Made by a program: the position numbers and the translations under genes. Below the pieces are notes generated by a model that worked only from the letters and a program-made list of their open reading frames with translations, had not been told where the DNA came from and did no database searches. A stretch of 36,177 nucleotides of DNA from a virus: positions 1 to 36,177 of the IMG/VR virus record IMGVR_UViG_3300012931_000013. The stretch is one strand, 5' to 3'. Below are positions 1 to 36,177 of the stretch, in pieces; positions within the stretch are counted from its first letter, which is position 1; every line of letters starts with the position of its first letter.

Positions 1-123
1 AATATGCCGCCCGTAAAGGTAGTCTCTTTGATTGTTGCCGAAAGACCAGCACGTCTTGACGTACCCACCAAAATAATCGTCGTCGTTTTTGTGCCTGTGA
101 AACAGCTCGCGCGAAATCCATGT
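1..123. repeat. Left copy of 123-bp terminal redundancy
   Basis: The first 123 bases are identical to 36055-36177. An exact overlap of this size at the two ends of a contig is the normal signature of a circular or circularly permuted genome assembled to closure. It lies inside the methylase gene, not at a terminase-type end sequence, so a packaged direct terminal repeat is less likely. Confidence 0.95.
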
Positions 124-366
124 TCGCATATCCTCGGTTACGCCGCTCGTTTGTAGGTGTCTTAACAGGTTAGCAACGCCAAGGTTTAATTCGTTATAAA
201 CCACGCGCTCAAAGCATCCGCTTTCAAGCGCGGCAAACGACACCGCCCCGCCCCCACCGAATAAGTCATAAAAATATATCGCATTAGGCTGCTCGGCGTG
301 TATTACGTCTATGATTTTTTTAGCAAGTTTCCGCTTGCTCCCCATATATGGGATACCATAATCCAT
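1..366 (-). pseudogene. D12-class DNA adenine methylase, N-terminal part
   Basis: Read leftward from ATG at 366, the 122 codons give a start MDYGIPYMGSKRKLAKKI, then the SAM-binding motif I DLFGGGGAVSFAALESG and the family block CWSFGNNQRDYLYGRHI. These are hallmarks of Dam-like D12 N6-adenine methyltransferases, which methylate adenine in short DNA sites, in phages commonly to evade host restriction. The frame passes through base 1 to 36054 and meets TAA at 36052-36054. It then continues in the same frame into the catalytic half (35650-36051). No clear ribosome binding site precedes the ATG; a second ATG eight codons in is possible. Either this is a nonsense mutation or an error at the contig end. 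Confidence 0.8.
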
Positions 367-525
367 GCGGTATGTAAACACAACTGCGCTTTTTGTCAAC
401 AACTTTTTTGTTTTTTACAGCGCATGTATGTCTTGATATTATCAGTACTTATGTTTTGTTGCTTTTTATCTTCTTTTAATAGCAATAATTTTTATGTTTT
501 ATTTTAAATTTTTTAAAAAATATGC
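367..525. other. AT-rich spacer between divergent methylase and early block
   Basis: No supported gene. The stretch is very AT-rich towards its right end (about 480-525, runs of T and A) and may act as an UP element for the early promoter at 526-554. A reading frame open across it (298-507) lacks a start with a ribosome binding site and overlaps the methylase antisense. Confidence 0.5.
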
Positions 526-554
526 TTGACAAAAATATACTGCGACACTATATT
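526..554 (+). promoter_or_regulatory. Strong sigma70-type early promoter
   Basis: TTGACA at 526-531, a 17-bp spacer, then TATATT at 549-554, preceded by an A/T tract. Transcription would start near 561 and run rightward into the early genes, stopping at the hairpin at 1282-1310. The core GCTTGACA also occurs in the promoter at 5749. Confidence 0.8.
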
Positions 555-558
555 ACTA

Positions 559-598
559 GCATAAGAGATTAAATAAAAAACAGGAGAATGAGAGATGA
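559..598 (+). repeat. Duplicated early leader, copy 1
   Basis: The 40 bp from GCATAAGAG through the ribosome binding site CAGGAG to the start codon at 595 match 875-914 with three differences. The two small early genes therefore have nearly identical translation-initiation regions. Confidence 0.85.
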
Positions 599-774
599 AA
601 AACGTGAGCATGAAAGAAGTTAAAAAAACATGGTTTGTGTGTAATGACTCTGGTGATGTAGCCGGACATGATTTGTCGAAAGAACGTGCGGAAGAAATCG
701 CGGTACAGATGAGAGAAAAACAACCAAATGATGGATGGGAAGCTCTGGATGCGTCGTCGTCTGTTATAGTATAA
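595..774 (+). CDS. Small hypothetical early protein (59 aa)
   Basis: First gene after the early promoter, with CAGGAG about 9 bases before ATG. It encodes a charged protein beginning MKNVSMKEVKKTWFVCNDSG. I do not recognise a family. From codon 53 onward the DNA is the 98-bp segment also found in the tail-fibre gene (11704-11801), so the last seven residues and the stop were probably supplied by that insertion and the original C-terminus lost. Confidence 0.6.
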   Translation: MKNVSMKEVKKTWFVCNDSGDVAGHDLSKERAEEIAVQMREKQPNDGWEALDASSSVIV

Positions 775-849
775 TTTGCACTTGTATAATATGCCGTCCC
801 AAGTGATGATTGGATATTGACTATGTCAGCTTCGGCGGTGTCTATCCGG
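752..849 (+). repeat. 98-bp copy of tail-fibre gene segment
   Basis: Identical base for base to 11704-11801, the early part of the leftward tail-fibre gene. Here the rightward early transcript would carry the strand complementary to the tail-fibre mRNA. The copy begins inside codon 53 of the 595-774 gene and ends at 849, where a different repeat starts. Confidence 0.95.
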
Positions 850-875
850 GCGGGAGGTTCTACTGCCTGAGCGAG
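850..875 (+). repeat. 26-bp copy of late-operon leader segment
   Basis: Matches 32853-32878 with one mismatch (T at 864, G at 32867). It directly abuts the 98-bp tail-fibre copy on its left and the duplicated leader on its right. At its other location it lies in the 5' leader of the leftward late operon, so the early RNA would be antisense to that leader. Confidence 0.85.
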
Positions 876-914
876 CATAAGAAGTTAAATAAAAAGCAGG
901 AGAATGAGAGATGA
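875..914 (+). repeat. Duplicated early leader, copy 2
   Basis: Copy of 559-598 with three differences, ending in CAGGAGAATGAGAG and the ATG at 911. It supplies the ribosome binding site of the second early gene but not a second -35/-10 promoter, so both genes probably depend on the promoter at 526. Confidence 0.8.
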
Positions 915-1270
915 AAACAAAAATTATTGAAACGGGTGAAATTAAAAGCCTTGCGATTTATGACAAAAATGGAATTGATTACACGCGGGATTTTATCGGT
1001 AATTATGGATCGTTAACAGACGGATCGTTTAAATACAACGACGACGACGAAGTCTATGAAACAACACAAGAAAATTTTGATTGGTGGAAAACTGTAATAA
1101 AAAATGAATCGACATTAGTCGATTTGATTGAAACTGTAAAACAAGATAATTACGACGAACATTTTGAAACTAGAATTCAACAAATACTTGATTACGCAGG
1201 CAACGATGATTTAGAGGTCTCTGCTATTACAGCTATAGCCATAATAAAAGAAACTTTTAACGTTAATTAG
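911..1270 (+). CDS. Acidic hypothetical early protein (119 aa)
   Basis: Good ribosome binding site (AGGAG, about 9 bases before ATG) and a terminator right after its TAG stop. The protein starts MKTKIIETGEIKSLAIYDKN and is rich in Asp, Glu, Trp and Tyr. Small acidic early proteins of phages often inhibit host functions (restriction, polymerase, CRISPR), but no motif here identifies a target, so function is unknown. Its TAG stop is followed by other codons without coding character, supporting TAG as a true terminator in this genome. Confidence 0.75.
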   Translation: MKTKIIETGEIKSLAIYDKNGIDYTRDFIGNYGSLTDGSFKYNDDDEVYETTQENFDWWKTVIKNESTLVDLIETVKQDNYDEHFETRIQQILDYAGNDDLEVSAITAIAIIKETFNVN

Positions 1271-1281
1271 CTCTCATTCTA

Positions 1282-1310
1282 CCCCGCGCTATTACAGGCG
1301 GGGAATTTTT
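1282..1310 (+). terminator. Intrinsic terminator after first early genes
   Basis: Perfect stem CCCCGC/GCGGGG with a 10-base loop followed by AATTTTT. It lies 11 bases after the stop of the 911-1270 gene and would end the transcript from the 526 promoter. Confidence 0.8.
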
Positions 1311-1336
1311 AAAATAAAAGCGCAAAGAAAAATAAA

Positions 1337-1501
1337 ATGAAAACGCTTGAGAACAAAATACACGCATTGCAACGACAAACGCACAAAAAATATGCCGTAC
1401 ACCCAAACAATGTAATAACCGAACGCTCGCTAAAAAGAGCTTTACATGAGTGGGGCAAACCGGCGGAATACCTTAAAAGTATTTTAAGTTGTTTGCGTTG
1501 A
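1337..1501 (+). CDS. Small basic hypothetical protein (54 aa)
   Basis: Open frame MKTLENKIHALQRQTHKKY to a TGA at 1499-1501, with protein-like composition (Lys, His, Arg; possible helices). The ribosome binding site is weak (AAAGAAA) and no promoter is evident after the terminator at 1310, so the call is tentative. It ends exactly where a relic of a tetrapeptide-repeat gene tail begins. Confidence 0.4.
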   Translation: MKTLENKIHALQRQTHKKYAVHPNNVITERSLKRALHEWGKPAEYLKSILSCLR

Positions 1502-1530
1502 AGAAAATAATACAGGAGCAGTTGTCATGA
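1498..1530 (+). pseudogene. Relic tail of a tetrapeptide-repeat gene
   Basis: The DNA before the first repeat ORF reads in frame as KKIIQEQLS and TGA, matching the conserved C-terminus VEKIIQ(G/E)QLS of the family at 3770-4768, including the internal ribosome binding site ACAGGAGC and the ATGA junction. This indicates that an upstream copy once stood here and that all but its end was deleted. Confidence 0.6.
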
Positions 1531-1844
1531 GTGTACATAATGCTGTGGTTTATGTCGTGGGTGATGCTGTGCGTAATGCTGTGGATAATGCCGTGCGTAT
1601 TGCCGTGTGGTATACCGTGCGTATTGCCGTGTGGAATGCCGTGCAACATACCGCGCGTGATGCCGTGTGGTATACCGTGAGTAATGCCGTGCGCGATGTC
1701 GTGAGTAGTGCCGTGCGTATTGCCGTGCGTGATGCCGTGCGTCATGCTGTGCGTGATGCTGTGCGTGATGCCGTAAATAAGGGCACTTACACCCGAGCTG
1801 ATATTCGGCGCGTGGAGAAAACAATACAGGAGCAATCGTCGTGA
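1527..1844 (+). CDS. VxxA-type tetrapeptide-repeat protein, copy 1 (20 units)
   Basis: After MSV, residues 4-83 are twenty consecutive four-residue units of the pattern x-x-A-V (NAV, RDAV, RIAV, WYTV), followed by the family tail KGTYTRADIRRVEK. The DNA has a 12-bp period, so other frames on both strands also stay open; this frame is chosen because of ACAGGAGC 7-8 bases before ATG and the conserved tail. Similar AVxx runs occur, to my knowledge, inside DUF6745-type proteins, and a DUF6745-like gene lies at 2871. The fold and function are unknown; a repetitive solenoid or long helix is an inference. Confidence 0.7.
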   Translation: MSVHNAVVYVVGDAVRNAVDNAVRIAVWYTVRIAVWNAVQHTARDAVWYTVSNAVRDVVSSAVRIAVRDAVRHAVRDAVRDAVNKGTYTRADIRRVEKTIQEQSS

Positions 1845-1876
1845 ATGTAGGTCCCGCATATAATGGGGTTTATTGA
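1841..1876 (+). pseudogene. Degenerate start of a further tetrapeptide-repeat copy
   Basis: Overlapping the stop of copy 1 by GTGA, a 12-codon frame reads MNVGPAYNGVY. Copy 5 at 4538 starts MNVGAVVYVV with almost the same DNA. This is a collapsed next member of the array, with the repeat body deleted. Confidence 0.5.
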
Positions 1877-1925
1877 ATATTTGTTTTTCTCGGTGCTCTG
1901 TATGTGTTTATGGTATTATGCGTAG
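1863..1925 (+). CDS. Possible 20-aa membrane peptide
   Basis: ATG with TAGGT about 9 bases upstream; the product MGFIEYLFFSVLCMCLWYYA is almost entirely hydrophobic and ends like the 41-residue membrane peptide at 2582-2707 (WYYA versus WYYAV). Very short, so it could be chance. Confidence 0.3.
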   Translation: MGFIEYLFFSVLCMCLWYYA

Positions 1926-1961
1926 TTTATGTAATTATAAAAATGTTAATAGGAGATTAAA

Positions 1962-2279
1962 ATGAAAACAACAAAAAAGTATCAGCAAGGCGATGTCCTT
2001 ATTAAATCTTTGTTTGTCCCCCCACGTGGTAAAAAGCTGGGTCACTTGATTTTACAAAAATCAGATGTAAGCGGGCATGCTCATCGCGTATCATCCGGCG
2101 TGGCGGCTCTCTATGCGACGGATAAAGCAGATGAATTTGTTCTGAAAATAACGTCGCCGACAGCTACTATATCACACGAGGAGCATAATGATATTGTTGT
2201 CCCCCGCGGTGTGTATACTGTGTATGGCGTCAAGGAATATGACCCGTTTGAAGATTTGATTCGTCGTGTCCAGGATTAA
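1962..2279 (+). CDS. Conserved hypothetical phage protein (105 aa)
   Basis: Strong ribosome binding site AGGAG before ATG. The protein has the pattern QGDVLI, then GHAHRV, HEEHNDIVVPRGVY and EYDPFED. I recall this set from many phage early-region hypotheticals: a small, probably beta-rich protein with two conserved His clusters (GHAH and HEEH) that could bind metal, cupin-like. No activity is known to me. It opens a run of small genes (2303-2707) that follow with short gaps. Confidence 0.8.
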   Translation: MKTTKKYQQGDVLIKSLFVPPRGKKLGHLILQKSDVSGHAHRVSSGVAALYATDKADEFVLKITSPTATISHEEHNDIVVPRGVYTVYGVKEYDPFEDLIRRVQD

Positions 2280-2302
2280 AAAAAATTATAGGCGGTGACA
2301 GT

Positions 2303-2389
2303 ATGATGGGTTTTTTAGTTGATGTCGTTCTGGGTGTGGTGCTGTGGGTTGGTGTATTTTTAGCTGTTAAGAGTTGCTTATCGTGGTAG
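2303..2389 (+). CDS. Single-pass membrane peptide (28 aa)
   Basis: ATG ATG start with GGCGGTGA upstream; one hydrophobic segment (VVLGVVLWVGVFLAV) followed by Lys and a short tail, a typical one-helix membrane peptide. Its stop TAG overlaps the probable GTG start of the next gene, suggesting coupled translation. Confidence 0.5.
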   Translation: MMGFLVDVVLGVVLWVGVFLAVKSCLSW

Positions 2390-2580
2390 TTAGTAAGGAT
2401 TTTATTTGTACATGTTGCGGGTTTATATTGCGCGATGAGTTTGTCGAAAATAGCACTACTAATTTTACCTGCGGAGTTTGCGGTAGTAGTATGATTATAT
2501 ATTATATGTCGAGTAGGCCTAGTGTTGTTGTCAAAGGATTTTCATACGTAAACGGGTACTCAAAGCCGCAGGGCAAATAA
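2383..2580 (+). CDS. FmdB-like zinc-ribbon protein (65 aa)
   Basis: Two Cys pairs, CTCCG and CGVCG, about 20 residues apart form a zinc ribbon, followed by a basic/aromatic tail VVVKGFSYVNGYS that resembles the ending of FmdB-type regulatory zinc ribbons. A GTG start at 2383, overlapping the previous TAG, is preferred; the frame is also open from TTG at 2374. FmdB-like proteins are small putative regulators of unknown biochemical role. A DNA- or protein-binding role is inference. Confidence 0.6.
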   Translation: MVVSKDFICTCCGFILRDEFVENSTTNFTCGVCGSSMIIYYMSSRPSVVVKGFSYVNGYSKPQGK

Positions 2581-2581
2581 A

Positions 2582-2707
2582 ATGTTTACCGAAGTTAGCG
2601 GGTTTTTATTTACGGATATTTTGCATTGTGTAATTTGGTTTTCTTGGTGTTTGTTTTTGTCAGCTGGTTTTTGGTTGTCTTTTTTGGTTTGGTATTATGC
2701 GGTCTAG
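2582..2707 (+). CDS. Two-segment membrane peptide (41 aa)
   Basis: ATG two bases after the previous stop. The product is dominated by aromatic and aliphatic residues (two hydrophobic stretches around residues 7-23 and 25-40, rich in Trp and Phe), so it is likely membrane-inserted. Function unknown. Confidence 0.45.
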   Translation: MFTEVSGFLFTDILHCVIWFSWCLFLSAGFWLSFLVWYYAV

Positions 2708-2798
2708 TTTTTTTAAAATGGCCGAGATGATATAATTTTATTTTATGGGGTCTGCCCTTAAAAAGTATACAAAGTTTTAGATGCCGTTAGCGCGGTAC

Positions 2799-2841
2799 GT
2801 GGTTTGCCTGTTTTATGTCTTGTCAGGCAAACCACATTTTT
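2799..2841 (+). terminator. Long-stem terminator before the DUF6745-like gene
   Basis: Perfect 12-bp inverted repeat GTGGTTTGCCTG/CAGGCAAACCAC with a 13-base loop, followed by ATTTTTAAAA. It separates the small-gene cluster (1962-2707) from the next unit. Because the stem is symmetrical it could also act as a processing site. Confidence 0.75.
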
Positions 2842-2870
2842 AAAATGAATATAATAAAAGGAGCTTTTAT

Positions 2871-3773
2871 ATGATAGAGAAATTGACAAAAAAGCAGGAA
2901 TCGCTGTTATCGGTTTATCGCGACAAATGGATTGCAACAGGTTTGTCAACAGTAATGCCGGAGACGGCAGAGGTTCAGAAAATCATCGATGGTGTGTATA
3001 CACAGTTGCTTAATAAACCGTGTGTGCCTGTTGTAGTATTAGACAACCCGCGCGATACGTGGCTAGCTGTGTGTATCCATGAGGGCGTTTTTAAAAACGG
3101 TGATTATAAGCAAAAACCCCCGTCACTAGTTTATCCGTTTTTAGATGGTTGTTTTATGTCGGGGTATTTTGCATTTTACGATTATTGTTTGAACGTATTC
3201 AAAATAAAAATCGACAAAATTGTTGCTGAACGTTTTGCCGCGTTCGAACGAACGTCGGAATTGTCTTTGATTTATCCGTTTGATGATGTGTGTTATGTGT
3301 GTCGTAAACCAGTTGAGATACATGTTAATAGTGCCAACCAATTGCATAACATATCCGGGGCAAGCGTTAAATATCTCGGTGGTTTTGAGCTGTATCATCT
3401 CAACGGGGTTGTGGTTAGCAAGAAAATCGCTACAATACACGCAAAAAAAATTACTGTTGATATGGTATTATCGGAAAAAAATGTGGAGGTTCGCCGCGAG
3501 ATTTTGAGAAAAATGGGCGTAGATAATTTTGTTGCAAAACTAGGGGTAAAACCTGTTTGTATATCTCCAGATAATGTGTATGCATTGTACAATATTGTTG
3601 TCGGCGATGGTATTAACGCATACTATCTAAAAATGCTTAATCCATCTACTGGGCAGTGGCATTTTGAGGGCATTGCGTCTGAAGCTTTTGATGACGGTGT
3701 GACTATTGATAACGCATTAGCGTGGCGTGATAGTGATGCTGGCGCGTATATCCGTCCAGAGCAATTGTCATGA
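2871..3773 (+). CDS. DUF6745-like protein (300 aa)
   Basis: Ribosome binding site AAAGGAGC before ATG. Blocks match what I recall of DUF6745: an N-terminal LTKKQESLLSVYRDKWIATG, a central CRKPVEIHVN followed by Leu-His and a YxxGxELYxxNGVVV stretch, and a C-terminal ITVDMVLSEKNVEVRREIL region and tail. In relatives I recall, the middle carries long AVxx tetrapeptide runs; here that run is missing and equivalent repeats are encoded as separate ORFs directly downstream. The stop overlaps the next ATG (ATGA), and the end of the gene (GAGCAATTGTC) resembles the ends of the repeat ORFs. Function of the family is unknown. Confidence 0.65.
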   Translation: MIEKLTKKQESLLSVYRDKWIATGLSTVMPETAEVQKIIDGVYTQLLNKPCVPVVVLDNPRDTWLAVCIHEGVFKNGDYKQKPPSLVYPFLDGCFMSGYFAFYDYCLNVFKIKIDKIVAERFAAFERTSELSLIYPFDDVCYVCRKPVEIHVNSANQLHNISGASVKYLGGFELYHLNGVVVSKKIATIHAKKITVDMVLSEKNVEVRREILRKMGVDNFVAKLGVKPVCISPDNVYALYNIVVGDGINAYYLKMLNPSTGQWHFEGIASEAFDDGVTIDNALAWRDSDAGAYIRPEQLS

Positions 3774-4063
3774 GTGTACATAATGCCGTGTGGACGGCTG
3801 TGCGTAATGTCGTGGGTGATGCCGTGCATGATGATGTGGGTTATGATGTGCATAATGCCGTGGGTTATGATGTGCATAATGCCGTGGGTTATGTCGTGGG
3901 TGATGCAGTGTATGGTGCCGTGCACTGTGATGTGCGCTATGATGTGCATAATGCTGTGTGGTATACCGTGCGCTATGATGTGAGTGTTGCCGTGGACAAC
4001 AGCACTTACTCCCGAGCGGATGTTCTGCGTGTGGAGAAAATAATACGGGGGCGATTATCATGA
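3770..4063 (+). CDS. Tetrapeptide-repeat protein, copy 2 (18 units)
   Basis: MSV, then eighteen four-residue units (HNAV, GYDV, RYDV, WYTV and so on), then the 22-residue family tail ending RVEKIIRGRLS. Translation is coupled to the DUF6745-like gene through an ATGA overlap, and the tail codons contain the ribosome binding site for the next copy. Units with Asp-Val (GYDV, RYDV) are commoner than in copy 1, so the copies have diverged by unit exchange as well as by length. Confidence 0.65.
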   Translation: MSVHNAVWTAVRNVVGDAVHDDVGYDVHNAVGYDVHNAVGYVVGDAVYGAVHCDVRYDVHNAVWYTVRYDVSVAVDNSTYSRADVLRVEKIIRGRLS

Positions 4064-4269
4064 GTGTACATAATGCCGTGTGGACGGCTGTGCTTAATGC
4101 CGTGCGTGGTGATGTGGGTTATGCCGTGCATAGTGATGTGCGCTATGATGTGCATAATGCCGTGCATAATGATGTTCGCTATGATGTGAGTGTTGCCGTG
4201 GATAACAGCACTTACACCCGAGCGGATATTCTGCGTGTGGAGAAAATAATACAGGGGCAATTATCATGA
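4060..4269 (+). CDS. Tetrapeptide-repeat protein, copy 3 (11 units)
   Basis: Shortest copy: MSV, eleven units, then the tail DNSTYTRADILRVEKII. It starts with nearly the same bases as copy 2 (HNAVWTAV), and ends like copies 2 and 4, consistent with unequal crossing over in the 12-bp repeats. ATGA overlaps join it to both neighbours. Confidence 0.65.
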   Translation: MSVHNAVWTAVLNAVRGDVGYAVHSDVRYDVHNAVHNDVRYDVSVAVDNSTYTRADILRVEKIIQGQLS

Positions 4270-4541
4270 GCGTAGGTGCCGTATATAGTGTCGTGCGTAA
4301 TGCCGTGCATGATGCCGTGAGTGATGCCGTGCATAATGTCGTGAGTGATGCAGTGTACGATGCCGTGCATAATGCCGTGTATAATGATGTGCGCTATGAT
4401 GTGCATAATGCCGTGTGGTATACCGTGGGTGATGTGGGTGATGTCGTGCGCTATTATGTGCGTGTTGCCGTGGATAACAGCACCTACACCCGAGCGGATA
4501 TTCTGCGTGTGGAGAAAATAATACAGGGGCAATTATCATGA
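4266..4541 (+). CDS. Tetrapeptide-repeat protein, copy 4 (17 units)
   Basis: MSV, then seventeen units, of which two are shortened to three residues (GAV at the start and GDV near the end), followed by the common tail. The tripeptide units shift the phase of the repeat without breaking the frame, so exact four-residue periodicity is not strictly required. ATGA overlaps on both sides. Confidence 0.65.
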   Translation: MSVGAVYSVVRNAVHDAVSDAVHNVVSDAVYDAVHNAVYNDVRYDVHNAVWYTVGDVGDVVRYYVRVAVDNSTYTRADILRVEKIIQGQLS

Positions 4542-4768
4542 ACGTAGGTGCCGTGGTTTATGTCGTGCGTAATGCCGTATATGATGTCGTGCGTAATGCC
4601 GTGGTTTATGTCGTGGGTGATGTCGTGCGTAATGCTGTGGATAATGCCGTGCGTATTGCCGTGTGGTATACCGTGCGCTATGATGTGAGTGTTGCCGTGG
4701 ATAACGGCACTTACACCCGAGCGGATATACGTCGCGTGGAGAAAATAATACAGGAGCAAACAAAATAA
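4538..4768 (+). CDS. Tetrapeptide-repeat protein, copy 5 (13 units)
   Basis: MNV and GAV, then twelve four-residue units (RNAV, VYVV, RIAV, WYTV), then the tail ending IIQEQTK. It shares its start with the relic at 1841 and its RNAV-DNAV-RIAV-WYTV order with copy 1, so copies 1 and 5 are closest relatives. It ends the array, followed by the ribosome binding site of the single-strand-binding gene. Confidence 0.65.
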   Translation: MNVGAVVYVVRNAVYDVVRNAVVYVVGDVVRNAVDNAVRIAVWYTVRYDVSVAVDNGTYTRADIRRVEKIIQEQTK

Positions 4769-4794
4769 ACTATATAACACAAAGGAGGCCGTAA

Positions 4795-5424
4795 ATGGCA
4801 AAAACAATTCTAATTAAGGATGTTCGGTGCATATACCCGAATTTGACAGAGGCAAAGGCTTACAAGAACGGAAAACCGAAATACTCCATTTCGTTTATCT
4901 TCCCCAAAAAAGACAAAGAACGTTACAAAGAAATTTCGGACATTATCAAGTCAGAGGTTGCAAACTCAAACCTAAAAGAAGGCCAAAAAAAGCAGGCACT
5001 GAAACAAGCCCTCGATTTTAATGAAGGCACAAATAAATATTGCCTCATTAAAGACGGTGATATTGTAAATTTGCAACGCGGCGACCTTGCCGATAAAGAG
5101 CCTATACCGGCTTTTGAGGGCCAATACGTTGTTAAATTCCCGAGACCAAAAGATTTTGGGGTTGCGCGCGTTGTAGACCGCTCAAACAACAAAATTGAGT
5201 TGGGTGACATTCGGTCGAAAATACAGTCAGGTTATTGGGTTAACCTCGCCGTGACTGCCCGCGTGTATGTTAGTAAAGAGTCAGGTGAGGCGGGTGTCGC
5301 GTTTACTTTGCAGGGTGTTCAGTTTGTGAAAGAAGATGAAATCTTTGGCGTGAGTAATCCGTTTGAAGCGTTTGAAGATGCTGATGAACCGGAAACAAAA
5401 GACGATTCTAGTCCTTTTAATTGA
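4795..5424 (+). CDS. DUF2815-family single-strand DNA-binding protein (209 aa)
   Basis: Strong ribosome binding site AAAGGAGG. The sequence pattern (MAKTILIKDVRCIYPNL, then a Lys-rich SISFIFPKKDKE, a central SGYWVNLAVTARVYV and an acidic C-terminus ending DDSSPFN) fits DUF2815 phage proteins, which are OB-fold single-strand DNA-binding proteins of the T7 gp2.5 type. They coat ssDNA during replication and recruit partners through the acidic tail. It opens the replication module, followed by nuclease and polymerase. Confidence 0.85.
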   Translation: MAKTILIKDVRCIYPNLTEAKAYKNGKPKYSISFIFPKKDKERYKEISDIIKSEVANSNLKEGQKKQALKQALDFNEGTNKYCLIKDGDIVNLQRGDLADKEPIPAFEGQYVVKFPRPKDFGVARVVDRSNNKIELGDIRSKIQSGYWVNLAVTARVYVSKESGEAGVAFTLQGVQFVKEDEIFGVSNPFEAFEDADEPETKDDSSPFN

Positions 5425-5430
5425 TTTTAA

Positions 5431-5457
5431 GGCGGGGTAACACCCGCCAAACTTTTT
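5431..5457 (+). terminator. Terminator after the single-strand-binding gene
   Basis: Stem GGCGGG/CCCGCC with a 6-base loop, then AAACTTTTT. It falls between the SSB gene and the GTG start at 5471, so it would reduce read-through into the next gene, allowing more SSB than downstream products. Confidence 0.7.
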
Positions 5458-5470
5458 AGACGAGGTTAAT

Positions 5471-5713
5471 GTGGCTAAACAAGCTAAAAAAAATAGTGTA
5501 TCAAAACAGCGCGCCGCTCGGATAATACATTATTACCCGCGAAACAAAGAAGACGCCGCTTTTATCGAGAAAAATATTGAGTTGTTGCGGCTTTGCGCTG
5601 ATGACGGTAAATTAAAAAGTGGCGATGTCGTGGCAACAATACTGCGGATTGCAATGTCCGATGATAAAACGTTAAACTATATCCGGGCATCTTTACGTAA
5701 TGCCGGTAAATAA
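5471..5713 (+). CDS. Small basic hypothetical protein (80 aa)
   Basis: GTG start with CGAGGTTAAT upstream; the overlapping ATG at 5469 is in another frame. The N-terminus is Lys/Arg-rich (MAKQAKKNSVSKQRAARI) and the rest looks helical, with a segment SGDVVATILRIAMSDDKTL that could be a small dimer or DNA-binding unit. No family recognised. Its position within the replication module suggests a nucleic-acid role, by inference only. Confidence 0.65.
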   Translation: MAKQAKKNSVSKQRAARIIHYYPRNKEDAAFIEKNIELLRLCADDGKLKSGDVVATILRIAMSDDKTLNYIRASLRNAGK

Positions 5714-5748
5714 AGGTACGGTTATTTTAAAAAATTTAAAAAACAAGC

Positions 5749-5777
5749 TTGACAAGAATGCGTTTTCTTTGTTTATT
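5749..5777 (+). promoter_or_regulatory. Early/middle promoter before the nuclease-polymerase operon
   Basis: TTGACA at 5749-5754, 17-bp spacer, TTTATT at 5772-5777. Upstream it has a TTTTAAAAAAT-like tract and GCTTGACA core very like the promoter at 526. The transcript would carry a GC-richer leader with a strong GCAGGAGG binding site before the ATG at 5822. Confidence 0.6.
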
Positions 5778-5821
5778 TAGGTATAAACGGGAGCGGCCCC
5801 AAGAGAGCGCAGGAGGTTTTT

Positions 5822-6043
5822 ATGCGAATACAAGTTATTGAGAACCCTATGGACAACGAAAAACGCGTAGAAATTTTTGAAGGTGATTATGGCGATTGCC
5901 CATTGATGTCAGACGGCTTATTTAAGACGGCCGTAGAAGTGATGATAAACACTGGTAACCCGTTTTGTTTTACCCGCATTGCCAGCGGCACTAAGTATTT
6001 TGTATATAATTTAGATGTGCTTACGGCCGAGGCGATGAAATGA
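5822..6043 (+). CDS. Hypothetical protein (73 aa)
   Basis: Best ribosome binding site in the region (GCAGGAGGTTTTT before ATG). It encodes a mixed, acidic small protein starting MRIQVIENPMDNEKRVEIF. No recognised family. The stop overlaps the next start (ATGA at 6040), so it is translated together with the following gene, first in the operon with the nuclease and polymerase. Confidence 0.7.
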   Translation: MRIQVIENPMDNEKRVEIFEGDYGDCPLMSDGLFKTAVEVMINTGNPFCFTRIASGTKYFVYNLDVLTAEAMK

Positions 6044-6339
6044 GTTTTGGCCCGAACCGCTATATAATAGATAACCCCGATGAGTTTTTGTCCGCTATAC
6101 GTAGCATAGATAAAGATTCTCGGGGTTGGTATGTAACATTTTATACAAACGCTATCATGAGCGTTTGTTTGCCGTATCGTGGTGAGATTAGTGGTAAGCA
6201 TATGTTTTACGATGATTATACCTATATAAGAGTGTTAGCTCGCGGCGGTGTTTTTTACGCTGAGATTTTACGCGACGAACCGCGTCCGGATATTATAGCC
6301 GCCATCCGTTTGGTTGAGCGCGAAAGAGGTGTTGTATAA
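6040..6339 (+). CDS. Hypothetical protein (99 aa)
   Basis: Starts within the ATGA overlap with the previous stop. It encodes an aromatic-rich globular-looking protein starting MSFGPNRYIIDNPDEFLSAI, with no recognised motif. It ends TAA immediately before the ATG of the DUF2800 nuclease, so it belongs to the replication operon; role unknown. Confidence 0.7.
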   Translation: MSFGPNRYIIDNPDEFLSAIRSIDKDSRGWYVTFYTNAIMSVCLPYRGEISGKHMFYDDYTYIRVLARGGVFYAEILRDEPRPDIIAAIRLVERERGVV

Positions 6340-7482
6340 ATGATTAAAATATCAGCATCGGCAGTACACCGGATAAAAAAATGCGCACATTCGGCGTTTT
6401 TAGAATCGTCAATGCCGCGCGAATGGCAATATCGCGATGGGTATAAACAACAGGCTGAGCGAGGAACCGCTATTCATGCGGCGGCAGAGGACGTATTAAA
6501 TGCGGCTATTACCGGATTATCTGGCGCAAAAATTACAGCTTTAATCAAAAAAGTGTGTAAAACGAAATTGAAAGAATATGCTTTTGACGATTGTTTTTAT
6601 ACTAGTAAAACATATGTATCGTACGTTTTAAAAACGCATAAACAAGCGGATAAAAACTGGATTGATACAGATATAGCTGTCGAGGAAAAACACCGCAAAA
6701 CAATATTGGGGTGCGATATGGTTGCGAAGCTGGATGCAAGCATTTTTTGTTTTGCTAATTTTGGTTTCTACATCCACATTTTCGATTTGAAAACCGGGTA
6801 TATTGATTATGAGGCTACTGCATACGACCAATTGAGATTTACCGCTCTTTTGTTGTCTCTGTTATTTCCAAAAAATATGGATTTTAAAGGTTTTACCATA
6901 CACACGGTACAGCCGCTTTATTACGATGCAACAAAACAAATAATCACGCACACCGAACAAATAACAACAAAACAGGCTCGCAAAGAGCTCGCTGAGCTTG
7001 CTGAATTTGTAAAAACCGGTAAATGCGCTATGGGCAGTCACTGCCGCTTTTGCCCGTGTGTTTTAGGGTGCAAATCTGTTAATGATTTAGTTGATTTTAT
7101 TAATAGTAATGAGGTTGAAAATATGGATATGTCGAGATTGGAATATGTGTACGACAGCAGAGACGCAATTGATGCCTTTATGAGAGCTTGCGAAGGCAAA
7201 CTCATCGAGTTTGCTGATAGGGGTGAGTCTGGAAAATATGAGGTCCGCGAAAAATCGGGGCATAAAAAATGGAAAGATGAAAAAGCTGTTGAGAAATCCT
7301 TGCGCATTTTTGGTGATGGTATATACGGGAAAAGGAAATTATTATCACCGGCAAAAATGGAGAAATTTACTTCTGACGATCTATCAGCTTTATACGAAAC
7401 GCCGAAAGTTAAAATTTTAGTTAAAAAAGAAAACGTATTTGAGGTGCTAGATTTTCACCCTATTGCTACGGATCAGCGCTAA
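6340..7482 (+). CDS. DUF2800 Cas4-like PD-(D/E)XK nuclease (380 aa)
   Basis: The start ISASAVHRIKKCAHSAFLES and the GTAIHAAAEDVL block with its conserved His and Glu are typical of DUF2800/RecB-like nucleases. A central IFDLKTGYIDYEA gives the catalytic D-x-K, followed by AYDQLRFTALLL, the QLR motif. Near residue 225-245 a Cys cluster (CAMGSHCRFCPCVLGC) together with the Cys near the N-terminus could hold an iron-sulphur cluster as in Cas4/AddB. Such proteins process DNA ends during phage replication and recombination. It is followed 31 bases later by the polymerase gene, a usual arrangement. Confidence 0.85.
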   Translation: MIKISASAVHRIKKCAHSAFLESSMPREWQYRDGYKQQAERGTAIHAAAEDVLNAAITGLSGAKITALIKKVCKTKLKEYAFDDCFYTSKTYVSYVLKTHKQADKNWIDTDIAVEEKHRKTILGCDMVAKLDASIFCFANFGFYIHIFDLKTGYIDYEATAYDQLRFTALLLSLLFPKNMDFKGFTIHTVQPLYYDATKQIITHTEQITTKQARKELAELAEFVKTGKCAMGSHCRFCPCVLGCKSVNDLVDFINSNEVENMDMSRLEYVYDSRDAIDAFMRACEGKLIEFADRGESGKYEVREKSGHKKWKDEKAVEKSLRIFGDGIYGKRKLLSPAKMEKFTSDDLSALYETPKVKILVKKENVFEVLDFHPIATDQR

Positions 7483-7513
7483 TACGGAATTGTACGAAAA
7501 TTGAAGGTTTGAA

Positions 7514-9394
7514 ATGATTAAAATATTTATAGACTTTGAAACAAAATCTTTTTCTCCGCTACCTAAAGTCGGCGCGTGGGTGTATAGTGAACACCCCTCG
7601 ACGGATATAATAATGATGTCATATGCTGTCGAAGATGCTCCGCCGCAAATGTGGCATCCGGGATTAGTAATCCCGGATTTTGAAAGCGAAGATTTTGTTT
7701 ATATCGCCCGTAATGCACTTTTCGAATATGCAATTGCTGTTAATGTCGGAATACCAAAATATAATTTTCCCGAGAGAATGCGCGACATTAAAAACTGGAA
7801 TTGTACTCGTGTATCCTCGTTACAAATAGGCCTCCCCGCGAGCCTTGAGAATTGCGGCGAGGCTTTGGGAATAGCGACAAAAAAACTTGATACCGGCAAA
7901 CGCCTTATAAATAAATATTCAAAACCCGCGAAAGACAGAAGCACCGGCGAATTGTATTTTAACGAAATAACACCCGAAGACTTTGACGCATGGAAACAAT
8001 ACAACATGACCGACGTTGAGGCAGATAGGCAGTGTGACAACATAATTGAAAAATACGACATTGTCGCAAATCTTGAAAAAGAGGTGGTGTTGCAAGATTT
8101 TGAAATCAATGCTCGCGGGGTTAAGATAGACGTAAAATCACTTGATAAAATGGAAATAGTTATCGCCGAGGCCACAGCTAAGGCAAAAAAAGAAGCTGAC
8201 AGATATGGGCTAAATGTAAGCAGTCCGAAACAATTGCTTGAATATTTACATAAAAAAGGCTTTGAAGTTGACAATACTCAAGAGCAAGTGCTTGAAGAAA
8301 TCGAGACCGACGATACCGACGTTAAAGACATTCTCGCCCTGAGGTCTTTTTTAGGCAAGGCAAGCGTTAAGAAATACGCGGCGTTGCGCAGTCATTTATG
8401 TAGTGATGGGCGTTTGCGTTACTTTTTAAAATATTACGGCGCAACCCCCACTGGACGGTGGAGTAGCGAAGGTGTGCAATTGCACAATCTCCCAAAAACA
8501 GAAACGGGGTCAAGCGAAAAAGAGATAGAATTTTTAATCAAAAATATCTCTGCGGATTTGCCGTATCGTGAGCTTGTCACGCAATGCAAAAAGATTTTAC
8601 CGGGGTTAATTGTAGCTGATGAAGGTTGTAAATTTATTATGGGAGACTGTGCGAATATCGAGGCGCGTGTTTTAGCGTATTTATCCGGACAGTGGGATAT
8701 ATTAGATGATATGATAAACGGAGTAGATTTATACAAAAAAAACGCCGCGGCAGTTTTTAACAAGCGCGTCGAAGATATTGACAAAAATGAAAGGCAACTT
8801 GGTAAGCGAATTGAACTTGCCTGCGGGTATGGCATGGGGCACGCAAAGTTTTTGAAAACGTGTAAAGCCGCTAAACTTAATATATCCTCCGAGCTCGCTG
8901 AAAAAGCCGTCAAAACCTACCGACAAACACGGCCTGCGATAGATAATTTCTGGAATGATTTACAGCGCGCTTTCACGCTTGAGGGTAGGAATTTCCCATG
9001 CGGCTTAAAAGTTATGCGTAGGGGTAAACGATACGAAATACATGCGCCCAGCGGCCATATCATGTATTACCACAATGTACGCAATACGCAGGATGGTTTA
9101 GTTTATCATAACTACCAAAAAGGCTTCGACGTTAAACTGTACGGCGGGATTTTAGCGGAAAATGTTTGCCAGTGGATAGCGCGGTTAGTACTTTCAGATC
9201 GTATGCAGGAGCTTAAAAAGCACGGAATAGAGACGGCGTTTACTGTCCATGACGAAATAATAGCGATAACTGGTGAAAAAGATGTCGACAAAAACAAAAA
9301 AATATTTGACGAAATAACAAACACTGCGCCTGAATGGTTGCCGAATTTCCCTTTGAAAACGGTTAGTGTTGTTTCGGGTAGGTATTTTAAATAA
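7514..9394 (+). CDS. Family A DNA polymerase with 3'-5' exonuclease (626 aa)
   Basis: The exonuclease domain carries IDFET (D7, E9) and YNMTD (Y163, D167). The polymerase domain has TPTGRWSSEG, motif A MGDCANIEARVLAYLSG (D378), motif B beginning RQLGKRIELACGYG (R427, K431, Y439) and motif C TVHDE (H579, D580). This is the phage-type Pol I without a 5'-3' nuclease domain, replicating the genome together with the primase-helicase at 33187 and SSB at 4795. Ribosome binding site GAAGG before ATG. Motif B has ELACGYG where FGxxYG is common, as in other phage members. Confidence 0.95.
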   Translation: MIKIFIDFETKSFSPLPKVGAWVYSEHPSTDIIMMSYAVEDAPPQMWHPGLVIPDFESEDFVYIARNALFEYAIAVNVGIPKYNFPERMRDIKNWNCTRVSSLQIGLPASLENCGEALGIATKKLDTGKRLINKYSKPAKDRSTGELYFNEITPEDFDAWKQYNMTDVEADRQCDNIIEKYDIVANLEKEVVLQDFEINARGVKIDVKSLDKMEIVIAEATAKAKKEADRYGLNVSSPKQLLEYLHKKGFEVDNTQEQVLEEIETDDTDVKDILALRSFLGKASVKKYAALRSHLCSDGRLRYFLKYYGATPTGRWSSEGVQLHNLPKTETGSSEKEIEFLIKNISADLPYRELVTQCKKILPGLIVADEGCKFIMGDCANIEARVLAYLSGQWDILDDMINGVDLYKKNAAAVFNKRVEDIDKNERQLGKRIELACGYGMGHAKFLKTCKAAKLNISSELAEKAVKTYRQTRPAIDNFWNDLQRAFTLEGRNFPCGLKVMRRGKRYEIHAPSGHIMYYHNVRNTQDGLVYHNYQKGFDVKLYGGILAENVCQWIARLVLSDRMQELKKHGIETAFTVHDEIIAITGEKDVDKNKKIFDEITNTAPEWLPNFPLKTVSVVSGRYFK

Positions 9395-9588
9395 TGGCAC
9401 GCGGCAGAATTAAATTAACATATTCTGATGAAAACGGGGTTTTACATGAGGCGATGTTTTACTCAGACAAATACTCTGTACACTCCGATTTGTCGAGCTG
9501 GATTGTGTCGCGTGTGGGTGTGCCTAAATTAGTTGTGGGTAACGAAAATTTAATTGATATACGGATGTGCTCTTATGACAGTGATTGA
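9394..9588 (+). CDS. Hypothetical protein (64 aa)
   Basis: ATG overlaps the polymerase stop (TAATG), showing coupled translation. The product starts MARGRIKLTYSDENGVLHEA and looks like a small beta-rich domain. No family recognised. Confidence 0.65.
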   Translation: MARGRIKLTYSDENGVLHEAMFYSDKYSVHSDLSSWIVSRVGVPKLVVGNENLIDIRMCSYDSD

Positions 9589-9721
9589 CGTGAATACCGC
9601 AACGTGTAATGTCGAGGATACTGATTATCACGGCTTTGACGAACCGGTGAATAAGTTATTTCAAAAAGCTTATTGCGTTGAATACGATGACTACTACATT
9701 GACGGTGAATACTATGACTGA
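9575..9721 (+). CDS. Acidic tyrosine-rich peptide (48 aa)
   Basis: ATG at 9575 inside the end of the previous gene, stop TGA at 9719 overlapping the start of the next (ATGACTGA). The product is acidic and Tyr-rich at its end (ECVEYDDYYIDG-type pattern). Its exact packing between two overlapping genes supports it; function unknown. Confidence 0.5.
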   Translation: MTVIDVNTATCNVEDTDYHGFDEPVNKLFQKAYCVEYDDYYIDGEYYD

Positions 9722-10079
9722 GCGTGAAAAACTATCTAAACTAACAGCAACGGTTAAAAAAACTTTACCAGACGTGTTTTGGTACAAAATACCGGATACC
9801 CGGATAGGCCATAAAAAACCTTTTGATGTTGTTGCGATGTGTGACGGAGACACCTATGCGTTTGAGTTTAAATCGCCTAAAGGTGTCCTCGCCGAACACC
9901 AAAAAGAAGCTTTGCTAAAAGCCGCGAGCAACGGTTGTTGTGCGTGTGTCGTAACATTTTTAGATAACCCAAAAATGTTACGCTTCGACACGTCGCTATT
10001 AAAATCCGTAACGACAAAACAAAGTATATTTTTATGCATATTACAATTGCTATATTCTACGAAAAAACGCGCCCGTTAA
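9714..10079 (+). CDS. Small PD-(D/E)XK nuclease, VRR-NUC-like (121 aa)
   Basis: ATG at 9714 is preferred because it overlaps the previous stop; the frame is also open from TTG at 9678. The core is KKPFDVVAMCDGDTYAFEFKSP: catalytic Asp, then E-x-K, followed by a Gln-Lys helix (AEHQKEALL). This is the compact VRR-NUC or Holliday-junction-nuclease-like fold common in phage replication modules, where it probably resolves branched DNA. It is the last rightward gene; its end overlaps the end of the leftward phosphoesterase by 23 bp. Confidence 0.75.
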   Translation: MTEREKLSKLTATVKKTLPDVFWYKIPDTRIGHKKPFDVVAMCDGDTYAFEFKSPKGVLAEHQKEALLKAASNGCCACVVTFLDNPKMLRFDTSLLKSVTTKQSIFLCILQLLYSTKKRAR

Positions 10080-10827
10080 CAACACATTTATCATTTATGA
10101 AATAGCACAAATCAAAAAAGAATTCGGTTCGCTTTTTATTAATGTAAAACACCCCGAAGGAGTGAGTCCAATTTGCCAACGCCGGGTGTTTAATGTATCC
10201 GGCTTTGTTTATATCTTCGAACGTACCGAGCTGGATACCCGCTTGTGTTGAATTGTAATGGTTGTATATTTCAATCCCGTTTGTATGGCTGTGGAAAGCA
10301 ACAACACTGATTCCGTTCATTGACACCAATTTTCGAACACGGTTAACCGGCGCGGCGCTTGAACCGGACGAATCGTCGCCATGTATAAACAATAAAACGT
10401 CATTATAATTATATTCTTTTGCGCTCGACCAGCCAAAATCTTTCAACCGCAACAGGTTATCCGGTTGAAGGCTATCAAGGTCTTCCGCCCAGACTTCCCG
10501 CGTCATTTTATCATATAACCGGCGGTAAAAATGATTGTCTTGTAATAATATTTTTTTTGCTTTTGGCACGATGTTTTGTGTAGATTCTAGCCACGCGTGC
10601 GCTGCGTTTAACTCGCTTTGTAGCCCGATGAGTTGACTGTGCCGCTTGTTGTATTCTGATAGGCAGTCCGCCGTAATGATGTCGCCGCCGTCGAGGATAA
10701 TGTCGGGTTGTATGTAGTCGATAACGTCAAGCAAGATATTCGCGGCGCGTTGGTTAGTGTTCGGGATGTGTAAATCCCCGTATGCGAGGAGGATGTCATA
10801 CTCTTTCCGTATGTCTTTGTTTGGCAT
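10057..10827 (-). CDS. Calcineurin-like metallophosphoesterase (256 aa)
   Basis: Motifs in order: YGDLHIP (D18, H20), DGGDI (D46, D49), DNHF (N98, H99; family usually GNHE/D), IHGDDSS and FHSHTN (usually GHTH). These bind two metal ions for hydrolysis of phosphodiester or phosphomonoester bonds. Phage members may act on nucleotides or DNA ends; the substrate cannot be read from sequence. The preceding mini-gene overlaps its start by 32 bp. Ribosome binding site AAAGGCGG. It ends with TAG and runs convergent into the nuclease gene at 9714. Confidence 0.85.
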   Translation of the reverse strand: MPNKDIRKEYDILLAYGDLHIPNTNQRAANILLDVIDYIQPDIILDGGDIITADCLSEYNKRHSQLIGLQSELNAAHAWLESTQNIVPKAKKILLQDNHFYRRLYDKMTREVWAEDLDSLQPDNLLRLKDFGWSSAKEYNYNDVLLFIHGDDSSGSSAAPVNRVRKLVSMNGISVVAFHSHTNGIEIYNHYNSTQAGIQLGTFEDINKAGYIKHPALANWTHSFGVFYINKKRTEFFFDLCYFINDKCVVNGRVFS

Positions 10828-10972
10828 TTACGACCGCCTTTATTATTTTTGTGGGGTTGGCAAGCGCGCGTTCTTCTATTTCCTCGCGCTTGCCGGGGTT
10901 TGTTGCGTTTATCGGTCTAAAGTAACCAACAACGCGTGAGTAAATTTCGGTAGGTATCTTTTTATCGGCCAT
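10796..10972 (-). CDS. NrdD C-terminus-like mini-protein (58 aa)
   Basis: The stretch PTEIYSRVVGYFRPINATNP with KREE following resembles the region around the glycyl-radical site of anaerobic ribonucleotide reductase (RVVGYFRPVxxWNxGK). Small free-standing proteins of this kind are frequent in phages, often annotated as anaerobic ribonucleoside reductase fragments. The glycine of VVGYF is present. By analogy with stand-alone glycyl-radical domains, it might repair a damaged host enzyme; this is inference. ATG at 10972 is preferred over TTG at 10978. No ribosome binding site; the start lies where transcription should begin. Confidence 0.65.
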   Translation of the reverse strand: MADKKIPTEIYSRVVGYFRPINATNPGKREEIEERALANPTKIIKAVVNAKQRHTERV

Positions 10973-10978
10973 GCACAA

Positions 10979-11007
10979 ACACTAAATTATCCAATAAATT
11001 TTGTCAA
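10979..11007 (-). promoter_or_regulatory. Leftward promoter for the NrdD-like/phosphoesterase pair
   Basis: On the minus strand TTGACA (11007-11002), 17-bp spacer, TAGTGT (10984-10979). Predicted start of RNA is about 10972, the A of the ATG. It sits just beyond the last tail-fibre codon, so these two genes can be expressed apart from the late operon. Confidence 0.5.
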
Positions 11008-11017
11008 GTTATTTATT

Positions 11018-11920
11018 TTAGCTTACATATTCACAACGGAAAACGGTATTGCTGCTTGATGGTGTTGTCCCCGTGGTGCCCTGTAGACATATAATATCTC
11101 CGGCGGTTAATTTGACCACTCCGCTTGTCGTTGTTCCGAGATAGCCTGCAGTTGCGATAGTGTGCCAGCTCAATCTTTGTGCCGGTAGTGTTGTCGATTG
11201 TATATTTGATGTTTTTTCCGTCGCGTTGCGCATAATCCCAAAATAATATGCGTTTTGTGTTTGCGCTAAAAAACAATAGTTCCCTGTCCGTTTTATTGTG
11301 ATTTCGAGCCCCGCGGTTCCGTATGAGCCAAAATTGCTAGTCATATAGTTCCCAAGGGCGACTGAATTATTTGTAAATGTCAATACACGTGTATCCGTTG
11401 ACCCGTATCCCGAATGCGTGTCATACCATAATGTTGACGTCACTCGTTCGCCTGTCGATATCCAATATCCGCTTGATTGGTTTTCCAGCAATTCAATAAA
11501 ATCCCCCGTTACCGGGAGCCATATAGCCGCAAGCGCATCGCTGGTCAAAGTATTTGCATCTGTCGCATTTGGAGATACAATGATTTTATTTGACGCCCCA
11601 CCAGCTTTCAATATTTTAATTTTTCTGTCTATGTTGTTTGCTTTTAGTGGCAACGTTATTGTAATATCTCCGCTTGTCGTGTCGACTAATATTGTCCCGT
11701 AACCGTCGTCGTCTGTTATAGTATAATTTGCACTTGTATAATATGCCGTCCCAAGTGATGATTGGATATTGACTATGTCAGCTTCGGCGGTGTCTATCCG
11801 GTCGGTGATTGCGGTTAACGTTGTTTTACGAGACAAGCCCCCGGAAGTTTCTATCTCAATTAAATCTGTGCTTAATATACTTGCTTGATTTGTTAAGTCG
11901 CTAATTTTTACTGATGCCAT
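11018..11920 (-). CDS. Tail fibre / receptor-binding protein (300 aa)
   Basis: Starts MASVKISDLTNQASILSTDL, a common N-terminal attachment segment of phage tail fibres, followed by a short helical stretch (RIDTAEADIVNIQ) and a long Thr/Ser/Gly-rich beta region (GDITITLPL, NRKIKILK type), ending in a compact head. It is the last gene of the tail module, the usual place for the host-recognition protein. Ribosome binding site TTGGAGG. The segment 11704-11801 is duplicated exactly at 752-849. No A-specific variation is seen between the copies, so this is not a diversity-generating retroelement. Confidence 0.75.
   Translation of the reverse strand: MASVKISDLTNQASILSTDLIEIETSGGLSRKTTLTAITDRIDTAEADIVNIQSSLGTAYYTSANYTITDDDGYGTILVDTTSGDITITLPLKANNIDRKIKILKAGGASNKIIVSPNATDANTLTSDALAAIWLPVTGDFIELLENQSSGYWISTGERVTSTLWYDTHSGYGSTDTRVLTFTNNSVALGNYMTSNFGSYGTAGLEITIKRTGNYCFLAQTQNAYYFGIMRNATEKTSNIQSTTLPAQRLSWHTIATAGYLGTTTSGVVKLTAGDIICLQGTTGTTPSSSNTVFRCEYVS
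11704..11801 (-). repeat. 98-bp segment duplicated in the early leader
   Basis: Codons about 41-72 of the tail-fibre gene, identical to 752-849. The early copy is transcribed as the complement of this gene's mRNA. Confidence 0.95.
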
Positions 11921-11922
11921 TA

Positions 11923-13740
11923 TTAAACCTCCAATATTGTGTAACGGGTATCACCGTCGCTTGTCACCCTGAAATCCCCGTCAACAGTGACGCGGGCGGC
12001 GTATTCAAGATTTGCGGTTGGGTCTACTTTAACATACCGCATTGATATTTTAAGTTTTTCGTTTTCCAAATCTTTTTCGAGTGCTAATATTTCATATACG
12101 GCATATGTCGGCGTCGCCCCTACCCGCGTTAAAGGTGACGCAAGTACAAAATCCGCAATTTCTAGGTCGTTGTTAACCAGCTTTATACTGCGGCTTATTA
12201 TGTCCTTAACATCAGACGAGTAAGCCATAATAGTGGCGGCTTTGTCAGTTGCCGCCGTTACATCCGGTAAATTTGTTTCAAACGTCTCCGTCTTTGCTTT
12301 TTTATACCGAGTGAAAGCAGTATCATAATAATCAAGATATTCAATTTGTTTGTATGTATCGTCTTTTATGTCGTGGTCATATTTGATTACGCAGCTTGTC
12401 AGATATTCGTCACCGCTGTTCGTGATGTTCGGCGCGTCTACCCATTCGTCGGTTAATATTGTTCGTGTTATAGCGCGGTTTGCATTAAATACTCTGACGG
12501 TGTATTTTCCGGTATCGTGCGCAAAAAAACGGGCGTCAATATCTTCGCAAACCTTGCCCAAAACCTCAGATAATTTCGCATCGTCATCGATATAAACGTT
12601 TGTATCTCGGCTTAATACTTCAGCTGCGTCAACCTCTGTTATATCCCAAAAAGACGCGAGATAGTTTTTACCGTCATATCTATACAGTAAATCTTTGATT
12701 ATTGCAACACCATTCGTTATCGGTGTTGTGATATCAGCAGATATGTCTCCAAGTACGGCATTTGCGACCGCATACGTAAGCGTAAACGTTCCTGTTGAGT
12801 AGTTTATTGCCGCAGGGGGTAGCGTAGTTTTAACACCGTCAACGGTTTTATATACGGTTATTGAAGACGCCTGATTAAACTCCGTGTCCATAAACAAAAA
12901 AATGTAATATGACGGAGTAGTTTCTTCTTCGTTAAGACATATACACGGCGCATTTTTAACCGCGCCATAAACAACAGGCTTTGGCGTATCGACGTTTCCG
13001 TCTGACAAATACGGGTAGTCTGTTTGATTGAGTAAGTTTGTCGCTATTGACTGAGACAGTGACGCCCTTACATCGGTCACTGTTATGGCAAGCGTATCAA
13101 AATCTCTTTCGTCGTTTTGGATGAATCCGGAATGCACACGAACAAAATCAGCATAAGCGTCGCCGTCATCGCCGAATAATATGCGCGTTGCCTTCCCATA
13201 TAGATTTCTCGTTTTCCAATCGTCAAATACACCGTCGGCGTTTATCAGTGTTATTTTACCGCCCTGATATTTTATAACGCCAAAAAACAGAGGGTCTATT
13301 GATTTTTTAATGCTTTGTACTGATGATATTCTCGGCTCCCAGTATTGCATATTATAATACGTACCGAGCGAATTAACTTTATTAGCAAAACCCAAACCGA
13401 CACCGAAAAGCAAAGTTTTGCCAAGAGGTGGTTCGAAGTCCGGCAAATGCATGTAGATACGAGTTGTTGCGCCATCGTAGTAAAATGACGCGTCAACCGC
13501 TTTGCAATCGTCTATACTATCCACTTGTGCAAGGTCAGTTCCGTCGCATTTCGCTGAAAACACTTGATATTGCACATCGTTTTCGTATGGGTAATATCCA
13601 GTATTGCCGTTGTCATCGGTCACAACGATATCCACCCCGGGAGTAAGAACTAAAAACCATATCCCGGGGGATGAGTTTAAAATGTAATTCAAATCATTCG
13701 GTTTATCGTAACTAAATAAAATTATCTTGTCAGTTGCCAT
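11923..13740 (-). CDS. Tail hub / baseplate-like structural protein (605 aa)
   Basis: Large protein, two bases from the fibre gene, between C1q-like protein and fibre in the tail-tip cluster. Features visible are an N-terminal beta-rich region, a central part with repeated short domains, and a C-terminal segment with mixed helices (residues about 480-560) ending in a beta hairpin. I recognise no named family with certainty. Its size, order and Thr/Asp-rich composition fit a tail-tip hub that holds the receptor-binding proteins. A tail-associated lysin activity is not evident. Confidence 0.65.
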   Translation of the reverse strand: MATDKIILFSYDKPNDLNYILNSSPGIWFLVLTPGVDIVVTDDNGNTGYYPYENDVQYQVFSAKCDGTDLAQVDSIDDCKAVDASFYYDGATTRIYMHLPDFEPPLGKTLLFGVGLGFANKVNSLGTYYNMQYWEPRISSVQSIKKSIDPLFFGVIKYQGGKITLINADGVFDDWKTRNLYGKATRILFGDDGDAYADFVRVHSGFIQNDERDFDTLAITVTDVRASLSQSIATNLLNQTDYPYLSDGNVDTPKPVVYGAVKNAPCICLNEEETTPSYYIFLFMDTEFNQASSITVYKTVDGVKTTLPPAAINYSTGTFTLTYAVANAVLGDISADITTPITNGVAIIKDLLYRYDGKNYLASFWDITEVDAAEVLSRDTNVYIDDDAKLSEVLGKVCEDIDARFFAHDTGKYTVRVFNANRAITRTILTDEWVDAPNITNSGDEYLTSCVIKYDHDIKDDTYKQIEYLDYYDTAFTRYKKAKTETFETNLPDVTAATDKAATIMAYSSDVKDIISRSIKLVNNDLEIADFVLASPLTRVGATPTYAVYEILALEKDLENEKLKISMRYVKVDPTANLEYAARVTVDGDFRVTSDGDTRYTILEV

Positions 13741-13743
13741 ATA

Positions 13744-14613
13744 CTATAACACCAAAAAACCGTCAAATTGCGCTAAATATTTTGAGTCCGTGTACGGTGT
13801 AGTGTTTGCTGCATAGCCGCTGGCGACAGAACAATAAATACGTATGTTGACAGTATCCCCAACAGCACAATCAGCAAAAGAATGAATTGACAAGCTCGCT
13901 CCAGAAGTTAGTTTTGTAAAATAAACACGTTTAAACTCTGAATCATTTATGTATATATGTAATCTGGTTGTATGTTCTGCTCCTCCGTAAACTGTGTTGT
14001 CAACAAAAGCTGAAAAATAGTATTTCCCCGTCACGGGAGCGGTATATGTATATGTTGACGTATTAAACCCACCGCCGATATCAAAATATTTCCCCCTAAA
14101 TTCGACGATATCAACCGTTCCTGTACCTAAAGTTTGCCCGCCGTTTGGCATATATGCCGAGAAACAAGGTTTTATAAAAGTTTTATTAAATCCCTCGGTG
14201 TAAGTTTTTTCAGTGTACGCTGCCGTTGCTTTCGTACACTGAAAATTAAAATATCTCCAATTCGCGTACGTGCTTGTACCATACCAGCCTTGTTTGCTAT
14301 CCGACCAAGTTGGCGCAGTTGCAGTAAAATATGGTGCCATGGTCGTACCGTCAATCATTACATATACAACCCCATCGGCTACAGTTGCGCTTGTCACCGG
14401 GTCGGTCGTATTTATAGCCTGCTCAGTATCTGCGCGGAGCAACGCTCCGTTTACCTCAATAATTGAACCAGCTGCAATAGCCGGAACGGTTGTCGTGTTT
14501 ATCTCAGTCAAAGCTACTTGGTGCTTGCCTATGAATGTAGCGTCCTCGGTTGTTTGCATCGCTAAAATGTCAGTGTCATCGTTTGCATACGTGTTTAACT
14601 GCGTTAAAGCCAT
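13744..14613 (-). CDS. Tail-tip protein with C1q-like head (289 aa)
   Basis: The N-terminal half (NALTEINTTTVPAIAAGSI region) is an attachment segment; the C-terminal half, about residues 155-289, has the C1q/TNF-like pattern PCFSAYMPNGG, YFDIGGGFNTSTYTYTAPVT and GKYYFSAFVDN, then alternating strands and a final FDGFLVL. C1q-like heads trimerise and bind sugars or proteins, so this is a good host-binding candidate. It ends with TAG just before the next gene. Ribosome binding site GTGAGGT. Confidence 0.75.
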   Translation of the reverse strand: MALTQLNTYANDDTDILAMQTTEDATFIGKHQVALTEINTTTVPAIAAGSIIEVNGALLRADTEQAINTTDPVTSATVADGVVYVMIDGTTMAPYFTATAPTWSDSKQGWYGTSTYANWRYFNFQCTKATAAYTEKTYTEGFNKTFIKPCFSAYMPNGGQTLGTGTVDIVEFRGKYFDIGGGFNTSTYTYTAPVTGKYYFSAFVDNTVYGGAEHTTRLHIYINDSEFKRVYFTKLTSGASLSIHSFADCAVGDTVNIRIYCSVASGYAANTTPYTDSKYLAQFDGFLVL

Positions 14614-15357
14614 TTAAAAAACCTCACTTACTTTCATCGTCATGCTATAATTAAGCCCGTAATCACTGATTTTTACTATCTCCGGGCGCTCATCCAAATG
14701 CATATATACCGGCGGTTCGATATCTAAATCATCTTCCCATAGCAGCAGGTAGAACGGGTCTGTCACGCTCACTGCGTCGAGAAACGCGTCGATCAATAAC
14801 TTTTGCGCGTAGGTAAAACACGGAAAGTCTATTTCTGCGGTTTTATAAGTGCAAACTGTTTGACCATACAATTGTCTTGATAACGATGTTGCATATGTGT
14901 CGTCTGTTTTGTCAAAAAGCGAGCCGTCCGGTGAAAAGCCCGGCATGGTCAACGCGGTTCCTAAAAATACAGAGCCGACCTCAAGATAAGTATCCGGATT
15001 GCTCGCATCATTGATTGTGATTCTCCAATAGCGGTACGCGCCGCCAGTAAAATTTTTGTATATCACAGTTTCGCTTGTAAGCGTTTCACTCACTGCAGGT
15101 GTTGTCCATGCATCCGTACTATTGCCCTCTAATACAATAGTCGCACCTGTTGTAAAATTGTGTGCATTGATTAAAACGTCTGTGACTGTTTGCGCTGTCA
15201 ACAAATCAAACTTTAGCCACTGCGTTGAGTCGTCAAGGGTGCGCCCGACACGCGAGAGCCGCGAGTCTTTCAATGCGGTATCAAATAAATAATAAGGATT
15301 TTCTGAAAAACTTGATATCGTGGCGTCTGTTATTAAATTATCATAAAGTATTTTCAT
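14614..15357 (-). CDS. Distal tail protein with discoidin-like domain (247 aa)
   Basis: The middle region (about residues 25-135) reads like an F5/8 type C (discoidin) fold: WLKFDLLTAQTVTDVLINAHN, then AYRYWRITINDAS and YLEVGSVFLG. The end (residues 175-247) looks like a Dit-type tail segment. ATGA overlap with the tape-measure stop shows coupling. Position directly after the tape measure is that of the distal tail protein; discoidin folds bind carbohydrate, so it may also contact the host surface. Confidence 0.65.
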   Translation of the reverse strand: MKILYDNLITDATISSFSENPYYLFDTALKDSRLSRVGRTLDDSTQWLKFDLLTAQTVTDVLINAHNFTTGATIVLEGNSTDAWTTPAVSETLTSETVIYKNFTGGAYRYWRITINDASNPDTYLEVGSVFLGTALTMPGFSPDGSLFDKTDDTYATSLSRQLYGQTVCTYKTAEIDFPCFTYAQKLLIDAFLDAVSVTDPFYLLLWEDDLDIEPPVYMHLDERPEIVKISDYGLNYSMTMKVSEVF

Positions 15358-17582
15358 CGCGTTACCACCGCACCGGCGTGTATAGTCAGTATACCGTTTT
15401 TGCTTGCGTTGTATGCACCTTCGTACAGTTTTTCTTTTATCCCATCGAGTACGGCGTATATGGTCAACCCACCGCCCGCTCCGCCGTTTGTGCTGTCGAA
15501 AAGATTTTTTTGTTGCGCTCGTGTTAAAATCATTTCGCCGCTGTTTACGTTTGCGGACAGGTTATCACCGGCATATGACGACCCCGGGACGATACCCCCT
15601 TGAGCATAACTTCCCGCTTGTGGTTTAGCCGCGACAACGGCGGCGAACTGTATTCCTGCTGTTGCGAGTGCTAACGCCGCATTTACCGGAGCCAAAATCA
15701 TATTAAGCGGCCATGGAGCGGTCAATGATGATACATATGCGTTCAAGGGCGCAGTGACTACCTGTATTGCGGCCATTGTTTTCTGTAGTTCCCAGCTCCG
15801 CAATGCTGCTTCATATTCCATTTTCGATTTCTTTTTGTCGTAATCCTCGTTTATTTTTGCGCGTTTTAATGCTTTTTCTTTTTCAAGAATTGTCTCTGCG
15901 TCGCCAGCTGCGACTGCGGCATCGTATTCTTTTTGCGCTTTCTCCACTGCAGTATCTTCGGCGACGCCCGCCGCTTCTAACGCTGCGTTCCGTTGTATTT
16001 CGAGGCTTGCAAGTGCCGCGTCATTTTGTGCCGCGTAAAGGTCAGAGACTGAGCTTATCATATTTGAGATATTATTCCCAAAATCAGAAATCGCCCCAGT
16101 CATGGCTTGTAGTTTGCCCAAAGGAGTCAAGTCATCCCAAGCCTCGCGCCCCTTATCTGCGGCCTCAGTCAACGCATTAGACAAACTGAATACAGCACCG
16201 GCGTATGCATCAGTGCTATATGTGGCTTCATCAGCCGCGCCTTTGCTCGCCGAGCCCATCTGTTTTAGTTTAGATATTTCGGAGTCGAGATTTGTTTGCG
16301 TTGTTTTGCTGCCTTTGGTCTCACTGCGTCGAATTTCTGCGTCTATTTCACCGCGGTTGTTTAACATGTTTGTGTAATTTTGTTCTAGTTCTATTCGATC
16401 TTGCGTTAGTCTTTTATATTCACTATGCGATTTTGACATGCCGCTTAAAGCGCCACTTGCTTGGTCAATCCTTTTTTGTATGTCAGAAAGACCCGCATCA
16501 GTACTCTCACGTAATTCATATAGGTCTTTCGTTGATTTTTTTGCCCATGTTCCCGAACTAACTTTGTTTTCAAGGGTAGAATATTTTTCCCCAGCGGCTT
16601 CTAACGCTTTCGCAAGCCCGTAAATAACAACACCTATGCCAACAACTGCCGCGCTCGCCGGGTTAACCATGGCAGGAAGGTTTCTAAAAAAAGTAGACAT
16701 GTTAGAAAAACCGCTGACAAGAGATGGAGCAGCTTTTGCAGCCGCGCCAAGTATCGTTCCGAATGTTGCCATCTCGACAATCGCGCTTTTTGTGGCTGGG
16801 TCAAGTTCGTTAAACGCCGCCACAATCCCAGAAAAAGCCGATACAACGCTTGTCGCCGCTGGTAAAAGTTCCTCTCCCAAAGATACTTTTAAATCGTCCA
16901 ACCGGCCTTTTAATACCCGTGATTGATTTGCAAACGAGTCTTGGCTACGCGCAAAGTCGCCAACGACGTTTTTTGATTTTGATAATATTGCTTCATATGT
17001 TAAAGCGGCTTTTGATGCTTTATCCATGTTTTCCCAGACTAATCCGTTAGCTCGCGCAAATTCTTTCATATCTGTTTCGTTTATGGCAACACCGAGACCT
17101 TTTAACGCTTCGCGCTCGCCGTTCATCGCTTTAACTATGGCGTCAGAAGCCCCCGATACTCCCCCAGAATAGTTTGTAAAAGATACATAGTCGGCTGCAA
17201 GAGTTGTCACAGCATCAGAAAGCGCAAGCGACGCGGATTTGTTCATACCCATCGATTGAAAAATGTTTCCGGATGTGGACAAAAGTTCTTTCGCTTCCTG
17301 CGTTGACAGCCCGAAACCTTTTACTAATGCGCTTGACGCTTCGTTAGCCGCATCCGTAACCCCTGCAAAAACAACGCCGAATTTATTAGCCGTTTCCTCT
17401 GCGTTTGACGCAGATATTATTAGTGATTTAGTAAGCAACGCAAGCGCGCCGCCGATGAGAACATTTTTAATTGTACTTGCAAATGAAGATATTCCGGATT
17501 CGCTCGACTTAATCGATTTATTAAATCCGCTTTGGTCGGCGGTTATTTTGTACACCATTTCACCGAGCGTATAAGTTGCCAT
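15354..17582 (-). CDS. Tape measure protein (742 aa)
   Basis: Long protein with an N-terminal TLGEMVYKITADQSGFNKSI segment typical of tape measures, extended Ala/Ser/Lys-rich coiled coil, and hydrophobic segments around residues 30-55, 310-335 and 640-680. It sets tail length; at about 1.5 angstrom per residue it predicts a tail near 110 nm. It also protects and escorts DNA into the cell. It follows the tail chaperone pair, as in lambda-like siphoviruses. ATG at 17582. Confidence 0.9.
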   Translation of the reverse strand: MATYTLGEMVYKITADQSGFNKSIKSSESGISSFASTIKNVLIGGALALLTKSLIISASNAEETANKFGVVFAGVTDAANEASSALVKGFGLSTQEAKELLSTSGNIFQSMGMNKSASLALSDAVTTLAADYVSFTNYSGGVSGASDAIVKAMNGEREALKGLGVAINETDMKEFARANGLVWENMDKASKAALTYEAILSKSKNVVGDFARSQDSFANQSRVLKGRLDDLKVSLGEELLPAATSVVSAFSGIVAAFNELDPATKSAIVEMATFGTILGAAAKAAPSLVSGFSNMSTFFRNLPAMVNPASAAVVGIGVVIYGLAKALEAAGEKYSTLENKVSSGTWAKKSTKDLYELRESTDAGLSDIQKRIDQASGALSGMSKSHSEYKRLTQDRIELEQNYTNMLNNRGEIDAEIRRSETKGSKTTQTNLDSEISKLKQMGSASKGAADEATYSTDAYAGAVFSLSNALTEAADKGREAWDDLTPLGKLQAMTGAISDFGNNISNMISSVSDLYAAQNDAALASLEIQRNAALEAAGVAEDTAVEKAQKEYDAAVAAGDAETILEKEKALKRAKINEDYDKKKSKMEYEAALRSWELQKTMAAIQVVTAPLNAYVSSLTAPWPLNMILAPVNAALALATAGIQFAAVVAAKPQAGSYAQGGIVPGSSYAGDNLSANVNSGEMILTRAQQKNLFDSTNGGAGGGLTIYAVLDGIKEKLYEGAYNASKNGILTIHAGAVVTR

Positions 17583-17588
17583 TATCCT

Positions 17589-17771
17589 CTATCGCCAAAC
17601 CTCAAAAGGTTTGTGCTCTTTTTCCCATATCCAATGCTCAACCGCTTTATCAAACCTCGCGACGGCAACCATGTTTTGTATTGTCGGCGCGTCAAACTCA
17701 TGCCAAAATTGTTTCGGTGTTATTTTCAATGCGGCAATTAACCTATCCGCATGAAAAGTAACACCCTTCAT
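17589..17771 (-). CDS. Tail assembly chaperone, frameshift extension (gpT-like)
   Basis: Open frame of 60 codons whose ATG overlaps the stop of the upstream chaperone (TAATG). Its frame is reached by a -1 slip on the A9 run at 17777-17785, giving a fusion of about 211 residues: 149 of the upstream ORF, then Ser-Leu, then this part. In lambda and most long-tailed phages the analogous gpG-gpGT fusion coats the tape measure during tail assembly. It ends TAG at 17589. Start by itself at ATG is also possible. Confidence 0.75.
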   Translation of the reverse strand: MKGVTFHADRLIAALKITPKQFWHEFDAPTIQNMVAVARFDKAVEHWIWEKEHKPFEVWR

Positions 17772-18223
17772 TAAACTTTTTTTTTACTGTTTATATCCTT
17801 TTCAAGTGCACCGTTTAGTATCTTAATTACTTCGCTCGGCTCTACACACTTATCCCACCATTTCAAGTCTATTAAATGTTCGTCTTTATATCCGTTGTCT
17901 TTTAAAAGCTCGACTACCAGTTCAACGTTTTTTGTAGCAAGTCCCGTGTTGTTGTGCTTTAATATATCGTCAGAAAGCTTGTTTTTCTTTTCTTCAAGCT
18001 CGGCAAGTTTTGCTTTATAGCCTTCTTCTTTTAACACTTTAACAGACGCCATTTCAGAAAGAGTGTTTCCTATTCCATCCCATTGAAACTTGACTTGAGT
18101 TGCCAGCTGAAAATATTCAGCAATCTCGCGCCGCATGTAATTGGATACAAACTCAATTTTCAGCTGCCTGCTTTTTTTCTCACCTTTCTCACGATATATT
18201 AAATCACAAACGAATGTAGACAT
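17771..18223 (-). CDS. Tail assembly chaperone (gpG-like, 150 aa)
   Basis: Helical, Lys/Glu-rich protein between major tail protein and tape measure, the conserved place of gpG. Start MSTFVCDLIYREKGEKKSRQ; ribosome binding site AAAAGGGG. The last codons are AAA AAA AAA GTT TAA, a slippery A9 that allows -1 shifting into the next frame, so two products are expected: the 150-residue short form and a longer fusion. Confidence 0.8.
   Translation of the reverse strand: MSTFVCDLIYREKGEKKSRQLKIEFVSNYMRREIAEYFQLATQVKFQWDGIGNTLSEMASVKVLKEEGYKAKLAELEEKKNKLSDDILKHNNTGLATKNVELVVELLKDNGYKDEHLIDLKWWDKCVEPSEVIKILNGALEKDINSKKKV
17777..17785 (-). promoter_or_regulatory. Slippery A9 run for -1 ribosomal frameshift
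   Basis: Nine consecutive A on the coding strand, seven bases before the stop of the upstream chaperone. Shifting one base back leads directly into the open frame of the extension. Homopolymer A slippage is a known alternative to heptameric sites. Confidence 0.7.
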
Positions 18224-18285
18224 TCGAAGCCCCTTTTAAAAAGTTTGCGGGGTCGAGTAGCCGCCCCGCGTCGGCGTTATAAGTG

Positions 18286-19149
18286 TTAAGCGGCCCCGTT
18301 ATCTCTGTAATACGAAAGTAACTGCGCGCCGTCAGTGAGCGTGCTGTCAAGATTTGCTTGAAATGACAGCGGCATCTCTGAGAGTCCGTCTTCGTTCGCG
18401 CCTTTCCATGCAAATTGAAAACCGCCTGACTTCGCGTCCACGCTATACAGCGTCATACCTATAACAAGACTATTGCTGTCAGTGTGCTCAATTTTCATCG
18501 CGTATGCGTCAAGCACGGCTGTCGAACTACCTGCATTAAGTGTCGTACGTGCAACCGGAGTGTTTGAGCCGTAGTCGATAGTTATCGCTTTTGTTTTTGG
18601 CGTACCGGTTGACATGTTTGCAGATACAAACGTAATACCGTATCCAGACACGCAATCGCTTTCAACGATTACATAGTCGTTTCCAGCCGTAAGCGTTTCC
18701 GGCGTTCCTGCCGCGTCGAGCGTCACGCTTGTAATTGTCGGAGCTGTTGACATTCTCAGTTTTGTCGAGTCGCTTGACGATGTATACATTTCAAGCGGGT
18801 AAACATTAGCATCGTCCCATCCAGCGGCAATTACTTGGTCTGGGATAGACGTCGTTGCACTTGCAAGCGTCGTTGTTTTTGTAAATATACCGCCGCCCAT
18901 CCGTTCGATATTATCTGGGTCAAGATTTATCAAAGTCATTGACCCTTCAATATTCATGTCGCGGATTTGTTTAACTGTTTTTCCGGCGTTTGCCGTTGTT
19001 ATTTGATTTTCGGTATAGTTTAGCGTACAAGTCACGCTTGAGTTAAGCGCGCCTATATCGTAAAAACTACCCGTTTTATTTGGCTGGATTGATACCTTTG
19101 CCCCATCAGGAAAAGTAATAAAATCCGTGTTCGTGGTTTGTGTTGGCAT
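18286..19149 (-). CDS. Major tail protein (287 aa)
   Basis: Ribosome binding site AGAGGT before ATG. Beta-rich protein starting MPTQTTNTDFITFPDGAKVS, with a long insertion of Ig-like character in its middle (TSVTLDAAGTPETLTAGNDY, residues about 145-165), a feature of many siphovirus tail-tube proteins. Lies between tail-completion and chaperone genes, exactly where the tail tube subunit belongs. The tube is polymerised on the tape measure. Confidence 0.8.
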   Translation of the reverse strand: MPTQTTNTDFITFPDGAKVSIQPNKTGSFYDIGALNSSVTCTLNYTENQITTANAGKTVKQIRDMNIEGSMTLINLDPDNIERMGGGIFTKTTTLASATTSIPDQVIAAGWDDANVYPLEMYTSSSDSTKLRMSTAPTITSVTLDAAGTPETLTAGNDYVIVESDCVSGYGITFVSANMSTGTPKTKAITIDYGSNTPVARTTLNAGSSTAVLDAYAMKIEHTDSNSLVIGMTLYSVDAKSGGFQFAWKGANEDGLSEMPLSFQANLDSTLTDGAQLLSYYRDNGAA

Positions 19150-19153
19150 CTCG

Positions 19154-19543
19154 TTACCTCTGTTTAATAGTTAATTCTATCGGCGCGTTAAATATATCCG
19201 TGTCATCTGCAGGTGTAATAACCTGCTCAATGCTGCATGATATATAATAGTCGCCGTATGACACTCGATTGACCGCTGTCACCACCGCATGCGCTATGGT
19301 CGTCGCTTCGCTTTCTGTTGCCGCGCGGCAATTAACAGAAAATCGACCGATAGGCGCGCTGTCTGCACAATTGAGCTAACCAATTTGATAATAATTTATA
19401 AACGCCGAACCGGTGTAATCACTTGGTGCGACGTTAGCGTAGAATAAGGCGTGCCCAGTCCCGTAATCGTCGAGTAACGTTGTTATACCCGCGACATTTA
19501 ACGCGGCATAAAGCCGAGCTGAAAAATCAATAGAAACGGACAC
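19154..19543 (-). pseudogene. Tail completion protein with internal TAG (129 codons)
   Basis: From GTG at 19543 the frame reads VSVSIDFSARLYAALNVAG, LLDDYGTGHALFYANVAP, then TAG at 19378-19376 (codon 56), then RFSVNCRAATESEATTIAH and ends TIKQR TAA at 19154. Both halves look coding and fit a DUF3168-like tail terminator, which caps the tail tube for joining to the head. It overlaps the previous gene by 17 bp. Because TAG is used as ordinary stop elsewhere (1270, 10057, 13744, 17589), recoding is unlikely; a point mutation, suppression, or sequence error are the choices. Confidence 0.7.
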
Positions 19544-20015
19544 GTTCACTCATCCCGGTCGTCGTCAAGCTTCCCAAAGACACTTCCTTATTTATTTCTT
19601 CCGCGATTATCTTCGCAGCTCTACCATAAACGACAAGCGCAATCGCCGGTCGTAAATATGGCTGTGGCGGCATATATCGCGTTCCAAATTCTTGATATAT
19701 TGCGTGGTCAAGGTTTATCCCTATCAAACCAACACCGCGAGGCGGCACGGGTGACGTTACTTTTCTTTCTGCTGTCTCCGCTCCCTTCCCAGTTTTGCGC
19801 TTGATAGCAAAACCGCCGCCGCCCAAATTTTCGTTGAAACCCCCCTCCGCCGTGTTTGTCCGAAACATAATACCATTACGCAATTGACCATAATTGACAG
19901 GAGCTAACGCTTTCGCCTGAGCTGTTAAATGCGCAGATAAGACGTTAACAGCGGCTTGATTTCCGTCATCAACAACCTTCTTTGCATCAAAAAACTTTCT
20001 GAATGTTAGCTCCAT
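19527..20015 (-). CDS. HK97 gp10-like head-tail/tail component (162 aa)
   Basis: Pattern KALAPVNYGQLRNGI, a glycine-rich loop, then NLDHAIYQEFGTRYMPPQPYLRPAI matches the HK97 gp10/neck protein family (helix, YGxLR, YVExGT and QPFLRPA motifs). These proteins sit at the head-tail joining end of the tail. It follows the head-closure gene with ATG next to its stop. Confidence 0.85.
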   Translation of the reverse strand: MELTFRKFFDAKKVVDDGNQAAVNVLSAHLTAQAKALAPVNYGQLRNGIMFRTNTAEGGFNENLGGGGFAIKRKTGKGAETAERKVTSPVPPRGVGLIGINLDHAIYQEFGTRYMPPQPYLRPAIALVVYGRAAKIIAEEINKEVSLGSLTTTGMSERVRFY

Positions 20016-20386
20016 TATTTCGTCTTAAACTCCGTTAACTGTAAAGCAACGACTTCACCTTGATTTGCTATGTCGTCGGCATATATCAAAGAATATATAC
20101 CGGCTACAACGCCGTAATCATCAGTAAAAGTTATTTTTGCGCTTTTTGTAATTCCGTTGTTGTTAAAATCTTCCGGACGCACAAGAGCAATCGCCGAAAC
20201 GTCGGCGCGGTATTGTGCGCTAATAAAACGGTCTGCCATACTACCGCGCCATAAAATAGCGTCCATTTCTGCGACGAGATTGTAAGTTTTCGCTCCGGGG
20301 ACGCCGTTCGTCACCGTTTGTGAAACATTTTCAAACGACGCCGAAAGCGTTTTCTCACTCGCAAAAATAGAATCTAAAAACGACAT
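20015..20386 (-). CDS. Head closure protein (123 aa)
   Basis: Small beta-barrel-like protein starting MSFLDSIFASEKTLSASFEN, with overlaps at both ends (ATGA with the connector gene; TAATG-type with the gp10-like gene). Position between connector and gp10-like gene is that of SPP1 gp16/HK97-type head-closure proteins that plug the portal. Family assignment is by gene order. Confidence 0.7.
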   Translation of the reverse strand: MSFLDSIFASEKTLSASFENVSQTVTNGVPGAKTYNLVAEMDAILWRGSMADRFISAQYRADVSAIALVRPEDFNNNGITKSAKITFTDDYGVVAGIYSLIYADDIANQGEVVALQLTEFKTK

Positions 20387-20976
20387 CAGCCTATCCTCGC
20401 ATTTCTACAGCCTAAATCATTGATAAGCGTTTGAGGATAATTGTATTGTCTGTTTATTTCGCTATCGGCAAAAGCCTTTGAAACGGAGCCGTAAGAAATT
20501 GACGATAGTTTTTCAGTAAATGCACTTGTTGTGTTTTGCGTTTTTAGTTTATACCAAACCATTTTAGCAATAGTTGGTAATTGCGAAACCAAAACAGATG
20601 GACATATATATGTGCCTGCCCCCGTTGGCGTAGCTGACAGCGTATATATTCCCGTTTCCGGGTCAGCCGCTGTGATATAAGTACCTTCGGGAATATTCGC
20701 ATGATATACGACTTGACCGACTTGCAATGAAGACATAATATACGATGTTAAGGACTTCCCGTCTACGACCTCAATTTTCCGGTAGTCTCCGGCTGTGAGA
20801 TACGCAGACGAAGAGTCAAATATCGCGTACATATACCCATTAAAATCGTTATTTAAAATACGGCGCACGTCGGACGACACAACCGGTATAAGAGCGTCAA
20901 TCGCAGAATCCCACGTTGTCGCTGTAATCCCTAAATATGTTTTAATCGATGCACGCGTAATTAAATTTAATATCAT
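20386..20976 (-). CDS. Head-tail connector / adaptor (196 aa)
   Basis: N-terminal helical part MILNLITRASIKTYLGITATTWDSAIDALI with RRILNNDF follows the gp6/gp15-like adaptor pattern: a short helical bundle binding below the portal. It also contains a longer beta insertion (residues about 60-125: YLTAGDYRKIEVVDGKSLT). Ends with TGA overlapping the next start. Adaptor role from fold pattern and order. Confidence 0.75.
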   Translation of the reverse strand: MILNLITRASIKTYLGITATTWDSAIDALIPVVSSDVRRILNNDFNGYMYAIFDSSSAYLTAGDYRKIEVVDGKSLTSYIMSSLQVGQVVYHANIPEGTYITAADPETGIYTLSATPTGAGTYICPSVLVSQLPTIAKMVWYKLKTQNTTSAFTEKLSSISYGSVSKAFADSEINRQYNYPQTLINDLGCRNARIG

Positions 20977-20979
20977 TGA

Positions 20980-21960
20980 TTACATCCAATAAGGTTTAAT
21001 AAAACAATCCACTACTGCGCCGCCGACTGCAGACGTTTGCAACGCAATACCGCAATAAGCCGAAGCGTCAGAAGCCTCGTTAGTCAAAAAGTTGACATTA
21101 ACAGTACTTGCCAGTGCCCCAAGATATATTTCAGTAACTGTCGCAAAAGGCGTTGTCCCGTGGTCTTCCTCGGTTGCTCCGTTAAGCGTATCAATGCTTG
21201 TCAACGCAGCGCCGTCAACCCCCGTTCCGACAACGCATATCGGGTCTGTAGTTGCGCCGCTCGCATCGTGCCGAGGTATAAGCCCGTACGCCTGTGAGCT
21301 TGTTGCCGCCGCAATGCCTGCAGTCAAATTACCTGCGGTTATCGCTATTATTGTAGCATTTCCGGACGCCTCGCGGATTGTGACGTTTTCGGCGGTTACT
21401 GCGGATAAACGAGCCGCAAGCAATGCACCCCAGTCAGTATGACTTGATACGACCTGAGTCGCTCCGGTAAGCGTAAGCGTTTCGGTTACAAGCACTGTTG
21501 CCGCGCCGTTAAGCGTACCATATAGCGTGATTGTCTGCGTAGTGTCACCCGCTGCGGACGATACAATTTCAATGCCGTCATTCGCTGGCTGATTCGCAAA
21601 GTTGCCGCCTGCGGTTGCGTCCAGTAAAGACACCTGTGCTGTCTGCGCTTTACCTACGTATCCAGACGCTCGCGGAGCAATGCGGTCTCCAGCGTTGACA
21701 GGAGAAGCAGTTAAACATGGCACATAACCCCATTCGACAATGCCAGCGTCGTCTGTTCCAATTGCATTTCTTGTTATCCCCATAACTGCAGTGTTTTGCT
21801 CGGTTCCTGTTTTTACCTCGCCGCTTGTATGTTCGCACACGCGGCCAGCGGCAATGCCAGAACCGGAGTCGACGAGAGAAATAGACACTTGACCAGCGAC
21901 ATATTGACGCAAGTCAGGATTTTTTATTGCTATTTTTGGGTTTTTACTTTTTGAAGCCAT
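20980..21960 (-). CDS. Capsid decoration-type protein, DUF2190-like (326 aa)
   Basis: Ribosome binding site TGGAGGAAA. The first third shows GRVCEHTSGEVKTGTEQN, VMGITRNAI and SPVNAGDRIAPRASGYVGKA, the usual pattern of DUF2190-type head decoration proteins. The middle (about 140-230) is an Ala/Thr-rich beta domain (LNGAATVLVTETLTLTGATQ) that may be an Ig-like or surface-exposed insertion. It directly follows the major capsid gene, as decoration genes commonly do. Confidence 0.7.
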   Translation of the reverse strand: MASKSKNPKIAIKNPDLRQYVAGQVSISLVDSGSGIAAGRVCEHTSGEVKTGTEQNTAVMGITRNAIGTDDAGIVEWGYVPCLTASPVNAGDRIAPRASGYVGKAQTAQVSLLDATAGGNFANQPANDGIEIVSSAAGDTTQTITLYGTLNGAATVLVTETLTLTGATQVVSSHTDWGALLAARLSAVTAENVTIREASGNATIIAITAGNLTAGIAAATSSQAYGLIPRHDASGATTDPICVVGTGVDGAALTSIDTLNGATEEDHGTTPFATVTEIYLGALASTVNVNFLTNEASDASAYCGIALQTSAVGGAVVDCFIKPYWM

Positions 21961-22017
21961 TTATAAATTTCCTCCATTTGCGTAGGCCGGTGTTAGCCGA
22001 CCATTAGTTCCGCGATA

Positions 22018-22962
22018 TTATGCGAGTGCATATATTGAGCCGTGATAAGACTCGTGTGTAAAGTCGACGCCGATAAAACCCTCTATGTAACCGTTCTGTG
22101 CGCTTGTTGCGTCAAAATACTCGCGCATAAGAATGTCTTGACCGAGATTAGGCATTACAACCGGCTGGATATACGAAAGGTCTGCCGCGATAAGCGTGTT
22201 CGCAGGGGCCGCATTACTCCATATAAGAGCAACCGGGCCAAAAGTTGTATAAATCTGTTTGAGCATTACACCGCCGACGTTGCGGTCTTGCGGAGCGAAA
22301 CCATAAAGCGCGTTGAGTTGGTCGATATACGTCGGGCGTCCTACCAGGGCAATAGTGCCCATAGGTGCGCCGTTTTGTGCCATTGTAGTCATGAGTTGAG
22401 CAACCATATCAGAGTCAAGAGCCGCGCTTGATGCGTTCACCCTGTTTGTTTGAATTCCCACTGTTGAGTCGGTAAGACCACCCGCCCCTACGCCCGTAGT
22501 AACTATACTGCGCGCTGTGTAAGCCCCTTGCAAACAGGTAAATTCCCAGTCTGCGGAAAACTGTGCCATTGCGTTTTGAGCAGCGCGGTCAAATTCAGAA
22601 ACTTGCGGCAGGTTGCCTACATAGGTAGACGACGCGATTTCATTGTTTGCAGATTCGCGAAGATTTGAAACACCAAATTCAAGTTTTCTTACTTGCACGA
22701 CATTCGGACAAGATGTTTTCGCGTAAAACTTCTTTGTGCCCGCTGAAAGGCTTGTGTTTTCTGATATGTTATTTTGAGCCGGGGTATCAAGCGAATACGC
22801 CGCAGACATGTCAAACGTCTGTGATTTGATACGTCTTGCCCCGTTGAGTCCGCCGATTGCCGACAGGAATTGCCCAGTGTTTCTTGCCCCACCGATTTGT
22901 ATAATGTTACCCATTACATTGACATCATTAACACTTTGCGCTAATGCGCTTGTTGCTGCCAT
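22018..22962 (-). CDS. Major capsid protein, SU10/DUF5309-like (314 aa)
   Basis: Pattern GNIIQIGGARNTGQFLSAIG near the start, NVVQVRKLEFGVSNLRES, and a central block MVAQLMTTMAQNGAPMGTIA with the C-terminal FGPVALIWSNAAP and DLSYIQPVVMP matches the HK97-fold capsid type I associate with SU10-like or DUF5309 phages. It follows the scaffold gene with good ribosome binding site AAGAGGG. Short for HK97 proteins because the delta/scaffold function is separate (22976). Confidence 0.85.
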   Translation of the reverse strand: MAATSALAQSVNDVNVMGNIIQIGGARNTGQFLSAIGGLNGARRIKSQTFDMSAAYSLDTPAQNNISENTSLSAGTKKFYAKTSCPNVVQVRKLEFGVSNLRESANNEIASSTYVGNLPQVSEFDRAAQNAMAQFSADWEFTCLQGAYTARSIVTTGVGAGGLTDSTVGIQTNRVNASSAALDSDMVAQLMTTMAQNGAPMGTIALVGRPTYIDQLNALYGFAPQDRNVGGVMLKQIYTTFGPVALIWSNAAPANTLIAADLSYIQPVVMPNLGQDILMREYFDATSAQNGYIEGFIGVDFTHESYHGSIYALA

Positions 22963-22975
22963 ATTATATTCCCTC

Positions 22976-23590
22976 TTACTCTTTCAAAGTTTTTCCGTTG
23001 GCTACTGCCCAACGTTTTATTGATATTGCCACATCCATTTTTCCCGCCTTTTTTGCATCGTCGTACTGTTGCTGATATTTCTCCACCGGTGCGGTGTTTC
23101 CGCCTTTAGGTGTTTCTCCGCCTATTTTGCTTGCAACACCGGCTTTAACTCGTTCGGCAACAATAGCCTCTACAAAATCATTAAACGCTTTTACGTCCGC
23201 CGCAATCTCTTCGGGTGTATTCCCGCTGATGCGTTTATCCATGCTTGCGGGTAGTTTAAAATCGTTGAGCGCTTTCGATACCGCAAGACCGCGCTCGTAG
23301 TCTTGAGCTTTTTTCAATGCTTCGTTTGCTTTTTCTTCTGCGTCCTTAATTTTCTGAGCCGCAATCTCTTCGGCGGACATGGTAGCCTGTTTCAATGATT
23401 TATTTTCGTTCTGCAATTTGGTATTTGCCCGATTAAGGCCGTCAATGTCTGCTTTAAATCTTGCTTCAATTTTTTTGAGTATTGCCGATTCCAGTTCTTC
23501 GGCGGTTATTTGCTGCGTTTGTTTCTCGTCCTGCGGCTCGTTCGGTGTTTTTGTTTCCGTTTGCTCCGCCTGATTTTGATTTTCAGCCAT
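22976..23590 (-). CDS. Scaffolding protein (204 aa)
   Basis: ATG at 23590 is chosen because AGGAG lies 8 bases before it; an ORF is open from 23623. The protein is highly charged: Gln/Glu-rich start (MAENQNQAEQTETKTPNEPQ), a coiled-coil centre (residues about 40-110, Lys/Glu/Gln) and a C-terminal basic segment ending SIKRWAVANGKTLKE. This is the DUF4355-type scaffold that shapes the procapsid and is removed before DNA packaging. It has its own promoter at 23614-23642. Confidence 0.85.
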   Translation of the reverse strand: MAENQNQAEQTETKTPNEPQDEKQTQQITAEELESAILKKIEARFKADIDGLNRANTKLQNENKSLKQATMSAEEIAAQKIKDAEEKANEALKKAQDYERGLAVSKALNDFKLPASMDKRISGNTPEEIAADVKAFNDFVEAIVAERVKAGVASKIGGETPKGGNTAPVEKYQQQYDDAKKAGKMDVAISIKRWAVANGKTLKE

Positions 23591-23613
23591 TTTTAAATCT
23601 CCTATTTTGTTAA

Positions 23614-23642
23614 AATGTATCACAATATTAAATGTTTGTCAA
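23614..23642 (-). promoter_or_regulatory. Leftward late promoter before scaffold-capsid genes
   Basis: Minus-strand TTGACA (23642-23637), 17-bp spacer, TACATT (23619-23614), with the GTTAG-N6-CTAAC palindrome 10 bp upstream. It would give extra transcription of scaffold, capsid and tail genes. Confidence 0.65.
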
Positions 23643-23652
23643 GTCTAATTTT

Positions 23653-23668
23653 GTTAGTTTTGCCTAAC
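23653..23668 (-). promoter_or_regulatory. GTTAG-N6-CTAAC palindrome upstream of the capsid promoter
   Basis: Plus-strand GTTAGTTTTGCCTAAC, an inverted repeat of five bases around a six-base centre, 10 bp upstream of the -35 box. A near-twin stands at 32936-32951, 8 bp upstream of the other late promoter. The position fits a site for an activator. Confidence 0.65.
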
Positions 23669-23669
23669 T

Positions 23670-25541
23670 TTAGACATTTTTTGCATATTTTTTAGCGACA
23701 CCCCTATATACAGACGTTCCTGCAGTGTCCTTTTCCCACTCCGCGTAGTTTTTATAAGACATAATTACATTTTTATCTCCACTAACCGGGTCGCGACCGC
23801 GTCGTAAGGCCGGTTTAACACCGCCAACCACAGTCACGGTAGTGCAACGGCAATTATGGGCTAAAAAGCCTTGACAAAATTTGCCTGATGTGTTAACAAG
23901 ATACATATTATTTTTATTTTCGAGGTTGTATACATGCCCCAAAGAATCAGAAACATCAACGGAAACAACCTCACAAAGCTGTATATCGACGGAATGTCGG
24001 AAAAAGCAATCGCCGAAAAATTCAATGTATCTAGGAGCGTTATCCGCTTGCGCCTCATTGAGAATAATATCACCCCACGGAACAGGTCTGAATCCATGTA
24101 CAACCGAATGCAGCACACCGGCGACGATGATAGAAAAAAACTCACAAAAAAAGCTAATCTCGCGCTTAAGGGCGCAAAACAACCAATAGAAGGTCTCAAA
24201 AAAAGAGCGCAGGGGAAGCAGCGAACAAAAGCACTTGTCGGAAAATATTTTGAGCAAGATTTTTTTAGCCTGATATACGAATTTAATTTTGAAGTTGTTC
24301 CACAAAAAGCCATCTATATTTATAACATTGATTTCATGGTCAACGGCGTTCTCGTCGAGATTCACAGAGACAAAATTAACCCCATCAGAAGACAACATAA
24401 TGCTAAAAAAATCAAATATCTCCTTAAACACGGATTTAATATTTTCTTTTATTGGCTTAAACCGTCGGATATTCTGACTACCAGAAATATATATGATTTT
24501 ATCACTTTTCTTAATATGCTTGGCAGCAACCCAGCCCGCGGTGGTAAGTATCGTGTGGTTTCCTGTCGCGGCGATATTCTCGCCGATGTTTGTTTTGATG
24601 GTGAAAATTTGCCCTCTGTATAGTCTAGAAAAGATTCTTTTCGTCCCGCTTGAAAAAGCATATGTATCACCCGGGAAGCAATTAGGCTCACCTGGATACA
24701 TAATCCCGTTTGAAAACGGCTTGTCTATGTCTACGGTCTCCCCATCCATCTCACGGTGAGTGTCTCTTGTGACGCCGTCAAGGGTAGCCATCCACATTTT
24801 TTGAACGGGCAAGCCTTGGTTGTCGAGGTCAACGTCTGCCGCGTGCGCGCCTGCGTTCATCGTTCTTGTCGCCTCAGTCCGGATTATCCGCAGCGCGTTC
24901 GCCATTGCGCCCGTGTACGTATATGCCCCGTCTTTAATCATTTGCCGCCCTAAAACATCTTTGACGGCGTCAAGCATTCCGGTATAAGATTTCCCAGCTG
25001 CAAAACCTTGTGTCAAAGCATCCGCAAGCAGTTGCAAATCCTTGGTTGCGTGGTTTTTTAATAATTGGGATAAAGTGCCTGACTGCGGATAGTAATCAGA
25101 TAAATCGCCAAAACGTTTTTGCAGTTGTTTCGTCCATAGCGTATCTCGGCTATATACGGCGATATCTATTAGCGCTTTTGGTATAACACCGACGGATATC
25201 TCCGGGTAATCGTCAAGCCAAGAAGCAGAATAAAGCCGCTTGTAATACATAGACTGCAAGGCTATTTCGCTTGATACACCGATATATTTTGCAGCCTCTT
25301 TTGCTGCGGCTGTATATTCGGCGCGAACGGAATCAAGCAACGTTTCAAGCCGCTTGTATTTCATCATTTCGTTGTAGTAATCAGCGGGCTTTGCGCTTGA
25401 CAGTTTCGCGTATTGGTCTGCTAAAAGCGTGTCGATGTTTTTAATCGCTTTCTTATACGCCAAAAGCATTTCGCATTCGAGTACTTTTATTTCGTCGAGC
25501 GTTCGAGCCGCGGCCTCTTTTTGCATCTCAAGCCAAGTCAT
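23670..25541 (-). CDS. Minor head protein (Mu F / SPP1 gp7-like) carrying an intein (623 aa)
   Basis: The N-terminal extein, about 287 residues, is a helical head-morphogenesis protein (KKAIKNIDTLLADQY, YYPQSGTLSQLL, AMANALRIIRTEATRTMNAG). It leads to the family signature PGEPN-CRCT, which is split: after PGEPN comes an intein, and CRCT resumes after it. Such proteins bind the portal and help DNA packaging/injection. ATG at 25541 is chosen because it overlaps a 13-codon ORF stop (TAATG); the frame is also open from TTG at 25577. Spliced product would be about 347 residues. The intein host residue +1 is Cys, needed for splicing. Confidence 0.85.
   Translation of the reverse strand: MTWLEMQKEAAARTLDEIKVLECEMLLAYKKAIKNIDTLLADQYAKLSSAKPADYYNEMMKYKRLETLLDSVRAEYTAAAKEAAKYIGVSSEIALQSMYYKRLYSASWLDDYPEISVGVIPKALIDIAVYSRDTLWTKQLQKRFGDLSDYYPQSGTLSQLLKNHATKDLQLLADALTQGFAAGKSYTGMLDAVKDVLGRQMIKDGAYTYTGAMANALRIIRTEATRTMNAGAHAADVDLDNQGLPVQKMWMATLDGVTRDTHREMDGETVDIDKPFSNGIMYPGEPNCFPGDTYAFSSGTKRIFSRLYRGQIFTIKTNIGENIAATGNHTILTTAGWVAAKHIKKSDKIIYISGSQNIRRFKPIKENIKSVFKEIFDFFSIMLSSDGVNFVSVNLDENAVDHEINVINIDGFLWNNFKIKFVYQAKKILLKIFSDKCFCSLLPLRSFFETFYWLFCALKREISFFCEFFSIIVAGVLHSVVHGFRPVPWGDIILNEAQADNAPRYIEFFGDCFFRHSVDIQLCEVVSVDVSDSLGHVYNLENKNNMYLVNTSGKFCQGFLAHNCRCTTVTVVGGVKPALRRGRDPVSGDKNVIMSYKNYAEWEKDTAGTSVYRGVAKKYAKNV
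23853..24680 (-). mobile_element. Intein in the minor head protein (276 aa)
   Basis: Residue 1 is Cys (codon 24680-24678) in CFPGDTYAFSSG (block A); block B is AATGNHTILT with the T-x-x-H; block F is GHVYNLENKNNMYLVN; block G is FLAHN followed by Cys of the extein (codon 23852-23850). All residues needed for cis splicing (Cys1, TxxH, His-Asn, Cys+1) are present. The insertion splits the most conserved motif of the target, as inteins do. Between blocks B and F lies about 175 residues without LAGLIDADG or HNH motifs on this strand; instead an endonuclease ORF is encoded antisense. Confidence 0.9.
23934..24623 (+). CDS. Vsr-like/EDxHD-type homing endonuclease antisense inside intein (229 aa)
   Basis: Rightward ORF lying wholly inside the leftward intein. 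ATG has GAGG 8 bases upstream. Residues about 12-45 form a helix-turn-helix (LYIDGMSEKAIAEKFNVSRS), then a basic linker (60-105). Residues about 110-192 give a Vsr-fold-like core: YNIDFMVNGVLVEIHRD with D133, E142, H144, D146, then NAKKIKYLLKHGFNIFFYW. That resembles the EDxHD homing endonuclease family known from phage introns and split-intein loci. It would cut intein-free head genes and spread the intein. The tail beyond residue 197 lies opposite intein block B and may be dispensable. Family call is by motif memory; not searched. Confidence 0.75.
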   Translation: MPQRIRNINGNNLTKLYIDGMSEKAIAEKFNVSRSVIRLRLIENNITPRNRSESMYNRMQHTGDDDRKKLTKKANLALKGAKQPIEGLKKRAQGKQRTKALVGKYFEQDFFSLIYEFNFEVVPQKAIYIYNIDFMVNGVLVEIHRDKINPIRRQHNAKKIKYLLKHGFNIFFYWLKPSDILTTRNIYDFITFLNMLGSNPARGGKYRVVSCRGDILADVCFDGENLPSV

Positions 25542-25582
25542 TACTTCTTTTTCGTTCCTTTTTTCTTGGTACCACAAGCCAT
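25541..25582 (-). CDS. 13-codon lysine-rich upstream peptide
   Basis: ATG at 25582 with GAGG 8 bases upstream encodes MACGTKKKGTKKK and stops at TAA overlapping the ATG of the head gene (TAATG). The good ribosome binding site belongs to this mini-ORF, so the head gene is probably translated by coupling. Confidence 0.45.
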   Translation of the reverse strand: MACGTKKKGTKKK

Positions 25583-25593
25583 ATAATACCTCG

Positions 25594-26085
25594 TTAAAAT
25601 GTATATGAGCCTAAAATTTTAATCCCTATTATTTGGCGGTAGTCATTTATACCGCACGTAACACCACCACCGACGGCAAAACAACCAAAGTGTCGCAAGT
25701 ACATAACTTCAGGCGCGTAGTATAGAACTTTGTCAGCCATGTAAATGCCCGCCCCAGCAATAATCGTATTGCGCGGTTGCTTAACACTGATTTTTATTTT
25801 ATCCACGCGGCGACTACTATGATACCCGTTAGTAGCAACAATGCTGGCAATAAGAAGATTGCAATCATCAAAAACATAATCGCTATCAATATCGATTTCA
25901 GCGTCCAACGCTCTATTAACGTCTGCACTGTCCGCCCTATTAACATATTTTATTATCTCCTTTGTTTCTGTCGTTTCGATTGTGTTAGTAGCTTGCATCT
26001 TTAGACCATTAGATAGATTAAAACCGGTTAGATACCCAGTAAGAAATATAACCACTACACAAATTGCGTATATGTATTTTGTCAA
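25594..26085 (-). CDS. Membrane-anchored envelope protein, possible spanin (163 aa)
   Basis: TTG at 26085, with AAGGAG 8 bases upstream and overlapping the previous TGA, is the likely start; ATG at 26109 is an alternative. One N-terminal membrane segment (YIYAICVVVIFLTGYLTGF), a charged middle, and a C-terminal series of strands (NTIIAGAGIYMA, GCFAVGGGVTCGI, IIGIKILGSYTF) resembling an outer-membrane or surface beta domain. An inner-membrane anchor with periplasmic beta tail next to lysis genes suggests a spanin-like role and hence a Gram-negative host. This is inference. Confidence 0.55.
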   Translation of the reverse strand: MTKYIYAICVVVIFLTGYLTGFNLSNGLKMQATNTIETTETKEIIKYVNRADSADVNRALDAEIDIDSDYVFDDCNLLIASIVATNGYHSSRRVDKIKISVKQPRNTIIAGAGIYMADKVLYYAPEVMYLRHFGCFAVGGGVTCGINDYRQIIGIKILGSYTF

Positions 26086-26390
26086 TTTCTGCGCTCCTTG
26101 CCATCCCATTTGTAGCGCGCCTCGCAGCGAGTGTCAATTGCATCTAAACGTTTTTCATGCACTTCCGATTTGTAGTGCAATTCTAAAAGTGTGTTCGTAA
26201 AACTTCTTCGACCTTCGTCCTGTAGTTTCACTGCTATAATATCATCGTGTAATTCGTCGAGGTCGCGCACTTTTCGGGTAACTGTTTTTCCGACAAATAC
26301 GAGGAGCAGTACCACAATGCCCAGCAAGCAGCTAACAATAACGCCGAATATCTCAACATGCTTACTAAATACACCAAGGAGAAATTCCAT
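26082..26390 (-). CDS. Holin-like membrane protein (102 aa)
   Basis: One strong transmembrane segment (residues about 12-33, EIFGVIVSCLLGIVVLLLVFVG), then a long charged helix (35-95) with coiled-coil character and a basic end. Such N-terminally anchored small proteins in lysis cassettes are holin or spanin candidates. TTGA overlap with the next gene. Function by context only. Confidence 0.55.
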   Translation of the reverse strand: MEFLLGVFSKHVEIFGVIVSCLLGIVVLLLVFVGKTVTRKVRDLDELHDDIIAVKLQDEGRRSFTNTLLELHYKSEVHEKRLDAIDTRCEARYKWDGKERRN

Positions 26391-26396
26391 CGCATT

Positions 26397-26591
26397 TCAT
26401 TGCCCCCTTTTTATATCGACTTTAACGTCCGCAGGGTGCCACTCAAACCATGGTTGACCGTCTTTGCATCCAAAGCCGACATTTACAGACAAAATAATAA
26501 ATGTACAAACAATTACCAAAACAATTACAAAACGCTTAAACACTTGTCTTTTGTTTGTGCCAAAAATAAATTGTAAGATTTTCATTATCAT
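26397..26591 (-). CDS. Small membrane protein (64 aa)
   Basis: ATGA overlap with the stop of the lysin gene. A basic N-terminus (FGTNKRQVFKR) and one transmembrane segment (FVIVLVIVCTFIILSVNVGF) followed by a short soluble tail with Trp residues. Possible holin, antiholin or spanin subunit; not distinguishable by sequence. Confidence 0.55.
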   Translation of the reverse strand: MIMKILQFIFGTNKRQVFKRFVIVLVIVCTFIILSVNVGFGCKDGQPWFEWHPADVKVDIKRGQ

Positions 26592-27184
26592 ATATCAGCC
26601 TCGCTCAAAAGCGTGTAATCAAAAGTTTTTATTTTTGTCTTTTGCTCCTGTTTATCGCACAAAACCAAAAGGTAATCAAGGTCTTCGGCTTTGTTAAACA
26701 CTTGGCAGCCTGCACTATATTTATTGACTAAGTCGACCACGCCTGCGCCGCTCGCACGGTGTATATTTATACCATAACCGAAGCCACGCTCTATCGACGA
26801 TGGAAGGATATTAAACACCCCGTTTTTGTCGTTATCTCTGTATACAACCAATTCGCCACATTGCACTAACGCAGGATATGCCCCGCGGTGTAAGCCTTGC
26901 TTATGGCTATTAAGATATTGACCTTCTTTGAGCAGCGCGCAACCTTTTTCGTTCAGGGGGTTTTTAAGATAGTAGGTTCCGGGGTCTGTTGTCGCTTGCG
27001 CGTAAACCAGTATTTTTACACCTATTTCAGAAACGTAAGCGCAGAAAATAACATCGTCAAATTTGTTTGTCGATAAATTAAGCGCGCGAACACCGCCTAT
27101 ATTAAGGCGGCAGGGCTCATCATGAAAAACATATCCAAGTTTTTTATACGCCGCTTTTATTTTATCGTACGTTAGTGTTTTCAT
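26588..27184 (-). CDS. Probable lysin with L,D-transpeptidase-like motif (198 aa)
   Basis: The C-terminal half contains GYGINIHRASGAG and YSAGCQVF: His142 followed after 14 residues by S-A-G-C160, parallel to the HX(14-17)[S/T]HGC signature of YkuD-fold L,D-transpeptidases and carboxypeptidases. I recall comparable GIxIHR...WSAGCQVF proteins in phages of Gram-negative hosts. The protein also has YYLKNPLNEKGCA and HRGAYPALVQ. Beside three membrane proteins it is the best candidate for the endolysin, cutting or remodelling peptidoglycan cross-bridges. It lacks a signal peptide. Confidence 0.6.
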   Translation of the reverse strand: MKTLTYDKIKAAYKKLGYVFHDEPCRLNIGGVRALNLSTNKFDDVIFCAYVSEIGVKILVYAQATTDPGTYYLKNPLNEKGCALLKEGQYLNSHKQGLHRGAYPALVQCGELVVYRDNDKNGVFNILPSSIERGFGYGINIHRASGAGVVDLVNKYSAGCQVFNKAEDLDYLLVLCDKQEQKTKIKTFDYTLLSEADI

Positions 27185-27401
27185 CTTCGTTCATACCCCT
27201 GTTAAATTCCTTCATCATGCAATCTTTATATGCGCGCTTTTCTGCACTTCGGTCAAACCGGTCTGAGTCAAATGCAAACCCGAGCGCGTTTTTAACCGAA
27301 CACGCCAACGCCGCGCCCATGCGATGAGGCTCGTCAACGAGTGCGTATAATAACAAGCACAAAGCATTTTTAACAAACGCAATTTTTTTACTAACCGACA
27401 T
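27162..27401 (-). CDS. Hypothetical lysis-cassette protein (79 aa)
   Basis: Starts MSVSKKIAFVKNALCLLLYA, with a moderately hydrophobic N-terminus interrupted by charge, and a strongly charged C-terminus (KRAYKDCMMKEFNRGMNED). Overlaps the lysin start by 23 bp. Not a clear transmembrane protein; function unknown. Confidence 0.6.
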   Translation of the reverse strand: MSVSKKIAFVKNALCLLLYALVDEPHRMGAALACSVKNALGFAFDSDRFDRSAEKRAYKDCMMKEFNRGMNEDENTNVR

Positions 27402-27425
27402 ACAACATAACCCCGCATAATGCCC

Positions 27426-27566
27426 TTACTCCTCAATAAAACTCGGCTCGGTAAAAACAGCATGACAATTTGGACATGAGTACAATACAACATCGTTTCC
27501 TACGCTAATCTCATCCCATGCAACAAAATCGCTTGAACATAATGGGCATTTACCTACTGGATCCAT
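27426..27566 (-). CDS. Zinc-ribbon micro-protein (46 aa)
   Basis: Very strong ribosome binding site AGAGGTGA before ATG. MDPVGKCPLCSSDF and YSCPNCHAVF give two CPxC knuckles about 20 residues apart, a complete zinc ribbon. Likely a small nucleic-acid or protein-binding element; role unknown. Confidence 0.65.
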   Translation of the reverse strand: MDPVGKCPLCSSDFVAWDEISVGNDVVLYSCPNCHAVFTEPSFIEE

Positions 27567-27586
27567 ATAATATCACCTCTTTAATT

Positions 27587-29071
27587 TTATGCTACTGTTA
27601 ACATTATTGAAAATGCAGTAGCCGAACCAGACGCATCTGATAGAGCTACATAATTTTGTATCGGGCTAGGATTTCCGCTAGCGTATGTCAAAGCTTTAGC
27701 TAGATACATCGATTTTGCAGTACCCGTCGCGGATCCTAGTCCAATAATCGGGGCGGCTGAAACCGGTATGCTGTGTAGGGTTGCATTACAATTAGTCATG
27801 CAAGTCAACCAATATTGCACGCCCTTTTGAAGCGTGTACGATACTGCCACACTTTTTTCACCTGTTGAGTCTAATCCGGAAACTTCCCCACTCGCTAATG
27901 GCGCACCATAAGGCGCGCATGTTGAATCGGATGCATACAAACCCAACAGAGCCACATAACTCCCTGTCGTCGCCGCGCTTGATACAGATATAGATAGCGC
28001 AGAAATATTAAACGACACCGGAGTACTAAATGGTACTGCGCGAATCTGTCCAGCTATTGCCGCGGTAGTACCTCGCACAGTACCGGTTAGCGAGCTATCG
28101 AGTTTTAATCCGCTATAAACCCCAACAGTGCTTTTGTTAACCGTCGAAATCATATCTGACACATTATTAGTATACACCCACAACTTAGTCACGTTATCCC
28201 AACTCGGGACAAGCCCGTCTGTACTTGGCGGCGTTGGTGTTGCGTCTGATAATTCGGTAAATTTAGGCTCTTTAACAGGCGAGACTGTGATGCGGCCATT
28301 AGACGCATGTGCATATTGTACGCCCCCAACGGCGCAGATACGCAATGGCGGAGTAGGGCGAGTTTGCGTTAATACACCCGGTGTTGCCGATACATATAAT
28401 ATCCCGCCCTCGACAAGACCATTTGTATTGATATCATTGACCGTCCCGTGAGTAGTAACTTTGCCCCAACCATTTATCGCAATATCCTGAGTAGCAATGC
28501 CGACAAATCTTTGGGCGCTTGAATCGCTTGTGATATCAGTCAGGGCAAAAGTATTAAACGAGCCGCCAACCCCAGATATAGACACCGCTTGCCCATTATA
28601 TATAATAGCCCCACTCGTGTTTTTACCGTAAAAGCCTATCTCTTGTCCGTGTTGTAACGTAGTCCCATCGGGCAAAACCGTTGAGATAGTTTGATAGTCG
28701 GAATCAAAAAAACTTTGACCAGATGTCTCTGCTCCTGTTTTAGTGTACGTAACATCGTAAATATGTTTATCAGCTGTAACTGAGGTTACGTCTATATCGG
28801 AGTCAAGTGATACGATAGGGTTAGCCGCATCCGTGCTGTCGACACCTATATTAGCCCCGGCAACAACGCTGTCTACAGTTCCACCGCCTGCACCACCTGA
28901 AACCCATTTTGTGTCATAATCGGTTGAGCTGTTTTTAGCAAGCACTTGATTTATAGTACCGCCGGAGGGGACGCCATTGACGACGCTTGCAGGTTGTAGC
29001 ACGCTTACGTTTATTTGTGTTGTATTTACTGTGCCTACTGTTACCGGTGTTGTCGTTATAGTTATTGTCAT
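27587..29071 (-). CDS. Fibre-like structural protein (494 aa)
   Basis: Contains INQVLAKNSSTDYDTKWVSG, a short linker found in many phage fibre proteins, then a middle beta domain (IIYNGQAVSISGVGG, FVGIATQDIAINGWGKV, GGILYVSATPGVLT) I recall from phage head- or collar-fibre proteins, and a separate C-terminal domain from residue about 315 (LDSSLTGTVRGTTAAIAG to the end) that looks like a receptor-binding head. Coupled by ATGA to the small upstream gene at 29068. Where it sits on the virion (head, neck or tail) cannot be told; its position after the portal favours a head or neck fibre. Confidence 0.65.
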   Translation of the reverse strand: MTITITTTPVTVGTVNTTQINVSVLQPASVVNGVPSGGTINQVLAKNSSTDYDTKWVSGGAGGGTVDSVVAGANIGVDSTDAANPIVSLDSDIDVTSVTADKHIYDVTYTKTGAETSGQSFFDSDYQTISTVLPDGTTLQHGQEIGFYGKNTSGAIIYNGQAVSISGVGGSFNTFALTDITSDSSAQRFVGIATQDIAINGWGKVTTHGTVNDINTNGLVEGGILYVSATPGVLTQTRPTPPLRICAVGGVQYAHASNGRITVSPVKEPKFTELSDATPTPPSTDGLVPSWDNVTKLWVYTNNVSDMISTVNKSTVGVYSGLKLDSSLTGTVRGTTAAIAGQIRAVPFSTPVSFNISALSISVSSAATTGSYVALLGLYASDSTCAPYGAPLASGEVSGLDSTGEKSVAVSYTLQKGVQYWLTCMTNCNATLHSIPVSAAPIIGLGSATGTAKSMYLAKALTYASGNPSPIQNYVALSDASGSATAFSIMLTVA

Positions 29072-29424
29072 CTGATAGATACCTGCAAACGCCCTTTAAA
29101 ATATGTTTGAGTAAATCCGGATATTGTCACGCTACACCACCACCAGAGATTTGGTATATTGCGGCCATTAACTGGCAGGGCTGCAGTCTGTGTATCTGTT
29201 AAAGATAATCTTAACTCGCCATCAGTACCAACCGGTGTAGTGCACGTTATTGCCGTAACCTCTGCGCCCGACTCGTCCGTGATACCAGCGTCAAACGCCC
29301 ATGACGATATATCAATGGCGGCTCCGGTTGTAGTATCTGTAAAAAATATCGGGGCAAGTAAGTCATCGCCGACAACAAATTTTAACAATATCTCTTCGTT
29401 TGTGTAATCAGCTGTTTTGCTCAT
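29068..29424 (-). CDS. BppU-like N-terminal structural protein (118 aa)
   Basis: ATG at 29424 (MSKTADYTNEEILLKFVVGD) is preferred to a start at 29466, which lies deep in the portal gene. The pattern FVVGDDLLAPIFFTDTTTG, WAFDAGITDESG, GELRLSLTDTQTAALP and a Trp-rich strand resembles the N-terminal domain of baseplate or fibre anchoring proteins. Together with the next gene it may form an attachment fibre. Confidence 0.6.
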   Translation of the reverse strand: MSKTADYTNEEILLKFVVGDDLLAPIFFTDTTTGAAIDISSWAFDAGITDESGAEVTAITCTTPVGTDGELRLSLTDTQTAALPVNGRNIPNLWWWCSVTISGFTQTYFKGRLQVSIR

Positions 29425-30571
29425 CGTCGTCCTCTTCGTCGGCGTCGTTAGCATCCGGTGTTGCATTCGTCGGCGGCGTTAAATCGTCAATCTCAATTCC
29501 GTTCTCTTCGCGTTGCCTTTGTAGTCTCTTTTTCTCGCGCTCCCATGGTAGACCGGTCAACTCAACTTTAGTTTCGTCCGACAAAAATACACAATTATTA
29601 AGTGCAAGAATTTTATCTTCTATGTCGTCTGGCAACGTGCGGTTGTATATGATATTGACAAGCCCGATAGGTAACGATTTTGCAGACATCAGAAATGTAA
29701 TCAAAGATAGCCGCTTTTTCTCACCTTTCCTATATACCTTTTCGAGCCGTTTGCTGTATATGTCCATGTCAAACAATTTAGTTTTTAAAGCTTTAGCACT
29801 CATCACGCCCGTGGTTCCGTCTGTGCTATACCAGTCTACAACGTGGCAATGCTTATGTATTTCTTGCGTGAGGACATCAGTCACATACCGGCGAAATTCA
29901 GGAGACATATTTTTTTCGATATATTCAGCGCGGTCTTCTTTTTGCAACCCCTGTAATACTTTCCACTCATCCATATGCTGCAAATCTTTATCGTCTACAT
30001 ACGTTCCCAGCACAAGGAGAGCGTCAACAATACGTTCAATCTCATTACTATTGCCGCTTAGTGTATAGTCAAGCGCGTCTATATACGGTAGAGCCACGTC
30101 AAACGGGCTGTTATCGCTAAGTATTTCTGTATTGTATTCTATGACCGGGCAAACCGGGAAAACTAATGCTTGAGGCTCTTTGCGTTGTACCAATTGATTA
30201 TCTTTAGTCCAGTAATAATATTTCCACTCATCCGCATATATTATATCGACGTCATATTTATAGTCTTTGTTAGTAGACTGTAAAAACCTAACACCGCAAA
30301 CTATTTCAGGCTCGATTGCATCATCATATACGCAAACCATATTTCGCGGGTCAACTGTTGTGTAATGTATGTCAAAATCATCAGGCACGCTTGAACTTGT
30401 TGCATAGACTAACTCATAAGCGCGATTAAACGCAAGCGCTCTGACACCCGTTTGCATCGTTTTAACGTCCGAATCATTAGCCATTAAAATACCATTAAGA
30501 TATTTTATATAGTCGATATCTTGAGCGTCTACACCAACATATTGGACATTTGAAAACAAATACCCAGCCAT
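29408..30571 (-). CDS. Portal protein, main part (SPP1 gp6-like)
   Basis: The body of a portal: MAGYLFSNVQYVGVDAQD, then VDPRNMVCVYDDAIEPEIV, WKYYYWTKDNQL and PCPVIEY-type beta core, a helical stem (NEIERIVDALLVLGTYVDD, LKTKLFDMDIYSKRLEKVY) and an acidic, Asp/Glu-rich C-terminus. It forms the dodecameric DNA gate at the capsid vertex. The usual N-terminus is missing from this ORF but is encoded directly upstream in another frame (30607-30801); a one-base shift at the A6 run 30622-30627 would join them into 464 residues (RKRRKK then SPNNLVPTG). Confidence 0.85.
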   Translation of the reverse strand: MAGYLFSNVQYVGVDAQDIDYIKYLNGILMANDSDVKTMQTGVRALAFNRAYELVYATSSSVPDDFDIHYTTVDPRNMVCVYDDAIEPEIVCGVRFLQSTNKDYKYDVDIIYADEWKYYYWTKDNQLVQRKEPQALVFPVCPVIEYNTEILSDNSPFDVALPYIDALDYTLSGNSNEIERIVDALLVLGTYVDDKDLQHMDEWKVLQGLQKEDRAEYIEKNMSPEFRRYVTDVLTQEIHKHCHVVDWYSTDGTTGVMSAKALKTKLFDMDIYSKRLEKVYRKGEKKRLSLITFLMSAKSLPIGLVNIIYNRTLPDDIEDKILALNNCVFLSDETKVELTGLPWEREKKRLQRQREENGIEIDDLTPPTNATPDANDADEEDDDEQNS

Positions 30572-30606
30572 AGTGTCAACAACCGTGCTGTAATAGCCAG
30601 TAGGTA

Positions 30607-30801
30607 CTAAATTATTTGGACTTTTTTACGCCGCTTACGGTCTTCATGGCGCTGTACAATATCACTATTTAAACCCTCATAGTACTCACCGTATTTTTTA
30701 ACTTGGCTAAACTGGGGGCTTGCAAAATACTGTTTAAGCCTCTCTGTTATTGTTACAACATCGATATGTTTGTCTGTGCCTGTATAAATCAATCGTGTCA
30801 T
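30607..30801 (-). pseudogene. Portal protein, N-terminal part, frameshifted
   Basis: Reading from ATG at 30801 with TTGAGG upstream: ITERLKQYFASPQFSQVKKY, YYEGLN and RHEDRKRRKK, the standard N-terminus of SPP1-type portals (first helices and the YYxG...R motif). The frame ends at TAG after an A6 run. With one more A the frame continues into the main portal ORF. The heptamer context (T AAA AAA) is poor for programmed -1 shifting, so a mutation or sequencing error is more likely. Confidence 0.75.
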
Positions 30802-30808
30802 TTAAACC

Positions 30809-32059
30809 TCAATATGATACTGTTGCAAATCTTCGTTGGGAATCTATCGATGCAATAGCCGTAGCGGATTGATAATGAGATATAACTCGCGCTTTGTGCC
30901 TTACGTTTTCAAGCGCATATCTAAGGGCATCGATGCAATGGTTGTTTTTATCTTCAACGACACTACTGACAATTTCGGTGCGTGGGTCGACCTTGTAGCT
31001 GTATGTTCTAAACTCATCAATCGTGTGCTTACAGCGCGGATGAATGACAACCTTTTCAAAGGAGCGAATAAATGATATTCCGTCCTCTATACTGTTCTTG
31101 CCCTTACGCGATCGTGTAACTTTAAAGCCAAATTTATTGATGTGGCTTATTGTTTCAGGCCGCGAACTATCCCCAACCATAGGCCACTTACGAGAATCGG
31201 GAACGGTGTCAAACAACGCAGGGATGTTATCAAGGTCGCACCCTACGGCGTAAGCCTCATATGGTATATACAGTTTAGTGCCAGCGATATACGAATGTAT
31301 CAAAACAGTAGGGTCGTTGCTAAAACCCCAGTCCGAACCAGCATATATAAAGGTATCGTTTGGCGTCTCAAACTCCTCCACACTCCATTTTCCATTGAAA
31401 ACTTGAGCGGCTGAATGTGTAACCGGTTGGCCTTGCCACACGTGCAGGAACCTATCGTAGTCAACGCGCCTGCAATAGTTAGCTTCATCCAATAACACAG
31501 ATGGGCAAAAAGGGTTGTCGCTGTAATTTATTTGTATCTTGAGAGTATCCTCTCTATCGGGCAGCACATAATCAACATAAACGGGGTCATCCGTATTTGT
31601 AGGATTAAGCGTAAAAATGATTTGACTGTTTTCCGTGCGGATAGTCGGTATTAAAATGTCTAAGCTTTTTCTTGATATTGACTGCGCTTCCTCTACCCAT
31701 ACAATCGTGATACCTTCAAAACTTTTGACACTGTTAGGATTGCCGTATAAACCGCGAAAGAAAAATTCTGTGCCGTTTTTACCACGGATAGTTTTATCAG
31801 TTATCTCGTAAAACGCAGCTAGACCAAGTGCGTTAATCCGGTCGCATAGTAGTTTACGAACAGACTGGTTTATACTATTCTGGATTTCTCGAGTACATAA
31901 AATACGTTCGGTTTTTTTATAACCTCTAACCAAAAGATAGTCAGCAACCGCCCAAGACTTCGCTCCGCCTCTACCGCCATATAGCACAATAAACCGGTGA
32001 GCCGCATTGTATAGCTCAACAAGTTTAGCTGGTATTTTTAATTCTAATGGGCTACTCAT
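30809..32059 (-). CDS. terL: Terminase large subunit (416 aa)
   Basis: ATPase domain: Walker A YGGRGGAKSW (residues 27-36), Walker B ITIVWVEEAQ with catalytic Glu (about 122), coupling motif FTLNPTN. Nuclease domain: SDWGFSNDPTVLI (D242), MVGDSSRPETI and DKNNHCIDALRYAL, an RNase H-fold cutting domain. This is the PBSX/SPP1 type, which commonly packages by headful, in keeping with the circularly permuted map. Overlaps the small subunit by 8 bp. Confidence 0.95.
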   Translation of the reverse strand: MSSPLELKIPAKLVELYNAAHRFIVLYGGRGGAKSWAVADYLLVRGYKKTERILCTREIQNSINQSVRKLLCDRINALGLAAFYEITDKTIRGKNGTEFFFRGLYGNPNSVKSFEGITIVWVEEAQSISRKSLDILIPTIRTENSQIIFTLNPTNTDDPVYVDYVLPDREDTLKIQINYSDNPFCPSVLLDEANYCRRVDYDRFLHVWQGQPVTHSAAQVFNGKWSVEEFETPNDTFIYAGSDWGFSNDPTVLIHSYIAGTKLYIPYEAYAVGCDLDNIPALFDTVPDSRKWPMVGDSSRPETISHINKFGFKVTRSRKGKNSIEDGISFIRSFEKVVIHPRCKHTIDEFRTYSYKVDPRTEIVSSVVEDKNNHCIDALRYALENVRHKARVISHYQSATAIASIDSQRRFATVSY

Positions 32060-32393
32060 TTTTAGCGCTAACCGGAATTATATTGATTTGAATTGGTAGT
32101 GAGGCGTCACCGACAAGAGTAGTTTTGTTTCCCTCCGTGGCTTCTCTGACTTCTTTGAGCAAGGAAACCGAATGTGGTGCTCTAAATTTTATAATATCTT
32201 TAATGACGCTTTTAAGGTCAAGCGCGTCTTTGTCAACGCCGTATTCTTCGGCTAATATTTCGGAGTAAATCTCTGACAAAAGTTTCTTTTCTCTTTTTTT
32301 CGCTTGGCTTTTTTTACCGCCCATAGACGCGATTTTCTTGCGCTCCTCCGGTGACCGATCACGTAATGATTTTAAATTATGCGTGCTTGCCAT
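32052..32393 (-). CDS. Terminase small subunit-like protein (113 aa)
   Basis: Short, basic N-terminal half: SPEERKKIASMGGKKSQAKK, with the SxGG/KGG-type motif seen in many small DNA-binding proteins next to terL, then a helical part KLLSEIYSEILAEEYG and LLKEVREATEG. Its place immediately before terL and the 8-bp overlap make it the likely DNA-recognition subunit. No classical helix-turn-helix can be seen. Confidence 0.7.
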   Translation of the reverse strand: MASTHNLKSLRDRSPEERKKIASMGGKKSQAKKREKKLLSEIYSEILAEEYGVDKDALDLKSVIKDIIKFRAPHSVSLLKEVREATEGNKTTLVGDASLPIQINIIPVSAKNE

Positions 32394-32694
32394 GTGTTAC
32401 CGTTGTTTTAGCGTTGTCAACTTTAGTCGACTTAATGTTTACTATAGGATTCAAGCCCGCTTCGAGTGCTAAGACTTGTTTTTCTGTTAATCCCGCGCCG
32501 CTTATGTCGGATATTGCGTGTATGATTTCATGCAATAATGTTGACCGCCGCATGGTGGGTTTAAGGCCGCGGGATATTTTTATAAAACATTTTGACACAT
32601 CGCAAATACCAAGCGCATCCGGCATGTTTAACGCATCGTCTTCATATAAATCGAACGTATGACTAAACACTACAATTTCACCAAATTTTTGCAA
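32377..32694 (-). CDS. Small zinc metallopeptidase-like protein (105 aa)
   Basis: LLHEIIHAI (H55, E56, H59) is a perfect HExxH zinc site, followed by GAGLTEKQVLALEAG with a possible third ligand Glu78. Such short HExxH proteins, related in motif to IrrE/ImmA or SprT-type peptidases, recur in phage genomes near terminase genes with unknown substrate. Start TTG at 32694 directly after the stop of the 34-residue peptide. Maybe active on a host or virion protein; inference. Confidence 0.65.
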   Translation of the reverse strand: MQKFGEIVVFSHTFDLYEDDALNMPDALGICDVSKCFIKISRGLKPTMRRSTLLHEIIHAISDISGAGLTEKQVLALEAGLNPIVNIKSTKVDNAKTTVTHGKHA

Positions 32695-32799
32695 TTACTT
32701 CGCGCCCGCTGCCTTGAGCAACCAGTTTGCAAATTTAATTACCTTAGACCAAAACCATCTGGATATTTTATCTTTGAGAAATTTAAAAACGTTCGGCAT
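32695..32799 (-). CDS. Amphipathic micro-peptide, first late gene (34 aa)
   Basis: Strong ribosome binding site AGAGGT before ATG. MPNVFKFLKDKISRWFWSK and a Lys/Trp-rich continuation: an amphipathic cationic helix that could bind membrane or nucleic acid. Its stop TAA is immediately followed by the TTG start of the peptidase gene, suggesting coupled translation. Confidence 0.55.
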   Translation of the reverse strand: MPNVFKFLKDKISRWFWSKVIKFANWLLKAAGAK

Positions 32800-32827
32800 A
32801 TTAAACCTCTGTTTTATTTTTTAGGTG

Positions 32828-32893
32828 GTTCCCTCCCGTGCGTATCACCGACGCGGGAGGTTCTACGGCCTGAGCGAGAAACAAGAACCAATA
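32828..32893 (-). promoter_or_regulatory. Structured 5' leader of the late operon
   Basis: The predicted late RNA starts near 32893. The first stem joins GGTTCT (32889-32884) to AGAACC (32864-32859); the second joins CCTCCCG (32860-32854) to CGGGAGG (32838-32832), extended by three more pairs. A GAACC just after it can compete for the first stem, so two alternative folds are possible. The segment 32853-32878 is copied in the early RNA in the antisense sense. Confidence 0.55.
32853..32878 (-). repeat. 26-bp leader segment copied at 850-875
   Basis: Differs from 850-875 at one base. It covers the loop of the first leader stem and one strand of the second stem. Confidence 0.85.
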
Positions 32894-32899
32894 TAAAAC

Positions 32900-32927
32900 A
32901 TAATACATATTCGCCAAGAAAAGTCAA
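32900..32927 (-). promoter_or_regulatory. Main leftward late promoter
   Basis: TTGACT (32927-32922), 16-bp spacer, TATTAT (32905-32900) on the minus strand, in a GCTTGAC context like the other promoters. A GTTAG-N6-CTAAC palindrome lies 8 bp upstream. It precedes peptidase, terminase, portal and following late genes. Confidence 0.7.
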
Positions 32928-32935
32928 GCACTTTT

Positions 32936-32951
32936 GTTAGTCAAGGCTAAC
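32936..32951 (-). promoter_or_regulatory. GTTAG-N6-CTAAC palindrome upstream of the main late promoter
   Basis: Plus-strand GTTAGTCAAGGCTAAC; same half-sites and spacing as 23653-23668. Candidate binding site for a late activator, or a repressor in the unactivated state. Confidence 0.65.
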
Positions 32952-32976
32952 TTTTTTATAATTTAACCGGTGGGGG

Positions 32977-33130
32977 CGTTTTGTACCCAAAAAGTACCAT
33001 GTACCGCGTACCCCATATAGTTTTTATCTCTCCCCCCCTTTTCTCCCGATGTTATAGGAGCTCTATATATAATATATAATATTATTATCCCTTAGATAAG
33101 AGAGTATATAGGGTACAGGGTATTTGGTAC
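32977..33130. other. Candidate replication origin
   Basis: Four GTACC boxes at 32983, 32994, 33001 and 33008 face two GGTAC boxes at 33112 and 33126, and between them lies an AT-only tract (about 33062-33088, TATATATAATATATAATA type) after a pyrimidine run (33026-33048). Inverted short iterons around a melt-prone centre, beside the primase-helicase gene, are the expected parts of an origin. No function shown; it could be regulatory. No gene is visible here. Confidence 0.4.
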
Positions 33131-33155
33131 AAAAGGGCACTTTTTGCCCCTTTTT
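33131..33155 (-). terminator. Terminator after the primase-helicase gene
   Basis: Minus-strand GGGGCA, AAAAG loop, TGCCC, then TTTT; stem reinforced by A/T flanks on both sides, so it can stop transcription from either direction. It isolates the primase transcript from the candidate origin and late promoter. Confidence 0.65.
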
Positions 33156-33186
33156 ATTAACACTTCCGCCGCTATTGTCGGTTATC

Positions 33187-35376
33187 TTAGTGGCTAAAGG
33201 GTACATCATCATTTTGAGATTCCGCCTTAATATGCTTGGTTATTTCTGATATGCTCATATCTTTGAATTCGTTTATATAATTTGGATGATAATAATACAC
33301 CATTTTGTGTATCTTTTCGCCGTCGCGCCACTGAATGCGGTCATCACCGATTTTGTCGAAGCCCATTTTACGCATTGATTTTGTTATAAGAGTCTTTTTT
33401 CGGCTGACAAAATCGATGCGCCCGCCTCTGTCTGCGTTCCACTCCTGCAATTTTTTCTTGAAAGCGTTCATCGACCAAAACTTTTTATGGTCAAAAATGC
33501 CGTCGTCGAACGCCTCTTCAATGAGCTCATCCAGCTCTGAGCGTGATTGCCCGGCCATTGTGTTTTTTGCTTCTGTTTTTGGCGCCACGTCATACCAGTT
33601 AAAATGCGTCAAATCCATCTCATTAAGACGCTTGTACACTCCGGCAAAAAAATCAATGTCGTCTGTTTCGTACGGTATTAAGTATTTGTTTTTTTCTTCG
33701 TCTGTTAGCCGTGTCTCTCTACACCTGACAACAAACCACCTGCGGTCGTCATCGTCGTCAAAATATAACGCATTCGGATAGTTTGTCGAGGCTACAAAGT
33801 TTGCATTGTTCTGCGCCATGTATACGTCTGTATTCATCCGCCTGACAGTTATAGTTTTAGACGTAATCCACGATTTTATTTTGTTCATGAAGTCTTTTTT
33901 GTCGTTTTGGTAAACCTCTTCAATGTGTACGAGGTGTACGCTCTCCATCCATACATTATATTTTTCTGTTAAGTTTTCATTCTCAGGGCGAAATGTGTTT
34001 TCTATTGTCCGGTTAAAAATCTTCTTGCCGAATAACCGTTCAAACATCGATAAAAATAATGTTTTTCCAGAGCCTTTTGTCTCGCCATATAATAATAGTG
34101 CATAATTTAAAGTGTGTTCCGGCCGTTGTATCATCGCGGCCATAGATTCCAGCATAAAAGCTCTTTCGGTGTCGTCCGGTACTAGCCGTTCAGCAAACTC
34201 AAAAAAAGCATCGCCGCTGTCTGGCGTTTGTATGTCAGGCCATTCCGGCGGCATGTACATGTTGTATAATTTTTTGTGACCTTGCTCGATAAAACGCTCT
34301 GGTTTTTTTGCTGGTTGGTAACGTATTTCGTGTACTGTTTTGATTAACCGGTGCTTATGCGCGAATTTTGCTATGTTTATTTTATCAAATAGGTATGCAA
34401 AAAACTTATTAAAACGTTCTTCGTCCCACCGTGTCCGCATAGGGTCGCGGGTGTCTACATAGCGGTTATCTTGCAAACAATAAATAAAGTCTGCTATCTC
34501 CGTTGTTATAAGCGTTTTTAGGTTTTCGTCGTAGTCAGCATTGTCTGTTGTGTTTGCTGGCTGCCGTATAAATTTTGTAATGTCGTCGTAGCCCGATTTA
34601 TCAGCAAAAAAGCGGTCAACAATGTTATGCAGTTCCGATTCAATGGTACGTTCGTCCGCGCCTGATTTTGCAAGGTCTTGCCCCGCTTTATACATATCAA
34701 CGTCGCGGCCGCTGCCGTCGTTGTATGGCGCGTTTTTTGACATGCATTTTGTTATTTTGATTTTAGCGTCTCTTAGTTTATCCGGTTGGCGGAATGCTAG
34801 TTTAATTTGGTCTATTGTGTACGTGTTTTCGGGGCTTAGTATGATTTTATCGTACGTATGTTCGCCTTTTTTCAAGTGGCTGCTCCCCGGCACCCGTAGC
34901 ACTCTCGGCAAGTCTTTTACCGCTTGGTCTCCGTATACATATGTCACGAGGTGTTGTTCCGCACGTTCCCACGCGGCTATATTTTCAGGCGTCGCATAAA
35001 CGGGCTCTGTTAATTGGTAATAAACGTGCCAGCTCTCCCCGTCGTCACGACCTATCACCGCGGTGGGCTTTAGCGGCAGGTTATCTATTACGTAGCCATG
35101 GTCAATATCCGCGAAACAAGCTACTATTTTTTTAATATCTTTTTTTGTCCGCTGAGTCGAGTATGACGGGTTAACTAAAAAAAACGTTGCAAATCCGTCG
35201 GAATTGTTTATCTGGGTTGTTGTCTCTATACTATCCAGTGTCTCAACACTGAGACGCACGGGCATATCCCGCCGGTCGTTGTATTTGGCGGCTATATCCG
35301 GCCGCTCCACAAACCCCTCTAGTGTTATCTGCGGGTCATCGTCCCCATAAAGCATTTTGAAAAAATTAGTATGCAT
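33187..35376 (-). CDS. Primase-polymerase / SF3 helicase (729 aa)
   Basis: N-terminal RepB/prim-pol-like domain: ACFADIDHGY (D90, D92), then SWHVYYQL (H117) and RVLRVPGSSH, the pattern of archaeo-eukaryotic-type primases on phages and plasmids. C-terminal helicase: Walker A YGETKGSGKTL (431-440), Walker B VHLVHIEEVYQ (480-490), and ASTNYPNAL with DDDDDRRWF (about 517-535), SF3-type. Such proteins initiate DNA synthesis and unwind the origin, here probably at 32977-33130. Ribosome binding site AAAGGAG. It works with the polymerase at 7514 and SSB at 4795. Confidence 0.9.
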   Translation of the reverse strand: MHTNFFKMLYGDDDPQITLEGFVERPDIAAKYNDRRDMPVRLSVETLDSIETTTQINNSDGFATFFLVNPSYSTQRTKKDIKKIVACFADIDHGYVIDNLPLKPTAVIGRDDGESWHVYYQLTEPVYATPENIAAWERAEQHLVTYVYGDQAVKDLPRVLRVPGSSHLKKGEHTYDKIILSPENTYTIDQIKLAFRQPDKLRDAKIKITKCMSKNAPYNDGSGRDVDMYKAGQDLAKSGADERTIESELHNIVDRFFADKSGYDDITKFIRQPANTTDNADYDENLKTLITTEIADFIYCLQDNRYVDTRDPMRTRWDEERFNKFFAYLFDKINIAKFAHKHRLIKTVHEIRYQPAKKPERFIEQGHKKLYNMYMPPEWPDIQTPDSGDAFFEFAERLVPDDTERAFMLESMAAMIQRPEHTLNYALLLYGETKGSGKTLFLSMFERLFGKKIFNRTIENTFRPENENLTEKYNVWMESVHLVHIEEVYQNDKKDFMNKIKSWITSKTITVRRMNTDVYMAQNNANFVASTNYPNALYFDDDDDRRWFVVRCRETRLTDEEKNKYLIPYETDDIDFFAGVYKRLNEMDLTHFNWYDVAPKTEAKNTMAGQSRSELDELIEEAFDDGIFDHKKFWSMNAFKKKLQEWNADRGGRIDFVSRKKTLITKSMRKMGFDKIGDDRIQWRDGEKIHKMVYYYHPNYINEFKDMSISEITKHIKAESQNDDVPFSH

Positions 35377-35408
35377 TTTTAAAACTCCTTTAATTTGTTT
35401 TATTTGTC

Positions 35409-35475
35409 AAAAATAAAAATGCCTCGTATCTGCCCTACCGTTTTAGCGGCCTGAACCCGGACAAATACGAGGCAT
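35409..35475 (-). terminator. Long hairpin terminator with 11-bp stem
   Basis: Perfect 11-bp stem ATGCCTCGTAT/ATACGAGGCAT enclosing a 35-base folded loop (inner stem CCG/CGG), followed on the minus strand by TTTTTATTTTT. It would stop leftward transcription from the methylase side before the primase gene. The large structured loop is unusual for a simple terminator. Confidence 0.65.
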
Positions 35476-35483
35476 CGTAATCT

Positions 35484-35522
35484 AAAAGACACGCAAAAGG
35501 GTTCGGTTTTCGCGTGTCTTTT
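35484..35522. terminator. Symmetrical hairpin, bidirectional terminator candidate
   Basis: AAAAGACACGC and GCGTGTCTTTT form an 11-bp stem around a 17-base loop with A4 and T4 at its edges, so U-tracts follow on both strands. Confidence 0.6.
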
Positions 35523-35530
35523 AACTGCGT

Positions 35531-35545
35531 TTATTTATGTTTCAT
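35531..35545 (-). CDS. Possible four-codon leader peptide
   Basis: AAGGGG, eight bases, then ATG AAA CAT AAA TAA (Met-Lys-His-Lys), followed within ten bases by the hairpin at 35484-35522. Such a mini-ORF in front of a terminator may serve as translation-controlled attenuation. May also be chance. Confidence 0.25.
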   Translation of the reverse strand: MKHK

Positions 35546-35649
35546 TTGTAAGTCCCCTTATACTAGTAAAATATGTGGAGCATATCAGCAGAGGCGTAAC
35601 GGGTATATAGCTAAATAGGCTAAATATTTTTAATTTTGTCAATAACTTT

Positions 35650-36054
35650 TCAGCGATTGCGGTATAGTTTTTCAATAGTTTTTTTGTGGTTGTTTGTTGC
35701 GGATAAAGTGCTTGTTTTTGGCCATTCCGCAACAACATCAAGGGGCGCGTTGTACTCGCTGACGTAGACAACGTATTTGCTGTTTTTACACCATGCGAAA
35801 AAGGCGTCGTGGTCGAAAACACCTGTTGGATAGCCGGCCGCGTTTTGATATGGCGGGTCGCAATAAATGACCGTTTGGCCAGCCTGTGTGTCTGTGGCGG
35901 CTTTGTCATATGGTTCTGAAAATATTTCTAAATTCTGTAAATTCTGCAAATTCTGTAAATTCTGTAAAGTATGTACTCGCCCGACGTGTGCGGGCTGTAT
36001 TTTAGGCTTACCACCGGCCAAAAAAAGTTCGTGGTCCTCTTTTTTAATTTGTTA
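35650..36054 (-). pseudogene. D12-class DNA adenine methylase, C-terminal part
   Basis: Begins with the TAA codon (36054-36052) that interrupts the gene, then QIKKEDHELFLAGGKPKIQP, the repeat LQNLQNLQNLQNLE, the catalytic QTVIYCDPPYQNAAGYP (DPPY motif IV), HDAFFAWCKNSKYVVYVSEY and WPKTSTLSA, and stop at 35650. The catalytic DPPY and following motifs are complete. With the N-terminal part (1-366) it would make about 256 residues, the normal D12 length. The 9-bp tandem repeat at 35931-35966 encodes LQN units; related LQS units occur in other phage D12 enzymes. Confidence 0.85.
35931..35966 (-). repeat. Four 9-bp tandem repeats in the methylase
   Basis: AATTCTGTA repeated four times with one C variant on the plus strand, encoding Leu-Gln-Asn units in the linker before the DPPY half. 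Slippage here changes linker length without frame loss. Confidence 0.85.
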
Positions 36055-36177
36055 AATATGCCGCCCGTAAAGGTAGTCTCTTTGATTGTTGCCGAAAGAC
36101 CAGCACGTCTTGACGTACCCACCAAAATAATCGTCGTCGTTTTTGTGCCTGTGAAACAGCTCGCGCGAAATCCATGT
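36055..36177. repeat. Right copy of 123-bp terminal redundancy
   Basis: Identical to positions 1-123. Joining base 36054 to base 1 closes the map and restores a continuous methylase reading frame, apart from one stop codon at 36052-36054, directly beside the join. Confidence 0.95.

Follow-up and report, generated by a model that had tools for sequence, protein, structure and literature searches.

Genes and features at the locus

The window, by which we mean the whole stretch of DNA that was analysed, is a virus record of 36,177 bases. Its leftward strand carries a gene for a MuF-like minor head protein that is interrupted by an intein, and this intein is overlapped from the opposite strand by an ORF for a putative homing endonuclease (Table 1). 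A first-pass annotation, made from the sequence alone, had proposed a complete intein in the leftward head gene and, within it, a 229-codon antisense ORF whose ATG follows a GAGG motif after eight nucleotides. Both proposals were borne out. The Cys1 codon is found at 24678-24680, block B contains the TGNH motif, Asn276 is encoded at 23853-23855 and Cys+1 at 23850-23852; the features that define a class 1 intein (Cys or Ser at position 1, TxxH in block B, HN or SN in block G, and Cys, Ser or Thr at +1) are hence all present, and the ORF matches the Pfam families Intein_splicing and Phage_Mu_F.

Table 1. Features of the intein-bearing head gene and of the antisense gene (positions are those of the window)
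Feature	Position	Strand	Evidence
MuF-like minor head (capsid morphogenesis) gene, intein host	23670-25577	-	635 residues; Phage_Mu_F E 2e-11; PHROG head/minor head families
MuF domain of the host head gene	about 24678-25028	-	Pfam Phage_Mu_F
Intein, 276 amino acids, Cys1/TGNH/HN, then Cys+1	23853-24680	-	Pfam Intein_splicing E 2e-10; profile matches solved inteins; Hint halves pLDDT >90
Intein N-terminal splicing half, blocks A and B	24483-24680	-	pLDDT >90, residues 1-60; C1 and H42 invariant (n=53 inteins)
Sense intein middle, poorly predicted, facing the nuclease gene	23988-24479	-	pLDDT mostly <60
Intein C-terminal splicing half, blocks F and G	23853-23987	-	pLDDT >=87 in the blocks, residues 231-276
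Antisense ORF, 229 amino acids, Vsr-like putative homing endonuclease	23934-24623	+	tblastn relatives; model pLDDT 90.5; Vsr/I-Bth0305I fold
Shine-Dalgarno GAGG preceding the antisense ATG by 8 nt	23922-23925	+	sequence; GGAGG-like site conserved (n=109 relatives); biased facing sense codons
Intein block F HVYNLE, complement of antisense ribosome site and start codon	23919-23936	-	codon bias in relatives
Helix-turn-helix of the antisense protein, residues 10-43	23961-24062	+	weak Pfam HTH_7; gamma-delta resolvase-type HTH match; model helices
Vsr-like nuclease core, residues 101-198, invariant E107/D133/E142	24234-24527	+	relatives alignment; structure match

The antisense ORF, from its ATG at 23934 to a TAG ending at 24623, lies entirely inside the intein. 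The codons of the two strands face each other exactly, so that the antisense stop codons correspond to TTA, CTA and TCA in the sense frame. The resulting double-coding overlap amounts to about 690 bp in the window and to as much as about 900 bp in relatives. The region 22900-25700 also contains ten terminator-like hairpins where shuffled sequences led us to expect 2.8; one of these, at 24569-24585 on the plus strand, is situated within the antisense ORF.

Predicted structures of the two overlapping proteins

The first-pass annotation had called for a search of both ORFs for the folds it proposed, a Hint domain on one strand and a nuclease on the other. On the sense strand, Pfam, profile and Foldseek searches all pointed to inteins. 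An alignment of 53 inteins shows no variation at C1, H42 or N276, and the profile of the family matched solved inteins with E-values down to 4e-8. The structural model consists of two confidently predicted Hint halves (pLDDT >90) and a middle part, mostly below 60, that is the part facing the nuclease gene. Solved inteins were the best Foldseek matches of this model (probability up to 1.0), fulfilling the criterion for a Hint fold; their E-value of only about 0.005 is attributable to the ill-defined middle.

The antisense protein, modelled by AlphaFold with 60 aligned sequences, was predicted with a mean pLDDT of 90.5. A helix-turn-helix is followed by linker helices and by a core with the order helix, three strands, helix, strand, the alpha-beta-beta-beta-alpha-beta arrangement of Vsr. 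The best structural match was Vsr itself (1vsr; Z 9.9, rmsd 2.5 over 105 residues), followed by Vsr with DNA (1cw0; Z 9.4), I-Bth0305I (3r3p; Z 9.2) and an endonuclease-like protein (3hrl; Z 8.6), while the next entries scored Z 7.6. Foldseek alone returned no PDB match with an E-value below 0.001 for this model, and it was the second aligner that ranked Vsr at the top. Sequence comparisons agree with the structural assignment: 22 of the 60 family members matched the Pfam restriction nuclease model MTES_1575, and the family profile matched 3hrl (E 2e-4) and I-Bth0305I (E 0.009). The helix-turn-helix noted in the first-pass annotation was also recovered, by a weak HTH_7 match, a match to the gamma-delta resolvase type and the helices of the model.

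Five residues (E107, Y130, N131, D133 and E142) are invariant across the 60 antisense proteins, and E107, D133 and E142 satisfy the expectation of conserved acidic catalytic residues for a Vsr-like PD-(D/E)XK nuclease. A catalytic stretch formed by D133, E142, H144 and D146 had originally been suggested. Its first two members stood up to this comparison, while H144 and D146 vary among the relatives, so that the H-D dyad of the EDxHD motif is not conserved and we refer to the protein as Vsr-like PD-(D/E)XK rather than as EDxHD proper. No catalytic Lys was identified in the antisense protein either; since the dyad is likewise unconserved, nuclease activity is inferred from the three acidic residues and the fold. 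The missing dyad, together with the fact that the helix-turn-helix repeats give the strongest sequence matches, would fit a DNA-binding regulator that merely retains a dead nuclease fold, in which case the intein would move by ordinary phage recombination. Such a protein would not be expected to keep E107, D133 and E142 invariant in 60 sequences, nor do the restriction nuclease matches in 22 of them, the profile matches to I-Bth0305I and a Vsr-like structure, or an element that is far more alike between phages than its flanks (see below) favor it; we regard it as very unlikely. The confident model instead describes a helix-turn-helix joined to a Vsr-like nuclease, with cleavage remaining an inference. 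A model without a nuclease fold had been named beforehand as grounds for refutation; the prediction shows the opposite.

The two-strand arrangement recurs among phages

A tblastn search with the antisense protein retrieved 115 phage records, 111 of which covered at least 80% of the query, at about 23-36% identity; most matches face genes annotated as head, minor capsid or hypothetical. The phages infect Salmonella, Klebsiella, Pseudomonas, Gordonia, Vibrio, Mycobacterium and other hosts, and many viral contigs belong to the family as well. The antisense frame was intact in all of the first sixteen loci examined, and also in Cronobacter ES2, virus Rctr197k and Vibrio H2. In the records examined, the antisense gene was unannotated save for one partial ORF and a free-standing relative.

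Scans of viral contigs with the single antisense protein or the single intein of the window gave no matches, because both proteins are too diverged. We used two motifs, each of them directed at one strand. A degenerate DNA motif of 39 bases from the nuclease core, blind to the intein, identified at least 120 loci in viral contigs and seven in bacterial genomes. Among 146 listed loci, 131 had a single opposite-strand ORF that contained the two ends of the intein; in none of the 146 was an intein found on the nuclease strand, and two (L016 and L080) had no intein nearby. All 132 listed loci that could be oriented share one and the same codon-facing register over a GC range of 36-72%, and 131 of them have a continuous sense ORF. 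One locus, L102 (1414-2205, 1573-3180), has a stop codon in the sense intein frame and an intact antisense gene; it may represent a decayed or a naturally split intein, or a sequencing error.

The second motif, TPNHP..T..G from block B, reports on the intein only. It yielded at least 120 viral-contig loci, of which 108 were new. An open segment matching the antisense nuclease profile was present in the facing frame of 102 of these 108 listed loci; 84 were full length and most of the others were cut by contig ends. The remaining six, considered as possible decayed members, were rejected as such: they are terminase or helicase inteins that apparently belong to another clade. A broken antisense frame was thus seen in none of the 102 family members listed from this sense-only selection. 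Relatives that keep the intein while the antisense frame is broken at random, the outcome named beforehand as one that would refute the proposal, were accordingly not encountered. The two-strand intein design recurs in phages, and the example in the window is not a one-off.

Host genes other than that of the MuF-like head protein include fusions of uracil-DNA glycosylase (UDG) and PolA, as well as genes for terminase, dCMP deaminase, a VG15 head protein and a chitinase-like protein. In virus Rctr197k (L265:1665-3017), the host of the intein and its antisense nuclease is a dCMP deaminase-like gene, interrupted at its PCVAC motif. A small tree of the family scatters the UDG cases and groups the protease-like ones in a single clade.

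Start signals of the antisense gene are written in synonymous positions of the intein

The complement of block F (H-V-Y-N-L-E) spells both the ribosome site and the ATG of the antisense gene. In 109 relatives, the Leu of this block is encoded by CTC in 78% of the cases, the proportion in the remainder of these genes being 27% (z 12.9); for the His ahead of it, CAT is used in 84% compared with 42%. Farther upstream, a bias of equal strength is present at two adjacent codons of block G as well (z 10.5 and 13.1), where the antisense strand has no known coding function. It leans toward TATAAT at positions -51 to -46 from the antisense ATG, where TGTGCTATAAT or a similar sequence often occurs. All six bases of TATAAT are present in 18 of 92 loci; matches exceed the synonymous expectation in AT-rich (z 3.8), middling (z 8.4) and GC-rich loci (z 5.2), and in the relatives the sigma-70 scores are above those of all 24 permuted motifs. 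The second, sense-selected set of loci repeats these biases (CTC 60% vs. 30%, z 5.4; CAT 84% vs. 40%; TATAAT z 9.6).

The first-pass annotation had assumed a separate rightward transcript for the nuclease. This inference is supported by the codon bias toward a putative -10 box upstream of the ribosome site in the relatives. A search of the window itself revealed no clear promoter (seven matches vs. 5.6 expected), so that the case for a promoter rests on the relatives.

Selection acts on both reading frames

The evidence for selection given here, like that for empty insertion sites given below, comes from relatives with about 20-36% protein identity; the window has no close relative. Nominal P values are inflated, since many of the related loci are not independent of each other.

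A register in which antisense stops can arise only from TTA, CTA and TCA favors long open frames whenever these codons are rare. The antisense ORF might consequently be a mere shadow of the sense gene, its similarity between phages mirroring that of a conserved intein. Long chance antisense ORFs are indeed common in this register, and GC-rich loci can have very long ones (e.g., 1066 codons in L011). We counted the antisense-stop codons. Across 116 loci, none was seen in the overlap where 711 were expected from the codon frequency elsewhere in the same sense ORFs, the count being made within the HMM envelope (257 codons on average). This count is mildly circular, as the counted region is a profile match inside one open ORF; that of the second, sense-selected set was left unused, since delimiting its region within a single open segment makes it circular. 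Even so, for a mere shadow it is difficult to account for the 32 loci below 50% GC, with 12.7 antisense stops expected in each and none seen.

The pattern of substitutions points in the same direction. Between close relatives (80-90% identity), differences in the overlap are distributed over antisense codon positions 1, 2 and 3 as 0.35, 0.14 and 0.51, while in the N-extein, which served as a control, they fall on sense positions 1, 2 and 3 as 0.15, 0.09 and 0.76. The antisense wobble position thus changes most in the overlap, more than the sense wobble position and contrary to the pattern of a gene read in the sense frame only. A shadow would also leave unexplained why synonymous bias writes a ribosome site, an ATG and a -10 box, why the antisense protein is modelled confidently as a nuclease when the sense middle is modelled poorly, and why Acinetobacter phages have an annotated gene for a free-standing homologue. 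We can give this explanation next to no credence; the antisense ORF is, on the strength of these sequence comparisons, more than chance.

Substitution rates per opportunity, pooled from 13 near-disjoint pairs, were 0.056 for changes silent in both frames, 0.028 for those silent only in the antisense frame, 0.014 for those silent only in the sense frame and 0.0036 for those silent in neither. Relative to the doubly silent rate, sense-changing substitutions hence occur at about 0.49, antisense-changing ones at about 0.25. Because changes to either protein run below the doubly silent rate, we infer purifying selection on both, and a stronger one on the antisense protein. The conservation of the antisense frame in related inteins, which had been put forward as a check, was thereby found, and extends to both frames.

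The weaker constraint on the sense frame, the disordered appearance of the middle of its protein and the stop codon in L102 could be taken to mean that only the antisense gene still functions, as a mobile element, and that the sense frame, although open, no longer splices. An intein that had ceased to splice would hardly retain C1, H42 and N276 without exception in 53 sequences, Hint halves predicted with pLDDT >90, a sense ORF unbroken in 131 of 132 listed loci and a twofold reduction of sense-changing, antisense-silent substitutions; nor would it be expected in exteins that include head, UDG, polymerase and terminase proteins. We consider the loss of splicing very unlikely.

Evidence for mobility of the intein element

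Empty insertion sites are known from relatives only: in Escherichia phage HSE2 and Salmonella phage ER10, the head gene is short of exactly 816 nt at the intein site. LSPA1 and LP31 share 96.0% identity in the intein and 70.0% in the N-extein; for Snoke and LP31 the corresponding values are 95.3 and 69.8%. As inteins 95-96% identical are found in head genes whose N-terminal parts are only about 70% identical, the sequences indicate that the element moves. Snoke (L004) and the intein-less Escherichia phage Schulenburg (L154) are 99.4% identical up to the site and 76.5% identical after it, from which we deduce a recombination breakpoint at the intein site. The site of Schulenburg is altered (PPAHF-GCRS) and an HNH gene lies downstream; its junction resembles one left by break repair, or else a resistant site. 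For site-specific cleavage by the nuclease, which is inferred, mobility and the breakpoint provide only indirect support.

In Acinetobacter phage IME285, the antisense nuclease has a free-standing homologue that is convergent with a complete, intein-free MuF gene, the two (L016:455-1348 and L016:1342-2055) overlapping by 7 bp. This arrangement could plausibly be an ancestral or a derived stage.

A probable mobile intein with its endonuclease gene on the opposite strand

We are confident, short of certainty, that the locus represents a mobile intein with a homing endonuclease gene encoded antisense to it. What this analysis established, for the greater part in relatives, comprises the two overlapping genes and the selection acting on each, the folds predicted for their products, the codon bias toward start signals, the empty sites and the horizontal movement; splicing, cleavage, antisense transcription and nuclease-driven movement are inferences drawn for this reading. 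The mRNA of the head gene would be translated into a precursor that loses its Hint domain by self-splicing. The helix-turn-helix and Vsr-like nuclease would come from a transcript of its own, running rightward, which in relatives apparently starts from a -10 box opposite block G and is translated from the ribosome site and ATG opposite block F. At the insertion site, this enzyme would cleave host genes that lack the intein, and repair from an intein-bearing copy would carry the intein and the nuclease gene along together.

More broadly, we lean, with considerable reservation, toward the view that phage inteins include a large, obligately two-stranded class, in which an antisense endonuclease has its promoter, ribosome site and start codon in the synonymous positions of blocks F and G, with same-strand, out-of-frame nucleases as a second solution. 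Ordinary inteins often lose their endonuclease. If the present view is true, writing on two strands hinders the separate decay of the splicing part and the nuclease, and the absence of a nuclease-less member among those listed would follow from the fact that the overlapping parts cannot easily decay apart. Splicing and homing would be uncoupled in expression and locked together in sequence. The family offers a natural test of whether overlap shields a homing endonuclease from the decay expected by the homing cycle, a set of new Vsr-like nucleases whose likely targets are known, and a case, amenable to statistics, in which the codons of two proteins face each other one by one. Many regions called hypothetical gain a likely function, since the antisense gene is unannotated in most examined records.

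Comparison with known mobile elements

The first-pass annotation knew of no intein with an antisense endonuclease, and our literature search, which did not cover subscription papers and most preprints, likewise found none. The parts are known and their architecture was not found described; absence from the literature is no proof of novelty.

The endonuclease of inteins is known as a domain within the intein's own polypeptide. In those of the PI-MtuI and PI-PfuI type, as here, a Hint domain interrupts the host protein and the endonuclease is encoded at the usual position between blocks B and F. The nuclease described here differs in that it lies outside the spliced polypeptide, in a separate gene on the opposite strand, and is Vsr-like instead of LAGLIDADG. 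Fractured genes reportedly combine split inteins with Vsr-like (EDxHD) endonucleases, the endonuclease gene splitting the host gene in two. They share with the present family a Vsr-like nuclease tied to an intein or intron, and I-Bth0305I is among the fold matches of the antisense protein. In contrast to fractured genes, host gene and intein of the window remain a single continuous sense ORF, which does not meet the criterion for a split intein, the nuclease gene overlaps it in antisense and the EDxHD dyad is unconserved.

Endonucleases are apparently hidden in inteins in a second way. Three terminase or helicase inteins (L176, L220 and L227; sense motif at 3647 in L176 and 1463 in L227) enclose, on the same strand but in the +1 frame, an open ORF of 177-223 amino acids that begins with a Cys-rich stretch and encodes a DUF559 nuclease domain (Pfam E 3e-12 to 2e-6). 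A terminase intein in L184 (sense motif at 2029) harbors an out-of-frame HNH_3 endonuclease ORF, also on the same strand (Pfam E 8e-16). The ShiLan domain of mycobacteriophage methylases is an insertion that encodes an out-of-frame endonuclease on the same strand (PMC11855218). It resembles the present family in that an endonuclease is hidden in another frame of an insertion that is also read through in the host frame, and differs by its same-strand, HNH-type nuclease and its lack of a splicing domain. The window intein, with its Hint domain and a nuclease on the opposite strand, is not of this type.

Antisense homing endonuclease genes have been described in nuclear rDNA group I introns (PMC9548176). 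These are RNA introns of eukaryotic rDNA with His-Cys nucleases and spliceosomal introns, and they involve no double coding of two proteins. They have in common with the intein studied here an endonuclease gene placed antisense within a self-splicing element, and in both systems the two parts therefore need separate transcripts.
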